Assembly (NCBI GenBank): GCA_015493635.1
Contig: WGCU01000034.1
Span: forward strand, 1-64,000
Origin: Spirochaetaceae bacterium
GTDB lineage: Bacteria > Spirochaetota > Spirochaetia > B11-G9
Direction: 5' to 3'
DNA: 64,000 nucleotides
The notes below the pieces were generated by a model, which worked only from the letters and a program-made list of their open reading frames with translations, was not told the origin of the DNA and made no database searches. Positions 1 to 64,000 of this stretch are shown piece after piece. Position 1 is the first letter of the stretch. Every line of letters starts with the position of its first letter. The position numbers were made by a program, and so were the translations under genes.

Positions 1-138
1 GCTTGATTATCGTACCCCTGAAGAGATGCACAGATCCTTCATCAGGGATGAAAAATTGGAAGAGGCGGCATAGGGAATATAATGATTAGTTATTTTGTAA
101 ACTATACCTTAAACTTTTAAAAAAAATGTCTTGACACA
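1..138 (+). mobile_element. Right end of an insertion sequence with transposase C-terminal fragment
   Basis: Positions 2-73 read LDYRTPEEMHRSFIRDEKLE... to a TAG stop. The YRTPEE motif is typical of the last residues of DDE transposases and integrases (IS3/IS30/IS481 type). The next 60 bases are AT-rich and noncoding. A TGTCTTGACACA string at about 127-138 precedes the point where the secretin reading frame resumes, so I place the IS/host boundary near 136-139. The rest of the element lies outside the window, so neither the left inverted repeat nor a target duplication can be checked. Confidence 0.65.
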
Positions 139-1629
139 GAGGCTCATTATACTGTTCTGGAGAATATTCATTTTAAAAACAAGTCATTTGATGAACTCCT
201 CCGTCTTCTGCTGGAACAGGCAAATGGGGATTTTACCGAACGGAATAATATTTACTATATCTTTGACATATCACGAAACGAAGTGTTAAAAAAACTCAAC
301 ACCATTGATTATATTAAACTGCGGAATCTCCCCGGAGAATTACTTCCGGTACTTCTTCCCGCGGACATCATGGGCTCTTCCCATATAAAAATAGATAAAG
401 AAAATAACGCAGTAATTCTTTCCGGATCTTTTGAAGAAACAGCTCCGGTGAAAAAATTCATTTTAAATCTGGAAAAAGAATACGGAGAAACGAAACCGGT
501 AAAAATCGATCTCTCATTTATTACTGTCGAAGAACTGATAAAACTGCTGCCCCGCCGCTTACAGAAAATACAGATTACAAAAGCAGGAAATAACTCCAGT
601 TTTATTATTGAAGCTTCCAGAGACCGGACAAAAGATTTCCTCTCTTTTGTCCGTATGATAGATACAAGCAGCAATGATGTTGCGCTTCCGTTAAAATACA
701 TACGTGCTGACGAGCTCTTTAAAACCCTCCCGCCTTCCATTGGCAAAAATAATGTCAAGAAATCCACGGATCCCAATTTGATCTTTTTTAAGGGGTCCAA
801 AGAAAAACTGGAACTGTTTAAAAGAGACCTTGTGTATCTGGACAAACCTGTTCCTCAAATAAAATATGAACTGCTTGTTGTACAGTACCAGCGAAGCCGT
901 AATAAGGATTTCAGCCTTTCAGTAAAAAACAGTATCCGGAAAACAGGTACCGGAACAACTATTCTGGGAGCCTTGGGAAATCTTGTAAATCTGAATCTCG
1001 ATATTGTTTCACTATTCGGTTACCGTTTTGCCATTGATTTAAACGCAAAGTTGAATGACGCGCAGGCCCGGATCCTTGCAGATACAACCCTTAATGGTTT
1101 GACCGGTGAAAAGATAAGCTTTCAGAATACAAACACTTACCGGTACAGAGATATGGAAATTGATCCTGATACAGGGAAGGCGGCCCCCTCAGGAGTAACC
1201 CGTGAGATTACATCCGGCCTCTTGATTTCGCTTAACGGATGGGTTTCCGGCGATGAGATGATAACAATGAATGTCAAATCCACCATATCCAAGAGGGGCG
1301 CCGATGTCTCCCGGGAATCAGGGAATCCTCCCACCACGTCTGAAAAAATCATCAATACCCATATCCGTACATTGTCGGGAAAGCCTGTTGTTATCGGGGG
1401 ACTTTTTCAACAGGAGAAGGATGTTTCATACCAGAAAACTCCCCTTCTTGGCAGTATTCCCGTTATTGGGAAACTGTTCTCCAGCAGCATTGAAACTTTT
1501 GAGAATACAGAGCTTGTCATATACATCGTCCCCCGGATTGAATATCCGGACCGGCAGAAACGCAGTGTGGATACCTTTTTTGCATCATGTTATCAAACCT
1601 TTTTTTCAGGTGGCAGAATATGGAAATGA
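139..1629 (+). pseudogene. gspD: 5'-truncated type II secretion secretin GspD
   Basis: Outer-membrane secretin, the gate of a type II secretion system. The open frame continues upstream of the first usable start (GTG at 283): codons 139-282 encode a typical secretin N-domain strand-helix pattern (YTVLENIHFKNKSFDELLRL). The signal peptide and first N-domain residues are missing because an insertion sequence ends just before. The remainder holds N1/N2-like repeats (about residues 50-240 of the remnant) and the secretin core, with VVIGGLFQQE and TPLLGSIPVIGKLF near the C-terminus. The GTG at 283 has no Shine-Dalgarno sequence and could give no exported product. The 3' end overlaps gspE. The gene is probably non-functional unless translation starts inside the IS or a second copy exists. 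Confidence 0.8.
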
Positions 1630-3113
1630 GACAAGGAGTACTGCCGGTTTCCATATCGGATTTTATTCCGCTTCCGGCAGGAGAGAATCAATATACCTCT
1701 GAGTTTATCGAATCTCACATGGCAATTGTTCTGAAGGATACAGAAAAATACGTTACGGTGGGTATATGCAAAACAGATTCTTCCGAATTGAGAGATATCC
1801 TTTCCCATTTTCATGACAAAAGAATTGAATACAGGAAGCTTGATCATGATGATCTATCTGAATATCTCGGCAAATTACATTCTCGTCTTTCTGAAGATAC
1901 CTTTACCGGTAACTTGATCGGAAACAGAAAACTGGTTCTTGACAGAATAGCAAATGACGCGCCTGTTATTAATTTTGTAAACAGCATGATTATTGAAGCA
2001 ATGAGAAAACGCGCATCGGATATCCATATTGAAGCATTTACCGATACGGTAAACATCCGATTCCGGATTGACGGTACGCTGGCAATACACAATACCATTG
2101 ATCCGTCTCTCTTTCCGGCTATATCATCCCGGTTTAAAATAATGGCAAACCTTAATACCATGGAACAAAGGCGTCCCCAGGATGGCAGAATATCAGTTCA
2201 TCTGGGAGACGATACACAGGATATCCGTATTTCCATCATTCCAACAGCCCGGGGGGAGTCTCTTGTTCTCAGGCTCCTGAACAGAAAAAGTACACTCCCC
2301 TTTCTTGTTTCCCTGGGGTTACAGAACAAAACACTGAGAGAACTGCAAAGTATTGTAAAAGCTTCTTCCGGGCTGATTCTTGTTACCGGACCCACAGGAA
2401 GCGGTAAAACAACAACGTTGAACTCCCTGCTCAGGGAGATGGACCAAAATCATAAAAAAATTATTACCGTGGAAGACCCGGTAGAATACAGTCTGGAGGG
2501 TATCAATCAGATCCAGACTCATGAAGCGGTCGGACTTACGTTTAACAGTGTTCTCAAGCGTATTTTACGGCAGGATCCGGATGTCATAATGATTGGAGAA
2601 ATACGGGATAGTGAAACGGCTAATCTGGCCGTAAGGGCTGCTCTTACCGGCCACCTTGTGCTTTCGACCCTTCATACAAACGACGCTGTATCTGTTATTG
2701 ACCGTCTGACAAATATGGGTGTTCAGCCCTTTATGACTGCCGCAGTCCTAAAAACTGCCATGGCTCAGCGGCTCGTACGGAAAGTATGCACCTCATGCAG
2801 AAAGAAAAGAGCTGTTACCCCCGCGGAAAAGAAGCTTTTTAACAAAGCTGGAAAAAATCCGGATTTTATCTATGACGCCTCAGGATGCAGCCGGTGCGGC
2901 GGAACCGGATACCGGGGAAGAATACTCATTCACGAATATTTCTTCATGGATGAAGTAATTGAACAACTCATAGCTGACGGAAAACGGCATCATGAAATTC
3001 ATACGTATCTACAGGAAAGGGGGACACTTTTTCTTCTCGACGATGGTCTTGATAAAGTTATAGCAGGGATAACAACACTTTCTGAAATTGAAACAGTACT
3101 GGTTATCCCATGA
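1620..3113 (+). CDS. gspE: Type II secretion ATPase GspE
   Basis: Cytoplasmic hexameric ATPase that powers pseudopilus assembly. Visible: Walker A GPTGSGKTTT near residue 257, Asp-box and Walker B region DPDVIMIGEIRD near 320, His-box STLHTND, and the GspE zinc site CTSC...CSRC near residues 391-425. Start chosen at ATG 1620, which has AGGTGG six bases upstream; an in-frame ATG at 1587 lacks a ribosome site. About 497 residues, normal for the family. It overlaps the end of gspD and shares four bases (ATGA) with gspF, so translation is probably coupled. PilB/PulE-type ATPases are close relatives; the pseudopilin genes downstream favour GspE. Confidence 0.95.
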   Translation: MEMRQGVLPVSISDFIPLPAGENQYTSEFIESHMAIVLKDTEKYVTVGICKTDSSELRDILSHFHDKRIEYRKLDHDDLSEYLGKLHSRLSEDTFTGNLIGNRKLVLDRIANDAPVINFVNSMIIEAMRKRASDIHIEAFTDTVNIRFRIDGTLAIHNTIDPSLFPAISSRFKIMANLNTMEQRRPQDGRISVHLGDDTQDIRISIIPTARGESLVLRLLNRKSTLPFLVSLGLQNKTLRELQSIVKASSGLILVTGPTGSGKTTTLNSLLREMDQNHKKIITVEDPVEYSLEGINQIQTHEAVGLTFNSVLKRILRQDPDVIMIGEIRDSETANLAVRAALTGHLVLSTLHTNDAVSVIDRLTNMGVQPFMTAAVLKTAMAQRLVRKVCTSCRKKRAVTPAEKKLFNKAGKNPDFIYDASGCSRCGGTGYRGRILIHEYFFMDEVIEQLIADGKRHHEIHTYLQERGTLFLLDDGLDKVIAGITTLSEIETVLVIP

Positions 3114-4312
3114 AAACCTATACGTGTACTGCAGCTGACACCACAGGAACCATTATGAAATTTCTGCGCCGGGGATCTTCAGTACATTCAGTCAGAGCGG
3201 TTCTTCAGGCAGAAGGGTTTTTCCCTATCAGTATTACCGTGAAATCCGCGCGGGCTGTCCGTGTTTCGTCACGAATTACCAAAGAAACGCTTCTTGAATT
3301 TACCGGCTTGGTGTCTGTACTTCTTAAATCGGGGCTTAGTGTAAAGGACGCTCTTGGCATTGTTAATAACGTTACAAAAGATATGAAAGTCACAGCGCTT
3401 GCATCGAGGATAGCCCGGGATATGAATGCAGGATATTCATTGTTCTTAAGTATTCAGAACCTTGGCTCTTCACTTCCTCCCATCTACAGCGGTATGATAA
3501 GAGCAGGGGAAACAACAGGAGATCTTGTACCCATTTTCAGTAAACTACATACGTATCTCCTCCGTCAGAAACGAATACGGGAAAAACTTGCAGGGTCATT
3601 ACTCTATCCTATCATTGTTCTTTCCACTGCTCTCTCAAGCCTTCTGCTTGTTTCGGCTTTTATTATCCCCCGTATCAGCAGTCTCTTTTCCGGCTTCGGG
3701 ACACAGATACCGGAGAGTATACAAAGATCCCTTTCACTATCAAACGGAATTGTAACTGCCTGTATTGCCGCTGTTCCGCTTTTCATTCTTAGTAAAATCT
3801 TATTTTTCCGTATCAGGAAGAAAAGCAAAGCTCTTGACAGGAGCATTACCCTCCTTAAGCTTATGCTGCCGATTGCCGGTCCGCTTGTAAGAGATACTAT
3901 CCTTGTGAACATTCTCTTTATTCTTGATGCTCTTACATCATGCGGAATAACGGTGGAAGACTCTCTCTATGAAATAACTCTTATGCCGGGTTCTATCCTT
4001 TTTCAGGAGATCTTTAACCGGCTGCACAACGGGGTTTTAAAGGGGATAAGCTTCTCTGACGCATTGTATCGGGAAAAGATACTGCCGGAAAAAATTTCAA
4101 GATGGGTGGCAATCGGCGAAAAGACAGGAGAAGTAGAAAAAGTTTTCGGACAGCTTGCTTCTTATTACGAGAATGAGCTCGAAAAGAGATCCGCCAGGCT
4201 TGTCAGCATTATAGAACCCGGTTTGATTCTTTTGACAGGAATTCTTCTTTTAGGACTTATTCTTTTTATTATTGTACCGCTCTTCTCAGCCCTCGGGTCA
4301 TTGATGGGATGA
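3110..4312 (+). CDS. gspF: Type II secretion inner-membrane platform protein GspF
   Basis: Polytopic platform protein that couples the ATPase to pseudopilus assembly. The 400-residue length matches GspF/PilC. There are two repeated cytoplasmic T2SF domains (about residues 55-175 and 265-380), each followed by hydrophobic segments: LLYPIIVLSTALSSLLLVSA near 164, a second near 215, and LLTGILLLGLILFIIVPLFS at the C-terminus. Domain-2 motifs GISFSDAL and WVAIGEKTGEVEKVF are family-typical. It overlaps gspE and the next gene by four bases each. Confidence 0.93.
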   Translation: MKTYTCTAADTTGTIMKFLRRGSSVHSVRAVLQAEGFFPISITVKSARAVRVSSRITKETLLEFTGLVSVLLKSGLSVKDALGIVNNVTKDMKVTALASRIARDMNAGYSLFLSIQNLGSSLPPIYSGMIRAGETTGDLVPIFSKLHTYLLRQKRIREKLAGSLLYPIIVLSTALSSLLLVSAFIIPRISSLFSGFGTQIPESIQRSLSLSNGIVTACIAAVPLFILSKILFFRIRKKSKALDRSITLLKLMLPIAGPLVRDTILVNILFILDALTSCGITVEDSLYEITLMPGSILFQEIFNRLHNGVLKGISFSDALYREKILPEKISRWVAIGEKTGEVEKVFGQLASYYENELEKRSARLVSIIEPGLILLTGILLLGLILFIIVPLFSALGSLMG

Positions 4313-5373
4313 AACAGATACTGTACTACCGCACACCTGACAGTACTCGGAAAGGAAAGAGTATCAATCTGTGTACAGAAGTCCCTACTCGCAGAGCACC
4401 CTTCTACATTTTGCCGGGGGAACAGATGAGTTACGTAAAAATTATTTCCCTCCCCCCGGTTCCCAAAAAAAAGCTGTATGACATGGTCCGTTTTCAGGTA
4501 CAGACCATCTATCCCGGTACTAGTACCGAAAGCTGCTTCGATTACATTCCCTACAAGGGGAGAAAAGAATGGCAGATTGTTCTGTACTTCCTAAAAAAGA
4601 ATTCTATCACAGATATCTGCAGGGACAGAAAGTGCCGCGGTATTGTGCTTCCTCTTCAACTTGTCCCAAAGAAAGCACTACTGGCCGTTTCTTCTCTTGT
4701 TGTTGTATACCCGGACATGGCAGAAGTGTGGGAACTAAAGAGAGGAACTCCTCGAAACGTGAAGCGGTTTACACGGGAGGATTTCCAACATTCCGATGCT
4801 CCATACAGCGGGAAAAGGATAATTATCAGTCAGGGATCAGAGAAGTCAGTAACTGCTTTTCTCAAAAAGGGGGACATCCATATAACATTCAGGGAAACTG
4901 TCCGCTCTATAAGTTTTAAAAGAAAATATTTTCCTGAATTCAAAAGAGAAAGGAGGGATGGGCTAACCCCTGTTCTGTCAATAACAGCGTTTTCCCTGTC
5001 ACTCTTTCTCCTTGTTCATATGCTGACAGATTTTACAAACATACAAAAAAAAGTGAACGGTAATGATGATGCAGTAAAAAGCAGACAGCAGCAGATAGAT
5101 ACCCTGGAAAAAACTCTGAGGGAAAGGGACAAACACAAGCCGGTCAATGTTTACACTGTTCTATACCTGCTGCGGAAAACAATTGACCACCATACAACCA
5201 TTGCTTCCTTCACCTTTTCAGGGCAGGAGATATCCCTTTCCTGCAGTAGTAAACATGCTCTTGAAACAGTAAAAAGGATAAAAAATGAATTCAGCACTGT
5301 CCATATTTCTGGGATTACTCCAAGCAGTGATGGAACAGAACACTATACCGTAAAACTGGAGATAAAAAGATGA
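4309..5373 (+). CDS. GspL/PilM-N-like secretion assembly protein
   Basis: Probable inner-membrane assembly protein linking the ATPase to the periplasmic scaffold. About 220 cytoplasmic residues are followed by one membrane segment (residues about 222-242), a charged coiled-coil stretch, and a small C-terminal alpha/beta domain, which is the GspL layout. The N-terminal part contains a motif (SYVKIISLPPVPKKKLYDMV) resembling the PilM/GspL actin-like domain, but it is shorter than canonical GspL. Assignment rests on topology and position between gspF and two further single-span proteins; PilN with a fused cytoplasmic part is the alternative. Overlaps both neighbours by four bases. Confidence 0.65.
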   Translation: MKQILYYRTPDSTRKGKSINLCTEVPTRRAPFYILPGEQMSYVKIISLPPVPKKKLYDMVRFQVQTIYPGTSTESCFDYIPYKGRKEWQIVLYFLKKNSITDICRDRKCRGIVLPLQLVPKKALLAVSSLVVVYPDMAEVWELKRGTPRNVKRFTREDFQHSDAPYSGKRIIISQGSEKSVTAFLKKGDIHITFRETVRSISFKRKYFPEFKRERRDGLTPVLSITAFSLSLFLLVHMLTDFTNIQKKVNGNDDAVKSRQQQIDTLEKTLRERDKHKPVNVYTVLYLLRKTIDHHTTIASFTFSGQEISLSCSSKHALETVKRIKNEFSTVHISGITPSSDGTEHYTVKLEIKR

Positions 5374-5801
5374 AAAAAAGCTATATCCCACGTGTTATTC
5401 TTATTGCAGCTGTAGTGAATACCGCTTTCTCTGTTGTTTTCATGCAGGTACACAAGGCTCAGAAAGAACAATCGCACAGGCTGCTCTCCCTTAACAGAAC
5501 TATTGAACTTCTCCAGGAAAGACTTCGGCAACGAATAAAAAAAAGAGATCCGCTGAAAGTCACAGAAGATATACTGATCCTGCTTAAAAAGCACAGTATC
5601 ACTGTGGGAAAATATCAGATCGTGGAAAAAGACACAGGGAAGGTCCTCTTGATCCAGGGAAAAGGTTCCGTTTCTGATGTTATTGCGCTTCTTTACAGCA
5701 TGGCGCTTTCAGGAAGCGAATTCCATATTACCTATACCTCAGTAAAAGCGGACAGGAAGGAAAATACTGTTTCTCTCGTCATGAGGGTAGCATATGCGTA
5801 G
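5370..5801 (+). CDS. GspM/PilO-like secretion assembly protein
   Basis: A 143-residue single-span protein: a short basic N-terminus, a membrane segment (IPRVILIAAVVNTAFSVVFM), a coiled coil (about residues 28-58), then a ferredoxin-like alpha/beta domain. This is the fold order of GspM and PilO, which dimerise with GspL/PilN. Position directly after the GspL-like gene with a four-base overlap supports a partner role. Sequence alone is too divergent to choose between the GspM and PilO names. Confidence 0.6.
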   Translation: MKKSYIPRVILIAAVVNTAFSVVFMQVHKAQKEQSHRLLSLNRTIELLQERLRQRIKKRDPLKVTEDILILLKKHSITVGKYQIVEKDTGKVLLIQGKGSVSDVIALLYSMALSGSEFHITYTSVKADRKENTVSLVMRVAYA

Positions 5802-6231
5802 ACTGGAACGCATTGTTGCACTGCTCACTATCTGCGTATCAGTATTCCTTGGTTCTCTCGTACAAAGAACAGAAAAGATTTTAAAAGCTTCAGAGAGAAC
5901 AGATTATCCGTTAAAGGCCCTGTATACTGATACCTCTTTAAAAAGGGATGTTCCTCCTTTTGATTATTCAATCGCTTCCCTTTTTATCCGAAACAGGAAC
6001 ATGAGAATCATACAGCCGGTAACAAAACAGATTTCCATTCCGGATCTCACCTTTATCGGTAACATTGAAACAGAAAAAAAGCACATCTACTCCTTTAAAA
6101 ATGTTCACACAGACAAACTTGTTCTCCTTGAGAAGGGAATTGAAACAGACGGTCTCATCCTTATTGACGATACTGACACAACGAGTACTTTAAAAATTTC
6201 TGGTCATATTTTTACGGTAGAAAAAAGATGA
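5794..6231 (+). CDS. GspC/PilP-like periplasmic connector
   Basis: A 145-residue protein with an N-terminal membrane anchor (IVALLTICVSVFLGSLVQ) and a C-terminal small beta domain containing ISIPDLTFIGNIETEKKHIY, which resembles the homology region of GspC and PilP that links the inner-membrane platform to the secretin. It has no PDZ domain, unlike classical GspC, so it resembles the minimal PilP-like form. Overlaps the preceding gene by eight bases and the following lipoprotein gene by four. Confidence 0.55.
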   Translation: MRRLERIVALLTICVSVFLGSLVQRTEKILKASERTDYPLKALYTDTSLKRDVPPFDYSIASLFIRNRNMRIIQPVTKQISIPDLTFIGNIETEKKHIYSFKNVHTDKLVLLEKGIETDGLILIDDTDTTSTLKISGHIFTVEKR

Positions 6232-6911
6232 AGATACCATATACCGTTTTGATACTGGTACTGATTTTGTATGGATGCGTGAGTACGGGAAACGATGGCC
6301 CCTTTCAGCCGGCTGAAGCTCCCCTGATGGGGATGATCTATGATACGGAAAATAATCCGGTAACAGGAGCCGAAGTTATAATGGACGGTACCAATACCGC
6401 TCTGAGTGATATAAACGGAAATGTTATCCTTTACAGGGTAACGAAGGGAGAACACTCCTTCATTATACGGAAAAAGGGATTCGAAGCAGTATACTGTACC
6501 CTGAATGTTTCAAGCTCCAGACAGGTTCTCTATACAGCCCTTACATCGATGGAAACAATTCTTGATAAACTTGAAAAAGCACTTACGCTGAATAAAACCG
6601 GGGAAGCTGCTCTGTTACGGACACAGGCATGGAAAATAGATCCTGATAATGCACAGTACCGGTATCTGAATACCGTGTACCTCGTACAGACAGGTAACTA
6701 TCCCGATGCGCTCCAAGAGATAAAAACCCTCCTGAAAATATACCCTGCCAATCCTTCTCTCCTTTTAACCGAAGTGAAAATTCTCTCGTCTGGCCTCAGA
6801 GAAAACAGCAGGGCTCTTGAGGTACTGCAGTCTATTCCCTCATCATCCACTACCGATGAAATTACAATGTTAAAAAAAATACGGCTTAAGGAGAAAAATG
6901 ATGTCCAGTGA
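6228..6911 (+). CDS. TPR lipoprotein with carboxypeptidase-regulatory-like domain, inside the T2SS operon
   Basis: A 227-residue predicted lipoprotein: hydrophobic signal (VLILVLILYGC) with Cys near residue 16. Residues about 34-105 look like a transthyretin-like carboxypeptidase-regulatory fold (GMIYDTENNPVTGAEVIMDG...GEHSFIIRKKGF). Residues about 115-220 form TPR-like helices. It lies between the GspC-like gene and gspG with overlaps at both ends, so it is probably co-translated with the secretion machine. A role as a pilotin or secretin-assembly factor (GspS/PilF analogue) is my inference; I recognise no named family. Confidence 0.7.
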   Translation: MKIPYTVLILVLILYGCVSTGNDGPFQPAEAPLMGMIYDTENNPVTGAEVIMDGTNTALSDINGNVILYRVTKGEHSFIIRKKGFEAVYCTLNVSSSRQVLYTALTSMETILDKLEKALTLNKTGEAALLRTQAWKIDPDNAQYRYLNTVYLVQTGNYPDALQEIKTLLKIYPANPSLLLTEVKILSSGLRENSRALEVLQSIPSSSTTDEITMLKKIRLKEKNDVQ

Positions 6912-7353
6912 GAGAATAAAAATCATTCTGACAGATCAATCAGGATGGACATTCGTTGAAACATTGATCGTCATATCCATCATCCTCATTCTTACCGGAA
7001 CCGTTGGGTTTATGGCTGTTGGATACGTTGATAAAGCCCGGATTGTAGCGGCAAAAGCACAAATAGAAAACCTTTCAATGGCGCTGGACTCCTATTTCAT
7101 GGACACCATGCAGTACCCTTCAGAAGAGCAGGGGCTGGGAGCTTTGTGGTTAAAACCAATTCTCGAACCGATTCCGAAGAACTGGGACGGACCGTATGTT
7201 AAAAAGAGTATTTCGAAGGACCCCTGGGGGACCCCCTATGAATACACGGTTCCCGGGCCCAACAGACTACCTTACGGAATCCGGTCTTTCGGAAAGGACG
7301 GTATTCACGGAGGAGACAAAAACGCCGCTGACATCACATCATGGGAGGATTAA
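6901..7353 (+). CDS. gspG: Major pseudopilin GspG
   Basis: Main pseudopilus subunit. The prepilin peptidase site is G/WTFVETLIVISIILILTG, with Trp at +1 instead of the usual Phe and the conserved Glu at +5. The C-terminal part carries the GspG signature (DPWGTPYEY, then FGKDGIHGGDKNAADITSWED), where the acidic loop is the calcium site of the family. ATG codons at 6898 and 6901 are adjacent; 6901 lies seven bases after AAGGAG and is preferred. About 150 residues, the usual length. Confidence 0.93.
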   Translation: MSSERIKIILTDQSGWTFVETLIVISIILILTGTVGFMAVGYVDKARIVAAKAQIENLSMALDSYFMDTMQYPSEEQGLGALWLKPILEPIPKNWDGPYVKKSISKDPWGTPYEYTVPGPNRLPYGIRSFGKDGIHGGDKNAADITSWED

Positions 7354-7554
7354 GTGAAAAATCACCGGAACAATGACGGTTACTTCCTTCTTGAAGTTGT
7401 TGCAGCTCTGTCGATAATTATCTTCTTTATGACAGGTATACTTACCGTTATTCTCGGAGCTTCCTCTGTTGTTATAAAAACAAGGAAAAGAGTTGAGCAG
7501 ATTATAGAACACAGAAATATCAGGGCTGCCGGACAGTATAGCAGTAATGAATAG
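7354..7554 (+). CDS. gspI: Short minor pseudopilin, GspI-like
   Basis: A 66-residue pseudopilin with processing site G/YFLLEVVAALSIIIFFMTG and Glu at +5. GTG start directly after the gspG stop, with GGGAGGA upstream. Position between gspG and gspJ suggests GspI. It is roughly half the usual GspI length and has almost no C-terminal globular domain, only a short charged tail. The reading frame shows no obvious frameshift and overlaps gspJ by eight bases, so a deliberately minimal subunit is possible. Confidence 0.7.
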   Translation: MKNHRNNDGYFLLEVVAALSIIIFFMTGILTVILGASSVVIKTRKRVEQIIEHRNIRAAGQYSSNE

Positions 7555-8059
7555 AAACGGCGGGTTTACCTTCATTGAAATTATCATTGCCATGGTTATT
7601 ATTACCACCGCTTGGGTACCGGTTCTTTCCGTTTTTACCCGTTTCCTGCACTTTACCGAAAAAATTAGAGCAGAAAACCGTTTTACTGAGAAACTCATCT
7701 CTCTGGATGATTACCTCAGGAATTCAGTTTCCGAAATACAGCTGCCCTACTGGATTGAGGGGAAACAGGAATCCCTGTTTATGAACTTCCGGAACCACCT
7801 TACCATTTTCTACTGGAAGGGACAGCGTACTGCTGGACTGAAAATTGACTGGGCTGAAGGGATACTGCATATTTCATCTCCTGACGGAGACCGGATTTTC
7901 AAAGACTGGAACGGTTTCGAATCCACACCCCTGAAAACCAGGAAGGAAAGTATTATCGGCGTAGTGCTCATTCTTAAGAATCCCGGGAAAAAAGATACCC
8001 GTTTTATCTGTACCTTTGGTACAGCGGGACATGCCGTTTTTGAGGAAGCTGAAAAATGA
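7547..8059 (+). CDS. gspJ: Minor pseudopilin GspJ-like
   Basis: A 170-residue pseudopilin with GG/FTFIEIIIAMVIITTAWVPVL, Glu at +5 and a globular beta-rich domain. Length and position before the GspK-like gene fit GspJ, a component of the pseudopilus tip. Overlaps the preceding gene by eight bases and the following gene by four. Confidence 0.75.
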   Translation: MNRNGGFTFIEIIIAMVIITTAWVPVLSVFTRFLHFTEKIRAENRFTEKLISLDDYLRNSVSEIQLPYWIEGKQESLFMNFRNHLTIFYWKGQRTAGLKIDWAEGILHISSPDGDRIFKDWNGFESTPLKTRKESIIGVVLILKNPGKKDTRFICTFGTAGHAVFEEAEK

Positions 8060-9075
8060 ACAACGACGGGTTCTTCAGTATTCAGGCTATACTCATAATA
8101 GCAGCCGCAAGTCTTCTTGCTGCCGGAGTGGGTACCGGTATCTCCATGACACAGCAGTACGTTGAAAAAAGCATATCCCTTCAGAAAGACCGGAAACAGC
8201 TGATCCTGGAGATAAACAAAGTTATAAAGCAGTTACAGAACAACCCGAATCAAGAATCAGATTCCCCTTTTGATCCGGTATGGGAGTATGTTCGTGCAGT
8301 GTCAGGCAGATACAGACGTCTAGAGCTAACCGATATTTCAAGCAGAATAAACCCGGGAAGTATGCAGGCAGCCTTCTTCGAAAAAACAGATTTAAAGCGT
8401 ACCCTTTTACCGGGAACTTCACCGAAACTATTCAAGGATAACCAAAAGAGAACAGGTTTTATCATGGACATCCGTTCCGCTTACAAAAACGTACTACTGA
8501 AAGACGCCCTTGAAACATATTTTACCGCTTTCAGTTTTCTCAATGTAAATACTGACTATGAATATTCCCTGAGGGAGATGTTTAAACTTTTGACCTCCGA
8601 TTCAGGAGCAGCGGATGTTTTCCATACGTTTATTTCCCATGCACTGAGAGAAAAAAGGCTGATTACGGAGGAAGAACTTTCTACAGCTCTCGGTACCTAT
8701 CGTGAAACGGTATTTCCCGTTATAAGCACCCTTCCCAAAATGAACATACACTATGTCCCGGGCTTTATACTGAAACAGATTCTTACGTATCCCTACGGAG
8801 GAGAAAGGATCAACAATGGGACAACGGTGTTTAAATCACTGCTATACCTCCGGAGTACCCGTGAAATAACACCGGAGGATCTGCATACCCTTGTAAAAAC
8901 AGAGGGACTTCAGAATCGTTTCTTTCAGTGTATCGGAACAAAAACCTGGTTCTGGAAGGTATCCGCTGCCACAAAAAGAACAGCTGCCTTAGCGGTTATC
9001 GTCTGTGTCCCCCGAAAAAAAGAAAAGGAACGAAAATACCTGTACCGTCTCTATTCTTTAAACGTAACGGAATAA
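8056..9075 (+). CDS. gspK: Minor pseudopilin GspK-like (tip subunit)
   Basis: A 339-residue protein with a pseudopilin N-terminus (NNDG/FFSIQAILIIAAASLLAAG) that lacks Glu at +5. Absence of that Glu and the large alpha-helical body are features of GspK, which caps the pseudopilus. Last gene of the operon; its 3' end overlaps the convergent lipoprotein gene by 25 bases, leaving no room for an ordinary terminator. No prepilin peptidase (GspO) or GspH gene is seen in the window. Confidence 0.75.
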   Translation: MNNDGFFSIQAILIIAAASLLAAGVGTGISMTQQYVEKSISLQKDRKQLILEINKVIKQLQNNPNQESDSPFDPVWEYVRAVSGRYRRLELTDISSRINPGSMQAAFFEKTDLKRTLLPGTSPKLFKDNQKRTGFIMDIRSAYKNVLLKDALETYFTAFSFLNVNTDYEYSLREMFKLLTSDSGAADVFHTFISHALREKRLITEEELSTALGTYRETVFPVISTLPKMNIHYVPGFILKQILTYPYGGERINNGTTVFKSLLYLRSTREITPEDLHTLVKTEGLQNRFFQCIGTKTWFWKVSAATKRTAALAVIVCVPRKKEKERKYLYRLYSLNVTE

Positions 9076-9803
9076 TGCAGAGGTGTTTTAAGAACGAGAA
9101 TTTTAATAAGCGGTATAGAAAATTTCACCGTGCGGCTGTTTATCTTTTCCCCTCCGGATTGACTTTCAACACTGCCGTCAACCGTAATAACGATATCCAG
9201 CCTGGAATCCTTTATCCCCTGTCTGCTTTCTTTGCCAAGGGCATACTCCATCATATCCAGATAATCGCTCTCTGAAAGATCTTTATTGGCAAGAGGACCA
9301 AAATTTTCCATAAGAGGGCTGTTTAACGACGGATTTTCGTTCAGGAGCGCTTCCATGGTGGTATACGATATATCTACCGAAAGCCGCGATTCGCCATTGA
9401 CTTTTTTGAATGAGAATATTCCGGGATTTTTTGTTTTGCCTGCATCGGTCACGGCGGTATTTATATCTGAAAACGTAAAGGAACCCTGCAGTATATCCGT
9501 TTTGGGAGAAACAAGTTTTGTCAGTGAAACTCCCTTGCGCATGGAAAAATCTTTTTTGAGTTTCGGTATATTAAAAAAGGTGCCGTCTTTTTGCGGACTT
9601 GCTGTACTATCATCAGCAGGAACAAGATCAGACAGCTGGGAAGCCACTTCGGTAAAGTATGGTGCCAGCTTCATTTCAAAATCAACACGTCCGGAACCAT
9701 CCGTTTTAAGAAAAATATTCTGCTTCATGGCACAGGCTGAAAAAAACAACATTACCATAATAAATACGAGAGCAAATTTGGCATAAAGGTTCTTAGTTAT
9801 CAC
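9051..9803 (-). CDS. Conserved lipoprotein, LppM-like domain
   Basis: A predicted 250-residue lipoprotein of unknown function. Signal KFALVFIMVMLFFSAC gives lipobox FSAC. I chose the GTG at 9803 because GAGGAG lies six bases upstream and it starts a proper signal peptide; the longer frame to 9866 has no ribosome site. The body (FLKTDGSGRVDFEMKLAPYF) resembles the LppM/DUF3153 pattern of surface lipoproteins. It is downstream of arsC and the alcohol dehydrogenase and probably shares their transcript. Confidence 0.75.
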   Translation of the reverse strand: MITKNLYAKFALVFIMVMLFFSACAMKQNIFLKTDGSGRVDFEMKLAPYFTEVASQLSDLVPADDSTASPQKDGTFFNIPKLKKDFSMRKGVSLTKLVSPKTDILQGSFTFSDINTAVTDAGKTKNPGIFSFKKVNGESRLSVDISYTTMEALLNENPSLNSPLMENFGPLANKDLSESDYLDMMEYALGKESRQGIKDSRLDIVITVDGSVESQSGGEKINSRTVKFSIPLIKILVLKTPLHYSVTFKE

Positions 9804-9877
9804 ACGCAACTCCTCATATAAAAGCCCGGGAGCTAACAATGTATCACAGAGTTTTATAAACGACAATAAAGGGTATA

Positions 9878-10315
9878 TTATTTTCTGGAATCTTTTATAA
9901 ACTGGATAACAGCTGCTTTAATCTCTTCCCGAATCTCTCTTGTACGTTCCAGCTGTTCTTCCCGGGTTCCCTCCAGTGACGAAGGGTCACTAAAAGGCCA
10001 GTGAAGCCTCTTTTTGGTTCCAGGGTAGATAGGACACCGTTCCTGAGCCTCTTTGCTGCATACTGTTATAACATAATCGTAGGTATTTCCCGCTTTATAC
10101 AAATCAAAAGCACTTTGGGGTTTTTTCCCGGTAATATCTATTCCTTCCTCTTTAAGCACTTCAACAACAAGAGGATTCAATGTTCCGGGTTCAAGCCCCG
10201 CGCTTTCCACATCAAAGATATCTCCGCCGTACTTTCTGATGTATTCCTCTCCCATCTGGCTCCGGGCACTGTTATGTACACAAATGACAAGCACCTTTTC
10301 TTTTTCTGTAACCAT
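9878..10315 (-). CDS. arsC: Arsenate reductase ArsC, LMW-phosphatase type
   Basis: Reduces arsenate to arsenite with thiols. The P-loop CVHNSARSQMGEEY (residues about 12-25) is the C-X5-R site of low-molecular-weight phosphatase-type ArsC. Further family motifs are VITVCSKEAQERCP (resolving Cys pair) and LHWPFSDPSSLEGT. 145 residues, normal. GGGAGAG lies before the ATG. No arsR, arsB or acr3 neighbour is seen, so regulation by arsenic is not evident here. Membership in the thioredoxin-linked group is likely from the Cys spacing but not certain. Confidence 0.92.
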   Translation of the reverse strand: MVTEKEKVLVICVHNSARSQMGEEYIRKYGGDIFDVESAGLEPGTLNPLVVEVLKEEGIDITGKKPQSAFDLYKAGNTYDYVITVCSKEAQERCPIYPGTKKRLHWPFSDPSSLEGTREEQLERTREIREEIKAAVIQFIKDSRK

Positions 10316-10341
10316 CTTTCTCTCCCATCGTAAATCAGGTA

Positions 10342-11517
10342 TTAGTAACGCGCAAGAAGAATCAGCTCAATCTCTTTTGCCGTAAGATCACAGGGAGTAT
10401 TCTTTAAAGATACCCTGCCAGCCGCATCTTTTAGTTCACTCTTTGTAAAACCGTACGCACCAAGACGCTTTATCCCGTACTTCTTTATCCATTTATCAAG
10501 CCGCTCCACAAGGTTCAGACAGTTATCCTCGATACTGCCGGCATCCCTACCGTTTAAAGCAATTCCGGCCCGGGCATACCGTTTCAGCGGAGATACATCC
10601 CAACCCGATGCAGTATGTATTTTCTCAATTATGCTTCCGGTAGCCTTTCCAATGAGGGTACCGCAGACAACGCCGTGAGGTATGGGGTGAAGAGATCCCA
10701 GCACCGATGCTGCACCATGAACAACACCAAGGCCCGCGTTTGCCAGAGCAATTCCGGAAAGATACGCGGCAAAAGCCATGGAGCCCCGGGCTTCCACATC
10801 CTTCCCCTCTTCTACCGCCCAGGGAAAGCTCTTTCCGGCGAATTTCAACCCTTCGAGGGCTATTGAATCGGTATACTTGTTTGCTCCGGTAGAAACATAC
10901 GCCTCTATAAGCTGCGTTATGGCATCCAGACCGCTGGCAGCGGTAACATCAGGAGGGCATGAAACGATAAGCTCAGGATCAAGAAAGGCAGCATCGGGAA
11001 TATACTGTTCATGCCGCAGGGATTTCTTGAATCCCCCGGGGCCTATTTTACTGATGACCGCATTCTTCGTAGCTTCAGAACCGGTACCCGAGGTTGTGGG
11101 AACACAAAAAAGCGGTTTCCGGTCCCCTGTAGGTTTTTTCGTTCCGACCTCCTCAAGATAGTCGGAGATACTGCCTTCCATACAGAGTAAAGCGGAAATG
11201 GCCTTACCGGCATCAAGCACCGTCCCGCCGCCAACCGCAACAACCGCGTCTATCGTTTTATCTTTAAGGTTATCAGCAGCCTTATCAATCGACCGGGGAT
11301 CATTTTCTCCGGAAGCGGTTACATGCTCAAAGATAATATGCTGTTCTTCAAGCTTGTTTATAAAGGTTTGCCAGCTTTCTGTTTTTATGAGCGAGGATTT
11401 TCCCGTAACGACAGCAATTGAACGGTATCCTCTTTCCGATAACTCATCCGGAAGTGAACGGAACACCCCTTCTCCATAGTATAATTTTGGAGTTGAACTA
11501 CACACAAACGGCTTCAT
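10342..11517 (-). CDS. Iron-containing alcohol dehydrogenase family protein
   Basis: NAD(P)-dependent dehydrogenase of the group III (Fe-ADH) family. Motifs: GGGTVLDAGKA (nucleotide binding, about residues 95-105), PTTSGTGSEATKNAVIS, and metal-binding SGLDAITQLIEAYVS with HGAASVLGSLHPIPHG. 391 residues, normal. The substrate cannot be read from sequence. The ATG at 11517 has no Shine-Dalgarno sequence; a TTGACA 17 bases from a weak -10 box ends six bases before it, suggesting a leaderless transcript. Confidence 0.92.
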   Translation of the reverse strand: MKPFVCSSTPKLYYGEGVFRSLPDELSERGYRSIAVVTGKSSLIKTESWQTFINKLEEQHIIFEHVTASGENDPRSIDKAADNLKDKTIDAVVAVGGGTVLDAGKAISALLCMEGSISDYLEEVGTKKPTGDRKPLFCVPTTSGTGSEATKNAVISKIGPGGFKKSLRHEQYIPDAAFLDPELIVSCPPDVTAASGLDAITQLIEAYVSTGANKYTDSIALEGLKFAGKSFPWAVEEGKDVEARGSMAFAAYLSGIALANAGLGVVHGAASVLGSLHPIPHGVVCGTLIGKATGSIIEKIHTASGWDVSPLKRYARAGIALNGRDAGSIEDNCLNLVERLDKWIKKYGIKRLGAYGFTKSELKDAAGRVSLKNTPCDLTAKEIELILLARY

Positions 11518-11523
11518 TATTTA

Positions 11524-11574
11524 TATGTATATAATTTTTTTTATTTTGTCAAACATCTGTATTTATATTATAGT
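11524..11574. promoter_or_regulatory. Divergent promoters sharing overlapping -35 boxes (Fe-ADH / dCMP deaminase)
   Basis: Plus strand: TTGTCA at 11546-11551, 17 bases, TATAGT at 11569-11574, then six bases to the dCMP deaminase ATG. Minus strand: TTGACA at 11547-11552, 17 bases, TACATA at 11524-11529 (weak), six bases to the Fe-ADH ATG. The two -35 boxes share the heptamer TTGTCAA, so polymerase should not bind both at once. Confidence 0.6.
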
Positions 11575-11580
11575 ATCTTT

Positions 11581-12072
11581 ATGGACAATAAAAAATATAA
11601 ACGGCCTACTTGGGATGAGTATTTTATGGAAGTGGCGGATGCAATTTCAAAACGCGCTACCTGTGACCGGGGACGAAGCGGCTGTGTTATTGCAAAGGAT
11701 AAACAGATACTTGTTACCGGATACGTGGGTTCTCCCCAGGGGCTTCCGCACTGTGATGATGTAGGTCATGAGCTTAAGAAAGTTATTCATGAGGATGGAC
11801 GGATTTCAACCCATTGCGTCAGGACTGTTCACGCGGAACAGAATGCAATCTGCCAGGCGGCAAAAAGAGGAATAGCCATTGACGGTGCTACCCTCTACTG
11901 CAGAATGACTCCATGCAGAACGTGCGCTATGCTTATCATCAACTGCGGCATAAAACGGGTCGTCTGCGAGAAAAAATACCATGATAGCGCTGAATCTGAA
12001 GATCTCTTTTCACAGGCAGGAATAAATCTGGAATACATAAGTGAAGAGGTTTTAACCTACGAGGATCAGTAA
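11581..12072 (+). CDS. comEB: Deoxycytidylate (dCMP) deaminase
   Basis: Zinc enzyme converting dCMP to dUMP for thymidylate synthesis. Motifs: HAEQNAI (zinc His and catalytic Glu, about residue 82) and PCRTCAMLI (two zinc Cys, about residue 106). The N-terminal RPTWDEYFMEVADAISKRATCDR and GSPQGLPHCDD are characteristic of dCMP deaminase rather than cytidine deaminase. 163 residues. The start codon has no Shine-Dalgarno sequence and sits six bases after a -10 box, a leaderless arrangement. Confidence 0.93.
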   Translation: MDNKKYKRPTWDEYFMEVADAISKRATCDRGRSGCVIAKDKQILVTGYVGSPQGLPHCDDVGHELKKVIHEDGRISTHCVRTVHAEQNAICQAAKRGIAIDGATLYCRMTPCRTCAMLIINCGIKRVVCEKKYHDSAESEDLFSQAGINLEYISEEVLTYEDQ

Positions 12073-12075
12073 CCG

Positions 12076-12396
12076 TTACTTTTTCGCATGGGTACCAGGT
12101 ATAAAAATTTCTTTTTTCTCAGGATCAGTACTCTCCCGGTAAAAGACCGCTATATTTCCGATTACCGCCACAAGAAGGGCCTTTGTCGACTCCTCGATTG
12201 ACCGGGCAAGAGACTGTTTTTCCTCTTTATGATCAATAAACTTTATTTTTATAAGTTCATGATCTGCAAGAGCACTATCTGCCGCCTTGATGACTTCTTC
12301 TGTCAGGCCGTTCTTACCAACCATAACTACCGGTTTTATGTTATGCGCTTTCTTCCGTAAGAAATTCCTTTGAAATCCTGTTAATGATGATACCAT
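12076..12396 (-). CDS. yhbY: YhbY-family CRM-domain RNA-binding protein
   Basis: Small RNA-binding protein associated with ribosome assembly. The CRM pattern is clear: LTGFQRNFLRKKAHNIKPVV, MVGKNGLTEEVIKA and HELIKIKF. Start placed at ATG 12396 (MVSSLTG) with AAAGG upstream; this removes an overlap with the gene behind it. 106 residues, slightly longer than E. coli YhbY because of a C-terminal tail. Confidence 0.9.
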   Translation of the reverse strand: MVSSLTGFQRNFLRKKAHNIKPVVMVGKNGLTEEVIKAADSALADHELIKIKFIDHKEEKQSLARSIEESTKALLVAVIGNIAVFYRESTDPEKKEIFIPGTHAKK

Positions 12397-12416
12397 ATGC
12401 AACCTTTGTAAATAGT

Positions 12417-13550
12417 TTAAGGAAATGTTATTCCAAGCCACTTGGCAGGGTCAGCCATCTTTTGATCGATACGCCCTATGGCTACCTGATCGGTTGTTTC
12501 CGCGACAAGATACGGAACCTTGTCCAGCACAAACCGGGCACCCTTTCCGTCAACCTTGACTCCCGCCATACTGTGACTGTACTGGGAAGATACCATAAGT
12601 ATGGCATCTATACCATAGTGCTTTAAGAGAATAACGTATAAAAGAGCCCGGGAATCACAGTCCCCCTTTTCCTGAACAAGACAGGTTACCGGACTTAAAA
12701 AATCTGACAGGGTACCGGTTCTGTAGTACTTGTAATCCTGTATCCAGGAAAGGAGAAGGACGCTCTTTTCAAGTTCAGACCGGGAATCAAAATTATCAGC
12801 TAAATGTTCACGAAGAATCCCTGCCGGTTTTGCAAGACGGCGGTAATTATCCCTGAAAAGAATTCTGTAATAACGGATCCAGGCCTTGTTTCTCAACGGC
12901 GATTTTGTATAGGAGGCAAGAATTCGAGCTTCCCGTTCCACAACTACCTGGGAAGCATCAAGTTCATGTTTATCGTAGGTGAAAAGAATCTTCTTTGTAT
13001 CAATATCAAGGTATCCTATTGATTTTGAAGGCCCCGGAACAGGATAGTAGTATTGGCTGACAACACCGGGGCTGAGGCGTCCCTCATCATCCGGCGCAAA
13101 CGAGTCCATGGCGGAGAGAATATAATCGTGAAACGAATTAAACACGTTATCAAGAGAAAAAGAGAGGATGACATAGTCTGTCTCTTGATCATTAATACAC
13201 GCAACAAATCCACGGTAATGGTATCCGGAAGCAGTAAATTCTATATTCCCGAACCAGGAATCCCGGGTCTCGTAGGTATACCCGTCACCCTCGCCCTGTG
13301 CTTTCAACCGGGAAAGCACCGCTTTATAGATTGATTCAGCGGTTTTATAGGTATTTCCGGGGTATTCCTTTATCTGCAGAAATGCTTTCTGTGACGGATC
13401 GGTAAAGGTCACCTTATCAGGCTCATTCCCGAGTACTCCCCACCCCTCAGGCAGATAAACACTGCACGTTTCAAAAAATCCGAGCTCTTTTGAGTACAGC
13501 AGTACTGCGGAAAAAAGCAGAATAACAACAAAAACAAATTTACGTATCAT
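12417..13550 (-). CDS. Secreted transglutaminase-like protein
   Basis: A 377-residue exported protein (signal MIRKFVFVVILLFSAVLLYS). The C-terminal third has a transglutaminase-like triad: Cys in KGDCDSRALLYVILLKHYG, His in YSHSMAGV and an acidic residue in VAETTD. Such folds act as cysteine proteases or amidases in many bacterial proteins; the substrate here is unknown. It starts three bases after the acyl-CoA synthetase stop, so the pair is probably one transcript. No ribosome site is visible. Confidence 0.75.
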   Translation of the reverse strand: MIRKFVFVVILLFSAVLLYSKELGFFETCSVYLPEGWGVLGNEPDKVTFTDPSQKAFLQIKEYPGNTYKTAESIYKAVLSRLKAQGEGDGYTYETRDSWFGNIEFTASGYHYRGFVACINDQETDYVILSFSLDNVFNSFHDYILSAMDSFAPDDEGRLSPGVVSQYYYPVPGPSKSIGYLDIDTKKILFTYDKHELDASQVVVEREARILASYTKSPLRNKAWIRYYRILFRDNYRRLAKPAGILREHLADNFDSRSELEKSVLLLSWIQDYKYYRTGTLSDFLSPVTCLVQEKGDCDSRALLYVILLKHYGIDAILMVSSQYSHSMAGVKVDGKGARFVLDKVPYLVAETTDQVAIGRIDQKMADPAKWLGITFP

Positions 13551-13553
13551 ACT

Positions 13554-15260
13554 TTATATATCAGCAGATATCTTGTGACGCTTTATCTTTTTTGTTGTTG
13601 TCATTTCCATGGGCTGATCCAGAATGCTCATTTTGGTTATCCGTTTATACGGAAGAAGTTCCCTGTTAACCCGGTCTACGATAGTTTCAAACCGTTTGCG
13701 CATTTGTTCAGGAGACAGTTCTTTCACCGCCTCTTCATTCGGATAGAAAAGAACTTCTATCCCCTCTGTTTTCATTTTTTCATCCAGTACGTATCCCCGT
13801 ACAAGAACCTGCTCAATTTCATCATCAAGCTGAAAATGGTCTTCTATCTCCTCAGGAAAAACATTCTTTCCCCCTTCAGTAACAATGAGGGATTTCTTCC
13901 TGCCCGTAAGGTAAAGATAGTTCTCATCATCCAGATATCCGACATCACCGGTTTTAAACCAGCCGTCCTCGGTAAACACTTCTTTGGTCGCTTCTTCATT
14001 CTTGTAGTATCCCTTCATAACCATCGGACCCTTTATGAGTATCTCTCCGCTTCCCGTTTCATCAGGATCGAGAATCTTCATCTCAGTTCGGGGAACAACC
14101 GCCCCCACGGAAGTTTCCTTGTAGTGTTCAATGGGGTTCAAGGCAACAATGGGAGAGGTTTCTGTCAACCCGTATCCCTGGACAAAATCTATTCCCAGCT
14201 GATTAAACATACTGAACGTAGACGAAGGCAGCGGTCCGCCGCCGCATATACATATTCTGTTTGTTTCCAGAGACAGCTTACTTAAAAGAAATCCAAACAT
14301 CTTTTTACCGGGATTAACCCCTGTTGTTTTTTTAATAAAACCGCTTACGTACATCAGTCCCCGGATTATCCCGTAAATAACAGGACCTTTCTCTTTTACC
14401 CCGTTGATGAGGGCTTTCAGCATCTTGTTAAAGAGCAGGGGAATGGCAAGAAACATGGTAACTTTTCCCTGTTTCAGATCCTTCAGAATCTGGCTGACAA
14501 CAAGCTTTTTTGCAAATACAATTTCCGCCCCAACCGATATCGCTTCGATAAATACAGCAAGCATGGTGTAGGAATGGTGAAGCGGCAGCAGCGCGTAAAA
14601 AACATCGGTACTGAGGATCTCCATGTGTCCCTGGCTCAGAAAGCAGTCACTGACAAGATTTTTATGAGTGAGCATTACACCTTTCTGGTTTCCCGTTGTA
14701 CCGGAAGTGTAAAGAATTGCGGCAAGATCCGTTTCCAGGGGCATCTCCCCATGAATATCAGTTTCGGACTCCGCGGTAAGATCAAGAATATAATGAGGTC
14801 TCTCAGGAGAGAGGGATACTTTCAGCAGATTCCTGCCGGGCGTGTCGAAGGAGTCGTATTTTTCAACATCAACAAAAAGAATTCCTGCTCCGGAAAAATC
14901 TAGAAGGCTCTGCATTTCTTCCGTATGCAGCTGGTAGTCTATGGGAACCACTGTCCCGCCGGCAAACAGGACAGAGAGGTAGGCAATAGTCCATTCAGGT
15001 GAATTTTTACCGGTCAGAGCAACTTTCACACCCCGCTCAACACCCTGTTCCCGTAAGTAAGAAGAGACGGTATTAATCCTGTCATAAGCCTGTTTATAGG
15101 TAAAAAAGAGATTATCCGGTTCATAAATTGAAAAACACCGGTTATCAGGGAACCGTTCAACGGTAATAGTGAACAATTCCGGCAAAGTCGGCCATTCTCC
15201 ATTAAACTTTTTTCCCCTATACTGGTCCAGGACTTTCCACGGTTCTCTTTCTTTTAACAT
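13554..15260 (-). CDS. AMP-binding long-chain acyl-CoA synthetase family protein
   Basis: Adenylate-forming ligase, probably activating fatty acids with CoA. Motifs in order: phosphate loop LYTSGTTGNQKGVMLTHKN (about residue 186), GYGLTETSPI (about 365), and TGDVGYLDDENYLYLTGRKK (about 440). The catalytic-lysine region lies near the C-terminus (TTTKKIKRHK). 568 residues, normal for FadD-type enzymes. GGAG lies before the ATG. Chain-length preference cannot be judged from sequence. Confidence 0.9.
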   Translation of the reverse strand: MLKEREPWKVLDQYRGKKFNGEWPTLPELFTITVERFPDNRCFSIYEPDNLFFTYKQAYDRINTVSSYLREQGVERGVKVALTGKNSPEWTIAYLSVLFAGGTVVPIDYQLHTEEMQSLLDFSGAGILFVDVEKYDSFDTPGRNLLKVSLSPERPHYILDLTAESETDIHGEMPLETDLAAILYTSGTTGNQKGVMLTHKNLVSDCFLSQGHMEILSTDVFYALLPLHHSYTMLAVFIEAISVGAEIVFAKKLVVSQILKDLKQGKVTMFLAIPLLFNKMLKALINGVKEKGPVIYGIIRGLMYVSGFIKKTTGVNPGKKMFGFLLSKLSLETNRICICGGGPLPSSTFSMFNQLGIDFVQGYGLTETSPIVALNPIEHYKETSVGAVVPRTEMKILDPDETGSGEILIKGPMVMKGYYKNEEATKEVFTEDGWFKTGDVGYLDDENYLYLTGRKKSLIVTEGGKNVFPEEIEDHFQLDDEIEQVLVRGYVLDEKMKTEGIEVLFYPNEEAVKELSPEQMRKRFETIVDRVNRELLPYKRITKMSILDQPMEMTTTKKIKRHKISADI

Positions 15261-15313
15261 AACAGGACTCCTTCAATGCGACTATAATCCATCATGGAGA
15301 TGTACGCAAGGTT

Positions 15314-16024
15314 TTAAGCATCCAGAACAGCCCCTGAGACCCATGATCCGTTCCCGGAGAGTATTTCATGTGGCTTATACATTCCCTTGTAGGACATATG
15401 TCTGTTCTCTTTAATATAATAACCGAGATAATAGTACGATTTTTCCATTTCCCTGGCAAGCGTGATCCCCTGGTAAATGGAATACCTCCCGGGACTGATA
15501 TTCAGATAATCGGTATCGTAATAGCAGTAGATGGCAGACAGAGCGGTATTACCCACATCAAGGTGTGTTACCGCAACAAGTTTGTCATGATCCCTGATTT
15601 CAAGGGTTCTGGAAAAAGGAAAGTTTGAATAAAAGGATTCTACAAAGGTTTCATAGGATTCATGGTCAGACGGTTCCCCGGAAAAACGTTTTTTATGTTT
15701 CCTGTAAAGGGCGTACTTTTCAGGAGAAGCTTCCGGTTCAGCAATAATTTTGACATCTAAATAAGCATTTTTCTTTATAAGACGTTTTGCACTACGGGAA
15801 AAGCGGTACAACGCAACGGGTATCCTGATGGGAATACACCGCCGGCACTGCCGGCATACGGGACGAAAGAAATACTTTCCGAAATGACGGTACCCCCGGG
15901 AAAGAAGAAGATCAATGTCCACAGCGTCGGCACTCTCAAAATAATAGTTTTCACTTCGAAACGTTTCTCCCTTTATGTAGGGGCATGGTGTTTCGCTCTC
16001 TCCGAGAGAATAACCGGTAAGCAT
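15314..16024 (-). CDS. bpt: Aspartate/glutamate leucyltransferase Bpt (N-end rule)
   Basis: Transfers leucine from Leu-tRNA to proteins with N-terminal Asp or Glu, marking them for ClpS/ClpAP. The Ate1/Bpt cysteine motifs are visible: CPY near residue 14 and PVCRQCRRCIPIRIPV near residues 56-70, followed by FSRSAKRLIKKN. The C-terminal GNAT-like domain holds YYLGYYIKENRHMSYKGMYKPHE. 236 residues, normal. The start overlaps the stop of the small monooxygenase gene, implying coupling. Confidence 0.88.
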   Translation of the reverse strand: MLTGYSLGESETPCPYIKGETFRSENYYFESADAVDIDLLLSRGYRHFGKYFFRPVCRQCRRCIPIRIPVALYRFSRSAKRLIKKNAYLDVKIIAEPEASPEKYALYRKHKKRFSGEPSDHESYETFVESFYSNFPFSRTLEIRDHDKLVAVTHLDVGNTALSAIYCYYDTDYLNISPGRYSIYQGITLAREMEKSYYYLGYYIKENRHMSYKGMYKPHEILSGNGSWVSGAVLDA

Positions 16025-16321
16025 CTATTCCAAGCTGGATATCTGCCGGTACCGTACACCTTCCCGATCTTTAGCCATAAGGGGAGCAACCGCTTCCCTC
16101 CATTCAAGATAGTGGGAAGTCTGTTTATGCGCCTTAACCGCATCTTCTGAAGTATACACTTCATGGAGCATAAACCGCGAAGGATCTTCGGCTTGCTGGA
16201 GAATATCGAATCGCAGATTCCCCTTTTCTTTTCTTGTCCCTTCTCTGTTTTTAGCTGAAGCAGCTATAAAAATATCTTCTTTCCCTTTAACAACAAAAAC
16301 ATCTACACAGTAAACGACCAT
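16025..16321 (-). CDS. ABM-family small monooxygenase (quinol monooxygenase-like)
   Basis: A 98-residue dimeric alpha/beta-barrel type protein of the antibiotic biosynthesis monooxygenase family. Typical pieces: IAASAKNREGTRKEKGNLRFDIL, RFMLHEVYTSEDAVKAHKQT and HYLEWREAVAPLM. Members oxidise quinols or simply act on reactive small molecules; no substrate can be inferred. AAAGGAGG lies seven bases before the ATG. Confidence 0.85.
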   Translation of the reverse strand: MVVYCVDVFVVKGKEDIFIAASAKNREGTRKEKGNLRFDILQQAEDPSRFMLHEVYTSEDAVKAHKQTSHYLEWREAVAPLMAKDREGVRYRQISSLE

Positions 16322-16355
16322 ACGAGCCTCCTTTAATAGTATACCCGTATCATGG

Positions 16356-17150
16356 TTACGGGGAAAGGAGCAGCTCGTCGTTAGCCAAATTCTTTTTCCT
16401 TATTTCCGCGAATTTTTCAACAAGAACTTCTTTCGTCGTATTCTGTTTCTCCGTTCCGCTTATATCAAGAATTATCTCTCCACCGTCCATCATGAGGAGT
16501 CTGTTTCCGTAAGCAATCGCATTGCTCATATTATGCGTTATCATCATAGCGGTTAAACGGTATTCATTGATGTACTTGAGGGTTAAATCAAGTATCATCT
16601 GCGCGTTTCCCGGATCCAGGGCCGCGGTATGTTCATCAAGAAGTATCAGGTCGGGTTTGGAGAGAACCATCATGAGAAGGGTCAGTGCCTGCCGCTGTCC
16701 TCCGGAAAAAAGTCCCACGTTATCCTTCAACCTGTTTTCAAGCCCCATATTCAGTTCGGAAAGCTGCTCTTTAAAATAGTTTCTCAATTTTCTGTTCAAA
16801 CTTTTCTTAAGACCTTTACAGCCCTTGTAGTGGGCTATGGTCATATTATCTTCCAGGGTCATGGTCTCCGCAGTACCGAGGGTTGGATTTTGAAAAATTC
16901 TTCCTACATACACAGCACGTTTATATTCGGGATCTTTTGTTACGTCTCTTCCATTTATGACAACCTTCCCTGCCGAGGGGAACATGTTTCCGGAAATCAG
17001 ATTAAAAAGCGTTGTTTTCCCTGCCCCGTTACTTCCAATAATGGTAACAAATTCTCCATCCTCCACTGAAAGATTTACATTGTGGATTGCCCGGTTTTCA
17101 TTTACCGTCCCTTCATTAAATACCTTGGAAAGAGATGTCAGTTGTATCAT
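16356..17150 (-). CDS. ABC transporter ATPase, TrpZ-like
   Basis: ATPase of the importer formed with the two following genes. Walker A GSNGAGKTTLFNL (about residues 39-51), Q-loop FQNPTLG, signature LFSGGQRQALTLLM, Walker B LILLDEHTAALDP and switch ITHNMSNA. The Glu-His pair after Walker B (DEHTAALD) replaces the common DEPT and is characteristic of this subfamily. Overlaps the permease gene by four bases. The TrpXYZ naming comes from family resemblance; tryptophan itself is not proven as substrate. Confidence 0.9.
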   Translation of the reverse strand: MIQLTSLSKVFNEGTVNENRAIHNVNLSVEDGEFVTIIGSNGAGKTTLFNLISGNMFPSAGKVVINGRDVTKDPEYKRAVYVGRIFQNPTLGTAETMTLEDNMTIAHYKGCKGLKKSLNRKLRNYFKEQLSELNMGLENRLKDNVGLFSGGQRQALTLLMMVLSKPDLILLDEHTAALDPGNAQMILDLTLKYINEYRLTAMMITHNMSNAIAYGNRLLMMDGGEIILDISGTEKQNTTKEVLVEKFAEIRKKNLANDELLLSP

Positions 17151-18064
17151 TTCATTACCCCGCCCTTTTTGTTGTTCTTTCTTAACAATGAAAGTTTTTC
17201 CCTGTTTTTGGAAATAATAAGTGAAATGATAATGAGTATACCGGTAATAAGCTTCAGATCGTTGGGGGTCATTTTTATATAATATCCGTAGTATCTGCCC
17301 AGATACATAATTCCCTTAAATACGATTGAACCGAAAATAACCCGGAGTGTCAGAAGGGCAATCTTGTTGGACTGGAAGAGAAACTCACCAATCATGACAG
17401 AAGCAAGACCCGATACAACCGTACCGATCCCCATGTTTACATCGGCAAATCCCAGATACTGAGCGGCAAAAGCACCCGAAAGGGCAACGAGACCATTGGA
17501 AATCCCTACTCCTATAATCTTCAACCCTTCGGGGTTAACTCCCTGAGTAATAACCATCTGTTCATTGCATCCCAGAGCACCGAGCGTAAGCCCCAGATCC
17601 GTATGGAAAAACAAGTCCAGAAGGAGTTTGACAACAGCCACAACAAAAATCATGAAAAGCAGGAGCGTAATCCCCTCAGGAATAATACCGCTGGCAGCAC
17701 CGATAACCTGTGACAAAATCGTCTTTGTACGAAGAAGCGGAATGTTCGCTCTGTTGCCGAGGATCCTTATGTTCACTGAATAGAGCATCGTCATGGTAAG
17801 AATCCCGGCAAGAAGATTTGGAACCTTCAGTTTGTTATGGATGAGCGCAGTAACCGTGCCTGCGGCAAAACCCGCGGCAAAGACGAGAACAAGACAGACA
17901 AGCGGGTTTACCCCCTTTACAAGCAGAACAGCCATGATAACAGCACCAAGAGGAAACGACCCGTCTACCGTCAAATCCGGAAAATCAAGGATCCTGAAGG
18001 TGATAAACACCCCCAGGACCATAAGACTGTAGATAAGACCCTCTACAAGGATTCCTTCAAGCAT
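17147..18064 (-). CDS. ABC transporter permease, TrpY-like
   Basis: A 305-residue integral membrane permease of the LivH/M superfamily: about eight hydrophobic segments and the typical opening GLIYSLMVLGVFITFRILDFPDLTVDGSF. Partner of the ATPase (four-base overlap) and of the substrate-binding protein nine bases upstream. This family imports small amino acids or aromatic compounds. No ribosome site is evident before the ATG; coupling to the upstream gene is likely. Confidence 0.9.
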   Translation of the reverse strand: MLEGILVEGLIYSLMVLGVFITFRILDFPDLTVDGSFPLGAVIMAVLLVKGVNPLVCLVLVFAAGFAAGTVTALIHNKLKVPNLLAGILTMTMLYSVNIRILGNRANIPLLRTKTILSQVIGAASGIIPEGITLLLFMIFVVAVVKLLLDLFFHTDLGLTLGALGCNEQMVITQGVNPEGLKIIGVGISNGLVALSGAFAAQYLGFADVNMGIGTVVSGLASVMIGEFLFQSNKIALLTLRVIFGSIVFKGIMYLGRYYGYYIKMTPNDLKLITGILIIISLIISKNREKLSLLRKNNKKGGVMK

Positions 18065-18073
18065 CTGATCTAG

Positions 18074-19054
18074 TTACTGTATGACTGTCTTGGCTTTTTT
18101 AAGAATGTCAGCCGGAATGGTAATTCCTAATTTTGCCGCCACTTTTTTATTAACGAGAAGATCTACATCAGACGGGTCGGTCATAAATACCGTCGGCATA
18201 TCTTCTGTTTTCTTTCCCCGGAGAATATCGCCGACGATCTTTCCCGTTGCCCGGCCTACTTTATAGTAATCAAAACCCCATGCAGCAAGGATATCAAGTT
18301 TACCGGCGGATGTGGGATCAGCAGACATAATGGGGATACCTGCTTTTGTCGCCACGTCACATACAGAGGGTAACGCTGAAACTACGGTATTGTCAGTACT
18401 TATGTAGATGGCATCAACCTTTCCTGCAATACTCTGGGCGGCCTGTTTTACCTCAGAAGAATTGGTAACTGTTGTCGCTATGAACTTGATTCCCAGTTCC
18501 TTACATGCCTGCTTTGCTATTTTTGCCAGGGCCACCGCGTTTGCCTCACCGGAAGAATAGATATGACCGAGGGTTTTCAGATCGATCATACGGGCCAGGA
18601 GCTTTATCTGGTCCTTTACCGGAGTCATATCCGAAACACCGGCAACCCCTTTTTCCCCTTTTGTTGTCGATGCTACAATACCCGCTCCTACGGGATCGGT
18701 AACAGCTGAATATACAACAGGTATATTTTTCAGTACGTTTACCAGGGCCTGGGCTGTCGGAGTCGCAATACCGACAGCAACGGTGACATGTTCATTTTTA
18801 AATTTATTGGCTATGGATGCGGCAGTACTCATTTCCCCATTGGCATTCTGAAGATCATACTTTACGTTTTTAAAACCTTCCGCGGCAATTTCATCCTGAA
18901 TACCCTTTTCAATGGCATCGAGAGCAGGATGCGTAACAATCTTCGAAATTCCAATGGTAATCTGTTTCGGACCCTTCTGTTCTTTTGTTCCTCCGGCAAA
19001 CATCAGAGCGGTAATACACAGGAAAACGGCTGTTCCCAGAACTATCTTTTTCAT
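18074..19054 (-). CDS. ABC substrate-binding protein, TrpX-like
   Basis: Periplasmic receptor of the ABC_sub_bind (PF04392) family. Start at ATG 19054, preceded by GGAGGAG; the longer frame to 19111 has no ribosome site. Signal peptide MKKIVLGTAVFLCITALMFAG; there is no lipobox Cys at the cleavage region, so it is probably soluble or cleaved by signal peptidase I. Family motifs: GISKIVTHPALDAIEKG, NANGEMSTAASIANKF, PVVYSAVTDPVGAGIV and GVSDMTPVKDQI. In characterised relatives the ligand is tryptophan. TrpR at 36.6 kb could be the matching regulator. Confidence 0.9.
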   Translation of the reverse strand: MKKIVLGTAVFLCITALMFAGGTKEQKGPKQITIGISKIVTHPALDAIEKGIQDEIAAEGFKNVKYDLQNANGEMSTAASIANKFKNEHVTVAVGIATPTAQALVNVLKNIPVVYSAVTDPVGAGIVASTTKGEKGVAGVSDMTPVKDQIKLLARMIDLKTLGHIYSSGEANAVALAKIAKQACKELGIKFIATTVTNSSEVKQAAQSIAGKVDAIYISTDNTVVSALPSVCDVATKAGIPIMSADPTSAGKLDILAAWGFDYYKVGRATGKIVGDILRGKKTEDMPTVFMTDPSDVDLLVNKKVAAKLGITIPADILKKAKTVIQ

Positions 19055-19067
19055 AAAAAACTCCTCC

Positions 19068-19119
19068 ATTGTGTTTCTACTTATAGATACACAATAGAGA
19101 AATAAAATCAAAAGGTCAA
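19068..19119 (-). promoter_or_regulatory. Promoter with overlapping 28-bp palindromic operator for the TrpXYZ-like operon
   Basis: Minus-strand -35 TTGACC at 19114-19119, 17 bases, -10 TATTGT at 19091-19096. A near-perfect palindrome spans 19068-19095: outer arms ATTGTGT/ACACAAT, one mismatched pair, inner arms TCTA/TAGA, central four bases. It covers the end of the -10 box and the expected transcription start and stops just before the GGAGGAG ribosome site, a classic repressor position. Confidence 0.75.
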
Positions 19120-19122
19120 GAG

Positions 19123-19725
19123 CTATTGCAAAAACATCTCAATTTCTTTCAGAAATTCATTATACTCAGTAACAAGAGGAATATCAGGATTATCATCCTT
19201 GATTGCAGCAGGAGCCCTGAAGAGGATCCCTCTGTCCGCTGTTTTTATCATGGTAAGATCGTTGTACGAATCTCCCGATGCAATTGTTCTAAAACCTATG
19301 GACCGGAATGCTTCAATGGCTTTACGTTTACCGTCATTCTGACGGAGAGTATATCCGGTAATCATTCCCTTTGAATCTACGACCAGGGAGTTACAGAACA
19401 ACGTCGGCCACCCGAGCTTCCGCATAAGCGGTTTTGCAAACTCTTCAAAGGTATCGGAGAGTATGATAATCTGGGTTTTTGACCTGACCGCATCAAGGAA
19501 CTCCTTTGCCCCGTCCAGAGGATCCATCCCGGCTATAACATCTTGAATGTCCTTCAGAGTAAGGCTGTGCTCTTTCAGAATAGCTATCCTTTTTTTCATA
19601 AGGACATCATAGTCGGAAATATCCCTGGTAGTCAGTTTCAGTTCATCAATACCTGTTTTAAGTGCAACGTTTATCCAGATTTCGGGGATGAGTACCCCTT
19701 CCAGATCCATGCATACAAGATTCAT
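19123..19725 (-). CDS. thrH: ThrH phosphoserine phosphatase / homoserine phosphotransferase
   Basis: HAD-family enzyme. The N-terminal MDLEGVLIPEIWINVA plus ATTRDI-like LTTRDISDYDVLMKKR, ILSDTFEEFAKPLMRKLGWPTLFCN, GYTLRQNDGKRKA and SGDSYNDLTMI distinguish ThrH from SerB. ThrH of Pseudomonas dephosphorylates phosphoserine and can pass the phosphate to homoserine. It follows the nucleoside permease gene by one base, so it is the last gene of that operon. With thrA and thrC nearby and no thrB in view, a homoserine-activation role is plausible. Confidence 0.92.
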   Translation of the reverse strand: MNLVCMDLEGVLIPEIWINVALKTGIDELKLTTRDISDYDVLMKKRIAILKEHSLTLKDIQDVIAGMDPLDGAKEFLDAVRSKTQIIILSDTFEEFAKPLMRKLGWPTLFCNSLVVDSKGMITGYTLRQNDGKRKAIEAFRSIGFRTIASGDSYNDLTMIKTADRGILFRAPAAIKDDNPDIPLVTEYNEFLKEIEMFLQ

Positions 19726-19726
19726 G

Positions 19727-20680
19727 CTACTTCTCCCCCCTCATATACGGTACCGCAAGAGCGGCGGGCGCCCCTACCTTTTTATTCAAGGTCTCAACCC
19801 ATGTCATAAGGACAAGAACAATAATGGTAACAAGATACGGGAGCATATTAAGCAGCGGTGCTGAAATGGTTGTCCCCGTTGCCTGCAGTCTGAACTGTAT
19901 GGCATTGATCCCGCCGAAAAGAAGTGCTCCCCAAATTGCCCGGGAAGGATTCCACATGGAAAAAATAACAAGAGCAATAACAATCCATCCGCGTCCTCCC
20001 GTGATATTATCTGTCCAGCCCGGAGCATAGGAGAGTGAAAGATGTGCACCTCCCAAAGCCACCAGTGTACCACCGAGAATGGTGTATATGTATCTCGTTT
20101 TAGCAATATTGATTCCCATAGCATCCGCTGTCTGAGGACTTTCCCCTACGGCTCGGAGGTTCAAACCGTTCTTTGTCTTGTACATGTAGAACCATGCAAC
20201 TGGTATAATGAGAAAGACGATATACGTAAGAATATCCTGACTGAAAACAGCTCCCAGGACAGGTATTTTTGAAAGCCCGGGGATATCAAAGGGGGTAAAT
20301 TTCTTTCCAACAAGACCAATCAGATAATGTCCGTTACTGGCAGGTCCCAGACGCTGTCCGAGGAAACTGGCAAATCCGGAGCCAAAGAGGGTAATACTTA
20401 AACCACTTACAACCTGGTTGGCCCGCATGGTAATAGAAAGAAAGGCATGGAGCGCAGAAAGAATCATTCCGGTAAGAGCCGCTACCAGGAGTGCGAGAAG
20501 CAGGCTCCCCGTATAGTAAACAGTCGCGAAAGCACTAACCGCTCCAAGAAGCATCATCCCCTCAAGTCCAAGATTAAGAATTCCTGAACGTTCCGTATAA
20601 ATCTCTCCGATGGTGGCATAGATAAGAGAAGTACCGGCCCGGAGTGTGATGGCTAAGATCGATGTTATAAGGGCTATCAT
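19727..20680 (-). CDS. Nucleoside ABC transporter permease 2 (NupQ/YufQ type)
   Basis: A 317-residue permease of the BPD_transp_2 family with about nine hydrophobic segments. Characteristic strings: ATIGEIYTERSGILNLGLEGMML, GMILSALHAFLSITMRANQVVSGL, FYMYKTKNGLNLRAVGE and ADAMGINI. Overlaps the other permease by four bases. Together with the ATPase and BMP lipoprotein it forms a purine-nucleoside importer by analogy with Bacillus NupNOPQ and the Treponema PnrABCDE system. Confidence 0.9.
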   Translation of the reverse strand: MIALITSILAITLRAGTSLIYATIGEIYTERSGILNLGLEGMMLLGAVSAFATVYYTGSLLLALLVAALTGMILSALHAFLSITMRANQVVSGLSITLFGSGFASFLGQRLGPASNGHYLIGLVGKKFTPFDIPGLSKIPVLGAVFSQDILTYIVFLIIPVAWFYMYKTKNGLNLRAVGESPQTADAMGINIAKTRYIYTILGGTLVALGGAHLSLSYAPGWTDNITGGRGWIVIALVIFSMWNPSRAIWGALLFGGINAIQFRLQATGTTISAPLLNMLPYLVTIIVLVLMTWVETLNKKVGAPAALAVPYMRGEK

Positions 20681-21759
20681 ACCGCAGCCTCCCGTGATCT
20701 TGATTTTGTAATAAACTTAAGTCTGTAATCGGTAAAAAGTGAACCCGCAAGCATGGGAAACAGGATCATACCTTCAAGAACAATTCCCATGGCTGATGGA
20801 AGACCCATCATCATCTGTACCTGATCTCCGCCGACAAGAAGTCCTGCCATAAGAACGGCAACAAACAGACTCGCAATGGGATTCAGCTGTGCCATCCATG
20901 CAACAATAATGGCCGTATACCCGTACCCAAGGGAGAGTCCCTGCTGAAGGCGGTGAGAAATCGCCGTTACCTCAAAGGATCCTGCCAGACCGGAAAAAGC
21001 ACCGGAAATAAGAATCGCGGTTATAATGCTTTTCCCGATTTTTACACCCATAACACGGGCAGCCCGCGGATTTTGTCCCACCATCTTTATTTCAAAACCC
21101 CAACGGGTCCGGTTGAGAACAAGCCACATTATAACACCGAGAATAAGGGCAATAAAAAGTCCGATATGTGCTCTCCCGGAAAATCTGGGAAGCCAAGCAG
21201 CTTTTGGAAAGAGCTTCGTTCCAGGGAATCCCATCCCTTTTGGATCTATCCATGCACCGTAATACAACCCCTGGGCAAGAAGAATGGCAACGTAGTTAAG
21301 CATTAAACTGACAAGAGTTTCATCCACCTTCAGCCCCACTTTTAAAACCGCAGGAATGCCGGCCCATAAACCGCCTGCCAGGCTTCCCATTACAAGAGCT
21401 GTAGGCAGAACAAGCCATGACGGTAAAAAAGGAGACCAAAAAAGTGCAACCCACGTAGCCGCAACCCCGCCGAATACCAACTGGCCTTCAGCTCCAATAT
21501 TCCAGAAACGAAGTTTAAATGCCAGTCCCACCCCTACACCGGTTAACATGAGAGGAATGGCTTTTACAAGCGTTTCGGTAAAATTGGTCCATGATCCGAA
21601 AGCTCCTATAAACATACTCGAATAGGTAGTAAAAGGATTTGTTTTAAAAATTATCAGCAATATCCCGGTCAAAATCAAAGAAACAAGAAACGAAACAGTC
21701 GGAACCAGCAGTATTGCTTTGCGTGACACTGAATTTCTTTTTTCAAAAACTATATGCAT
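20677..21759 (-). CDS. Nucleoside ABC transporter permease 1 (NupP/YufP type)
   Basis: A 360-residue permease. Start set at ATG 21759, which has AGGAGAG three bases upstream; the longer frame to 21798 begins without a ribosome site. Family strings: KAIPLMLTGVGVGLAFKLRFWNIGAEGQL, GLWAGIPAVLKVGLKVDETLVSLMLNYVA in part, and VGQNPRAARVMGVKI. Pairs with the second permease. Confidence 0.9.
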   Translation of the reverse strand: MHIVFEKRNSVSRKAILLVPTVSFLVSLILTGILLIIFKTNPFTTYSSMFIGAFGSWTNFTETLVKAIPLMLTGVGVGLAFKLRFWNIGAEGQLVFGGVAATWVALFWSPFLPSWLVLPTALVMGSLAGGLWAGIPAVLKVGLKVDETLVSLMLNYVAILLAQGLYYGAWIDPKGMGFPGTKLFPKAAWLPRFSGRAHIGLFIALILGVIMWLVLNRTRWGFEIKMVGQNPRAARVMGVKIGKSIITAILISGAFSGLAGSFEVTAISHRLQQGLSLGYGYTAIIVAWMAQLNPIASLFVAVLMAGLLVGGDQVQMMMGLPSAMGIVLEGMILFPMLAGSLFTDYRLKFITKSRSREAAV

Positions 21760-21772
21760 ATTCTCTCCTGGG

Positions 21773-23311
21773 TTATGTGAGTTCTTCCTGCGGTACACCG
21801 GCCATCATGAGTCCGAGGCTTTCTATATCAGCCTTGTCCGCCGGAACAATCCCCATTATTCTTCCTTCATTCATAACAGCAATGCGGTCTGATACAGACA
21901 TCAACTCATCAAGATCCTCAGAAACAAGGAGAACACCTTTACCGTTATCCCGCTCGGAAATCATCTCCTTGCGGACAGATTCAGTGGCTCCGACATCAAG
22001 CCCCCTGGCGGGGTATGCTGCAACAAGAAGACTTGCACAGGCGCCGATTTCCCTGGCAAGGATTGTTTTCTGAATATTTCCGCCGGACAGGAACTTGACG
22101 TTGGTATAGGGGGTAGGTGTTGCAATCTGGAAAAAGGTTATCATTTTTTTTGCCATTGCAAGAATCCGTTTTGGATGAAGAATACCATATTCCGTCAATG
22201 GAGCCTTACGATATTCTTTCATGGCAAGGTTATGAGCAACACTCATATCTCCTACAATCCCCATGGCAACTCTGTCGGATGGAATATGACTGACCCCTTC
22301 GTTAATAAACTCAAGAGGATCCTTATTGGTCATGTCCTTATCCTCAACAAGTATTTTCCCTTCTGTAACCTTATGAAGACCGGTAATGACCTCCGTTAAT
22401 TCCCGCTGCCCATTTCCCGCGACCCCCGCAATTCCGAGGATTTCTCCTCTGCGTAGATTCAGAGAAATGTTCTGCAATGCTTTTATTCCTTTCTCATTGA
22501 GAGCAGTTACATTTTCCAGTTTAAGTACGGTTTCACCCGGTTGGGCAGGTTTTTTCTCTACACGGAAAAGGACTTCCCGTCCTACCATCATTTTAGACAA
22601 CTCCCGGGGACTCGTATCCTTGGTACGCACAACACTGACAAGTTTTCCTTTCTGAAGAACACGGACCCAGTCCGAAAACTCCATTACCTCATCCATCTTG
22701 TGTGTAATAAAGATTGCTGATTTCCCTTCACCGGTCATCTGTTTTATAATCTGATTCAACTCTCTGGATTCCTGGGGTGTCAGTACTGCGGTCGGTTCAT
22801 CAAGAATAAGTACTTCAGCTCCCCGGTATATGAGTTTTAAAATTTCTACCCGCTGCTGTTCTCCGACACTCATTTGCCAGATAACCGCATTCGGATCCAC
22901 CTTTAAATTATAGTGGGACGAAATATCCTTGATTTTATTACCAACTTTTTTAAGATCCAGGATAAAATCCTCATTTTCAAGACCGAGAATAACATTCTCC
23001 GCTACCGTCATGGTTTGCACGAGTTTGAAATTCTGATGGATCATACCGATACCATGCTTCATAGCATCTTTGGGAGAATATATTTCTATCTCCTCCCCTT
23101 TCATGCGAATTGTTCCGCTGTCCGCACGATAGAGTCCGGCAAGAACATTCATAAGAGTACTTTTTCCTGCCCCGTTCTCACCGAGGAGGGCAAGAACTTC
23201 ACCGGGGAAAAGCTCGAGATCAACATTGTCATTTGCCAGAACACCGGGGAAACGCTTTGTTATACCCCTCATTTCCAGAATGGGAGTTTTCTCTTTCTGA
23301 TCATTTTTCAT
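21773..23311 (-). CDS. Nucleoside ABC transporter ATPase, two ABC domains (NupO/YufO type)
   Basis: A 512-residue double ATPase. Domain 1: Walker A LLGENGAGKSTLMNVLAG (about residue 41), signature MSVGEQQRVEILK, Walker B VLILDEPTAVLTPQE, switch FITHKM. Domain 2: a modified Walker A GVAGNGQRELTEV (Lys lost), signature FLSGGNIQKTILAREI. One strong and one degenerate site is the norm for RbsA/NupO proteins. Located between the receptor and permease genes; a stable hairpin separates it from the receptor gene. Confidence 0.92.
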   Translation of the reverse strand: MKNDQKEKTPILEMRGITKRFPGVLANDNVDLELFPGEVLALLGENGAGKSTLMNVLAGLYRADSGTIRMKGEEIEIYSPKDAMKHGIGMIHQNFKLVQTMTVAENVILGLENEDFILDLKKVGNKIKDISSHYNLKVDPNAVIWQMSVGEQQRVEILKLIYRGAEVLILDEPTAVLTPQESRELNQIIKQMTGEGKSAIFITHKMDEVMEFSDWVRVLQKGKLVSVVRTKDTSPRELSKMMVGREVLFRVEKKPAQPGETVLKLENVTALNEKGIKALQNISLNLRRGEILGIAGVAGNGQRELTEVITGLHKVTEGKILVEDKDMTNKDPLEFINEGVSHIPSDRVAMGIVGDMSVAHNLAMKEYRKAPLTEYGILHPKRILAMAKKMITFFQIATPTPYTNVKFLSGGNIQKTILAREIGACASLLVAAYPARGLDVGATESVRKEMISERDNGKGVLLVSEDLDELMSVSDRIAVMNEGRIMGIVPADKADIESLGLMMAGVPQEELT

Positions 23312-23355
23312 GGTTTGTAAACCCTATTTCAACTGTTTCGCATACTACACTGATA

Positions 23356-23377
23356 AGCCCGGCCGGAAAGCCGGGCT
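23356..23377. terminator. GC-rich intercistronic hairpin between receptor and ATPase genes
   Basis: AGCCCGGC (23356-23363) pairs perfectly with GCCGGGCT (23370-23377) around a six-base loop. On the transcribed minus strand only TTATCAG follows, so this is at best a partial terminator. It may also stabilise the upstream receptor mRNA 3' end, giving more receptor than transporter. Confidence 0.55.
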
Positions 23378-23396
23378 CTTTTAACAGAAAAGATTT

Positions 23397-24521
23397 TTAT
23401 TTACTGATGGTACCGACAACACCCTGAACAAGAAAATTCATGCCAAGCATGTCACCGTCAGACATCTTTGCTCCGTCTGCTACAATAACCTTACCATCCT
23501 GACCTTTCACCGGTCCCCAGAAAACATCCCAGGAGCCGTCTACAATTTTTTTCTTCTCCGCCGCAACAAGATCCCGGACACTCTGAGGTACTTTATCACT
23601 GAAAGATGACAGCATAACAACACCGTCTTTTAAGCCGCCCCAGTAAGAGTGTTTTTTCCAGGTACCGTCAAGCGCGTTCTGGACTGTCTTTACAAAATAA
23701 GATCCCCAGTGCCATTTCGGACTTACCAAAACAGAATCTCCGACGAACTTACCCATATCAGAATCGTAACCGATACTTACCAGTCCCCTCTCTTTTGCCG
23801 CTTTCTGCGGTTCTGTTGTATCCTGATGCTGAGCAATAAGCTTCACACCGGAATCGAGAAGCGCAACTGCAGCCTCACGTTCTTTAACCGGATCGTACCA
23901 TGTGTTTGTCCAGACAACTTTTACCTTTGCAGTGGGATTTACTTTCCTTACACCGATGGTAAAAGCGTTTATTCCACGGACAACTTCAGGAATCGGGAAC
24001 GCTGCAACGTATCCTATACTTGCACCTTTGGGAATTGCTTTCCCAGCAACGATACCGGAAAGATACCGGGCCTGATACATACGTCCGAAATATGTTGACA
24101 TGTTGTCAGATGTTTTATATCCGGAACAGTGTTCAAAGTAAACATTGGGAAACTCTGACGCAACTTCAACCATGGGATCCATATAGCCGAACGAAGTAGC
24201 AAAAATCATGTTGTACCCCTTCTGTGCGTACTGGCGGATTATCCGCGACGCATCGGGTCCTTCAGGAACGTTTTCGACAAAGGTTGTTTCAACTTTGTCA
24301 CCAAGTTTTTCATCAATCATCTTTCTTCCCTGATCCTGTTCATATGTCCAGCCGAGATCACCGGGAAGACCAATGTAGATGAACGCAACTTTAAACTTTT
24401 TCGCCGGGGTAGAAACTTCAGCAGCTTTTGCCGGGGTTTCCTTCTTTTTACAACTTGTAAGCGAAAACCCAATTCCAAACAGTAGCATTACCGATAACAG
24501 CATTATCAATGCTTTCTTCAT
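23397..24521 (-). CDS. BMP-family nucleoside-binding lipoprotein (PnrA/TmpC-like)
   Basis: Substrate receptor of the ABC importer. Start at ATG 24521 with AAGGAG six bases upstream. Signal MKKALIMLLSVMLLFGIGFS and lipobox LTSC anchor it at residue about 24. The mature part has the Bmp/PnrA fold strings KVAFIYIGLPGDLGWTYEQDQGRKM, GYNMIFATSFGYMD, SGIVAGKAI and AQHQDTTEPQKAAKERG. The WTYEQDQGR variant resembles BMP proteins linked to purine or other base uptake. First gene of the operon. Confidence 0.92.
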   Translation of the reverse strand: MKKALIMLLSVMLLFGIGFSLTSCKKKETPAKAAEVSTPAKKFKVAFIYIGLPGDLGWTYEQDQGRKMIDEKLGDKVETTFVENVPEGPDASRIIRQYAQKGYNMIFATSFGYMDPMVEVASEFPNVYFEHCSGYKTSDNMSTYFGRMYQARYLSGIVAGKAIPKGASIGYVAAFPIPEVVRGINAFTIGVRKVNPTAKVKVVWTNTWYDPVKEREAAVALLDSGVKLIAQHQDTTEPQKAAKERGLVSIGYDSDMGKFVGDSVLVSPKWHWGSYFVKTVQNALDGTWKKHSYWGGLKDGVVMLSSFSDKVPQSVRDLVAAEKKKIVDGSWDVFWGPVKGQDGKVIVADGAKMSDGDMLGMNFLVQGVVGTISK

Positions 24522-24549
24522 AGACAACTCCTTAATTTAGATTGTTTCC

Positions 24550-24577
24550 ATTCTACATTATATTTTCTACTTGTCAA
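24550..24577 (-). promoter_or_regulatory. Promoter of the nucleoside ABC operon
   Basis: Minus strand TTGACA at 24572-24577, 16-base spacer, TAGAAT at 24550-24555, about 28 bases before the receptor ATG. The short leader has no room for a purine riboswitch. The rest of 24578-24664 is AT-rich with no clear element. Confidence 0.7.
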
Positions 24578-24664
24578 ACAAAAAATGCAATTTTTGTATT
24601 AAATAGTAATTTTTTAGAGGTTTTCATTAAATTACACCTATATATATACGGTATTACTCAATTT

Positions 24665-25936
24665 TCATGTAGTAAACAATGCTTTCATATCAGGTTTAAT
24701 TGAAGTCACAGAGCTTTCTTTTGAAAGCATTTTCTGCAGTGATTTGGGAACCGGAACACTTTTTCCTATTTCCGGTTCTACGATCGATTCAAATTTTGCA
24801 GGATGGGCAGTTGAGACAACGATGGTATCGATATCAGAAAAAAATCGTTCCCTGACAAACTGTCCCGCTGCTGTATGAGGACAGAGGATGTAGTTAAATA
24901 ATTTGAATGTACTCCGAATCTCCTCCCTGATTTCTTTATCAGATACACTGAAAGCGGAAACATTCCTTTTTAGGGTGGTAAAATCTTTAAAAAGATACAT
25001 AATCCGTTCCATATTACTGGGATCACCAACATCCATCGCATTGGCAACAGTCTGAATGCTCTTCCCCGGTATATACTTACCAGTTTCAAGGTAATGAGGA
25101 ATCGTTTTATTCGCGTTTACAGCTAGTACTATTTTCTTTAAGGGAGCACCGCATTCCCGTGCCCAGTATGCTCCAACCGAATTACCGACATTTCCGCTTG
25201 GAATGATAAAAACAGGATATCTGCCTTTCTGCCTGTAATACTCCTGAGCGGCATAAACATAGTAAACCATCTGAGGGAGAAGCCTTCCCAAATTTATGCT
25301 GTTTGCTGAAGAAAGATGCCATTTGGTTTTTAATGCTTCGTCTTGAAAGGCGTCTTTTACCAGTTTCTGGCAATCATCAAAACTGCCCTCAACAGAATAG
25401 GATTGTATATTCGTATCCCAGCAGGTAAGCTGTTTTTCCTGCCGTAACGAAACTCTCCCTTTCGGGAAGAGGACCTTTACTCTGATTCCTTTCTTTTTGT
25501 AAAACGCCGATGCTACCGCGCTGCCGGTATCACCTGATGTTGCTACAAGAATGGTAAGGAGCTGCCTGCTTTTTTCCTGGATACTTTCGAGAGCGGAGGC
25601 AAGAAAGCGGGCTCCGAAATCCTTAAAAGCAGCTGTCGGGCCGTAAAATAGTTCCAGAATCCCTTTTTTGTCATCAAGCATACGGAGCGGTACATCGAAG
25701 GTAAACGCTTTCTCACAGATTTCAGGGATCCTGTCAAAAAGGGGATCACCTTTAAAAAAAGGCTGAATGATCTTCGCTGCAAAGAGAGGATACGGCAGAC
25801 CTTTATCCAGAAAATCCATTGGAATTTCTGGAAATCTCTCTGGAACATACAATCCGCCGTCTGGAGCAAGTCCATTTACTATCGCCTCTGAAGCGGTAAC
25901 AGCGGGGCTTTTCCCCCGGGTACTGATAAATTTCAT
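24665..25936 (-). CDS. thrC: Threonine synthase
   Basis: PLP enzyme converting phosphohomoserine to threonine. Start at ATG 25936 (MKFISTRG), with GGAGGGAG upstream; the longer frame to 26122 would run into thrA. Motifs: ISTRGKSPAVTASEAIVNGLAPDGGLYVPE, the PLP lysine in GPTAAFKDFGARFLA (about residue 108) and LVATSGDTGSAVASAF. 423 residues. It lies 22 bases downstream of thrA. Confidence 0.95.
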   Translation of the reverse strand: MKFISTRGKSPAVTASEAIVNGLAPDGGLYVPERFPEIPMDFLDKGLPYPLFAAKIIQPFFKGDPLFDRIPEICEKAFTFDVPLRMLDDKKGILELFYGPTAAFKDFGARFLASALESIQEKSRQLLTILVATSGDTGSAVASAFYKKKGIRVKVLFPKGRVSLRQEKQLTCWDTNIQSYSVEGSFDDCQKLVKDAFQDEALKTKWHLSSANSINLGRLLPQMVYYVYAAQEYYRQKGRYPVFIIPSGNVGNSVGAYWARECGAPLKKIVLAVNANKTIPHYLETGKYIPGKSIQTVANAMDVGDPSNMERIMYLFKDFTTLKRNVSAFSVSDKEIREEIRSTFKLFNYILCPHTAAGQFVRERFFSDIDTIVVSTAHPAKFESIVEPEIGKSVPVPKSLQKMLSKESSVTSIKPDMKALFTT

Positions 25937-25958
25937 CGTCTTCTCCCTCCGTGTATTG

Positions 25959-28433
25959 TTAAAGTCTTGCTCCCAAATAAGAAGCCAAACGTAAAAGATC
26001 CGCAAAAATTCCACCAGCAGTAACATCGGGGCCTGCTCCCGGCCCGCGTACGACAAGAGGCTGTGTATTGTACCGTTCTGTAGTAAACGCGACGATATTG
26101 TCACTCCCCGATATTCCCGCAAAGGGATGATCAGAGGGATAACTTTTCAACTGCACACTACAGCTTCCATCTTCCTCAATAATTCCGGTATACTTTATAA
26201 CTTCATTTCTCTCTACCGCTTCCCTGTAAAGTTTATCCATCTCCTCATCCATAATACTGAGATGTTGCATAAAATTTTCAACAGATACATCCCTCAGCTC
26301 CCCAGGAACAAGACTCTTTACAGGGACATCCTCCACTTCAACCGCATACCCTATTTCCCGGGCCAGGATAACGGTCTTACGGACTATATCCATACCGGAC
26401 AGATCATCCCTGGGATCCGGTTCAGTGAAACCAAGATCTTTTGCCTCGCCTACCAGTTCACTGAAAGGTTTCGTACCGTCAAATTTCCAGAAAAGGTACG
26501 CGAGGGTTCCGGAAAAAACACCTTCAATTCTTTTTATCTTGTCCCCCGTAAGAATGAGATCACGAAGCGTTCCAATTATGGGAAGCCCCGCTCCAACCGT
26601 CGTTTCATAGAGAAAATGAATACCCCGTTTCCTCGATTCGGAAAAGAGCTTTCTATACTCCTCCATGGCGGTTGTCCCGGCTTTTTTGTTAGGAGTAATA
26701 ATATGAATACCCCTCCGGATCCACTCAAGATACTTTCCGGGAATATCCTGGGAAGTTGTGCAGTCAATAATTACTTTATGGGGAATATACTCCGCGTCAA
26801 TGTGATTGATAAACTTTTCAAGATCCGCTTCTTCTGATGAAGACTCAAGACTACTCCGCCATTGTGTAATATCGAGAGAAGGATCAGAAAGAATCATCTT
26901 CTTTGACCGGGTAATTCCCCGCACCCGAAGATCAATACCGAAATTTTCATGCAGATATTCTGATTCCCCTGCTATCTGGTCAAGAAGTGTACTGCCGATA
27001 AGACCTGGCCCAATAACACCGATGCTCAATGTCTGATTGGACAGGTAAAACCCTGAATGTACGGCCCGCAGGGCCCGGGTCGAATCTTCTTTTCTGATAA
27101 CCGCGCTGATATTGCGCTCAGAAGATCCCTGGGCGATAGCACGCACATTTACTCCAGCCTGACCGAGCGCACCAAAGAACTTAGCTGAAATACCGGGTGT
27201 TCCTGACATTTTGTCCCCCACCGCCCCGAGTATTGCACAATCCGATTCTATCTCGATGGTATGAATTCTAAAGCTCTCCAGTTCTTCACGAAACGTCTTC
27301 CGGGCAACATCTTTTGCTTCCTCGGCCTGGGCGGAAGGGATAGCACAGCATATGGAATGTTCACTGGATGCCTGACTGATAAGAATGACTGATATGCCCT
27401 TTTTATACAAAGCGGAAAATAATCTCGAAGAGATTCCGGGGACCCCCACCATTCCGGCACCTTCCACATTAAGAAGGGAAATGGTATCCACTATGGAAAA
27501 ACCTTTTACCGGGTGTACCTGCGATCCAGACTCCTCCGCTTTTATAACAGTACCGGGCTTATCGGGATAATTGATATTTTTAATATAAACAGGAATCCGC
27601 TTTACAATTGCAGGAGGCAGTGCTTCAGGATGGAGTGTTTTTGCACCGAAATGGGCCAGCTCAGTTGCTTCTTCGTAGGTAAGTTCTGGAATAACAACAG
27701 CACCGGGAACTTTTTCAGGATCAGCACTCATAATACCATCACTGTAGGACCAGAAGACAATACGCTGCGAATCAAAGAGATTGCCGTAAAGAGAAGCTGC
27801 AAATTCAGCTCCATGTTCCCCGAGGTATATAGATTCCCCGTCCGTATCAGATCCTCTGCTTCCTGTCGCTATAAGAATCTGAATATCTTTTTTTACAGAC
27901 AGAAATGCATCAAGCTTATTCCCGGAGATATCCCAATCCATAGGCAGTCCCATCCCTCCGGCAGAAAAGGTAAGAATGTCACGGGAATCAACCCAGGCTG
28001 CCTTCATATCCAACGACTGAAGCCGGGCATTCAACAGCTCAGCGGTCCATATACTTCCTATGCCAAAGATATGTTCCCGGGTAACCTCTGAACAGTGACG
28101 TACCAGCCAGACCCCTTTTAATATCTCCTCCATCTCGATGAAATAGTTTCTAACCGAGTTTTCCAGTTCTTTCCGCAGGGTCTTTGAAGATACCCCTGCA
28201 ATAAATTCATGTTGAGTACTGCTCATCTCCTCCAATTTTGACCATAACACCTCATCCTGTGCAACGGCGAAAGAAATAAGCCTTTCAATATCCTTTTTTC
28301 CCTCATTACTCTGGGTAAGAACTACAACAAGTGATTTCCAGTCTCCCTGCCTGATTACCTCCACCATTGCATCCAGTCCGGCTCTGGAATAATAGAGAGA
28401 ATCATCAAACTTAAAAATATCAGGTCTGTTCAT
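25959..28433 (-). CDS. thrA: ThrA-like aspartokinase/homoserine dehydrogenase with degenerate kinase domain
   Basis: An 824-residue fusion. Residues 1 to about 290 align with aspartokinase, 300-455 with two ACT domains (VEGAGMVGVPGISSRLFSAL; VGDKMSGTPGISAKFFGALG), and 465-824 with homoserine dehydrogenase. The dehydrogenase half keeps the Rossmann motif IGVIGPGLIGSTLL, the lysine of TPNKKAGTT and the EPDPRDDLSGMDIVRK active site. The kinase half does not: KFGGTS is KFDDSL, GE-x-x-S is GSIWT, GRxGSDYSA is GEHGAEFAA and WTDVDG is WSYSDG. Loss of these residues predicts no aspartokinase activity, while ACT-based allostery may remain. An active LysC elsewhere would be required. Confidence 0.92.
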   Translation of the reverse strand: MNRPDIFKFDDSLYYSRAGLDAMVEVIRQGDWKSLVVVLTQSNEGKKDIERLISFAVAQDEVLWSKLEEMSSTQHEFIAGVSSKTLRKELENSVRNYFIEMEEILKGVWLVRHCSEVTREHIFGIGSIWTAELLNARLQSLDMKAAWVDSRDILTFSAGGMGLPMDWDISGNKLDAFLSVKKDIQILIATGSRGSDTDGESIYLGEHGAEFAASLYGNLFDSQRIVFWSYSDGIMSADPEKVPGAVVIPELTYEEATELAHFGAKTLHPEALPPAIVKRIPVYIKNINYPDKPGTVIKAEESGSQVHPVKGFSIVDTISLLNVEGAGMVGVPGISSRLFSALYKKGISVILISQASSEHSICCAIPSAQAEEAKDVARKTFREELESFRIHTIEIESDCAILGAVGDKMSGTPGISAKFFGALGQAGVNVRAIAQGSSERNISAVIRKEDSTRALRAVHSGFYLSNQTLSIGVIGPGLIGSTLLDQIAGESEYLHENFGIDLRVRGITRSKKMILSDPSLDITQWRSSLESSSEEADLEKFINHIDAEYIPHKVIIDCTTSQDIPGKYLEWIRRGIHIITPNKKAGTTAMEEYRKLFSESRKRGIHFLYETTVGAGLPIIGTLRDLILTGDKIKRIEGVFSGTLAYLFWKFDGTKPFSELVGEAKDLGFTEPDPRDDLSGMDIVRKTVILAREIGYAVEVEDVPVKSLVPGELRDVSVENFMQHLSIMDEEMDKLYREAVERNEVIKYTGIIEEDGSCSVQLKSYPSDHPFAGISGSDNIVAFTTERYNTQPLVVRGPGAGPDVTAGGIFADLLRLASYLGARL

Positions 28434-28451
28434 TAGCTACCGCCTCTGCAT

Positions 28452-28493
28452 AAAAAAAACCCGAACACCACTCATATGAGTACGTTCAGGTTT
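28452..28493 (-). terminator. Attenuator or terminator hairpin ahead of thrA
   Basis: On the minus strand CCTGAAC pairs with GTTCGGG around the inner palindrome ACTCATATGAGT, followed directly by eight T residues (28452-28459). This is a strong intrinsic terminator. It lies between rpmB and thrA, only 19 bases before the thrA ATG, with a promoter upstream of it and no promoter after it. thrA expression therefore requires read-through, as in attenuation. Confidence 0.75.
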
Positions 28494-28510
28494 CCTGTGT
28501 CTGTATCCAA

Positions 28511-28540
28511 ATTATAAAAACGTTTAAGAAACTTTTACAA
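28511..28540 (-). promoter_or_regulatory. Candidate thrAC promoter at the end of rpmB
   Basis: Minus strand TTGTAA at 28535-28540 (inside the last rpmB codons), 18 bases, TATAAT at 28511-28516, directly upstream of the attenuator-like hairpin. Confidence 0.5.
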
Positions 28541-28754
28541 CCTTACCGCTTCTTAAACACCGGGTACAAACTTTAATTGTTTTTGTTGTACCATTAATTC
28601 TGGTTTTTACTTTTACGATATTAGGTTTAAAAACTCTTTTTGACTTTACACCGATATGCTGGCCGGCACCACCCTGCTTCTTGGGTTGTCCTTTCCGGGG
28701 CACACTGTTACCGGCAACAGTTCCTTTTCCACAAATATCACATTTACGGGCCAT
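28524..28754 (-). CDS. rpmB: 50S ribosomal protein L28
   Basis: A 76-residue ribosomal protein. MARKCDICGKGTVAGNSVPRK, then RVFKPNIVKVK and VCTRCLRSGKV, are L28 signatures. The two CxxC pairs (residues 5-8 and about 63-66) keep a zinc ribbon. GAGGAAAAAG precedes the ATG. Confidence 0.97.
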   Translation of the reverse strand: MARKCDICGKGTVAGNSVPRKGQPKKQGGAGQHIGVKSKRVFKPNIVKVKTRINGTTKTIKVCTRCLRSGKVVKVS

Positions 28755-28771
28755 ATCTTTTTCCTCACTTG

Positions 28772-28786
28772 AGTTAATAATTAACT
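28772..28786. repeat. 15-bp perfect palindrome upstream of rpmB
   Basis: AGTTAAT, one base, ATTAACT, just upstream of the L28 ribosome site. It could be an operator or a weak leader hairpin. Nothing else is apparent in 28755-28833. Confidence 0.4.
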
Positions 28787-28833
28787 GCTAATCGGAGAAG
28801 AACATACCAGATTACTCAAATTGTGTAAAGAGG

Positions 28834-30492
28834 TTATTCTACAACGCATCGTAATTCTCCTGCTGTAATCCCTTTTATGCGGGAAACTGCCGCTTGTATT
28901 GCTTCGGCGCTTAAAATAAAATGGTCAGGATGATTTTTAAGGAATCTATCCATTCCTTCTTTTTTCGCAGGAAAATGACGATTAAGTTTAGGAATAATGT
29001 AATCTTTGTAATAATGATTCACGTTCTCAATCTTCTGCTGCATAAGATAGGCCTGAAACTCATTCACCACCAGATAAGGATCTTTGATATTGTATCCCTT
29101 CCATCCAAGGAACTCCATCCAGAAAGCCTTTTCATCATCAGACAGACCAGCCCAGACCTTCCGCACAGCCTGCCGGTACCGGGGGCTTGAAAAAAACACG
29201 CCATGGTACCCCTCATGAGTAATAAAGAGATACCGGAGACGGGGTGATGATTCCTTTGTAAAGGCAAGAAATCCGCCGGAAACGGGAATAAATCGGGCAC
29301 CGTTTTTGGAGAGAATATTATTCTGCACAAGGATGTCTGCCAGAAGATATTCTTCCGGATTAAGGGTAAATCCCTTCTCAGCAGCTGTATTAAAGAAAAG
29401 AGCAAGGTCTTCTGCCCGATAGTCATGGGCATTCCATCCATGGAGGTTTTTTAATTCTTCGTTCGTAAGAATCCGTCCGGCATATCCCTTTTTCTCCAGA
29501 AAAAACGCCATCCTTTTTAAAAAAGCAGCCTGCAAGGCATAATCCCTGAAATCCAGCAGCAGAAAATCCGGAAAAAGACTCCACGAAAATATTTCAAAAT
29601 CGTTTCTCCGCCAGGAAGCTTCCTTATATCCGAGAATAACTCCCAAATCAGCAGGAATCGGTTGATACTGCATGGGTACGAGTCTGGAAAATGGTTTTAT
29701 TTCCAGTTTTCCCAAGCGGAACCCGGACGGAGCATCAGAAATTCTCAAACTGTCCGGAACCATCCCTTCCTCATCCGAATAGAAATAGATACGGGATCCT
29801 CCAGGCCGGACAATTATCCGGTGCTGGACTGTTTTCCCGCCTCCGGTCAGTTCCAGGGTAATAAACGAGGAAACGGTACTGGAGAAGGAATAGGAAAAGC
29901 TGGTCTGTACCTGATTAAATCTGTCCGCTGCCGCCTGTGCCAGAGATTTAAAGGTATAGAAAGAGGGATTGATACGATCCATCCCTTCCTGAAGAAAAAT
30001 TTCTTCTTTTCCCTTAACCTGGCGGATAGAGAAACCGGAACCCGTCTTTTCAAGACCGCATCCTGTCAGCTTAAAGATTCTGTCAGCCCCCGAGGTACTG
30101 TTAATTTTAAAACTTGATATCCCTTCTCCCGGGGGAACGGGGAATTGGTAATGCACAAGAACTCCGGTAAGAGCGGGCAGTCTAAAATATACTGTTTTAC
30201 CTGAAGCGAACTTCAATTCTGCTTCCGCCTCACCGCCTGACCGGTAGGTAAGAAAGAAAGACCGGCCGGAAGGAATATTCATTATCGGGTGCTCAAGTGT
30301 ATAAAGCGGGGTGGAAAAAGAATTTTTTATACTGATAAAAGTTCCCGTTTTATTTTCAGGGACATGTTTGTCTCCCAGAAGAACCACCGGAGGAGACGAT
30401 CCATTTTTAAAAACAACACCAGCTACTTTTGTCTGACAAGACGAAAAAAACAGAACTAACACACACGTGATTAGAAGTGGAAAAAATCTTAT
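28834..30492 (-). CDS. Lipoprotein of unknown function with possible ATA start
   Basis: About 550 residues. The first ordinary start in frame is GTG at 30462, giving MLVLFFSSC, too short and without basic residues to be a signal peptide. The frame is open upstream and encodes IRFFPLLITCVLVLFFSSC, a good lipoprotein signal if the ATA codon at 30490-30492 initiates; AAGG lies nine bases before it. I use that start. The C-terminal half contains FITHEGYHGVFFSSPRYR (an HEGYH sequence, HExxH-like), so a metallopeptidase-like fold is possible. No named family recognised. Follows the next gene upstream with almost no gap, so co-transcription is likely. Confidence 0.65.
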   Translation of the reverse strand: MRFFPLLITCVLVLFFSSCQTKVAGVVFKNGSSPPVVLLGDKHVPENKTGTFISIKNSFSTPLYTLEHPIMNIPSGRSFFLTYRSGGEAEAELKFASGKTVYFRLPALTGVLVHYQFPVPPGEGISSFKINSTSGADRIFKLTGCGLEKTGSGFSIRQVKGKEEIFLQEGMDRINPSFYTFKSLAQAAADRFNQVQTSFSYSFSSTVSSFITLELTGGGKTVQHRIIVRPGGSRIYFYSDEEGMVPDSLRISDAPSGFRLGKLEIKPFSRLVPMQYQPIPADLGVILGYKEASWRRNDFEIFSWSLFPDFLLLDFRDYALQAAFLKRMAFFLEKKGYAGRILTNEELKNLHGWNAHDYRAEDLALFFNTAAEKGFTLNPEEYLLADILVQNNILSKNGARFIPVSGGFLAFTKESSPRLRYLFITHEGYHGVFFSSPRYRQAVRKVWAGLSDDEKAFWMEFLGWKGYNIKDPYLVVNEFQAYLMQQKIENVNHYYKDYIIPKLNRHFPAKKEGMDRFLKNHPDHFILSAEAIQAAVSRIKGITAGELRCVVE

Positions 30493-30503
30493 TCCTAATA
30501 ACC

Positions 30504-31274
30504 TTATTTCAGATAAAGAAGACTCTTTGTAAGTAATTTTGCGACCTCCTGGCGTTTCATCCGGGAGAACTCTACATCATTTCGTAAAAGGCTGTCAAAC
30601 CTGCCGGCAAAATTTTCCGGGAGTTTTTTTAATTTTAATACATGCTCGGATATATGCCTTTTGGAGGGTTCAAATTCCCTGTTTACCGCAAAAAGGAAAC
30701 TGCAGAGGGATTTTATATATCCTGACATTGATATTAAATAAAATAGATCATCATTATTTACAACTGAAGAGCTTATATCAATTACCTGGTGCTCCATGGC
30801 GGAAAGAGCGGAATTTCTGATGGCAGACCAGAACGAATCGCTGAAATCATCAAGTTTGGCACGTACTCCATCAATCCATGAAGTTTTCTGCTGTACAACC
30901 TTTCCGTTTTTTAAACGGTAGAACATGTAGGTTCCGGTATCCTTGAATACCCAGATATTTCCTTCCTTATTCTCTATAATATGATCAATGCGATCCTTAT
31001 GTTTGTATTCGATGCGAATGGGAATATCATTGATAAAAAACCTGTCTTTTGAACTGAAGTACGATGATTCAAAAGCACCCACGCTGCCGAACAGGCTATG
31101 GCGTTCATCAGGTTCAGGTAGTGCACCCCTGTAATAAACATCAAGACTTATAAAAAAATAGGGATTCGATAGATCCCTTTCCGCGGATTCCTGAAGCAGA
31201 ATACAGTCCACCGACGGTATACTGTTTAATTTTTCTGATATCTGCTTTGCTGTCTGTTCAACTTTCTTTTTCAT
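30504..31274 (-). CDS. Unrecognised protein, possibly nucleotidyltransferase-like
   Basis: A 256-residue cytoplasmic protein without signal or membrane segments. The N-terminal part (VDCILLQESAERDLSNPYFFISLDVYYRG) and FINDIPIRIEYKHKDRID have the alternating strand-acid pattern of polymerase-beta-type nucleotidyltransferases with a weak or lost catalytic motif; the C-terminal half is helical. That reading is an inference only. AAGGGG precedes the ATG. A promoter (TTGAAT at 31318-31323, 17 bases, TATATT at 31295-31300) stands upstream. Confidence 0.7.
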   Translation of the reverse strand: MKKKVEQTAKQISEKLNSIPSVDCILLQESAERDLSNPYFFISLDVYYRGALPEPDERHSLFGSVGAFESSYFSSKDRFFINDIPIRIEYKHKDRIDHIIENKEGNIWVFKDTGTYMFYRLKNGKVVQQKTSWIDGVRAKLDDFSDSFWSAIRNSALSAMEHQVIDISSSVVNNDDLFYLISMSGYIKSLCSFLFAVNREFEPSKRHISEHVLKLKKLPENFAGRFDSLLRNDVEFSRMKRQEVAKLLTKSLLYLK

Positions 31275-31294
31275 TACCCATCCCCTTTAGGATA

Positions 31295-31359
31295 AATATA
31301 TCATGCGGTGAAAAATAATTCAAATCATAGTTTTCATTTCCATGAGCCTGAGATATATT
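31295..31359. promoter_or_regulatory. Divergent promoters between two unrecognised genes
   Basis: Minus strand: TTGAAT at 31318-31323, 17 bases, TATATT at 31295-31300, serving the 30504-31274 gene. Plus strand: TTTTCA at 31331-31336, 17 bases, TATATT at 31354-31359, seven bases before the ATG at 31367. The plus gene has no Shine-Dalgarno sequence and fits a leaderless transcript. Confidence 0.55.
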
Positions 31360-31366
31360 CATTACT

Positions 31367-31900
31367 ATGGAAAAAACATACCTGCTTACAGCTTCAGTAC
31401 CGCAGCATATTTCCCTGGCTGTAGATAAGCTCAGAAACACTATTTTTAATACGACAGGAACTATTTCCGCTCTTGTCTTTGAAGCAGCGGTTCCTCTTGC
31501 CTTCCTGAGCCAGACTGTCAGTAAAACTCTTTTTTCCAGCATAGCACTACAGAAAGAACCCTTTAAAATAACCCGTTTTTTTGAACATCATGATTCATAC
31601 TATCTTGACATGGTTCCCCCCACATTTTTTCAGCAGATAGATGCAAAGATCCGCGGATATAAGGCTCCCTCCCTCTTTGATCCCGTTTCAGGAGTTTTTC
31701 TAGCTGCTGCAGAACCTTCTGTGAATAAATCGGCCGTTATTTCCCTTCTTGACGAATATCAGATAACGAAGTTTCCCCAATGGGAAAATCTGTCTCTTAA
31801 ACTGCTTTGTGTAGAATATAGAGATAAAAACCAGTGGTGGGAGGAAATAGACTGGTTTGTTTTATGGGAATTAAAGCTAAAACAAAGCAAATCTCTGTAA
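31367..31900 (+). CDS. Unrecognised 177-residue protein
   Basis: No family recognised. Cytoplasmic, no membrane segment. Hydrophobic strand patterns such as TISALVFEAAVPLAFLSQ and GVFLAAAEPS, then KLLCVEYRDKNQWWEEIDWFVLWELKL at the end in part, loosely recall 2H phosphoesterase/RNA-ligase-like folds, but the diagnostic HxT/S pairs are absent. Single gene between convergent and divergent neighbours. Start lies seven bases after a -10 box, a leaderless geometry. Confidence 0.7.
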   Translation: MEKTYLLTASVPQHISLAVDKLRNTIFNTTGTISALVFEAAVPLAFLSQTVSKTLFSSIALQKEPFKITRFFEHHDSYYLDMVPPTFFQQIDAKIRGYKAPSLFDPVSGVFLAAAEPSVNKSAVISLLDEYQITKFPQWENLSLKLLCVEYRDKNQWWEEIDWFVLWELKLKQSKSL

Positions 31901-31944
31901 CCCGCCGGAGCTTGAAACGAGACCACCACGTTGTCCCGCTTCAC

Positions 31945-33618
31945 TCACCCGTTTGAGAATAAAACCGTTTGATTTCTTCCGCTTTCCTTTGCTACATAAA
32001 GAGCTTTATCCGCAGCAACATTCAGAAGTTCAGGATCATCAATAGCAGGGAATTCAGAAATACCGCAGGAAAAAGTGACAAAAAAATCTTCCTTTTCCGA
32101 TTTATGTTTAATTCTGGCGAAATTTTCCCGAACCTCATCCATCACTTCTTTCGCATTGCTGCCATTCGTATTAAGCAGTATGATACCGAACTCTTCACCG
32201 CCGTATCTCCCGATGATGTCAGTCCTCCGCAGTCTGTCCCGGAGTAGACGAGACAGACTTTTAAGCACTCTGTCACCGACAGGATGACCGTAAGTATCAT
32301 TTACATTTTTAAAATGATCGATATCAATCATTGCAAAACAGAGAGAGCTTTTTACCCGTTTTGCACGCAAAGTTTCAATCGTTATATTCTCTTTTAAATT
32401 TGAATGGTTAAGTAACCCGGTAAGGGAATCACGCTCCATAAAAAACCTTAACGCACGGTTTCGTTCAGCTTTTGTTTTGATGGCTGATAACAGATGTTCC
32501 GGTTTTATCGGTTTCACAAAAAAACCATCAGCACCGAATTTGTATGCGTTAAACTGCTTATCCATGTCAGATTCAACAGAGAGAAACATGATAGGAATAT
32601 TTACAAAGGCTTCCTGCTGACGGATAATCGAAGCAAGTTCCAGACCTGAACACTTAGGCATGTACATATCCATGAGAATTATCTCCGGTTTTGCTTCCAC
32701 AAGAATTTGAAGAACCTTTTCCGGATCAGTTGCAACAGATGTTATCATTCCCGCCTGCTGAAGTATAAAAGCATAGTAGGCAATCTGTTCAGGATCATCA
32801 TCTATGAGCAGTATATGGTACGGCGGCTCTGTAGAGTATGAAATAAGATGGTCCATTTTATCCACAAGAACTTCAATATCAAAGGGGAACGCAAAGAAAG
32901 CATCCGCGCCTGTCCTGACCGCTTCCATCCGCAGAGAGAAATCACCACTGGCACTGATAAAAATAATAGAAAAAAAGTCTTTGTACTTATCTTTTAATCT
33001 TTTTATGGAAACAGAAAAGCTGATATCTTTATGAAGCATGTTAACATGTACAAGAAGAAGTTTTTTCCTGCCCTTTTTAAGATCATCTTCAAGATCATCA
33101 ATATCAGAAATCCTGTTTATCGTGTATCCAAAATAACCAAGCTGTTCAGTAATTTCCGTCAGAGATAAATCTTCAGACTTCACAACAGTAACGATCTTAC
33201 TTTCTCCGCTCTCTTTAAAAACAAATGCTTTGTCCCTTTTAATCTCTTTCTCAACTTCCTCCAATTCTTCCAGTTCTTCAAAAGCGCTGTCAGGAACACA
33301 TATTCTCCGTAAGGGCTGTAGTAATGTCTCAAACTTTTCCCAATCTTCTTTCCGGGGAAATTTGTTGCTTCGAAGGAAATAGTCAAGATACCTGACCATC
33401 TTCTTTGACTCTACTGATAATTCAGTAAATCCAAAAGTAGCTCCGGATCCGGATAATTTATGAAGAAGAAGCCGCAGAGTATTTAGTTCAGCCGCAGAAG
33501 TGGATGTGTGAGCTAAACGAAACGCTTCCATTATTTTGTCATACCGGTCAGGAAGCTGAGTTTTGTACTCTTCGGCCATAGCAGATAATTTACTTTTAAT
33601 ATTACCGGACAATTCCAT
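31945..33618 (-). CDS. HPt - receiver - receiver - GGDEF signalling protein
   Basis: A 557-residue hybrid. An HPt domain (residues about 10-110) has phospho-His 53 in LHKLSGSGATFGF. A first receiver-like domain (about 140-265) has His where the phospho-Asp should be (LLLVHVNML). A second receiver (about 270-385) is intact: LLIDDD, LMDMYMP, FLSVES, FVKPI. The GGDEF domain (about 395-557) has DIDHFKNVNDTYGHPVGD and active site GGEEF, with an RxxD inhibitory site (RRTD) five residues before it. It should make cyclic di-GMP under phosphorelay control. AAAGGAG lies upstream of the ATG. Confidence 0.9.
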   Translation of the reverse strand: MELSGNIKSKLSAMAEEYKTQLPDRYDKIMEAFRLAHTSTSAAELNTLRLLLHKLSGSGATFGFTELSVESKKMVRYLDYFLRSNKFPRKEDWEKFETLLQPLRRICVPDSAFEELEELEEVEKEIKRDKAFVFKESGESKIVTVVKSEDLSLTEITEQLGYFGYTINRISDIDDLEDDLKKGRKKLLLVHVNMLHKDISFSVSIKRLKDKYKDFFSIIFISASGDFSLRMEAVRTGADAFFAFPFDIEVLVDKMDHLISYSTEPPYHILLIDDDPEQIAYYAFILQQAGMITSVATDPEKVLQILVEAKPEIILMDMYMPKCSGLELASIIRQQEAFVNIPIMFLSVESDMDKQFNAYKFGADGFFVKPIKPEHLLSAIKTKAERNRALRFFMERDSLTGLLNHSNLKENITIETLRAKRVKSSLCFAMIDIDHFKNVNDTYGHPVGDRVLKSLSRLLRDRLRRTDIIGRYGGEEFGIILLNTNGSNAKEVMDEVRENFARIKHKSEKEDFFVTFSCGISEFPAIDDPELLNVAADKALYVAKESGRNQTVLFSNG

Positions 33619-33642
33619 AATAGAGATCTGCTCCTTTCGAAT

Positions 33643-33670
33643 ATTATATAGTAATATTAATATTTGTCAA
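33643..33670 (-). promoter_or_regulatory. Promoter of the HPt-REC-GGDEF gene
   Basis: Minus strand TTGACA at 33665-33670, 16 bases, perfect TATAAT at 33643-33648, followed by a leader with AAAGGAG before the ATG at 33618. Confidence 0.7.
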
Positions 33671-33697
33671 ATTCCCCCCATGCGGACCCATGCCGAG

Positions 33698-33724
33698 TTG
33701 CAAGAAGAATCATTTTGCGATAAT
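33698..33724 (+). promoter_or_regulatory. Leaderless-type promoter of the DtxR-family gene
   Basis: TTGCAA at 33698-33703, 15 bases, GATAAT at 33719-33724 with an extended TGC just before it, then eight bases to the ATG at 33733. No ribosome-binding site. Confidence 0.5.
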
Positions 33725-33732
33725 CTTTTCTT

Positions 33733-34221
33733 ATGGATATCCCCTACTCACTCTCTCCAAGTCTGGAAGATTATCTTGAAGCGATGTATTTACTGAATGA
33801 AAGCACATCAACTGTCCGGATTAAAGACATTGCGGATACCCTCGGTGTAAAAATGCCTTCGGTTATAGGAGCCCTGAAAGTTCTGAAAGACAGGGGATAT
33901 ATCCGTTACGAAAAATCATTGCCTCTTACCCTCACTCCTGACGGTTCGGTCATTGCGGAATCCGTTCACAAACGCCACCGGATACTGGCTGAGTTTCTGG
34001 AAAAGACAGTCATGCTTTCTCATTCTGAAGCAGACGCGACAGCATGCAGAATCGAACACATTTTATCCCCGGATACCGCAGTTAAATTTGAAAACATAAC
34101 TCTTTTTCTCGATGAAGTAAGGGAAAAAGAACACATAAGCAAAGAGGAGTGGAAATTAATTATCTCCGGAAACAAATCCGGGAGAAGACTCGTAAAAGGG
34201 CCCGTAAAAGGGACAGAGTAA
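33733..34221 (+). CDS. DtxR/MntR-family metal-dependent transcriptional regulator
   Basis: A 162-residue repressor. N-terminal winged helix: LSPSLEDYLEAMYLLNESTSTVRIKDIADTLGVKMPSV in pieces, with the recognition helix near residues 37-50. The dimerisation/metal domain has KRHRILAEFLEKTV and ATACRIEHILSPDTAVKFE. The metal ligands expected for MntR/IdeR (His in KRHR, Glu-x-x-Asp-A, Cys/Glu-x-x-E-H) are mostly there. No SH3-like C-terminal domain, so it is the short MntR-like type. Its 3' end overlaps nth by 66 bases on the opposite strand. Target genes are not apparent nearby. Confidence 0.9.
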   Translation: MDIPYSLSPSLEDYLEAMYLLNESTSTVRIKDIADTLGVKMPSVIGALKVLKDRGYIRYEKSLPLTLTPDGSVIAESVHKRHRILAEFLEKTVMLSHSEADATACRIEHILSPDTAVKFENITLFLDEVREKEHISKEEWKLIISGNKSGRRLVKGPVKGTE

Positions 34222-34824
34222 CCGTACCGAACAACCCTCACAATCAGGTTTTTTTGCAAAACATCTTTTCCGCCCATGAACATTGATAACCATGGAAAGA
34301 TCTGTCCAGATCCCGGGATCAGCTATCCGGGCTATTTCTTTCTCAATTTTCCGGGGGGCGCTCTCTTCCGTTAACCCCAGGCGCTGTACAACCCGGGAAA
34401 AATGGGTATCAACAATAATGGCCGGTTTTCCAAAGCAATGCGCCCGGACAACATTGGCGCTCTTCCTCCCGACGCCGGGTATTTTCAGGAGGTCATGCAT
34501 CTCTTCCGGGACAGTGCCGCCGAAAACTGAAGCAACGGTCTGTGCCGCTGCAATGATATTTCTTGTTTTCATCCGGTAAAAGCCGGTGGAGAAAACAAGG
34601 GACTCCACCGTACCCCGGTCTGCCGCCGCCAGCTCCGAAGGGGTCCGGTACCGGGCAAAAAGAGCAGGGGTTACCCTGTTTACCTGATCGTCGGTTGTCT
34701 GTGCTGAAAGAATAACCGCGATAAGGAGATGGAAGGGTGTTGTATAGTCAAGAAACGTGTGGGCATCGGGATATTCTTTTTTTAGATACCGGTAAAGGGT
34801 CTGCAGCTGTTCTTTTTTATCCAT
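34156..34824 (-). CDS. nth: Endonuclease III
   Basis: Base-excision repair glycosylase/AP lyase. The helix-hairpin-helix LLKIPGVGRKSANVV with catalytic Lys, the catalytic Asp in IVDTHFSRVVQRLGL, and a [4Fe-4S] cluster in CFAKKPDCEGCSVRLLC (C-x6-C-x2-C-x5-C). 222 residues. The last 22 codons lie inside the convergent DtxR gene. A TAGTAT box ends eight bases before the ATG, but its -35 is weak. Confidence 0.95.
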   Translation of the reverse strand: MDKKEQLQTLYRYLKKEYPDAHTFLDYTTPFHLLIAVILSAQTTDDQVNRVTPALFARYRTPSELAAADRGTVESLVFSTGFYRMKTRNIIAAAQTVASVFGGTVPEEMHDLLKIPGVGRKSANVVRAHCFGKPAIIVDTHFSRVVQRLGLTEESAPRKIEKEIARIADPGIWTDLSMVINVHGRKRCFAKKPDCEGCSVRLLCPFYGPFYESSPGFVSGDN

Positions 34825-34849
34825 GGTAGGTGATACTACACTCTTTTGC

Positions 34850-36112
34850 TTAAAAGTTCACTGCCATTCCTAACTGAAACGACACCCCCAGAGCGGAAAA
34901 CCCGACCCTTTCACCAGAACTGTTCCGGGAAAAGTTGAACTTATGATACTGGGGGAACGTCCCGTTGGTATCTATATCCGCGTCTGAGTTTATCGTTGTG
35001 TCCCTGACACTGCCTGCTATTTCAAAGGAGGTGGGAACAAACTCCGGCAGGTAGAACCCGCCCGCCCGGGCAAAGAGAGAGAGCCGTGGAGAAACAAGGT
35101 AGGCAGCACTGAGGGAAAGATGGTATGAGGCGTAGAGGCTGTGGTTGAACCCTGTTACGATAATACGATCCGTTGCAGAGATAAGGTTTCCACTAGAGTT
35201 TGGCAGCCAGACGGGAAAGTCGGGGAAGTCCTGCTCCAGAACGGGATTTACATAGAGAACGGCACCGAGACGGGCGCCGAGGGAAAGCCTGACCGTAGGG
35301 GAAAAGACCGCCTCGGAAGCCAGGGAGATCCCGCTGGCACTGAACCTGAAGTACCGGCTTACATCTGTATAAGTCGTACCATCTTTAGTCGTACCTGAAA
35401 TTTTCGGTGTATCAAGGCCCTGCATCTCTCTGCTTAACAGAGAAACGTACCCGAGGGAAAAGGAAAGCCACTTTGCCACCCGGTACCCGGCGTCAACTGA
35501 GAAAAGAAAAAATCCGTTGCTGTTTCCTCCGATCTCAATAAGCCCCGTGGCATTGGGAGATAAGGTAATTCCGTAGGGAGACTGAAAGGTGGAAGCAATG
35601 TACTTTTCTGACTCTTGTTCTATCTCTTTCCGTCCCGCCGTGATACGGGCGCTGGTTATAATTTTCCCTGTTTCAACTTCCACAAGCCGGGCGGAAACAA
35701 CATAGGAATCTCCCTGTTCGGCAACCGACCCGAGAACAAGCAGTTCCACTCCCTGAAGTTCTCCCAACTGCGGAGCGGTACTCTCACTGGTAAACCCGGA
35801 GAGACTTAGTTTGTATTCTTTCATCAAGGCGTCCAGGTCCCTGCGCTCTATTACCTGAAAAACCGTTGACCTGCTGAGCTCGTCAGTCAGCATGACCGAG
35901 ACAAGAGAGCCTACAGAGTTTTTAACCGCTCCGGCGCTCTCGTTGCTGAAATCTCCTATGCCTATTCGGGGTTTTATAAGCAGGTTTTTGTGACCGTCCA
36001 TGTACCCGCGGGTAATCTCAACAGCCAGATTCCGGATCTGTTGATTGAGGGACTGTGCGCCGATCAATACCGCCGCTGATAAAAATAAGATAAAAATAAT
36101 GGTACGTTTCAT
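34850..36112 (-). CDS. CsgG/FlgO-domain protein with C-terminal predicted beta-barrel
   Basis: A 420-residue exported protein (signal MKRTIIFILFLSAAVLIGAQ). Residues about 45-180 have the CsgG/LpoB/FlgO fold: RIGIGDFSNESAGAV, VSVMLTDELSRSTVFQVIERRDLDALMKEY and GVELLVLGSVAEQGDSYVVSARLVEVETGKI in part. Residues about 195-420 are alternating amphipathic strands rich in Tyr, Ser and Gly ending in FQLGMAVNF, with the terminal Phe typical of outer-membrane proteins. This suggests a barrel anchored in the outer membrane with a periplasmic CsgG-like domain. GGGGGG precedes the ATG. Confidence 0.8.
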   Translation of the reverse strand: MKRTIIFILFLSAAVLIGAQSLNQQIRNLAVEITRGYMDGHKNLLIKPRIGIGDFSNESAGAVKNSVGSLVSVMLTDELSRSTVFQVIERRDLDALMKEYKLSLSGFTSESTAPQLGELQGVELLVLGSVAEQGDSYVVSARLVEVETGKIITSARITAGRKEIEQESEKYIASTFQSPYGITLSPNATGLIEIGGNSNGFFLFSVDAGYRVAKWLSFSLGYVSLLSREMQGLDTPKISGTTKDGTTYTDVSRYFRFSASGISLASEAVFSPTVRLSLGARLGAVLYVNPVLEQDFPDFPVWLPNSSGNLISATDRIIVTGFNHSLYASYHLSLSAAYLVSPRLSLFARAGGFYLPEFVPTSFEIAGSVRDTTINSDADIDTNGTFPQYHKFNFSRNSSGERVGFSALGVSFQLGMAVNF

Positions 36113-36235
36113 ACCCCCCCCGAAAAACTCATATTATAGCTTTTTACTCATCTATATAACTATATCCTGTTATTAAAAAATTAACCAGTAAAATATTTTT
36201 CTTTTGACGAATACTTTTATGCACCGTTGTCCCCC

Positions 36236-36264
36236 TTGACCTTCAGATATGATATAGTTATATT
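36236..36264 (+). promoter_or_regulatory. Promoter of tRNA-Pro
   Basis: TTGACC at 36236-36241, 17 bases, TATATT at 36259-36264, ending 12 bases before the mature tRNA 5' end. The rest of 36113-36235 is AT-rich with no clear element beyond a TATAAT on the minus strand upstream of the CsgG gene. Confidence 0.65.
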
Positions 36265-36276
36265 ACGATTCAGCAG

Positions 36277-36349
36277 CGGGATGTGGCCCAGTGGCTAGGG
36301 CACCTGGTTTGGGACCAGGGGATCGGAGGTTCGAATCCTCTCATCCCGA
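36277..36349 (+). tRNA. tRNA-Pro (anticodon TGG)
   Basis: Acceptor CGGGATG pairs with CATCCCG, discriminator A. D stem GCCC/GGGC, anticodon stem CCTGG/CCAGG with loop TTTGGGA (anticodon TGG), T arm GGAGG-TTCGAAT-CCTCT. The CCA end is not encoded. Confidence 0.95.
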
Positions 36350-36412
36350 TTACATACAGTTTTCCATTCATTCTAAAGGAATACGTGGAGACTGAATAAG
36401 GGAAAGAAAAGC

Positions 36413-36532
36413 AGGATTCGAATCGAGGGCGCGCCGAGCGTCAGCGAGGACAAGGGGACAGGATGTCCCCGGCAGCGACCGATGCGCCTGCAGGGAGTCC
36501 GGCAGGACGCCGGCGACCGAAAGGCGAATCCT
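36413..36532. repeat. GC-rich hairpin-laden element bounded by tRNA-like arms
   Basis: About 120 bases between the two tRNAs, much richer in GC than its surroundings. Ends: perfect 8-bp inverted repeat AGGATTCG (36413-36420) / CGAATCCT (36525-36532). Inside: palindrome GGCGCGCC (36428-36435), hairpin GGGGACA-GGA-TGTCCCC (36454-36470), hairpin CCGGC-AGGAC-GCCGG (36499-36513), and GCGACCGA twice. The right flank (36525-36547) is an imperfect copy of the tRNA-Pro 3' end (36332-36352). No reading frame. Looks like a small mobile or dispersed repeat inserted in a duplicated T-arm. The remaining bases 36350-36412 and 36533-36558 hold nothing recognisable. Confidence 0.7.
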
Positions 36533-36558
36533 CTTCAATCCCGATTAATTTCATTCAT

Positions 36559-36632
36559 GCGTCCATAGCTCAGCTGGATAGAGCAACGGCCTTCTAAGCC
36601 GTAGGTCATGGGTTCGAATCCCGTTGGACGTA
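36559..36632 (+). tRNA. tRNA-Arg (anticodon TCT)
   Basis: Acceptor GCGTCCA pairs with TGGACGT (terminal G-U), discriminator A. D arm GCTC...GAGC, anticodon stem ACGGC/GCCGT with loop CTTCTAA (TCT), T arm ATGGG-TTCGAAT-CCCGT. No encoded CCA. Its 3' 27 bases overlap the end of trpR on the opposite strand. Confidence 0.95.
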
Positions 36633-36926
36633 ATAGCGTTTTTTATACTCCTTCAGCATTGCCGCGAAGGCGGAATTTTCTTTTTTCAACTCCTTTGATC
36701 CCCTTGTTATGTTGCATAAGCTTAAGCCTAGTTCTTTCGCGATATTCCGCTGACTCATTCCCTCATCAAGAAGCCTGACGAGAGCCCATCTGTTGGCAAT
36801 TTCAGCAACCTCAGAAGGGGTAAGTAGACTTTTTAAGAAATCGTGTATCAGGTCGGCATCAGTACATGAAGCAAGGGTCGTAACCAGTTCATGCAAAGAT
36901 TTTTCGTTTACTGGTTTTGTATCCAT
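36606..36926 (-). CDS. trpR: Trp repressor family regulator TrpR
   Basis: About 106 residues from ATG 36926 (MDTKPVNEKS). The TrpR fold is clear: FLKSLLTPSEVAEIANRWALVRLLDEGMSQRNIAKELGLSLCNITRGSKELK in order, where MSQR and ITRGS are the DNA-reading and corepressor-binding helices. The longer frame to 37034 runs through the promoter. The last residues QRDSNP and the stop codon come from the antisense of tRNA-Arg. A TTGACA-N17-AATAGT promoter ends six bases before the ATG, with no Shine-Dalgarno site. No trp biosynthesis genes are nearby; the TrpXYZ-like importer at 16-19 kb is a candidate target. Confidence 0.9.
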   Translation of the reverse strand: MDTKPVNEKSLHELVTTLASCTDADLIHDFLKSLLTPSEVAEIANRWALVRLLDEGMSQRNIAKELGLSLCNITRGSKELKKENSAFAAMLKEYKKRYYVQRDSNP

Positions 36927-36932
36927 GATATA

Positions 36933-36961
36933 ACTATTACAGGTGCTCACGTTTCTGTCAA
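36933..36961 (-). promoter_or_regulatory. Leaderless-type promoter of trpR
   Basis: Minus strand TTGACA at 36956-36961, 17 bases, AATAGT at 36933-36938, then six bases to the ATG at 36926. Back to back with the histidinol phosphatase promoter. Confidence 0.65.
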
Positions 36962-36999
36962 GAGAAATAGCCTTTTGATCCAAAGTAATCAATAACACC

Positions 37000-37028
37000 T
37001 TGCCCAGCCAGTTTAAATCAGGTATCTT
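37000..37028 (+). promoter_or_regulatory. Leaderless-type promoter of the histidinol phosphatase gene
   Basis: TTGCCC at 37000-37005, 17 bases, TATCTT at 37023-37028, then seven bases to the ATG at 37036. No ribosome-binding site at proper spacing. Confidence 0.5.
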
Positions 37029-37035
37029 ACTCATT

Positions 37036-37824
37036 ATGAATAATTATCATACACATACTTGGCGGTGTAAACATGCCGATGGAACGGTAACAGACTATGC
37101 TGAAGCGGCAAAAGCTGCTCACTTACAAACACTGGGAATGTCGGACCATACTCCGCTTCCGGATAACCGCTGGCCCTTTATCCGAATGGAATATAATGAA
37201 ATCGATGCATACATACAGGAGATAGAAGAAGCCCGGAAAAATGTCTCAGGCATCACACTCCTTCAGGGTCTTGAATGTGACTGGGCCCGTGAATATAAAA
37301 ATTACTACCAAGAGGAACTACTCGGCAAAAGGGATTTTGATTACCTGATTGGAGCTGTTCACTGGTTTCCCTACCATGGTGACTGGCTGTATACAGGGGA
37401 CATTGAGCATGCTTCTCACTTAAAAGCTTTCAGCAGCCATATTATTGAAGCCATGGAATGTGGACTTTTCAGCTTTATTGCCCATCCTGATTCCTTCGGT
37501 ATAGGATACAAACTCTGGGATGAAAATACAGAGTCATGCTCAAGGGATATCATTACAGCTGCCGGGGAACTGAACATACCTCTTGAAATAAACGGTTACG
37601 GCTTACGAAAACCGGATATTGTTACTCCCACAGGGAAACGGAAACAGTATCCCCTCCTCCCTTTCTGGAAAATTGCGGGAGAAGCAAGAATTACTGCCGT
37701 ATGCAATTCTGATGCACATACTCCGGGAGATGTTGGCGCTTCCCTCGAAGAAACCAGAGCACTGGCAGAAAAATATTCCGTACAGGTACTCGATGAGATT
37801 CCCCTGCTGAAGAAGGCGGTTTAA
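37036..37824 (+). CDS. hisK: PHP-family histidinol-phosphatase
   Basis: Metal-dependent phosphatase of the PHP superfamily, most similar to HisK-type histidinol-phosphatase. Start at ATG 37036 (MNNYHTHTWRCKHADGT); the HTH triad with C/H gives the first metal site. Others: SDHTPLPDNRWP, LLQGLECDW, GAVHWFPYHGDWLY, FIAHPDSFG and CNSDAHTPGDVG. 262 residues. Other his genes are not in the window, so action on a different phosphate ester is possible. The stop codon overlaps the likely start of the next gene. Confidence 0.85.
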   Translation: MNNYHTHTWRCKHADGTVTDYAEAAKAAHLQTLGMSDHTPLPDNRWPFIRMEYNEIDAYIQEIEEARKNVSGITLLQGLECDWAREYKNYYQEELLGKRDFDYLIGAVHWFPYHGDWLYTGDIEHASHLKAFSSHIIEAMECGLFSFIAHPDSFGIGYKLWDENTESCSRDIITAAGELNIPLEINGYGLRKPDIVTPTGKRKQYPLLPFWKIAGEARITAVCNSDAHTPGDVGASLEETRALAEKYSVQVLDEIPLLKKAV

Positions 37825-38534
37825 TTATCAAGGAATCGGATCTTTATCCACCTCTTAAAGATTATCTTGAATTAAAAGGCTATACCGTTTACGGCGAAGT
37901 ACGGAGCTGTGATCTTGCCGCGGTTAAGGATAAAGAACTTGTTATTATTGAATTAAAGAAAAACCTTACTCTTAAACTAGTTATGCAGGGTGTACAACGG
38001 CAGGAACTAACCAGAAGCGTGTATCTTGCCATCCCTCACATATATACCCGCCATTTCAATGCTCCGGGAAAAGACGCCCTGAGGCTTCTCAAGCGTCTTG
38101 GGCTCGGACTCATCATTATACACTTCAGGGAAAATGGAAATAAAGATGTTGAAGTACTACTGAATCCTGTAATACCCCGGAAAAGCTATGGAATCCAATA
38201 CAAAAAACGGAAAACGCTCTTCAAAGAAATGAAGGGACGTTACCGCGATTTTAATAAAGGAGGAGTCCCTTCCACCATTGAAACAGTTTCAGCATACCGT
38301 TTGAAAGCACTTTACATCGCTATTCTCCTGGAAGAAAAGAGAGATCTTTCCCCCTCCCAGCTCCGAACTTTGGGAGCCGATCCATCTACCCAGTCGATTC
38401 TTTCAAATAACTACTATGGGTGGTTCAGGCGGGTTAAGAGGGGAGTTTACACCCTTACCGAAACAGGCCGCTCGGGTATTAACCTGTATCCGGAACAGAG
38501 TGCATATTTAAAAAAGAAGCTGCTGCTCTTATAG
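37824..38534 (+). CDS. DUF2161 PD-(D/E)XK-like protein with non-canonical ATT start
   Basis: About 236 residues. The first ATG in frame (37983) would remove the core of the domain. Upstream codons encode IKESDLYPPLKDYLELKGYTVYGEV then CDLAAVKDKELVIIELKKN, which is the start and the D...ELK nuclease-like site of DUF2161. In-frame between the TGA at 37794 and 37983 there is no ATG, GTG or TTG. ATT at 37824 overlaps the hisK stop (TAATT) and lies after AAGGCGG at 37813-37819, exactly where an ATG would be expected. The C-terminal part is a winged-helix-like tail (YNNYYGWFRRVKRG pattern). Function unknown; translation is probably coupled to hisK. Confidence 0.75.
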   Translation: MIKESDLYPPLKDYLELKGYTVYGEVRSCDLAAVKDKELVIIELKKNLTLKLVMQGVQRQELTRSVYLAIPHIYTRHFNAPGKDALRLLKRLGLGLIIIHFRENGNKDVEVLLNPVIPRKSYGIQYKKRKTLFKEMKGRYRDFNKGGVPSTIETVSAYRLKALYIAILLEEKRDLSPSQLRTLGADPSTQSILSNNYYGWFRRVKRGVYTLTETGRSGINLYPEQSAYLKKKLLLL

Positions 38535-38617
38535 ATAATTAATCTATAAGCTCTAAAAGTATTGATTTATGCAGCACATTAAAGCTATGATACGATACAT
38601 CTTAACGGGAGAATACC

Positions 38618-38836
38618 ATGGCTGAATGCGAATTAATAGACAAGTGCCCTTTTTTTAATAAACATCTCGAAAATGATGATGAAACAGTAGCATTGCTGAA
38701 AGAAAAGTACTGCAAAACAAACAATCTCAACTGTGCCCGGTACATGATTTCCATCGCTCTGGGTTCTGAAGCTGTCCCTGAGGATCTCAATCCAACCGAA
38801 AAAATTAAAGCGTACGAAATAATCAGCAGCAGCTGA
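38618..38836 (+). CDS. Small Cys-rich protein
   Basis: 72 residues. Four Cys in the pattern C-x5-CPFF (residues 4-10) and YC-x6-CARYMI (about residues 32-40), a spacing suited to a zinc or iron-sulfur site. I have seen the CPFF...YC...CARY arrangement in small conserved bacterial proteins but cannot name a function. GGGAG precedes the ATG. It ends five bases before the radical SAM gene, so the two are likely co-transcribed. Confidence 0.8.
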   Translation: MAECELIDKCPFFNKHLENDDETVALLKEKYCKTNNLNCARYMISIALGSEAVPEDLNPTEKIKAYEIISSS

Positions 38837-38841
38837 TTGAA

Positions 38842-40482
38842 ATGAAACTTACCCTTGTATCATTACACTGCGATAGATCGCCCCAGGCGTTTCCCCTGGC
38901 TGCGGCAATGCTTGCCGCGCAGGTACCGGCGGACATAGAAACCCGGCTTATTGACATTTATCCAGATGAACCGGTTGAATTATCAATCAGCCGTATTCTG
39001 GAGAGTGACCCATCGATCCTTGGATTTTCAGTGTATCTATGGAACGTTGACAGCATACAAAGAATAGCCGCTAAAATACACCGCAGAAACCCCCGGATCA
39101 TACTTATTGCCGGCGGCCCGGAAGTTACTGCTGATGCGGATAATTTTGATCCTGAAGGCCGTTTTACCGCTCTTTTTGCCGGAGAGGGGGAAGAAATTCT
39201 GAAAGCCTTCCTTGCCCTAAAACCAGCGGAAATAACACGCAGGACAACGGGACGCATATTCCGTCAGCAGGCAGCTCTTGATGTTACCACTCTTGGTTCA
39301 CCTTTCCTAAAAAGAATAATCAATATTTCCCTTTATGACGGTATTCTCTGGGAGCTTTCACGTGGATGTGTTTTTAACTGCTCATTTTGTTTTGAATCAC
39401 GAGGCATCAGGAAGGTACGTGATTTTCCCCTTGAAGTGCTTACTGAGGAGCTTGATTATTTTGTTTCTCAGGGTGTCTCCCAGATTTTTATCCTTGATCC
39501 GACCTTTAATCTGAATCCTGAACGGGCAAAAACGTTACTGCAGCTGTTTAAGGGAAAAGCACCGGATATCCATTTCACCTTTGAAATCAGAAGCGAGTTT
39601 CTTGACCGCGAAATGGCAGAACTTTTTTCGGACCTTACATGCAGTATACAACTGGGGCTGCAGAGCATCCACCCAGAAGTTTTACGAAAAGTAAACAGGC
39701 AATTCAACCGTAGAGACTTTTACGATAAAATACTCCTTCTCCATGAAGCTGGAGCAGTCTATGGGTTTGACTTGATCTACGGACTTCCGGAAGATACGTA
39801 CCAAGGATTTTGCGAGAGTCTTGATTTTGCTCTCTCCCTCCGGCCCAATCATCTCGACATTTTCCCTCTTGCTGTTCTCAAAGGAACAGAACTCTACAAT
39901 ACAGCAGCAAAATACAACATTGTGTATTCCGCATCGAACCCATACACCGTCCTTCACACACCTGGTTTTTCTGAGCATGATATTAAAAAAGCTGAAAAAC
40001 TTGCCCGGGCATGCTCTCTCTTTTATAACAGAGGAGAAGCGGTCCCCTGGTTTTCCATGTTTCTGGAAGCGTTGGACGAAACACCATCGTCATTACTTAC
40101 AGATTTTTCTATGTATCTTGAAAAGAATAAGTTAGAGCACATTGATTTTGACATGATATCAATTTTGGAGATAACGGTATTACAGAAAGATTATATATAT
40201 TCACGATTTACAGAGAAATCTCTCGAAAGAGAAGGTTCGGCCGCTGCTGATATTATCCAGTGGTTTAATGGCATCTCCTTTCTGAACGCTCATGAAATGG
40301 AGACTTCCCTTACGCTTGATTTTAACTTCAATATCGAGACTATGATTGAAAATATTGAAATGGGAATTGATTCGCTGGAGGAACTGGCACATTTTACCGA
40401 AATGACTTCCTGCCGTGGAAAACTTTACAAAGACGGCGGAGAAGTCTTTACACGGATAATTGAACCTGACAGCAATTTGTAA
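38842..40482 (+). CDS. B12-binding-domain radical SAM protein
   Basis: A 546-residue protein. Residues 1 to about 140 form a cobalamin-binding-like Rossmann domain ([31 protein letters not shown]) without the DxHxxG His. The radical SAM site CVFNCSFC is near residue 176, followed by [25 protein letters not shown] and [14 protein letters not shown], as in anaerobic magnesium-protoporphyrin cyclase/BchE-type and methylthiotransferase-like relatives. The C-terminal DUF4080-like part is helical. Substrate unknown; the adjacent small Cys-rich protein may be linked. Confidence 0.88.
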
Positions 40483-40517
40483 TAGAATGGCTGTTAAAAC
40501 TGAAAACAGAGGAAATA

Positions 40518-42212
40518 ATGGATACAAACAGAACAGCAGAAGATACGGTACGCTTAAATTTTATCGAAAAAATAATTGAAGAAGATATAAAAGCTAATAA
40601 GAATAACGGACAGGTAGAAACTCGTTTTCCGCCTGAACCAAACGGGTATCTTCACATTGGACATGCTAAATCCATATGTCTCAACTTTGGACTTGCACAG
40701 AAGTACAACGGACGATGTCATCTCCGTTTTGACGACACAAACCCGGAGAAAGAAGATGTGGAATATATTGATTCCATCCGTAAAGATATCAATTGGCTTG
40801 GATTTGACTGGGGAGAGAACGAGTTCTTTGCCTCGGATTATTTTGAAAAACTCTATCTGTACGCAGAGAAGCTGATAATGGAGGGAAAAGCATACGTTGA
40901 CGGCCTTTCTCCTGAGGAAATCCGGGAATACCGGGGGACCCTGACAGAACCGGGAAAGGAAAGTCCTGACCACAGCAGAAGCATAGAAGAAAATCTTGAT
41001 CTTTTCCGAAGGATGAAAGCCGGTGAATTTGAAGATGGGAAATATCTGCTCCGGGCGAAAATTGATATGAGTTCCCCCAACCTGAACATGAGAGATCCTG
41101 CCCTTTACAGGATCCGGCGGGTAACGCATCATAGAACAGGAGACAGATGGTGCATATACCCGATGTATGACTTTACCCACCCCCTTTCAGATGCCATAGA
41201 AGGAATAACACACTCAGTATGTACTCTAGAGTTTGAAGATCACCGTCCCCTGTACAACTGGATGGTGGAAAACACAGGCCCGGGACACAGACCGCAGCAG
41301 ATTGAATTTGCCCGTCTGAACCTGACCTATACCATTATGAGTAAACGTAAGCTTTTAAAGCTGGTAGAAAGCGGAATTGTTTCAGGATGGGATGATCCCA
41401 GGATGCCGACTATTTCAGGGTTCCGGCGTAGAGGGTACACCCCTGAATCTATCCGTGACTTTGCAGGAAGGATCGGTGTTGCGAAGGCAAACAGCACTGT
41501 GGATATAGCACTTTTGGAGCACTGCCTGCGGGAAGACCTCAACAAAAGAGCAAAACGGGTTATGGCAGTTCTTGACCCCCTCAAGGTAATTATAGACAAC
41601 TATCCCGAAGGAAAAGTTGAGTATCTGGAAGCTGAAAATAATCCGGAAGATGAGAGCATGGGTAAAAGGGAAATACCCTTCTCCAGAGAGCTGTACATTG
41701 AAAAAGACGATTTTATGGAAAATCCTCCAAAAAAATACTTCAGACTCTCTCCCGGAAAGGAGATCCGCCTTAAACACGCATACTACATTACCTGTGTCGG
41801 GGTTGTAAAGGATGAAGAAGGAGAGGTGACAGAGGTTCACTGTACATACGATCCCGATTCAAAGGGTGGGTGGACTGAAGACGGAAGGAAAGTAAGAGGA
41901 ACAAGTCACTGGGTATCGGCCTCCCACGCCTTTAAAGGAGAGGTCAGACTGTACAGCCACCTGTTTAAAATAGAGACCCCCGGTGAAAAGACTGGAGATT
42001 TTCTTGATGACATTGCTGATGATTCACTGACTGTTCTTAAAGAATGCAGGCTGGAACCCTCCCTTAAAGAGGCAAGGCAGGGTGAGTTCTTCCAGTTCCT
42101 GAGGAAAGGATACTTCTGTGTCGACAGCATAGATTCTACCGAAGGTGCACCGGTCTTTAACAGATCAGTTTCCATGAGGGATACCTGGGCCAAACTTCAG
42201 AAAAAAGGATAA
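40518..42212 (+). CDS. glnS: Glutaminyl-tRNA synthetase
   Basis: Class I synthetase charging tRNA-Gln. [17 protein letters not shown] holds the HIGH motif (about residue 44), and TIMSKRKL the KMSKS motif (about residue 274). [14 protein letters not shown] and the C-terminal anticodon-binding beta barrels ([21 protein letters not shown]) are GlnRS-specific. 564 residues, normal. Presence of GlnRS means direct glutaminylation rather than the GatCAB route for Gln. GAGGAAATA before the ATG. Confidence 0.96.
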
Positions 42213-42245
42213 AATCCGATAGAAGGGTTACCTATAAAGAAATAT

Positions 42246-42590
42246 TCAGCAGGTCAAATGAAATACGAAATTGGTGTCAGAATCATTGAGATGCTTTACC
42301 GCGTCTTTGAGTTTTTTTACAACAAGAGTAACATTCAATTCTTCCGCCATCTTGAATACCTCGTCAGTTACCGGAAGACTGCCGTAGATTCCCGTTCCTA
42401 CAACAAGAGTACTGCAGTCCCACGGGATATTCTCATGTACCGTCAGAGGAGTGTGTCCGTAGTTCCCCTTACTCATCCTGGAAACGGATTTATTCCGGGG
42501 AGTGATCTTCCCCTTGTCAATAATAATGTCATCGGTCCACAACCTGCCGTCTATAACTATCTCTCCGAAAGAAACCTTGTCCGCTTCCAT
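42246..42590 (-). CDS. Mth938-like domain protein (DUF498)
   Basis: A 114-residue protein. FGEIVIDGRLWTDDIII, HTPLTVHENIPWDCSTLVVGTGIYGSLPVTDEV and LNVTLVVKKLKDAVKHLN in pieces match the Mth938/NDUFAF3 fold. Start at ATG 42590 with GAGGAGG upstream. Relatives in mitochondria assist complex I assembly; bacterial function is unknown. It follows the methyltransferase gene by one base and shares its transcript. Confidence 0.85.
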   Translation of the reverse strand: MEADKVSFGEIVIDGRLWTDDIIIDKGKITPRNKSVSRMSKGNYGHTPLTVHENIPWDCSTLVVGTGIYGSLPVTDEVFKMAEELNVTLVVKKLKDAVKHLNDSDTNFVFHLTC

Positions 42591-42591
42591 A

Positions 42592-43530
42592 TCACCTCCT
42601 CTCAAGCACCCAGCACCGGTGGGGTTTTCTTTTCTTTGAAAAATCAACATCGATCGTTAAGGCAGTAATGTCCTTCGACTTCAGTCCTCTCAGCCGGCCC
42701 GGATCAAAATGAAATTTTTTATAGTTTGTGGAAAAGAAGATGAAACCATCCCTGGTAAGGAGAGGAATACAGCTGTTTATCATGGAGACATAATCCCTCA
42801 GGATATCAAAGGTGCCATCCATCTTTCTGCTGTTGGAAAAGGTTGGTGGATCAAGAATAATGATATTATATTTTCTCCCGGTATTCCGGACAGTTTTTAA
42901 ATATTCTGCAGCATCAGAGGTATGGAACAGATAATTTTCCCTGTCCAGGTTATTACGCTGAAAGTTGTACTGCGCCCACGTAAGGTATTTCCCTGAAAGG
43001 TCCACTGTATCTACCTCCGCCGCACCCCCTGCTGCCGCATACACGGAAAATGAACCAGTGTAGGCAAAAAGGTTCAAGACCTTTTTCCCTGCAGATAGCT
43101 CCATAACCATCTCTCTCGTCCTACGGTGATCAAGAAAGAGGCCGGTATCAATGTAATCTTCAAGATTTACAAGAAAGGTGAGACCGTTTTCATGTACCTC
43201 CATCATGGTACCGGTCCCTGACAGCTTCTCATGCTGCTTCCGTCCCTCCCTGGCGCTTCTCGTCTTATATATTATCCGTTCTCTGCTGAAGTAGAGCATA
43301 CGGGAAGCGGTATCGAGGAGCTCAGATACTCCAGTCTCCATTAGGGGATTACCGTCACGATAATCCGTTATATAAACAAACTCATTATATATATCTACAG
43401 TAGCTGGAATACCTGTTATATTGCTGTCGTATACCCGGTAACAGTCCGTCCCTTTCGGGGAAAAATACCGGCGGAACTCGAGATGATTTCTTTTAAGCTG
43501 TTTCCCAAAATCTTTAAGTATATACTTCAT
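42592..43530 (-). CDS. Stand-alone RlmK-like rRNA methyltransferase
   Basis: A 312-residue SAM-dependent methyltransferase. DTGLFLDHRRTREMV, VLNLFAYTGSFSVYAAAGGA (SAM site), VDLSGKYLTWAQYNF and LDPPTFSNSRKMDGTFDILRDYV closely resemble the C-terminal RlmK half of E. coli RlmKL, which makes m7G2069 in 23S rRNA. The RlmL half (THUMP and m2G methyltransferase) is absent, so this is a separate RlmK-type enzyme. RlmI-type m5C enzymes are the alternative, less likely. Confidence 0.85.
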   Translation of the reverse strand: MKYILKDFGKQLKRNHLEFRRYFSPKGTDCYRVYDSNITGIPATVDIYNEFVYITDYRDGNPLMETGVSELLDTASRMLYFSRERIIYKTRSAREGRKQHEKLSGTGTMMEVHENGLTFLVNLEDYIDTGLFLDHRRTREMVMELSAGKKVLNLFAYTGSFSVYAAAGGAAEVDTVDLSGKYLTWAQYNFQRNNLDRENYLFHTSDAAEYLKTVRNTGRKYNIIILDPPTFSNSRKMDGTFDILRDYVSMINSCIPLLTRDGFIFFSTNYKKFHFDPGRLRGLKSKDITALTIDVDFSKKRKPHRCWVLERR

Positions 43531-43751
43531 TGTCCATACATTCTATCAATCAGTTATTTAAAGAATTATCATGGATTCTACCACAGAAAAGGACCTAAGG
43601 ATAGGCGGAGCCACATGGGCGTTAAAAACTTTGTAATATTGAATTTGCCAATTCGGATAAGGATTCATTGAAACATTTTGCCGAATCTATTCTTGATTTT
43701 CATTTTATACAGATTCAGGTTAATTTTTTAATGCTGAATACTATACTTTTT

Positions 43752-43765
43752 TACTAAATTTAGTA
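43752..43765. promoter_or_regulatory. 14-bp perfect palindrome upstream of the OsmC gene
   Basis: TACTAAATTTAGTA about 40 bases before the OsmC-family ATG, inside an AT-rich promoter region (a TATACT box lies at 43742-43747, TATATT-like strings follow). A plausible operator for a redox regulator. The remainder of 43531-43802 holds no gene I can support; a short frame over 43590-43660 is not convincing. Confidence 0.45.
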
Positions 43766-43802
43766 TATTATTACTTTACTATTGTCAGGAGGATTATTTT
43801 TT

Positions 43803-44219
43803 ATGCTAGTAACAACGGATTGTACATGGAAATCAGGAATGGCCTTTGAAGCTGTCATGGACGGACATAAAATTATTATTGATGCAACACCTGAAGTAGG
43901 AGGAAAGGACCTCGGCCCCCGTCCAAAACCGCTCATGCTCCTTTCTCTTGCAGGATGTACCGGTATGGATGTTGTTTCAATTCTGGATAAAATGAAGCAG
44001 AAACTCTCATGGTTTAATGTCAAAGTTGAAGCGGAACAGACAGAAGAACATCCAAAACATTACCGTAAATTTGTCGTTATTTATCAGTTCAGAAAATCAG
44101 ACAATCTGGATCCCGGAAAGGTTGAAAAAGCAGTTTCCCTGTCGCAGGACCGATACTGCGGGGTAAGTGCGCTTTTAGGAAAGGCTGCTGAACTTGATCA
44201 TAGAATAGAATACCTTTAG
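43803..44219 (+). CDS. OsmC-family peroxide-reducing protein
   Basis: A 138-residue OsmC/YhfA-like protein. Two redox Cys sit in MLLSLAGCTGMDVVSIL and SQDRYCGVSALLG, the family's peroxidatic and resolving positions. Arg in GPRPKPLMLL fits the YhfA subgroup. Start at ATG 43803 with AGGAGG upstream rather than the GTG at 43782. Reduces organic or lipid hydroperoxides in characterised relatives. Confidence 0.9.
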   Translation: MLVTTDCTWKSGMAFEAVMDGHKIIIDATPEVGGKDLGPRPKPLMLLSLAGCTGMDVVSILDKMKQKLSWFNVKVEAEQTEEHPKHYRKFVVIYQFRKSDNLDPGKVEKAVSLSQDRYCGVSALLGKAAELDHRIEYL

Positions 44220-44228
44220 AGTATTTAA

Positions 44229-44678
44229 ATGGAAAACGAAACAAACGATCTATTACGACAACTGGAAACGGAAAATGACGGGAAGCTCACGTACAAGACC
44301 TATGCTCTTTTTCTTGGCTTATCCGGAAAAGGAGAAAAAAACCTTGGCGGTCTTTTATACAAGGTTAATGACCTCATCATTTTTGAAGACTTTGAACGGC
44401 AGGGAGGCATGCTGCAGCTACTCATAAAAAGGAAGCAAAAATATGAGAAAACCAAGTTTTCCTTTAAGTTTACTGAAATCAAAAGTATTGATTCTGTTTC
44501 CCGCTCCGCCGCCATGAAGGCTGTAAAATACAACGCTGATCCCCGTACTATCAGACCAGTCTCCGGTATTGGAAAGGTTTTAGGGCGGACAATAAGCCAG
44601 ATTCTTATGCAGGACGGCAGTGCGTACTACTTTGAACTTTTTGATGAGAAAAACTTCAAACAGCTTTTAAACACCTGA
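44229..44678 (+). CDS. Unrecognised 149-residue protein
   Basis: A cytoplasmic protein with basic central strands (KRKQKYEKTKFSFKFTEI) and a PH-like beta pattern toward the C-terminus (TISQILMQDGSAYYFELFDE). No family recognised. It lies nine bases after OsmC and one base before the TlpA-like gene, so a three-gene operon is likely. No ribosome site seen. Confidence 0.75.
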   Translation: MENETNDLLRQLETENDGKLTYKTYALFLGLSGKGEKNLGGLLYKVNDLIIFEDFERQGGMLQLLIKRKQKYEKTKFSFKFTEIKSIDSVSRSAAMKAVKYNADPRTIRPVSGIGKVLGRTISQILMQDGSAYYFELFDEKNFKQLLNT

Positions 44679-44679
44679 C

Positions 44680-45549
44680 ATGAACTTCCTCTCAGGAGAA
44701 CAGCTGCAAATTGGCCCGTTGACGATACCGGTTCTGGCTGCACTGCTTATCGGGGCTGCAATTGCAGCAGGTATGGGTCTGTTTTTTCTCCTTCGCAGGG
44801 ATAAATCCCAACGCCGTCTCTTCTTCGATACCTTAAGTACAGGAATAGTGATCATTTTCGCGGGATGGAAACTGTTTCCGCTTTTCTCTTCATTTCACGA
44901 GCTTATTACTCATCCGCTTACACTCCTCTATACACCTGGAGGAAGCCGGGGGATTATGTTCGGAACGGGTATCGGAGTACTCTACATTATTCTTGTTATT
45001 CTAACAGGAAAGGGGAAAGAGTCCCGACGTCTGATCAGACCTTTTCTTGTTTTTTCAGGTATTTTTATTATCCTTGGTTCCATCTTTTTTGGACTTTCCC
45101 TTGTTTCAGGGAAAAGTATAGAAAATAAGAGAGCCGTATCGTTTCTCGCAACAACAGTAGAAGGAACTGATATTTCACTTGAAAATCTGCGCGGGAAAAC
45201 GGTTATTCTAAACTTCTGGGCAACATGGTGTCCTCCCTGCAGAGCTGAATTACCAACGCTTATCTCTTTTGCAGAAAACCTTCCGGGCACTTCTACTGTA
45301 CTCATAGGCATCGATGCAGTTTCTTCAGAAAAATCTCTTGCAGATGTAAAGCGTTTCATGAATAAAAACAGCATTATCTATCCGGTTATCCCGGATACCG
45401 GCGGACGTATAGCCGCTGAGTACGGTGTTACATCACTTCCGACCTCTGTCGTCATATCTCCTGAAGGTAACATTCTTGAAAAACATATCGGAGTTGTAAA
45501 TTATTTCTGGTTACGATCCCACCTTTCTACATCTGTCAGGCCTCGCTAA
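44680..45549 (+). CDS. Membrane-anchored TlpA/ResA-like thioredoxin
   Basis: A 289-residue protein. Four hydrophobic segments (about residues 15-38, 48-72, 88-108, 120-140) are followed by a periplasmic thioredoxin domain with FWATWCPPCRAELPTL (CPPC, about residue 183) and the cis-Pro loop SLPTSVVI. The N-terminal membrane part resembles a prolipoprotein-diacylglyceryl-like or DsbD-like bundle but is too short for DsbD. Likely reduces disulfides outside the cytoplasm. The 3' end overlaps the convergent dacA gene by 39 bases. Confidence 0.85.
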   Translation: MNFLSGEQLQIGPLTIPVLAALLIGAAIAAGMGLFFLLRRDKSQRRLFFDTLSTGIVIIFAGWKLFPLFSSFHELITHPLTLLYTPGGSRGIMFGTGIGVLYIILVILTGKGKESRRLIRPFLVFSGIFIILGSIFFGLSLVSGKSIENKRAVSFLATTVEGTDISLENLRGKTVILNFWATWCPPCRAELPTLISFAENLPGTSTVLIGIDAVSSEKSLADVKRFMNKNSIIYPVIPDTGGRIAAEYGVTSLPTSVVISPEGNILEKHIGVVNYFWLRSHLSTSVRPR

Positions 45550-46743
45550 GAGAAGCCTGACATGGTCAACGAACTGTTTTAAAAGTGACCCTTTTTCAAT
45601 ACTTTTACCTGCAGTGACAGGGTACGAAGCGACTGTTTTACCTCTTATTGAAATGAGAAGTTTTCCAACTTCCCCTTTTTCAGACACCGGTGCCATGACA
45701 GGATGAGGAATATCAAGGGATATTGATATTTCATCCGTAAGCTCTCTCGGTATTGTAATCTTTTTTATAGGTGGAGACACAACAGAAAGCCAATTCTCCT
45801 TACCTCCATACACAGGGACAGGTTTGAGTTTACCGGGATTTACCGTATAATCAGTAAACCGGTAAAATCCATAAGAGAGAAGATTCACCGCATCAACAGC
45901 TCTGATAAAACTCCCCTCTCCAGCATTTTTTCCAGGTCCTCCCATAAGAACAGCAACAAGCCGTCTCCCATTTTTCTGGGCTGTGACAGCAATATTATAT
46001 CCCGATTCGTCGATATACCCTGTTTTCAATCCATCTGCCCAGGAATATACACCGATGAGATTATTTCTGTTCCGCTGTGTAATAGGACCGTAGGCACTTG
46101 TCCCTCCGGGGGGAATATTCGTTTTTTTCGGATAAGTAAATGTTTTCAGGGAATGGAGTTCTTTCATTGCTTCAGGATGTTTGTGAATGTAATAAGCACA
46201 AAATGCGGCAAAATTACGAGCTGTTACTCTGTTTTTACTGCTGAGACCCGATGCATCATCAAAATGAATACTTTTCAACCCAAGCCTTTCAGCTTCTTTG
46301 TTCATCAAGCGGACAAACGCAGAAACGGAACCTGCTGCAGCTTTTGCCAGAGCTATAGCCGCATCATTTCCGGAAGGAACAGCAAGCCCCCTCATAAGAT
46401 CCATGACCGAGACACGCTGCCCTTTCTCCAGAAACATCAACGAAGAATGCGGAGGAAGAGATCTGAAATCCGCATCTCTGCCAATGGTAATAATCTGCGT
46501 CTTTGAAAGTACTCCCCTGGCTATATCATTATATATAAGATGAAGCGTCATCAATTTTGTCATTGATGCAGGCGGAATTTCAAGGTCGCTGTTTTTTGAA
46601 AAAATAACAGTACCAGTATCCGCATCAAGCAGTACCGCAGCTTTGCAGTTAAGGTCAGGCTCTATATCCATTTCGGCAGATACCTGAAAAACCGGGACAA
46701 GGAGAACAAGGAAGAGAATAAATGAACAATATATCTTTTTCAC
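45511..46743 (-). CDS. D-alanyl-D-alanine carboxypeptidase (penicillin-binding protein 5/6 type)
   Basis: Serine peptidase trimming cell-wall stem peptides. SxxK motif PPASMTKLMTLH (about residue 60), SxN motif VPSGNDAAIALAK (about 125), KTG motif LKTGYIDESGYN (about 230), and a C-terminal PBP5-type beta domain. Signal VKKIYCSFILFLVLLVPVFQVSA. Start at GTG 46743: a TATAGT box ends six bases before it, and the longer TTG start at 46779 lies inside the -35 box. 410 residues. Confidence 0.93.
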   Translation of the reverse strand: MKKIYCSFILFLVLLVPVFQVSAEMDIEPDLNCKAAVLLDADTGTVIFSKNSDLEIPPASMTKLMTLHLIYNDIARGVLSKTQIITIGRDADFRSLPPHSSLMFLEKGQRVSVMDLMRGLAVPSGNDAAIALAKAAAGSVSAFVRLMNKEAERLGLKSIHFDDASGLSSKNRVTARNFAAFCAYYIHKHPEAMKELHSLKTFTYPKKTNIPPGGTSAYGPITQRNRNNLIGVYSWADGLKTGYIDESGYNIAVTAQKNGRRLVAVLMGGPGKNAGEGSFIRAVDAVNLLSYGFYRFTDYTVNPGKLKPVPVYGGKENWLSVVSPPIKKITIPRELTDEISISLDIPHPVMAPVSEKGEVGKLLISIRGKTVASYPVTAGKSIEKGSLLKQFVDHVRLLLARPDRCRKVGS

Positions 46744-46749
46744 AGCCTC

Positions 46750-46811
46750 ACTATAACCTGTACCCGTATTGATGTGCAACTATTGTACGAGACAGATTAA
46801 TCTTTTATACT
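46750..46811. promoter_or_regulatory. Divergent leaderless-type promoters (dacA-like / MshEN-like gene)
   Basis: Minus: TTGCAC at 46774-46779, 18 bases, TATAGT at 46750-46755, six bases to GTG 46743. Plus: TTGTAC at 46783-46788, 17 bases, TATACT at 46806-46811, seven bases to ATG 46819. Neither gene has a usable Shine-Dalgarno sequence. Confidence 0.65.
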
Positions 46812-46818
46812 TTGGCCC

Positions 46819-47013
46819 ATGGAACAAAATGATGAAGATGAGAAAATCGGCCAGTGGCTCGTACGTGTAGGTGCCATGTCAGAAAAAGATGTTGACGCTG
46901 TCCTTATGGAGCAGCAGAATGGAAACGAAAGTTTGTTCGGTATCATCGCCATGGAAAAAGGTTATATTGACCCTGAAATCCTGCTGACATATGCTGAACT
47001 AAAGGGGATTTAA
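46819..47013 (+). CDS. Stand-alone MshEN/GspE-N-like small protein
   Basis: 64 residues: IGQWLVRVGAMSEKDVDAVLMEQQNGNESLFGIIAMEKGYIDPEILLTYAELKGI, read in parts, has the helix-turn repeat (LGxxLVxxGxIxxxxLxxAL) of MshEN domains, which in other proteins bind cyclic di-GMP or cap secretion ATPases. It is far from gspE and consists of this module alone. Ends one base before the phosphatase gene. Confidence 0.7.
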   Translation: MEQNDEDEKIGQWLVRVGAMSEKDVDAVLMEQQNGNESLFGIIAMEKGYIDPEILLTYAELKGI

Positions 47014-47014
47014 A

Positions 47015-47800
47015 ATGGAAAAAGCCTTCAACGAGCTTGTACGGGACATAGTTAATGCAGGTAAATTTGCAGCTGCAAGACAGCATCTCGTAACCCGGAA
47101 CTACAAATCTGACGGTTCAGTACTTACAGAAACTGATACAGAGCTTGATGCACGTCTTACCAGAAGGCTTACAGAGCTTTTCCCGGGGAACACCATAATA
47201 AGTGAAGAAAATCCTGCTTCTTCAAAAAAAAATACTCCCTGGACGTTCACCCTTGATCCTATTGACGGCACCGATTCATACAGCCAGGGGATGCCGGGAT
47301 GGTGTGTTGCAGTCGGCATACTTGATAAAGATCTCCAGCCTTGCGGTGCAGTTATCTATGCCCCGCTTTGGGGAACTGAAAAAGGGAATCTACTAACCCT
47401 CTTCCCCGGAGGAGAGCTCAGAATTAATGATAAGCTGTTTTCTTCCATTCCTGAACAAAAGCAAAGCGCATATCAGATTATGGCCAGCTCCAATATACAC
47501 CGGCATTTCAACTATAGCACCTTTAAGGGGAAAATACGCAACACAGGAAGTGGTGTTTTAAACCTGGCAGGAACGCTGCTTCACAGTGCTGTAAAGGGTA
47601 CAGTACTTACCCCGTGCTACATTTGGGATATAGCAGCTTCCCATGCAGTACTGAACCGAACAGGGATTAAGGTGGAATATCTGAGCAAAAAAAGAATTGA
47701 CTACGGATATCTGGCAGAAAGGAATAAGGCGGAAGATTACATTATCGCGGGATCTAAACAGACCATTGATACAATCAGGAGCGCTTTTACACCCTTATGA
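47015..47800 (+). CDS. Inositol monophosphatase / CysQ-family phosphatase
   Basis: A 261-residue lithium-sensitive-type phosphatase. Metal motifs: VTETDTELD-like VLTETDTELDAR (about residue 36), IISEENP (Glu), DPIDGTDSYSQGMPGWCVAVG (about residues 84-104) and WDIAASHAVL (C-terminal Asp). Substrate could be inositol phosphate, fructose-1,6-bisphosphate or 3'-phosphoadenosine phosphate; sequence alone does not decide. Overlaps the convergent DedA gene by six bases. Confidence 0.88.
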   Translation: MEKAFNELVRDIVNAGKFAAARQHLVTRNYKSDGSVLTETDTELDARLTRRLTELFPGNTIISEENPASSKKNTPWTFTLDPIDGTDSYSQGMPGWCVAVGILDKDLQPCGAVIYAPLWGTEKGNLLTLFPGGELRINDKLFSSIPEQKQSAYQIMASSNIHRHFNYSTFKGKIRNTGSGVLNLAGTLLHSAVKGTVLTPCYIWDIAASHAVLNRTGIKVEYLSKKRIDYGYLAERNKAEDYIIAGSKQTIDTIRSAFTPL

Positions 47801-48397
47801 TCCGCCATATTTGTTTTTCCAGAAACTTTTTGTCGCGAAAATAAGTACTCCGATAACAAAAACAACGAGGCCGACAATTCCTATTTTATTGACAATACTT
47901 ATACTGCTGTCTAGATTTTCAGCCAGAAAATAACCTATAAACTCCAGAATAGGAAGAAAAATCAGCATTGCAAGAAAATCATAGATGGCAAATGTCCTCA
48001 CCTTCATTTTAAGTGTTCCCGAAGCTACCATCGTCGTGGCCCGGACACCGAGAACAAACCGGGAGATAAAAACAACCTTCGGCCCGTTTTTCTCAATAAA
48101 AAGTTTCCCTCTTTCTATGTTTTTTTCTTTAAAAAGTTTTCGGAAGTATTTGGATTTTAAAATATAATTTCCGGCAAATCTTCCGAGGAAGAAAAGAAAC
48201 ATGTCTCCAGCCAATATCCCGAAAAAAGAAACAATGAGCGCATAGGGAAAAGCAACAAGTCCTTCTTTTGTAAGGTACCCTACGGTTAAAAGTGCAACCT
48301 CCTCTGAAATAGGGAGAGCAAATGAAAGAGAAAAAAGAAAAAGGAATACCGCAAGATACGAATAGTCAGATACAAAAACCGTTGCATATGCCAGCAT
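47795..48397 (-). CDS. DedA-family membrane protein
   Basis: A 200-residue membrane protein with the DedA/SNARE-associated domain: FALPISEEVALLTVGYLTKEG, ILAGDMFLFFLGRFAGNYILK, KVVFISRFVLGVRATTMVASG (the conserved Arg residues) and about five hydrophobic segments. DedA proteins act in undecaprenyl-phosphate or phospholipid flipping. Two bases after the phosphatidyltransferase gene, so functionally linked to lipid metabolism. Confidence 0.9.
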   Translation of the reverse strand: MLAYATVFVSDYSYLAVFLFLFSLSFALPISEEVALLTVGYLTKEGLVAFPYALIVSFFGILAGDMFLFFLGRFAGNYILKSKYFRKLFKEKNIERGKLFIEKNGPKVVFISRFVLGVRATTMVASGTLKMKVRTFAIYDFLAMLIFLPILEFIGYFLAENLDSSISIVNKIGIVGLVVFVIGVLIFATKSFWKNKYGGS

Positions 48398-48399
48398 AT

Positions 48400-49320
48400 C
48401 TATTCCATTTCCTGCATTTCAGCCAGAATACCTTTTTCAGTACGGAACTGAATATAGGACAACAGCAGGAGAATACCATTCAACGGGCCGACAAGAAACA
48501 GAAAATACCATGAAATATGACCGGCCAATGCGAAGATCAAAAAATAGAATGCATGAGTCGAGGGACCGACAATGCTCCATGCTTTTAAAAGTTTCTTATT
48601 TCTGGAAAGATAAAGTTCCCGGTACCATTGACGGTCAACATCAGTTAATTTCTTCTGTTCTTTACCTTTAAGGGATATATTTTCAGCAAAAAAACATTGA
48701 GCTTTCAGATAAAATAAATACATTGAATAAAAAATCCGCTTTACTGCCAGCGGTTCCTGTGCTCTTTTTTTAAGTAATTCGTGAGGGTCTTCCTTGACAA
48801 CTTCGTTATCCGCAGCAAGGTTCATAAACTTGCTTTTAAGTTTGTCGTAAAGAGCTGAAGCAACAACAGTACTCAGCCCGGCAAAAACCATAACAAGAAT
48901 AATATGATGAGTTTTCAGAAAGGTATCATTACTCCGGAGCAGTCCGATAAAGCTTCCGGCAAAGACAGATGTTACATTGACATAATCCACAAACCCGTCC
49001 AGAATTCTTCCAAAATCAGAATACACAGAGGTAAGGCGTGCCAGCTGACCGTCAGCACAGTCAAAAATATTCGCAATCTGATATAGAATTGCCCCATAGA
49101 CAAAAGCAATGACCGTTCCTTGCGACAGAATATATCCAGCCAGGAGACCCCAGAAAAGACCGCTTACGGTAATTACATTCGGTGTAATCCTTGTTTTTGA
49201 CAAAAGCTTCGCTAAAATAAAACCCAACGGACGGTAGATATAGACATCAACGATCTCTTCAGCACTTTCAGTTTTCAGGGATCTAACAAATTCCTCACGG
49301 ATAACATTTTCTTTTTCCAT
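48400..49320 (-). CDS. CDP-alcohol phosphatidyltransferase family protein
   Basis: A 306-residue membrane enzyme transferring a phosphatidyl or phospho-alcohol group from a CDP donor. The catalytic motif DCADGQLARL...DFGRILDGFVD (DxxDGxxAR-x8-GxxxDxxxD, about residues 88-113) is complete. About six hydrophobic segments. The insertion of roughly 60 charged residues in the middle (NEVVKEDPHELLKKRAQEPL) is unusual. The product is uncertain. ATG has no ribosome site; a TATAAA box lies 11 bases upstream. Confidence 0.88.
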   Translation of the reverse strand: MEKENVIREEFVRSLKTESAEEIVDVYIYRPLGFILAKLLSKTRITPNVITVSGLFWGLLAGYILSQGTVIAFVYGAILYQIANIFDCADGQLARLTSVYSDFGRILDGFVDYVNVTSVFAGSFIGLLRSNDTFLKTHHIILVMVFAGLSTVVASALYDKLKSKFMNLAADNEVVKEDPHELLKKRAQEPLAVKRIFYSMYLFYLKAQCFFAENISLKGKEQKKLTDVDRQWYRELYLSRNKKLLKAWSIVGPSTHAFYFLIFALAGHISWYFLFLVGPLNGILLLLSYIQFRTEKGILAEMQEME

Positions 49321-49361
49321 AATGGAAACAGTTTATATGAAACAGGGAGATAAAACAAGTA

Positions 49362-50378
49362 TTATTCCCCCATGAATTCGTTTCCCACTTTTCTTGCTCT
49401 TTCTGCTTTATCAAGATTAATACCCAGTGCAATACCTGTCTCCACAAGGATATTCCACCCCGCTGCAAGTTCTACGTAGTTCTGGTAATAGCCGCTTTCC
49501 GGAATCATGATGGTAGGAAACCGGGTTTTCCTGGTCGAAACAGCAATAATCGACAGCCCCACACCTTCCGAGAGACATTCCGCAAACTTTGCCTCTTCAT
49601 CTTCAAAGGGATCAATAATGATAACAACATCATTTTTGTTCATAACCTCCTCAATACCGTGTACAGCATAGGTGCCTTCGAGAAAATCAGACTTCTTATG
49701 GGTTATCTCGTTGGTTTTCAACGTAAGCTCTTCAGCAACACCGTTATTGCGTCCGGCAAAATAGATGGTACCTGCTTCCGCGATTGTTTTTATGACATGA
49801 GGATCTATTTCTGTTTCCAGAGCTGCCTGTACTCCATCTCCTGCTTGAGACAGATGATCCAGTGATCCTCCGGAAAAGAGCGTAAAAAGCGCATCATAAA
49901 AGAGCCCCTGCTCAACAACACTCTTGGTCGCTGCCACTGCATTTTCTGTTCCGCAGGAAAGGACATGGGTCATGGAACTTAATTTCTCCAGGGGAGTTCC
50001 CTTATTGGCAGTTATTCCGAAGAGGTTGGTATTTCCTCCGGATTTAAGTTTCGTAAAGAGGCGTATAAGTTCCTTGGTTTTCCCTGAGTTTGAAGCTCCA
50101 AACACGAGAGCATCCGCCAGATTGTATTCCATGGCCTGCGCCCCGCCATCGGTAAATACTGCTAACGGTGTCCCCTGTTTCTGGAGGTTATACAAGGCCC
50201 TTTTTGCCGGCAATATTCTGCTGCTTCCTTCTCCGGTTAAAAAAATGTGTTTCCCCAAAGAGAGCCTTTCTGCAAAGGGCTCAACAGCAGCAGTATCAAA
50301 ACCTGCCATAACAGTTGGTGTTTCCATCATCTCATTACAGAGTGAAAAGTCTGTATATTTTGCTTCTTTTCTGTTCAT
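49362..50378 (-). CDS. SIS-domain sugar isomerase (GlmS/AgaS/FrlB-like)
   Basis: A 338-residue protein with two SIS domains: phosphosugar loops TGEGSSRILPAK and FGASNSGKTKELI, then AVAATKSVVEQGL. The second half has EELTLKTNEITHKKSDFLEGTYAVHGIEEV, which matches the GlmS isomerase site (Glu, Lys, His). There is no glutaminase domain, so it is likely a deaminating isomerase for an amino sugar phosphate or a deglycase. Two bases after it upstream lies the PIG-L deacetylase gene, suggesting successive steps. Confidence 0.88.
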   Translation of the reverse strand: MNRKEAKYTDFSLCNEMMETPTVMAGFDTAAVEPFAERLSLGKHIFLTGEGSSRILPAKRALYNLQKQGTPLAVFTDGGAQAMEYNLADALVFGASNSGKTKELIRLFTKLKSGGNTNLFGITANKGTPLEKLSSMTHVLSCGTENAVAATKSVVEQGLFYDALFTLFSGGSLDHLSQAGDGVQAALETEIDPHVIKTIAEAGTIYFAGRNNGVAEELTLKTNEITHKKSDFLEGTYAVHGIEEVMNKNDVVIIIDPFEDEEAKFAECLSEGVGLSIIAVSTRKTRFPTIMIPESGYYQNYVELAAGWNILVETGIALGINLDKAERARKVGNEFMGE

Positions 50379-50380
50379 CT

Positions 50381-51139
50381 TTATCTCCTGTATTCTTTTA
50401 ATGTTTCCTGAATAAGCGGGTCCTGATAGAAGCCTGCACCGAGGTGCTGCCAGAAAGCCTCAGCGTACGTTACTCCTGCAATTTCACCTATTTTTTTGTC
50501 ATTTTCTCTCATATCCTTAAAAAAATCATCAATACCAAACATATGCTTCATAAGTCTTTTCTGGGATTCATGAAAAGAGAGCATGGTAATCTTCTTTTCA
50601 AAGGTATCAGTTATATCTACAAAAAAGGATGGATCGGGAACCGGACGTCCCAGGGTATCCGTATACCCGAAGGGCTCTGTATGGTACAGGAGCGGCATTA
50701 TTGCGGAGGGAGGTTCGTCTGTCGGAACATTTTTAAGTACCGCCAGCATCGTTGCTGCTTCCACAATGGAACAGGTTGCCCGGTGATCGCTGTGATAATC
50801 AAAAGGGAGATGGGTAAAGACAATACCCGCATGCACCTTTCGTATAAGAGAAGTAACTTTTACCCGGGCGTCAGTATTGTCAAAGACGTAACCATCACGC
50901 TGTTCCAGACAGTAGTACTCCGCATCAAGAATCTCTGCTGCTTTACGAGCCTCCTCCCTTCTTATACCGGCCATTTCCTTTTCATTTTCTGAAATACTTC
51001 CCATTCCGCCGGGGGTCATGGTTGCAATGACAATTTTAAATCCTCTGGCTTTTAACAGTGCTAGGGTTCCTGCACAAAAAGATTCGGTATCATCGGGATG
51101 TGCATGTACCGCAAGAACTGTTTTATTGAATGTATTCAT
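50381..51139 (-). CDS. PIG-L family N-acetyl-sugar deacetylase
   Basis: A 252-residue LmbE/PIG-L zinc deacetylase. AVHAHPDDTESFCAGTLALL (AHPDDE-type zinc motif with Thr-Glu), and TYLP-like FTHLPFDYHSDHRATCSIVEAA (HxDH) complete the site. Start at ATG 51139, overlapping the phosphofructokinase stop codon (TAATG). Typically removes acetyl from GlcNAc-containing molecules. Placed between the kinase and isomerase genes. Confidence 0.9.
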   Translation of the reverse strand: MNTFNKTVLAVHAHPDDTESFCAGTLALLKARGFKIVIATMTPGGMGSISENEKEMAGIRREEARKAAEILDAEYYCLEQRDGYVFDNTDARVKVTSLIRKVHAGIVFTHLPFDYHSDHRATCSIVEAATMLAVLKNVPTDEPPSAIMPLLYHTEPFGYTDTLGRPVPDPSFFVDITDTFEKKITMLSFHESQKRLMKHMFGIDDFFKDMRENDKKIGEIAGVTYAEAFWQHLGAGFYQDPLIQETLKEYRR

Positions 51140-52344
51140 TATTTCGACTCCACAAAATGCTTTTCCAGCGTTACATATTCCGGAATATCTCCGACAAGAG
51201 GACGCAAGTAACGGATACATTCATCTGTAACAAAGTTTCCTCTCTCATTGATATAGTTCTCCGGCATGGCTTTTGCCCGGACAGCTACACCGGAAAGAGC
51301 AGTACGGCCATACGCAATACGGTAAGGGTTATCTGAAACTCTATCGATGGTTACCATAGAGCCGCTTTCTCCGGTAAGAGCAAGACGGACAGCTTCTTTA
51401 CCGCAACCATACGCTTCCTCCACATCAAGAGGAACAGCCCTGTCAACAGCGCACATATTCAACGATTCGGTAATCTGAAATTCTCCCCGGGCTCCGGTTG
51501 CATCATGGAGGATGCGGTGTACATTCAAACCGACACTGGATCCTCCCATAGCGCCGAACTCCCGGTTGTTAAACGCGTCTTTTTCCTGTGCAGCGCTTAC
51601 GGGAGTACCATCCGGATACAGCAGCCCTTCACTGACAACAATGGAAACCCATCCGTATGTATTTATGCATTTTTCTGCATCTTCTAGAAACTGATCTTTA
51701 TGAAAAGATTTTTCGGGACAGTAAATGAGATGAGGGGCGTCGGAATCCTTCCTTTTAGCCAAAGCAGTGGCAGCTGCAAGCCAGCCTGCATCCCGGCCGA
51801 TCGTTTGATAAATAACAAATTTATCAACTTTCTGCATATCACGGGCAAGAACACCGGACTGGGCTACGCTGAGCATGTTATACCGTGCGGCAGAAGGAAA
51901 ACCCGGAGTATGATCCGTACCAAAGAGATCGTTATCCACCGTTTTGGGAATACCAATCCCCTTAAGATCATATCCCTTCTCCCTGCAGTATCTCTCTACC
52001 CGGTTTATGGTATCCATCGTATCATTGCCGCCAATAAGAAAAAAATACCGGATATTGTATTTTTCCAGTATCTTCAATATCACCGGCAGATCATCTTCGG
52101 TGAGCTTATGCCGCGAAGAACCAAGCGCTGAAGAAGGTGTATGACGCAGACCTGCCAAAACATCTGGTTTTTCCCTGCCCAGGTCTATCAACTGCTCATT
52201 CATAAAGCCCTCTATCCCGTAATTCATTCCGTAAACACTGTCTATCTCACGGGAAGAAAATACTCCGTCAATAACTCCTGCAAGAGAAGCATTGATCACT
52301 GAGGTTGGACCACCGGATTGTCCGATAACAGCATTATTATTCAC
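51139..52344 (-). CDS. 6-phosphofructokinase, pyrophosphate-dependent type
   Basis: A 401-residue PfkA/PFP-family enzyme. GQSGGPTSVINASLAGV starts the nucleotide/pyrophosphate loop. GGNDTMDTI has Asp instead of the second Gly of the ATP-type GGDGS, and IGIPKTVDNDL has Lys instead of the Gly of IPGTIDND. Both changes mark the pyrophosphate-using group. GTG start with GGAGAG upstream. First gene of the minus-strand operon with the deacetylase and isomerase; divergent from a ROK regulator. Confidence 0.9.
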   Translation of the reverse strand: MNNNAVIGQSGGPTSVINASLAGVIDGVFSSREIDSVYGMNYGIEGFMNEQLIDLGREKPDVLAGLRHTPSSALGSSRHKLTEDDLPVILKILEKYNIRYFFLIGGNDTMDTINRVERYCREKGYDLKGIGIPKTVDNDLFGTDHTPGFPSAARYNMLSVAQSGVLARDMQKVDKFVIYQTIGRDAGWLAAATALAKRKDSDAPHLIYCPEKSFHKDQFLEDAEKCINTYGWVSIVVSEGLLYPDGTPVSAAQEKDAFNNREFGAMGGSSVGLNVHRILHDATGARGEFQITESLNMCAVDRAVPLDVEEAYGCGKEAVRLALTGESGSMVTIDRVSDNPYRIAYGRTALSGVAVRAKAMPENYINERGNFVTDECIRYLRPLVGDIPEYVTLEKHFVESK

Positions 52345-52385
52345 TCCACTCTCCTCTATTCACTTAATTTCATATCTGTACGGCA

Positions 52386-52434
52386 AATTTAGCAATCTTC
52401 ATGTAAATTGTCAATTAAGACACCGTATTATAAT
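52386..52434. promoter_or_regulatory. Divergent promoters sharing overlapping -35 boxes (phosphofructokinase / ROK regulator)
   Basis: Minus: TTGACA at 52409-52414, 17 bases, TAAATT at 52386-52391. Plus: TTGTCA at 52408-52413, 15 bases, TATAAT at 52429-52434, with a leader of about 70 bases and GGGAGG before the ROK ATG. The same TTGTCAA heptamer is used at 11546-11552. Confidence 0.6.
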
Positions 52435-52508
52435 GGTTTTTTTATCATTTTTTCATATATCATTGCCAATTTTTTAAAGAAAGCATATGATAACAGAGGG
52501 AGGTCCTT

Positions 52509-53708
52509 ATGCTGAATAACTATGGAAACATACAGCGGGAACGGATGGCAGCTATTCTCAGAACGATCCTCAATGCGAAAACAATTACACGGAACGGACT
52601 ATCCGAGACACTGAATCTGAGCCCCTCATCCATTGTTAAATACATCAACAGCCTCATTGAACTTGGTCTTGTCCGGGAAAGCGGACTCCAGGAATCAACG
52701 GGAGGCAGGCGATCCACTTCTCTCGAGTTCGATCCGGAAGTAGGAGTGAATATTGCTTTAATTTTTAATATGTCAAGTATACAGGGGGCTCTCGTAAATC
52801 CGGCAGGGGAAATAATTACAGAACATGCTGTCCCGACATATAAAGGAATTCACAGGGAAAAGCTGCTCTCATCCCTGTACACTCTTATTGCCGATCTTAA
52901 AACGGAAGCAGACCATATAAAAAAACAGATTTTCGGCATCGGCCTGGGGATGGGAGACCATATCGACATGAAAACCGGTATATCCCATGAGTACCTTCTT
53001 GCCAGAGAATGGAGGGAAGTTCCCCTGAAGGCACTTATAGAAGAGAAATTCAAACTGCCCTTTTTTCTCATAAATGATATTGACGCAGGCGCTCTTGGTG
53101 AAAAATTTTACGGCAGGGGCGTACAGATTGAAAACTTTGTATGTATCTGGCTCTCGGAAACGGTCGGGATGGGAATGGTACTTAACAACAATCTGTACTA
53201 CGGAAAAAAGGGAATTGTAGGAGAAATTGGCCACACAAACGTCATTCCGGACGGAGATCTCTGTACATGCGGGAACAGAGGCTGCCTGGAGACTGTCGCT
53301 ACAGAGTCATACATACTAAAAAGATGCCGTGAGGGAATTGAAAACGGTGTTCATACCAAAATCACTGAGCTCTGTGAAAATGATCTGTCTAATCTAACCA
53401 TAGAGAATGTTATCGAAGCATCCCGCAGGGGAGACCGTTTTGCCAGAAACATATTTCTTGAAGTTTCCACGTATATTGGCGCCAAACTCACCGATATGGT
53501 GAACATCCTTAATCCCGAAGTCCTTATCCTCCGGGGAAGTATAATTGACAGGAACCCGTTTCTGTTTCAGAACATCAAAAGAATAATCAAAACTCATGCC
53601 CTGTCCATTATTGCCGATACGGTCAGGGTTGTATATGCCAACGATACCACGGATATCAGAATCCCGGGAGTGAGCAGTTACATCCTCATGAATTACTTCA
53701 GACAATAA
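52509..53708 (+). CDS. ROK-family transcriptional regulator
   Basis: A 399-residue NagC/XylR-type repressor. N-terminal winged helix (TILNAKTITRNGLSETLNLSPSSIVKYINSLIELGL in pieces, about residues 15-60) precedes a ROK sugar-binding domain with IGLGMGDHIDMKTG, LINDIDAGALGEKFYG, EIGHTNVIPDGDLCTCGNRGCLE (zinc CxCGxxGCxE and catalytic-site His). It probably senses a sugar or sugar phosphate and controls the divergent pfk-deacetylase-isomerase operon. GGGAGG before the ATG. Confidence 0.9.
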   Translation: MLNNYGNIQRERMAAILRTILNAKTITRNGLSETLNLSPSSIVKYINSLIELGLVRESGLQESTGGRRSTSLEFDPEVGVNIALIFNMSSIQGALVNPAGEIITEHAVPTYKGIHREKLLSSLYTLIADLKTEADHIKKQIFGIGLGMGDHIDMKTGISHEYLLAREWREVPLKALIEEKFKLPFFLINDIDAGALGEKFYGRGVQIENFVCIWLSETVGMGMVLNNNLYYGKKGIVGEIGHTNVIPDGDLCTCGNRGCLETVATESYILKRCREGIENGVHTKITELCENDLSNLTIENVIEASRRGDRFARNIFLEVSTYIGAKLTDMVNILNPEVLILRGSIIDRNPFLFQNIKRIIKTHALSIIADTVRVVYANDTTDIRIPGVSSYILMNYFRQ

Positions 53709-54381
53709 GCCCCTTCATTTTCCACCGTTTTGCTATATACAGAAAAGGGGTATCAAGAAGAGCAACGATCCATTTGAGCAGATACGTGGTAATAAGTATC
53801 TGAACCAGAACTCCCCATGGGAAAACACCCCAGAAAGCAATAAACGTAAAAATTACCGTATCAAGTAACTGACTGACCATGGTACTAAAATTATTCCTCA
53901 TCCAAAGGTACTTATTGGCAGAGAATTTCCGTTTCCAGAACTCATAAGCCCAGATATCATGCGTCTGTGAAACCCCATAGGCGGCAAGACTGCCAAGAGC
54001 TATCCGCGGCATGATACTGAAGATGGTTGATAGACTTTTTTGAGCAAAATCACTCTTGTCAGGAACAAAATAGAGAGCAAGATTCATAAGGATCGTCATC
54101 ATTATAAGGGAAAAAAATCCAATTCCCACAGCCCGGGACGCATCCCGTTTTCCATAATTTTCACTTAAAATATCGGTAACAAGAAAACTTGTTGCATAGA
54201 CAATGTTGCCGAGAGTGGCGGTTAACCCAAAAAGATGAATCGTCTTTGTAACCTGTATATTTGCTATCATCACTGCAAGCGGAACCCATACATAGAGTCC
54301 CGTTTTTCCCCACAACCGGTAACTTAACAAAATAGCAGCGAAATTAAGAATAAGCATCAATGCCCAGAGCAGTTCATTCAT
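53698..54381 (-). CDS. Queuosine-precursor transporter (YhhQ/VUT family)
   Basis: A 227-residue membrane protein with six or seven hydrophobic segments. FGLTATLGNIVYATSFLVTDILSENYGKRDASRAVGIGFFSL in pieces and FWKRKFSANKYLWMRNNFSTMVSQLLDTVIFTFIAFWG in pieces match YhhQ/QPTR (DUF165), which imports queuine or preQ0/preQ1. Overlaps the ROK gene end by 11 bases and the upstream gene by four. Confidence 0.92.
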   Translation of the reverse strand: MNELLWALMLILNFAAILLSYRLWGKTGLYVWVPLAVMIANIQVTKTIHLFGLTATLGNIVYATSFLVTDILSENYGKRDASRAVGIGFFSLIMMTILMNLALYFVPDKSDFAQKSLSTIFSIMPRIALGSLAAYGVSQTHDIWAYEFWKRKFSANKYLWMRNNFSTMVSQLLDTVIFTFIAFWGVFPWGVLVQILITTYLLKWIVALLDTPFLYIAKRWKMKGLIV

Positions 54382-55184
54382 CTCTCTTTCCCCTGTAGTT
54401 TTTCCAAATTCTCATTTATCCGTTCAAGCCTTTTTGAAAGGCTCTGTATACTTCGTTCAATCCGCTGCTTTTCTCTCTGCAGCGTATCGACAGGATTATC
54501 CTCTTTTCTTCCTGAATCTGCTATAAACTCTGTTTTAATGGCGTCAGGACTTTTGCCTTCAAGAAAATCCATCTCGGCTTTCCGGCGGTCATCCGTATTC
54601 CGGATCCTCAGGAGGGTCTGCATGTTTGGGAAACCAACTTCAGGATTTATCCCTTCATTATAGATCCTGATCAGCTTTTTAGCCTCATTTCTGCCGAATC
54701 CGAGCTCCCTGTCCGTATAATCATCGAAACTCATATCATATTTCTTACACAGCTGAAAGGCTTTAAGCAGCAGTTTACCGAAATTTCTCATGAGCTCGCC
54801 GTTTTTTATGAGATAGTTTTCTTTTAATTCCCTTGTCAGATTCTGAAACTCTGCAATTGACCTGAATTTATTGTTGTACAGCCCTTTTTTTTCAGCTATC
54901 TCTAGAAGATGATGAAGGGTTGACCAGAACTCTTTGGTGTGAGCTCTTCTCGAAACGGGAACTGCTGAGGTCGTTATATGAACATGATGAGCAAACTCAT
55001 GGATTGCTGTATAGATAAGAGCATTCTCATCATCAGTATTTCTATTGTGAATAATAATCTGACGGATGTCAGGTTTATACAAACCGTCAACCCGCAAGCT
55101 CTTTTTCCCTGAAAAAATAAGGTCAAACTCCTCCACATCACTCTTTATTTCGAGGAGAAGGTTTTTTACCTGTTCCTGATTCAC
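54378..55184 (-). CDS. HExxH-motif protein of unknown function
   Basis: A 268-residue cytoplasmic protein. TAIHEFAHHVHIT carries a zincin HExxH near residue 66, followed by SRRAHTKEFWSTLHHLLEIAEKKGLY, a SprT/WSS1-like arrangement. The C-terminus is a charged coiled coil (LQREKQRIERSIQSLSKRLE). The combination of a peptidase-like core and a coiled-coil tail is unfamiliar to me. Between a lipoprotein gene (six bases upstream) and the queuosine transporter (four-base overlap). Confidence 0.75.
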   Translation of the reverse strand: MNQEQVKNLLLEIKSDVEEFDLIFSGKKSLRVDGLYKPDIRQIIIHNRNTDDENALIYTAIHEFAHHVHITTSAVPVSRRAHTKEFWSTLHHLLEIAEKKGLYNNKFRSIAEFQNLTRELKENYLIKNGELMRNFGKLLLKAFQLCKKYDMSFDDYTDRELGFGRNEAKKLIRIYNEGINPEVGFPNMQTLLRIRNTDDRRKAEMDFLEGKSPDAIKTEFIADSGRKEDNPVDTLQREKQRIERSIQSLSKRLERINENLEKLQGKER

Positions 55185-55190
55185 GTTATC

Positions 55191-56576
55191 TTAATTCAGG
55201 GAAAGGGCTTTCATGATCTCCTGAACGTAGGTATCATCTTTGCTCAGAGCTTTCATAAGTTTGTCAGCAGCACGTTTATGGGCCTGATCCGGAGTTATCC
55301 CTCCATCCTTAACCGGTTTACTCTCGTAGCTGTACATGGTTTTTCCATTTTTGATAAGGGAAACAACCGCATAGACTTGAGCCATGGAGGGCGCATCTTT
55401 CAGCACTTTCGGGAAGTCAGTAATAACAAACTCAAATTTTATTTCAGGATCAATATTTTTCCGCCGGGAATCGACTTTAAAGGGAAGATTCTTTCGGGAA
55501 AAGAGCGAAGTTACCCCGCCCTGTATACCCGGAACAGACATTCCTTCAGGAAGAACAACATCGAGACCAAGGGTTATCCCCTGCAGATCAACAATCATCT
55601 CTTTTTCCGGTATAATGAGGGATTTAAACGTATCATCTATACCAATTGCATTCCTGTCAGGAAGAATTCGAAGATGGTTCTTGCCCATTGCAAGTGCTGT
55701 ATATTTCAATTCACCTGCGTACGTTCCCTCCGGATCAGTGACGCCAGTAAAAATTTGTTTTTCATCTCCGGAAGGACCGGAAGCATTTATAATCTCGAAA
55801 GGAACACTTCCTACCCTGGAGGAAACGGTCGACTGCATCGTTACGGTAAACTTCATACTCTTTCCCACAGAAAGATCACTGGAGACAGGATGTACCTTGA
55901 TGGAGAGAGAATCAAGGTGTTGTTTCAGAAAGGAGTCAATAATATCAATCAACGCCCCCTTCTCACCGTAGAAGACAGTTTTAAGCATCCCCGGATAGGG
56001 AGATTCAAGGATGAGTTTCCGTGCTTTAACCAGCTGCTGAACTCTTGTAATAAACGGTCTGTCGTAATCATCAAGAACAGGAGCAAGAAAATCTGTTATC
56101 CGGCTGATAAGCTGAGCCATCTCCTCTTTTTGGGTTTTTTCCCACAGGGCTTTTGACAGCCGCATATATACCCACGCTCCTGCTGTTTTCGAGGAATAGG
56201 TATCTACCGTTTCAACACCGGTAAGGCTCTGTTCAACCTCCGCGGAAACTCTGTCTTCAGCGTATGAAACCGATGCACCACTGGAACTGTCTTTTGTAAC
56301 AACATTTACTTCTTCATGAATCTTGGTTGAAATTGCGGCTGCAATATTCGCACGGGCACGTTCTTCGGCAGTTTTAAGGTCTTCAGCCTCATTCCCCGTA
56401 TTGGAAGAACCTATCCCTACGTAAAAGCCTGCTTCAGAAGGAAACTTTTTTGTCCAGAGGGGACGCAGAGGATCCTGCATAGTTTTCTCTGGAACTTTGT
56501 CCACGATAGTAACTGTTGTTGCGCATGACATAAAAACGGCAGCAATTACTACAAGAATAACACCTATTTTCCTCAT
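55191..56576 (-). CDS. LPP20-family lipoprotein, long form
   Basis: A 461-residue lipoprotein (IGVILVVIAAVFMSC, Cys about residue 18). Residues about 35-165 have the LPP20/FlgP fold: GFYVGIGSSNTGNEAEDLKTAEERARANIAAAISTKIHEEV in pieces and TAGAWVYMRLSKALWE. The rest contains Ig-like beta repeats (MKFTVTMQSTVSSRVG) and a C-terminal LpoB-like alpha/beta part. Third of three related lipoproteins in a row on the minus strand. Confidence 0.82.
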   Translation of the reverse strand: MRKIGVILVVIAAVFMSCATTVTIVDKVPEKTMQDPLRPLWTKKFPSEAGFYVGIGSSNTGNEAEDLKTAEERARANIAAAISTKIHEEVNVVTKDSSSGASVSYAEDRVSAEVEQSLTGVETVDTYSSKTAGAWVYMRLSKALWEKTQKEEMAQLISRITDFLAPVLDDYDRPFITRVQQLVKARKLILESPYPGMLKTVFYGEKGALIDIIDSFLKQHLDSLSIKVHPVSSDLSVGKSMKFTVTMQSTVSSRVGSVPFEIINASGPSGDEKQIFTGVTDPEGTYAGELKYTALAMGKNHLRILPDRNAIGIDDTFKSLIIPEKEMIVDLQGITLGLDVVLPEGMSVPGIQGGVTSLFSRKNLPFKVDSRRKNIDPEIKFEFVITDFPKVLKDAPSMAQVYAVVSLIKNGKTMYSYESKPVKDGGITPDQAHKRAADKLMKALSKDDTYVQEIMKALSLN

Positions 56577-56588
56577 CTCTTTTCTCCT

Positions 56589-57470
56589 TTAATTCCCTAT
56601 TCCCTGTTTGCAGACAGCAAGCGTAAAAAAGGTATTCCCATGATCTTCCGACCATCTTCCCAGAACATAGAACCCCTTCAAAATAGTTGAACTCACTTCG
56701 TAATGTGTCTGAGCATACGCCGTGCTGTTCTCGACCTCAACATCTGTCCTTTTTGATTTCACATTGATGGATATCTGGCGTGATAAATTTGCGAGAGCCT
56801 GATCATCAGCCTTTTTTAAAGAACTGGTAAGATACCGGCTTCTTTGTACAACACCGACACTAACAAGATATCCCGGTATCGATGGAACGTTAATAATCCA
56901 TTCAGGACTTGTACCGTTCTTTACCGACCATGAAAAATCTACCGGTACTGAAATATCAGGATCTTCAGCAAGGATGTAGGTCCCTTCCGCATCGCGAAAA
57001 TGTTTCAGTACCTTTATTTTGGATAATTCCTTGTCAGCAACGTTTTTATCAAATCCCGATTTTACTGATTCCAGATAGCCGAAATCCTTTCCGGTGGATT
57101 CGACCGCCTGTTTTGTCTCAACCTTTGCAGCATAAAAAAGCGCTATCTGCCTGGCTGCATCTTTAACACAGTACAGGATTTCCTCCTTCCTGAATTCCCT
57201 TCGGGGTGTACTGGCAAAGACAACAAGCTTACCGTCCTGCGGCACAGTATTCCACAGATACCTGTACTGTGGATCTGTAAATTTTATAATTCCCGATATT
57301 TCAACAGGATTCGGATAAGTACTCTTCAGAGTATGAGTATCAGAGTGATCAGTTGGAGCAAAACTTTGGGCAGCAATCTCCGAATGATCTGTCTCTGTTG
57401 TTTTGCAGGAGACAACAAGAATTACTATAAGAATACTGAAGAAGAACATACGCTGAACGGTTCTGTCCAT
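56589..57470 (-). CDS. LPP20-like lipoprotein
   Basis: A 293-residue lipoprotein (MFFFSILIVILVVSC). The C-terminal part, PEWIINVPSIPGYLVSVGVVQRSRYLTSSLKKADDQALANLSRQISINVKSK in pieces, has the LPP20 helix-strand order. The middle (YRYLWNTVPQDGKLVVFASTPR) is another alpha/beta repeat of the same kind. Partner of its two neighbours by position. Function unknown; LPP20 proteins of other bacteria are surface or flagellar-outer-membrane lipoproteins. Confidence 0.8.
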   Translation of the reverse strand: MDRTVQRMFFFSILIVILVVSCKTTETDHSEIAAQSFAPTDHSDTHTLKSTYPNPVEISGIIKFTDPQYRYLWNTVPQDGKLVVFASTPRREFRKEEILYCVKDAARQIALFYAAKVETKQAVESTGKDFGYLESVKSGFDKNVADKELSKIKVLKHFRDAEGTYILAEDPDISVPVDFSWSVKNGTSPEWIINVPSIPGYLVSVGVVQRSRYLTSSLKKADDQALANLSRQISINVKSKRTDVEVENSTAYAQTHYEVSSTILKGFYVLGRWSEDHGNTFFTLAVCKQGIGN

Positions 57471-57518
57471 ACTTTTAAGTCTACCAGCCTTTTACATATT
57501 TTGCCAGAGTAAAATTTA

Positions 57519-57546
57519 TTAAGGACGGCACAAGAGCCGTCCTTAA
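57519..57546 (-). terminator. Hairpin downstream of the first LPP20 gene
   Basis: Perfect 11-bp stem TTAAGGACGGC / GCCGTCCTTAA with a six-base loop. On the minus strand AATAAATTTT follows, a modest T-tract. Probably a partial terminator giving more of the short upstream lipoprotein than of the two downstream ones. Confidence 0.65.
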
Positions 57547-57568
57547 TCTGTGAAAACCCGGACAATCT

Positions 57569-58159
57569 TTATTTTTGAGGTACAGACTGTGTCGGGTTAT
57601 TCTTTAACTGATAGTCAAGTTTTTGAAGTGCCTGATCCGCTTTAAAGTTAGCAAACGCAGCATCTTCGTTCCGTTCAAACTTCTTGGCTGTATCATCAAA
57701 TGATTTAATAAGTGAATCCTTACTGTAAACCATAAGAACCCATACACCGCCGTCTTTAACGGGAACACGGCTTTTTACAATTGCCCCACTTAAGGTCGTA
57801 TCTGTTATCTGACGAGTTATTGTCTCAGCAAATTTAATTGTCTGGGTATTCTTATCAACGCCGGCTTCCTGAGCATAGGAAGTAACCGCAGCCTGAATGG
57901 TTGTTTTTATCTGATTGGCAATATCTGCCCGTGCGTTTGTTTCAGCTACCTTAATTGACATTGACATCGTCGACTGTTTTGCATAACCAACACCGTAAAT
58001 AGCATCGGTTGCCATAGGCGGATTCAATACAAAATCAGGTAAATCCGAATTATTTTTAGGTGCAGGGGCGGGGGCTGCTGCCGGAGCAGGTTTGGAAGCA
58101 CAGGAAACGACAAACATTCCCACAACGAGAACCATTAAGAAAATGGCCAATTTTTTCAT
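57569..58159 (-). CDS. LPP20-family lipoprotein, short form
   Basis: A 196-residue lipoprotein (KKLAIFLMVLVVGMFVVSC, Cys about residue 20) with an Ala-Pro-rich linker (APAAAPAPAPKN), then the LPP20 domain: DFVLNPPMATDAIYGVGYAKQ and KVAETNARADIANQIKTTIQAAV. Start at ATG 58159; GAGGAG lies five or six bases upstream, and the GTG at 58165 is too close to it. First gene of the lipoprotein operon. Confidence 0.85.
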   Translation of the reverse strand: MKKLAIFLMVLVVGMFVVSCASKPAPAAAPAPAPKNNSDLPDFVLNPPMATDAIYGVGYAKQSTMSMSIKVAETNARADIANQIKTTIQAAVTSYAQEAGVDKNTQTIKFAETITRQITDTTLSGAIVKSRVPVKDGGVWVLMVYSKDSLIKSFDDTAKKFERNEDAAFANFKADQALQKLDYQLKNNPTQSVPQK

Positions 58160-58192
58160 TTTCACTCTCCTCTTTTTTTTTATCTCTTTTTT

Positions 58193-58267
58193 AGCATATC
58201 CCCTGGCAGACCATTTATCAATAATTTTTTGACCCTTTTTTGACTTTTTTTTATTTTGTGTTATATT
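58193..58267. promoter_or_regulatory. Divergent promoters (LPP20 lipoprotein / small HMA-like gene)
   Basis: Minus: TTGATA at 58216-58221, 17 bases, TATGCT at 58193-58198, followed by a leader with GAGGAG. Plus: TTGACT at 58240-58245, 16 bases, TATATT at 58262-58267, six bases before ATG 58274, leaderless type. Confidence 0.6.
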
Positions 58268-58273
58268 TCCTGT

Positions 58274-58507
58274 ATGGGTAAACTAAAAACGCATACGTAC
58301 ATCGTAGACAAATTGACTGAAGAATCAGGAGAAAAGATAAAGAAAGCACTCCGTTCCGTGGATGTTATTAAAAGCATTACCATTCGGCCGGAAGAAGGAA
58401 CAGTAGAGATCATTTCCGAGAAAGATCTTGAAACCGAATTGAAGATAGCATGTGATATTGCGGGGGCAGTATTCCGTGTAAAAGTGAAAAAAGGACTTTT
58501 TTCATGA
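58274..58507 (+). CDS. Small HMA-fold-like protein without metal-binding Cys pair
   Basis: 77 residues with the strand-helix-strand-strand-helix-strand order of heavy-metal-associated domains: HTYIVDKLTEESGEKIKKAL, DVIKSITIRPEEGTVEII and LETELKIACDIAGAVFRVKV. The CxxC loop is replaced by KLTEE, so metal transfer of the usual kind is unlikely. Start at ATG 58274, the first Met after the promoter; the frame upstream to 58256 crosses the -10 box. Confidence 0.7.
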   Translation: MGKLKTHTYIVDKLTEESGEKIKKALRSVDVIKSITIRPEEGTVEIISEKDLETELKIACDIAGAVFRVKVKKGLFS

Positions 58508-58514
58508 ACCTCTC

Positions 58515-59177
58515 TTAGTGTTGAAGATTTTCCAAATATTCCTGCAGCACCCCATATCCCTTAATTGAATCAGTCTTATCAATAACAACGGTTAGTTCTG
58601 TCAGGGTGGAAACAATCTCAAAAAGATTTATATTTTCCCATGCCAGACGGCGGATTACCTGAAATACAATACCAGGCGTATGGAGGAAATCTCCTGCAAA
58701 TATAAGGGTTAGAGAAACAAGCCCCTTCTGCTTATTGTAGATTGTTTCCTCCTGTAAAAACTCCTCTATTTTTTCCCGGTATTTTTCACTCACTGAAATA
58801 CTGATTTCATTGTTTCCAACGGTAACATTAAGAAAATCTCCCCGCTCGATACTTACGAGGGCATAGAGTTCCTTTAACTTCATGAGGAGAACAGGCGATT
58901 TCCGGACATTAAAATCACAGATATTTGTTTTCATAATAATTTCTCCCGATACCCTGTTGTTGCTGTTCACAGCAAGATGCTGCTGTATTTCCTCTCCAAA
59001 GCGGCGAAGAGCCATAACAATTGCGGCATCTCTAACCTCTTTTCCAAGACGTCTCTCGATCTCCGGCCTTAACTCCTCCGCCAGATTTCCGAGGCTTAAA
59101 ATTCCTCTCCCTAAAGCATCCAGAAGAAACGGTTTACTTTCCAGCACCACTCTTACTTCACTACTTATCGAACTCAT
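58515..59177 (-). CDS. ACT-domain-like protein of unknown function
   Basis: A 220-residue cytoplasmic protein. A helical N-terminus (LRPEIERRLGKEVRDAAIVMALRRF, winged-helix-like) is followed by two ACT-like repeats; the last, GDFLHTPGIVFQVIRRLAWENINLFEIVSTLTELTVVID in pieces, has the typical PG-x-helix-NI pattern of amino-acid sensors. Divergent from the lysine operon, so a regulator of it is possible but untested. GAGGAAAATAG before the ATG. Confidence 0.8.
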   Translation of the reverse strand: MSSISSEVRVVLESKPFLLDALGRGILSLGNLAEELRPEIERRLGKEVRDAAIVMALRRFGEEIQQHLAVNSNNRVSGEIIMKTNICDFNVRKSPVLLMKLKELYALVSIERGDFLNVTVGNNEISISVSEKYREKIEEFLQEETIYNKQKGLVSLTLIFAGDFLHTPGIVFQVIRRLAWENINLFEIVSTLTELTVVIDKTDSIKGYGVLQEYLENLQH

Positions 59178-59193
59178 CTATTTTCCTCTATTC

Positions 59194-59222
59194 TTGTTTA
59201 TATAAAAACTTTTTGTTATAAT
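59194..59222 (+). promoter_or_regulatory. Promoter of the dapB-dapA-dapL-lysA operon
   Basis: TTGTTT at 59194-59199, 17 bases, perfect TATAAT at 59217-59222. The leader of about 65 bases carries a CTATACTATACTATATT repeat (about 59252-59268) and GAAGGAGG before the dapB ATG. It is too short for a lysine riboswitch. Confidence 0.7.
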
Positions 59223-59293
59223 ATAGACACCTAGTAATAATACTGCTATACTATACTATATTCTGATATTTTGTAAACAGTGAAGGAGGAAAA

Positions 59294-60046
59294 ATGAACA
59301 TAGCCCTTTCCGGATATGGTAAAATGGGACGCCTCATTGAAAAGATGGCTGTTGAGAGGGGACATACCATTACCACGATAATCGATCCTTATTCACCATC
59401 AACCCACAATAAAGAATTATCAAAAGATACTTTGACAGGTGCCGATGTTGTTATTGACTTCTCCATACCGTCAGCAGCTGTTGGGAATATACGGAAAATT
59501 GCAGAAGCTGGCAAAAACATCGTTGTTGGGACAACAGGATGGTATGAAGAGATGGAAACTGTTCAGAAAATTACCGAATCTTCAGGGATTGGTCTTATTT
59601 GGTCAGGTAATTTCTCAACAGGTGTCAATCTTTTTTTTAAAATTGCACAATACGCTTCTTCACTCTTTAATCTTTTTACAGAATACGACCCATTCATCCA
59701 TGAGTATCACCATAACCAGAAAGCTGATTCTCCTTCAGGGACAGCTTCCATGCTGGGAACAATCGTTCTGAAAGAGATGGAGAGAAAAAAACGTATAATC
59801 ACAGAATCCCTGAAACGGAAAATAGAACCGGAGGAACTGCATATTACTTCCACCCGCGGCGGAAGCATTCCTGGAACACATATCCTTTCTTTCGATTCTC
59901 CGGTAGATACCATCGAACTTAAACATACAGCCAGAGGGAGAGAAGGATTCGCTTCAGGAGCCGTAGCGGCTGCACAGTGGATAGCGGATAAAAAGGGATT
60001 ATTCTCGATAGACGACATGATGAAAGATATTTTAAAAGGAGTATAG
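59294..60046 (+). CDS. dapB: 4-hydroxy-tetrahydrodipicolinate reductase
   Basis: NAD(P)H-dependent second committed step of lysine/diaminopimelate synthesis. N-terminal GYGKMGRLIEKMA nucleotide site, VIDFSIPSA, GTTGWYEE and the catalytic signature EYHHNQKADSPSGTA (about residue 137). 250 residues. AAGGAGG before the ATG. First gene of the lysine operon; four bases before dapA. Confidence 0.95.
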   Translation: MNIALSGYGKMGRLIEKMAVERGHTITTIIDPYSPSTHNKELSKDTLTGADVVIDFSIPSAAVGNIRKIAEAGKNIVVGTTGWYEEMETVQKITESSGIGLIWSGNFSTGVNLFFKIAQYASSLFNLFTEYDPFIHEYHHNQKADSPSGTASMLGTIVLKEMERKKRIITESLKRKIEPEELHITSTRGGSIPGTHILSFDSPVDTIELKHTARGREGFASGAVAAAQWIADKKGLFSIDDMMKDILKGV

Positions 60047-60050
60047 AGCA

Positions 60051-60947
60051 ATGAAAAATTTAAAAGGCGTGTATACTGCACTTATAACCCCCTTTACAAA
60101 GGGTGGCAATGTAGATGAAGATGCTTTACAGAAAATAATAGAGTACCAGATTGCGAATGGAATCAGCGGTCTTGTACCATGCGGAACAACAGGAGAGAGC
60201 CCTACCCTCTCACATGAAGAGCACGATAGAGTAATACGGTTAACAGTCCAGGCAGCTGGGGGGAGAGTCCCCGTAATTGCCGGAACAGGGAGCAACGCCA
60301 CCAGTGAAGCCATCCGTCTGACAAAACATGCAGAGGAAGCGGGGGTTGATGCTGTTCTCCTTGTCAATCCTTACTATAATAAACCTACCCAGAAAGGGCT
60401 CTACCTCCATTTCAAGGCTATTGCAGATTCAGTTAAAATTCCCTGTGTCCTGTATAATATAAAAGGGAGAACCGGTATAAATCTTGAAACAGATACCCTT
60501 GCACGATTGGCCAGGGATTGTACTAATATTTCGACCGTTAAAGAAGCATCGGGAGATCTTCAGCAGATGAAAGATGTCATTGCGGTAACCGACAGCACCT
60601 TTCATGTCCTTTCCGGCGATGACAACATGACATTGAGCCTCATTGAAGCGGGGGGCAAAGGAGTTATTTCCGTTGCATCAAATCTCATACCCGACAGAAT
60701 GACTGAAATGGTCGGTCTTGCGCTTGAGGGGAAGTTTACGGAAGCCCGTGAAAAAGAAAAGGCTTTATCAGCTTTTTTCAAAACGATGTTTATAGAAACA
60801 AACCCCATTCCCATTAAAACGGCAATGGCTATGAGGGGGTGGTGCGAAGAGGAATTCAGACTCCCCATCTGTCCCCTCTCCAGTGAAGAAAACCGCATAA
60901 AAGTGAAACAGGTTGTTGACAATCTGAATATTCCTATGGCTCAATAG
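60051..60947 (+). CDS. dapA: 4-hydroxy-tetrahydrodipicolinate synthase
   Basis: Condenses pyruvate and aspartate semialdehyde. GLVPCGTTGESPTLSHEEH, Tyr in YYNKPTQKGLYLHF, and the Schiff-base Lys in STVKEASGDLQQ (about residue 163). VLYNIKGRTGI has Lys where the common form has Pro (YNVPGRTG). 298 residues. GGAG-type site in the short gap after dapB. Confidence 0.95.
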   Translation: MKNLKGVYTALITPFTKGGNVDEDALQKIIEYQIANGISGLVPCGTTGESPTLSHEEHDRVIRLTVQAAGGRVPVIAGTGSNATSEAIRLTKHAEEAGVDAVLLVNPYYNKPTQKGLYLHFKAIADSVKIPCVLYNIKGRTGINLETDTLARLARDCTNISTVKEASGDLQQMKDVIAVTDSTFHVLSGDDNMTLSLIEAGGKGVISVASNLIPDRMTEMVGLALEGKFTEAREKEKALSAFFKTMFIETNPIPIKTAMAMRGWCEEEFRLPICPLSSEENRIKVKQVVDNLNIPMAQ

Positions 60948-60974
60948 CGGTACCTTCTTTAAGGAGCAAGACAT

Positions 60975-62204
60975 TTGGCACATATAAACGCTCATTATAA
61001 CAAACTGGCTGCGGGGTATCTTTTTCCGGAAATTGCCCGGAGGACCGAAATTTTTCTTGAAAAACACCCCGGAACACGGGTCCGCAAGCTGGGGATTGGG
61101 AACACCACCGAACCTTTGACCCCCGCAGTAATAAAAGGGCTGAAAGCCGGAGTGGATAAACTCGCTTCGCCTGAAACATACACCGGTTACGGGGACGAAC
61201 AGGGAAACAAACTTCTGCGGGAACGGTTAGCACTGTACTACACGGAACGGGGAGTCTCCCTTTCTTCGGAAGATTTTTTTATCAGCGACGGTGCAAAGTC
61301 GGATTCAGGCAACATTCAATCTATCTTTTCTTCAGACAGCATTGCAGCATTTCAGGATCCCGCGTATCCCGTATATGTTGATTCCAATGTTATAGCCGGC
61401 CGCAGCAGCGGTTTCAACAAGGATAAGGAAGAATACAATAATTTTGTTTACATGCCCTGCACGAAAGAAAATAATTTCATACCGGAGGTTCCGGATCAGA
61501 AAGTGGACCTCATCTATCTATGCAGCCCTAATAACCCTACCGGAGCTGTAGCCACTCATGACCAGCTGAAATCATTTGTAGATTATGCGCGAAAACATAA
61601 AGCTGTTCTTATTTTTGATGCCGCATATGCTGAATATATTTCTGACCCCGCTCTCCCGAAAACAATATATGAAATTGATGGAGCAAAAGAGTGTGCCATA
61701 GAAATTAACAGTCTCTCAAAGTTTGCCGGATTTACCGGAGTACGCCTTGGGTGGAGTATAGTACCCGGCGACCTTATCATTGAAGGGACAACCCCCGGTG
61801 AAGTACGAAAACTATGGAACAGAAGACAGAGTACCTTTTTCAACGGTGCTTCAAACATTGTACAGGAGGGAGCACTGGCAGTTTTTTCCAAGGAAGGGCT
61901 GCAGGAATCAAAAAACCTTGTCCAATACTATATGGAAAATGCACAAACTATCAGGGAAGGGGTTGAGTCAGTAGGAATGCAGGCATTCGGCGGTATAAAT
62001 GCACCCTATATATGGCTTGAAATACCTTCAGGGCTTACATCATGGGAATTTTTCGATAAACTCCTTTTAGAAACCGGTGTAATAGGTACTCCCGGTTCCG
62101 GATTTGGTCCTGCAGGAGAAGGTTACTTCCGTTTAAGTGCATTTGGGCATCACAAAGATATCAAAGCAGCTGTTGAAAGTATCAAGAATAATCTAAGATT
62201 GTAA
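60975..62204 (+). CDS. dapL: LL-diaminopimelate aminotransferase
   Basis: PLP enzyme that converts tetrahydrodipicolinate to LL-diaminopimelate in one step, bypassing DapCDE. Family features: ETYTGYGDEQGNKLLRERL, FISDGAKSD, LCSPNNPTGAVATHDQL, PLP Lys in INSLSKFAGFTGVRLGW (about residue 256). TTG start (MAHINAHYNKLAAGYLF) with AAGGAG ten bases upstream; N-terminal homology supports it. DapL is known from plants, Chlamydiae and spirochaetes. Confidence 0.95.
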   Translation: MAHINAHYNKLAAGYLFPEIARRTEIFLEKHPGTRVRKLGIGNTTEPLTPAVIKGLKAGVDKLASPETYTGYGDEQGNKLLRERLALYYTERGVSLSSEDFFISDGAKSDSGNIQSIFSSDSIAAFQDPAYPVYVDSNVIAGRSSGFNKDKEEYNNFVYMPCTKENNFIPEVPDQKVDLIYLCSPNNPTGAVATHDQLKSFVDYARKHKAVLIFDAAYAEYISDPALPKTIYEIDGAKECAIEINSLSKFAGFTGVRLGWSIVPGDLIIEGTTPGEVRKLWNRRQSTFFNGASNIVQEGALAVFSKEGLQESKNLVQYYMENAQTIREGVESVGMQAFGGINAPYIWLEIPSGLTSWEFFDKLLLETGVIGTPGSGFGPAGEGYFRLSAFGHHKDIKAAVESIKNNLRL

Positions 62205-62225
62205 ACAAAACCCTCAGGAGTACAT

Positions 62226-63467
62226 ATGAGTTTAAAAACATTACCCTTTTCAAAAGAGCAAATTGAAGAGATTACCCAAAAATACCCGACACCTTTCCAT
62301 ATTTATGATGAAAGAGGCATGGTGGACAACGCAAAAAAGATGAAAAAAATCTTTGACTGGATACCGGGTTTCAAAAATTATTATGCGGTAAAAGCATGTC
62401 CCAATCCCGCTATTTTGAAGATTCTTGAAAAGGAAGGGTTTGGAGCAGACTGCAGCTCTCTTCCGGAGCTGGTTCTGGCAGATAGATCAGGTATCCGCGG
62501 AGAAAACATTATGTTTACTTCCAATGATACACCAGATGAAGAGTTTATTAAAGCGAAAGAGCTTGGAGCAATTATCAATCTCGATGATATCACCCATATT
62601 GAGAAATTGGAAAAGAGTGCCGGTATACCGGAGCTTATCTGTTTTAGGTACAATCCGGGCAGCTCCCGGCAGGGGAATATCATTATAGGAAAACCTGAAG
62701 AAGCCAAATACGGCTTGACCTTTGACCAAATAATGAAAGCATATCCTTTGGCCAGGGAAAAGGGAGCAAAACGGTTCGGCCTCCATACGATGGTTGCTTC
62801 CAACGAGCTGGATTCCGCGTATTTTGTGGAAACCGCCAGAATGCTCTTTGATATTGCTGTTCAGTTAAAGGAGAAGTTCGATATCAGGCTTGAGTTTGTC
62901 AATATGGGAGGAGGAGTCGGTATCCCCTACAAACCGGAAGAAAACCCGGTAGATCTGGCGGCAGTTTCCAAAGGAATGAAAGAAGCGTACGACAAGATGA
63001 TTGTGCCCGCGGGGCTGGCCCCTCTGCGCATTGTGTTCGAGTGCGGCAGAGTTATTACCGGCCCTTATGGATATCTTGTTACGAGGGTCCGGCAGGTAGC
63101 ACAGAAATACAAGGATTATGTCGGGGTGGATGCCTGCATGACAAATCTTATGCGGCCTGCTCTGTATGGTGCATACCATCATATAACCATTCCGGGGAAA
63201 GAAAATCTAAAAAACAATCACATCTATGATGTTACCGGTTCCCTGTGTGAGAATAATGACAAGTTTGCAATTGACAGAAAGCTTCCTGAATTAGAAGAGG
63301 GTGATCTTATGGTAATTCATGATACCGGAGCACATGGATATGCCATGGGATTCAATTATAATGGAAAATTGAAATCTGCCGAGCTTCTTCTTAAAAAAGA
63401 CGGAACAGTACAGCTGATACGTAGAGCGGAAACAATGGACGATTATTTTGCCACCCTTGATTTTTAG
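62226..63467 (+). CDS. lysA: Diaminopimelate decarboxylase
   Basis: PLP fold-III enzyme making lysine from meso-diaminopimelate. PLP Lys in YYAVKACPNPAIL (about residue 57), NMGGGVGIPY, ECGRVITGPYGYL and the substrate site GSLCENNDKFA. The usual HxHxGS loop is replaced by GLHTMVASNELD, a variant of some anaerobes. 413 residues. No dapF or aspartokinase gene in this operon. Confidence 0.92.
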   Translation: MSLKTLPFSKEQIEEITQKYPTPFHIYDERGMVDNAKKMKKIFDWIPGFKNYYAVKACPNPAILKILEKEGFGADCSSLPELVLADRSGIRGENIMFTSNDTPDEEFIKAKELGAIINLDDITHIEKLEKSAGIPELICFRYNPGSSRQGNIIIGKPEEAKYGLTFDQIMKAYPLAREKGAKRFGLHTMVASNELDSAYFVETARMLFDIAVQLKEKFDIRLEFVNMGGGVGIPYKPEENPVDLAAVSKGMKEAYDKMIVPAGLAPLRIVFECGRVITGPYGYLVTRVRQVAQKYKDYVGVDACMTNLMRPALYGAYHHITIPGKENLKNNHIYDVTGSLCENNDKFAIDRKLPELEEGDLMVIHDTGAHGYAMGFNYNGKLKSAELLLKKDGTVQLIRRAETMDDYFATLDF

Positions 63468-63476
63468 GAGAATAGT

Positions 63477-63668
63477 ATGAATGGAACGGAGAGAGCAGAT
63501 ATTAAACAAGGATTAAAAGTTGCAATTGTCCTTAAGAAGGATCAGCGTTCAGGGAAACTTACCAGAGGGATTGTCCAAGATATACTGACAAATTCTTCCA
63601 CCCATCCTCACGGCATCAAGGTCAGGCTTGAATCAGGTGAAGTCGGCCGGGTGAAAGAGATTTTATAA
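63477..63668 (+). CDS. YwbE family protein
   Basis: A 63-residue protein. RADIKQGLKVAIVLKKDQRSG, KLTRGIVQDILTNSSTHPHGIKVRLESGEVGRV in pieces are the YwbE (DUF2196) signature. Function unknown; often a small nucleic-acid-binding-like KOW-type fold. Nine bases after lysA, AGGAG before the ATG. Confidence 0.9.
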   Translation: MNGTERADIKQGLKVAIVLKKDQRSGKLTRGIVQDILTNSSTHPHGIKVRLESGEVGRVKEIL

Positions 63669-63693
63669 CTCAACAAAAAAATGATGTGAGTAT

Positions 63694-63712
63694 ATACCGG
63701 TATCTATTTTTT
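63694..63712 (+). terminator. Weak terminator after the lysine operon
   Basis: Palindrome ATACCGGTAT (63694-63703) followed by CTATTTTTT. Short stem; it abuts the ilvN stop codon on the other strand. Confidence 0.35.
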
Positions 63713-64000
63713 ACTTTCAAGGAGAGGTGGATTCTTTCTGCTGTACCCTGCAAAAGCAGTCAGCTCATCCCCTATGGCCATTAAAACCTTTCCTGTTCTT
63801 ATTATCTCAATGATACCATATATTTCAAACATCTTTACCAGTCCGTCTATTTTCCGGGAAGGGCCGGTAACCTGAAATGTAATGGTTGTATCAGAAATAT
63901 CAACAACTTCTCCCCGGAAAGCATGCCCTATCTGCATAATATCTGTTCTATTTTCCGCACCGCATTTCAACTTTATAAGAGCCAGTTCTTTTTCTACAAT
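63704..64000 (-). CDS. ilvN: Acetolactate synthase small subunit, C-terminal part (runs off the window)
   Basis: The frame is open to the window edge and reads EKELALIKLKCGAENRTDIM..., the start of the C-terminal domain of IlvN/IlvH regulatory subunits. GEVVDISDTTITFQVTGPSRKIDGLVKMFEIYGIIEIIRTGKVLMAIG, seen in pieces, is family-typical. The N-terminal ACT domain lies beyond position 64000. Regulates branched-chain amino acid synthesis by valine feedback. The TTG at 63970 is internal and not a start. Confidence 0.92.
   Translation of the reverse strand: MVEKELALIKLKCGAENRTDIMQIGHAFRGEVVDISDTTITFQVTGPSRKIDGLVKMFEIYGIIEIIRTGKVLMAIGDELTAFAGYSRKNPPLLESKK

Follow-up and report, generated by a model that had tools for sequence, protein, structure and literature searches.

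Sequence evidence for a pseudo-aspartokinase half in the ThrA homologue of a spirochaete clade

ThrA proteins unite an aspartokinase (AK) half, two ACT regulatory domains and a homoserine dehydrogenase (HSD) half in one polypeptide. The thrA homologue examined here lies in a stretch of 64,000 nucleotides from contig WGCU01000034.1 of a Spirochaetaceae bacterium (hereafter the window), and its AK half departs from the family at nearly every motif of the kinase site. It therefore raises two questions, namely whether this half can still be a kinase and, if not, why it is kept. The answer reached below is that the AK half is, with strong support, a pseudokinase, that its kinase site was lost once in an old spirochaete clade, and that the dead half is probably retained as a scaffold and relay for the control of the fused dehydrogenase by threonine.

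The gene, its product and the kinase site

The thrA frame starts with ATG and has no internal stop in its 824 codons (Table 1). Its product matches the NCBIfam model of ThrA (NF006959) over residues 7–820 with 902.9 bits (cut-off 726), a full-length family match that bears out the alignment along the whole protein on which the original prediction rested. Three further members of the clade described below score 802–967 bits, two of them being aligned only from about residue 185 onward. In the window protein, Pfam recognizes an incomplete AA_kinase domain (residues 118–286, profile positions 73–234), the ACT domains, with ACT_9 among the models detected, and both HSD domains. The absence of stop codons had been taken as a sign of selection; the frame is indeed open, but this is a weak argument by itself, and what counts are the dN/dS values and the clade-wide retention reported below.

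Table 1. Coordinates of the thrA and thrC features in the window (residue numbers refer to the thrA product)
Feature	Coordinates	Strand	Basis
thrA homologue, predicted pseudo-aspartokinase–ACT–homoserine dehydrogenase, 824 aa	25959..28433	−	ORF, NF006959, AlphaFold2
Degenerate AK half, residues 1–303	27525..28433	−	23/42 ThrA-invariant positions lost; predicted fold complete
Paired ACT regulatory domains, residues 304–463	27045..27524	−	27/28 invariant positions kept; Q354 and Q435
Intact HSD half, residues 464–824	25962..27044	−	54/55 invariant positions kept
thrC, threonine synthase	24665..25936	−	ORF, start at the ATG of MKFISTRGKSP

The start of thrC lies 22 nt past the thrA stop, and the order thrA–thrC is also found in three other genomes of the clade (L069, L072 and L071). 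ABC transporter genes and a gene for a lipoprotein-like binding protein (19727–24527, − strand) adjoin thrC; in Sediminispirochaeta smaragdinae (L070) the same transporter genes adjoin thrA and thrC is not adjacent. Directly upstream of thrA is an rpmB-like gene for ribosomal protein L28 (28524–28754, − strand), too small for the list of 90-aa open reading frames. A promoter-like pair, TTGTAA and TATAAT separated by 18 nt, is seen at 28511–28540 (− strand) ahead of thrA. After it comes a hairpin resembling a terminator (28450–28490, − strand), whose T run ends ∼18 nt before the thrA ATG and which may be either the rpmB terminator or a thrA attenuator. No Rfam match to a riboswitch or T-box was obtained ahead of thrA or of the separate lysC discussed below.

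To analyse the kinase site, an alignment was made that comprised, next to the window protein, the E. coli enzymes ThrA, MetL and LysC, a large number of working ThrAs and stand-alone LysCs from the same organisms. Every motif change listed in the original prediction was found there, together with the retained lysine of the first motif: KFGGTS has become KFDDSL with Lys8 in place, GE-x-x-S has become GS-x-x-T (E127 replaced by S127), GRNGSDYSA has become GEHGAEFAA (R204E, S207A and D208E in E. coli ThrA numbering) and WTDVDG has become WSYSDG (T227S, D228Y and V229S). Further replacements are A39 by Q, T44 by K, F190 by S and R238 by E. In LysC numbering, working enzymes are near-invariant at K8, G10–G11, A40, T45, E119, F184, R198, S201, D202 and D222, and the window protein retains K8 alone of these; catalytic and substrate-binding residues, with E119, R198, S201, D202, D222 and V223 among them, are all changed. 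In LysC, the substrate aspartate is held by salt bridges with E119 and R198 and is contacted by A40, T45, F184 and S201 (PMC5481828). Besides Lys8, the window protein keeps K265 (E. coli K263), but this residue has no diagnostic value, given that E. coli MetL works with Pro at that position.

The same site is lost in related proteins. Nearly all members of the clade have lost A40, E119, F184, R198, D202, D222 and V223 (LysC numbering), which the examined ThrAs and LysCs that work all possess; K8 itself is gone in two of the three families concerned and is kept in that of the window. Catalytic residues at shifted positions, a finding that would have spoken against a pseudokinase, do not appear in the alignment: the RGSD at residues 194–197 sits ∼12 residues ahead of the aligned motif and is not conserved in a sister protein (73% identical), where it reads RGVD. 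Chance, a sequencing error or a compensating pair of frameshifts is likewise excluded, because 35 aligned sequences have the same losses.

Spread of the degenerate state and its single origin

The distribution of the altered kinase site was followed across 393 sampled genomes of the phylum. In the order of the window, all eight genomes have a degenerate ThrA, the other seven proteins being 59–73% identical to that of the window. The degenerate state also occurs in the family of S. smaragdinae (f19; two genomes) and in a third family (f12), with 28 genomes encoding a near full-length protein and 2 a shortened one. One protein of this third family is identical to the ThrA of the metagenome-assembled genome HGW-Spirochaetae-4 (L158), and we take some of its members to fit Sphaerochaeta-type genomes. 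Four further families of the phylum (f3, f4, f8 and f13) were represented by ThrAs whose AK site is essentially intact. In one of these proteins (L058, genome G378, family f13), the kinase site is partly altered, with the motifs KFGGSV and WSAR, and may represent an early loss that arose independently.

A search of genome contigs with an alignment as query gave at least 80 relatives from many phyla (a search with the single protein as query gave none); among the matches listed, the AK site is intact in 79/80, and the exception, L158, falls inside the clade. In a tree computed from the ACT and HSD columns, with the AK half left out, all degenerate copies form one clade (SH-aLRT 100) and a single change of state explains the loss of the kinase, so that multiple independent losses need not be assumed. 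On this phylogeny, the kinase appears to have been lost once, in a single old spirochaete clade, and the degenerate ThrA is a property of a large group and not the oddity of a single gene. The two shortened proteins (L055 and L056, from genomes G325 and G333 of a reduced-genome genus) have 715–720 aa, with ∼190 residues ahead of the ACT region; they have also lost the second ACT glutamine motif and look like a next step of decay.

What the genomes keep alongside the dead half

If the AK half is dead, aspartyl phosphate has to come from elsewhere, and a stand-alone lysC, the search for which had been proposed at the outset, is present in the window's own genome; of 42 genomes, 41 have one (in four as contig-end or partial pieces; absent in G276). 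Catalytic positions are intact in those stand-alone LysCs that were aligned. The LysC of the own genome (L003 967–2265, − strand) belongs to the PRK09034 type, and its ACT region is so divergent that it stays under the Pfam cut-off. Full-length LysCs of the clade are PRK09034-like, with 388–460 bits, compared with at most 265 bits for the LysCs of relatives that have a working ThrA. A separate aspartokinase is found in 35/37 genomes with a working ThrA, so that loss of the ThrA kinase probably took place against an existing redundancy. Loss of the site across a monophyletic clade, together with a separate LysC whose site is intact, gives the predicted pseudokinase strong support, and the window ThrA is predicted to be a monofunctional HSD.

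The dehydrogenase is not backed up in this way, since ThrA is the sole HSD in 18 of the 20 genomes checked. A second HSD was searched for in the window's own genome and none was found, which removes the idea that its ThrA is dispensable. In the two exceptions ThrA appears to have been replaced: G311 (L199, L067) has a hom–lysC–asd cluster and keeps a ThrA-like protein degenerate in both halves, and G234 (L198) has a monofunctional HSD beside lysC, with ThrA missing. As to other steps, no homoserine kinase scores above the TIGR00191 cut-off in the own genome (G000), where three weak matches reach at most 27 bits, and the ThrB step may be carried out by another family. A further gene, L007 1357–2757 (+ strand), encodes 466 aa in which an acetyltransferase-like region comes after an amino-acid-kinase domain; the product is probably an N-acetylglutamate synthase of the ArgA type.

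The claim that the ACT domains and the HSD are well kept could be quantified. Invariant positions were defined as those conserved in ≥95% of 67 working ThrAs and were compared with 35 degenerate ones; 23/42 are lost in the AK half, 1/28 in the ACT domains and 0/55 in the HSD, so that loss is confined to the AK half (23/42 versus 1/83; Fisher p ∼1e-12) and the claim is upheld. All 35 degenerate ThrAs have Q354 and Q435, which we take to be the threonine sites by homology with the plant and enterobacterial enzymes; their spacing of 81 residues is that of the threonine sites Gln443 and Gln524 of Arabidopsis AK-HSD. As judged from these residues and from the accompanying motifs SSE and GSSE, the ACT threonine sites are present in the window ThrA. 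The HSD catalytic residues K583, E610, D682 and K686 are likewise found in 35/35, and the window protein has the HSD motifs TPNKKA and TEPDPRDDLSGMD.

Evolutionary rates tell the same halves apart. On a fixed tree, the clade has a ratio of AK to HSD change of 2.9, and its stem one of 3.6, versus 1.15 in working ThrAs; relative to the HSD, the dead half thus evolves ∼2.5 times faster than its working counterpart. The corresponding ACT to HSD ratio is 1.0 versus 0.87. For four unsaturated pairs (L037/L039, L017/L018, L011/L015 and L012/L016), the dN/dS of the dead half is 0.06–0.20, ∼1.7–4 times the HSD value, which indicates relaxed but real purifying selection, although such low values could stem from folding alone, not allostery. 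Retained AK residues concentrate at positions 240–303, beside the ACT domains (13/17 versus 6/25 elsewhere, p 0.001), and the ACT-adjacent helix of the AK half is 100% conserved. They include E258, the equivalent of E250 in LysC, where the E250K mutation relieves feedback inhibition by lysine (PMC5481828). New invariants specific to the clade are E61, L63, W64, E68 and E210 in the 35 degenerate ThrAs, E210 being the Asp-to-Glu change of the third motif, fixed in 35/35.

AlphaFold2 predicts for the window ThrA (pLDDT 90.9, pTM 0.81) a complete amino-acid-kinase fold in the AK half. The best PDB matches of the model are the threonine-sensitive aspartokinase of Methanocaldococcus jannaschii (TM 0.83–0.90) and yeast HSD; similarity reaches 0.90 with the threonine-bound form (3c1n) and is 0.83 with the active form (3c1m), whereas E. 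coli LysC gives the opposite trend, so that the difference carries no weight here. The AK half shows the combination that defines a pseudoenzyme, namely lost catalytic residues with the fold, as predicted, and purifying selection retained.

Possible roles of the dead half and their meaning

The reading judged probable is that this thrA encodes an HSD whose pseudo-aspartokinase half supports the protein as a scaffold and relays its control by threonine. The kinase site being gone, the separate LysC would make aspartyl phosphate; the dead half would still fold, help to keep oligomer and ACT domains in position, and pass on the threonine signal by which the fused dehydrogenase is inhibited. In that case, threonine acting on this protein would govern the HSD step at the branch point alone and leave the pathway's first step untouched. 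According to classical work, HSD fragments obtained from the E. coli enzyme by proteolysis are no longer under threonine control, and this fits such a role, with which the conservation pattern is also consistent. The ∼190 residues left in G325 and G333 indicate that some genomes can do without the complete half.

Alternatively, the old cleft or surface could have been repurposed, after the kinase had been lost in an ancestral spirochaete, as a sensor for a new ligand or partner, much as the amino-acid-kinase fold of N-acetylglutamate synthase senses arginine. The clade-specific invariants, with E210 fixed and not drifting, speak for this option, but most other old cleft positions differ between families and the fixed positions may also be interface or packing residues; this option is considered rather unlikely. 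Less likely still is a passive relic: the AK half would have no role beyond its attachment to a dehydrogenase that the cell needs, and would be on a slow way to disappearance. Its fast evolution, its shortening in G325 and G333 and the doubly degenerate copy of G311, next to a separate hom–lysC–asd cluster, agree with decay; against it stand the near full-length AK half in 38 genomes of three families, the low dN/dS with new clade-wide invariants, and the fact that decay of the whole protein is seen only where a second HSD exists. It is quite improbable that the dead half binds LysC and confers threonine sensitivity on it, like a silent second subunit: all tested genomes of the clade with a full-length LysC have the PRK09034-like type, but such co-occurrence may be mere shared descent and the genes lie apart in the own genome (C34 versus C12). 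Finally, that the AK half retains kinase activity through an unusual active site is scarcely credible, since, despite the Lys8 and fold kept in the window's family and a conservative Asp-to-Glu change, the aspartate-holding Glu119 and Arg198 and also Asp222 are gone, two families lack Lys8 and an intact LysC exists.

Compared with known systems, the protein shares with ThrA (NF006959/PRK09436) the AK–ACT–ACT–HSD order, the threonine-site glutamines, the HSD catalytic residues and the neighbouring thrC, and differs by missing AK substrate-binding and catalytic residues. MetL (aspartokinase II–homoserine dehydrogenase II) is also a ThrA paralogue minus one feature and forms its mirror image, with the kinase site kept and the ACT threonine sites lost. 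N-acetylglutamate synthase (ArgA/NAGS) has an amino-acid-kinase fold without kinase activity that is regulatory and fused to another enzyme, but it senses arginine in the kinase-fold domain and has a GNAT domain, whereas in the present protein the ACT domains are the expected sensors. Monofunctional Hom, with its C-terminal ACT domain, has HSD activity controlled by threonine, as predicted here from sequence, but is devoid of the N-terminal kinase half and places its regulatory domain in a different order. The Pyrococcus-type pair of aspartokinase paralogues (TIGR02078), one possibly regulatory, consists of separate subunits without a fused dehydrogenase, and the window protein scores 59.5 bits, below the cut-off of 242.4. 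The parts are known, as is the theme of dead enzyme domains kept for regulation (NAGS belongs to the same fold family); the open literature searched yielded neither a pseudo-aspartokinase in the ThrA of a whole clade nor any other described aspartokinase pseudokinase.

The curated NCBI model still names these proteins ‘bifunctional’ and, as an ‘equivalog’, credits the clade with an aspartokinase activity that its ThrA very likely does not have. Metabolic models of bacteria related to Sphaerochaeta and Sediminispirochaeta are affected by this assignment. If the repurposed sensor were true, the sole HSD of these organisms would gain a second regulatory input besides threonine. For the family at large, the clade offers a natural experiment on the ThrA fusion: the chemistry of one half was lost and the half itself was retained clade-wide, which suggests that its regulatory role is separable from the catalytic one.
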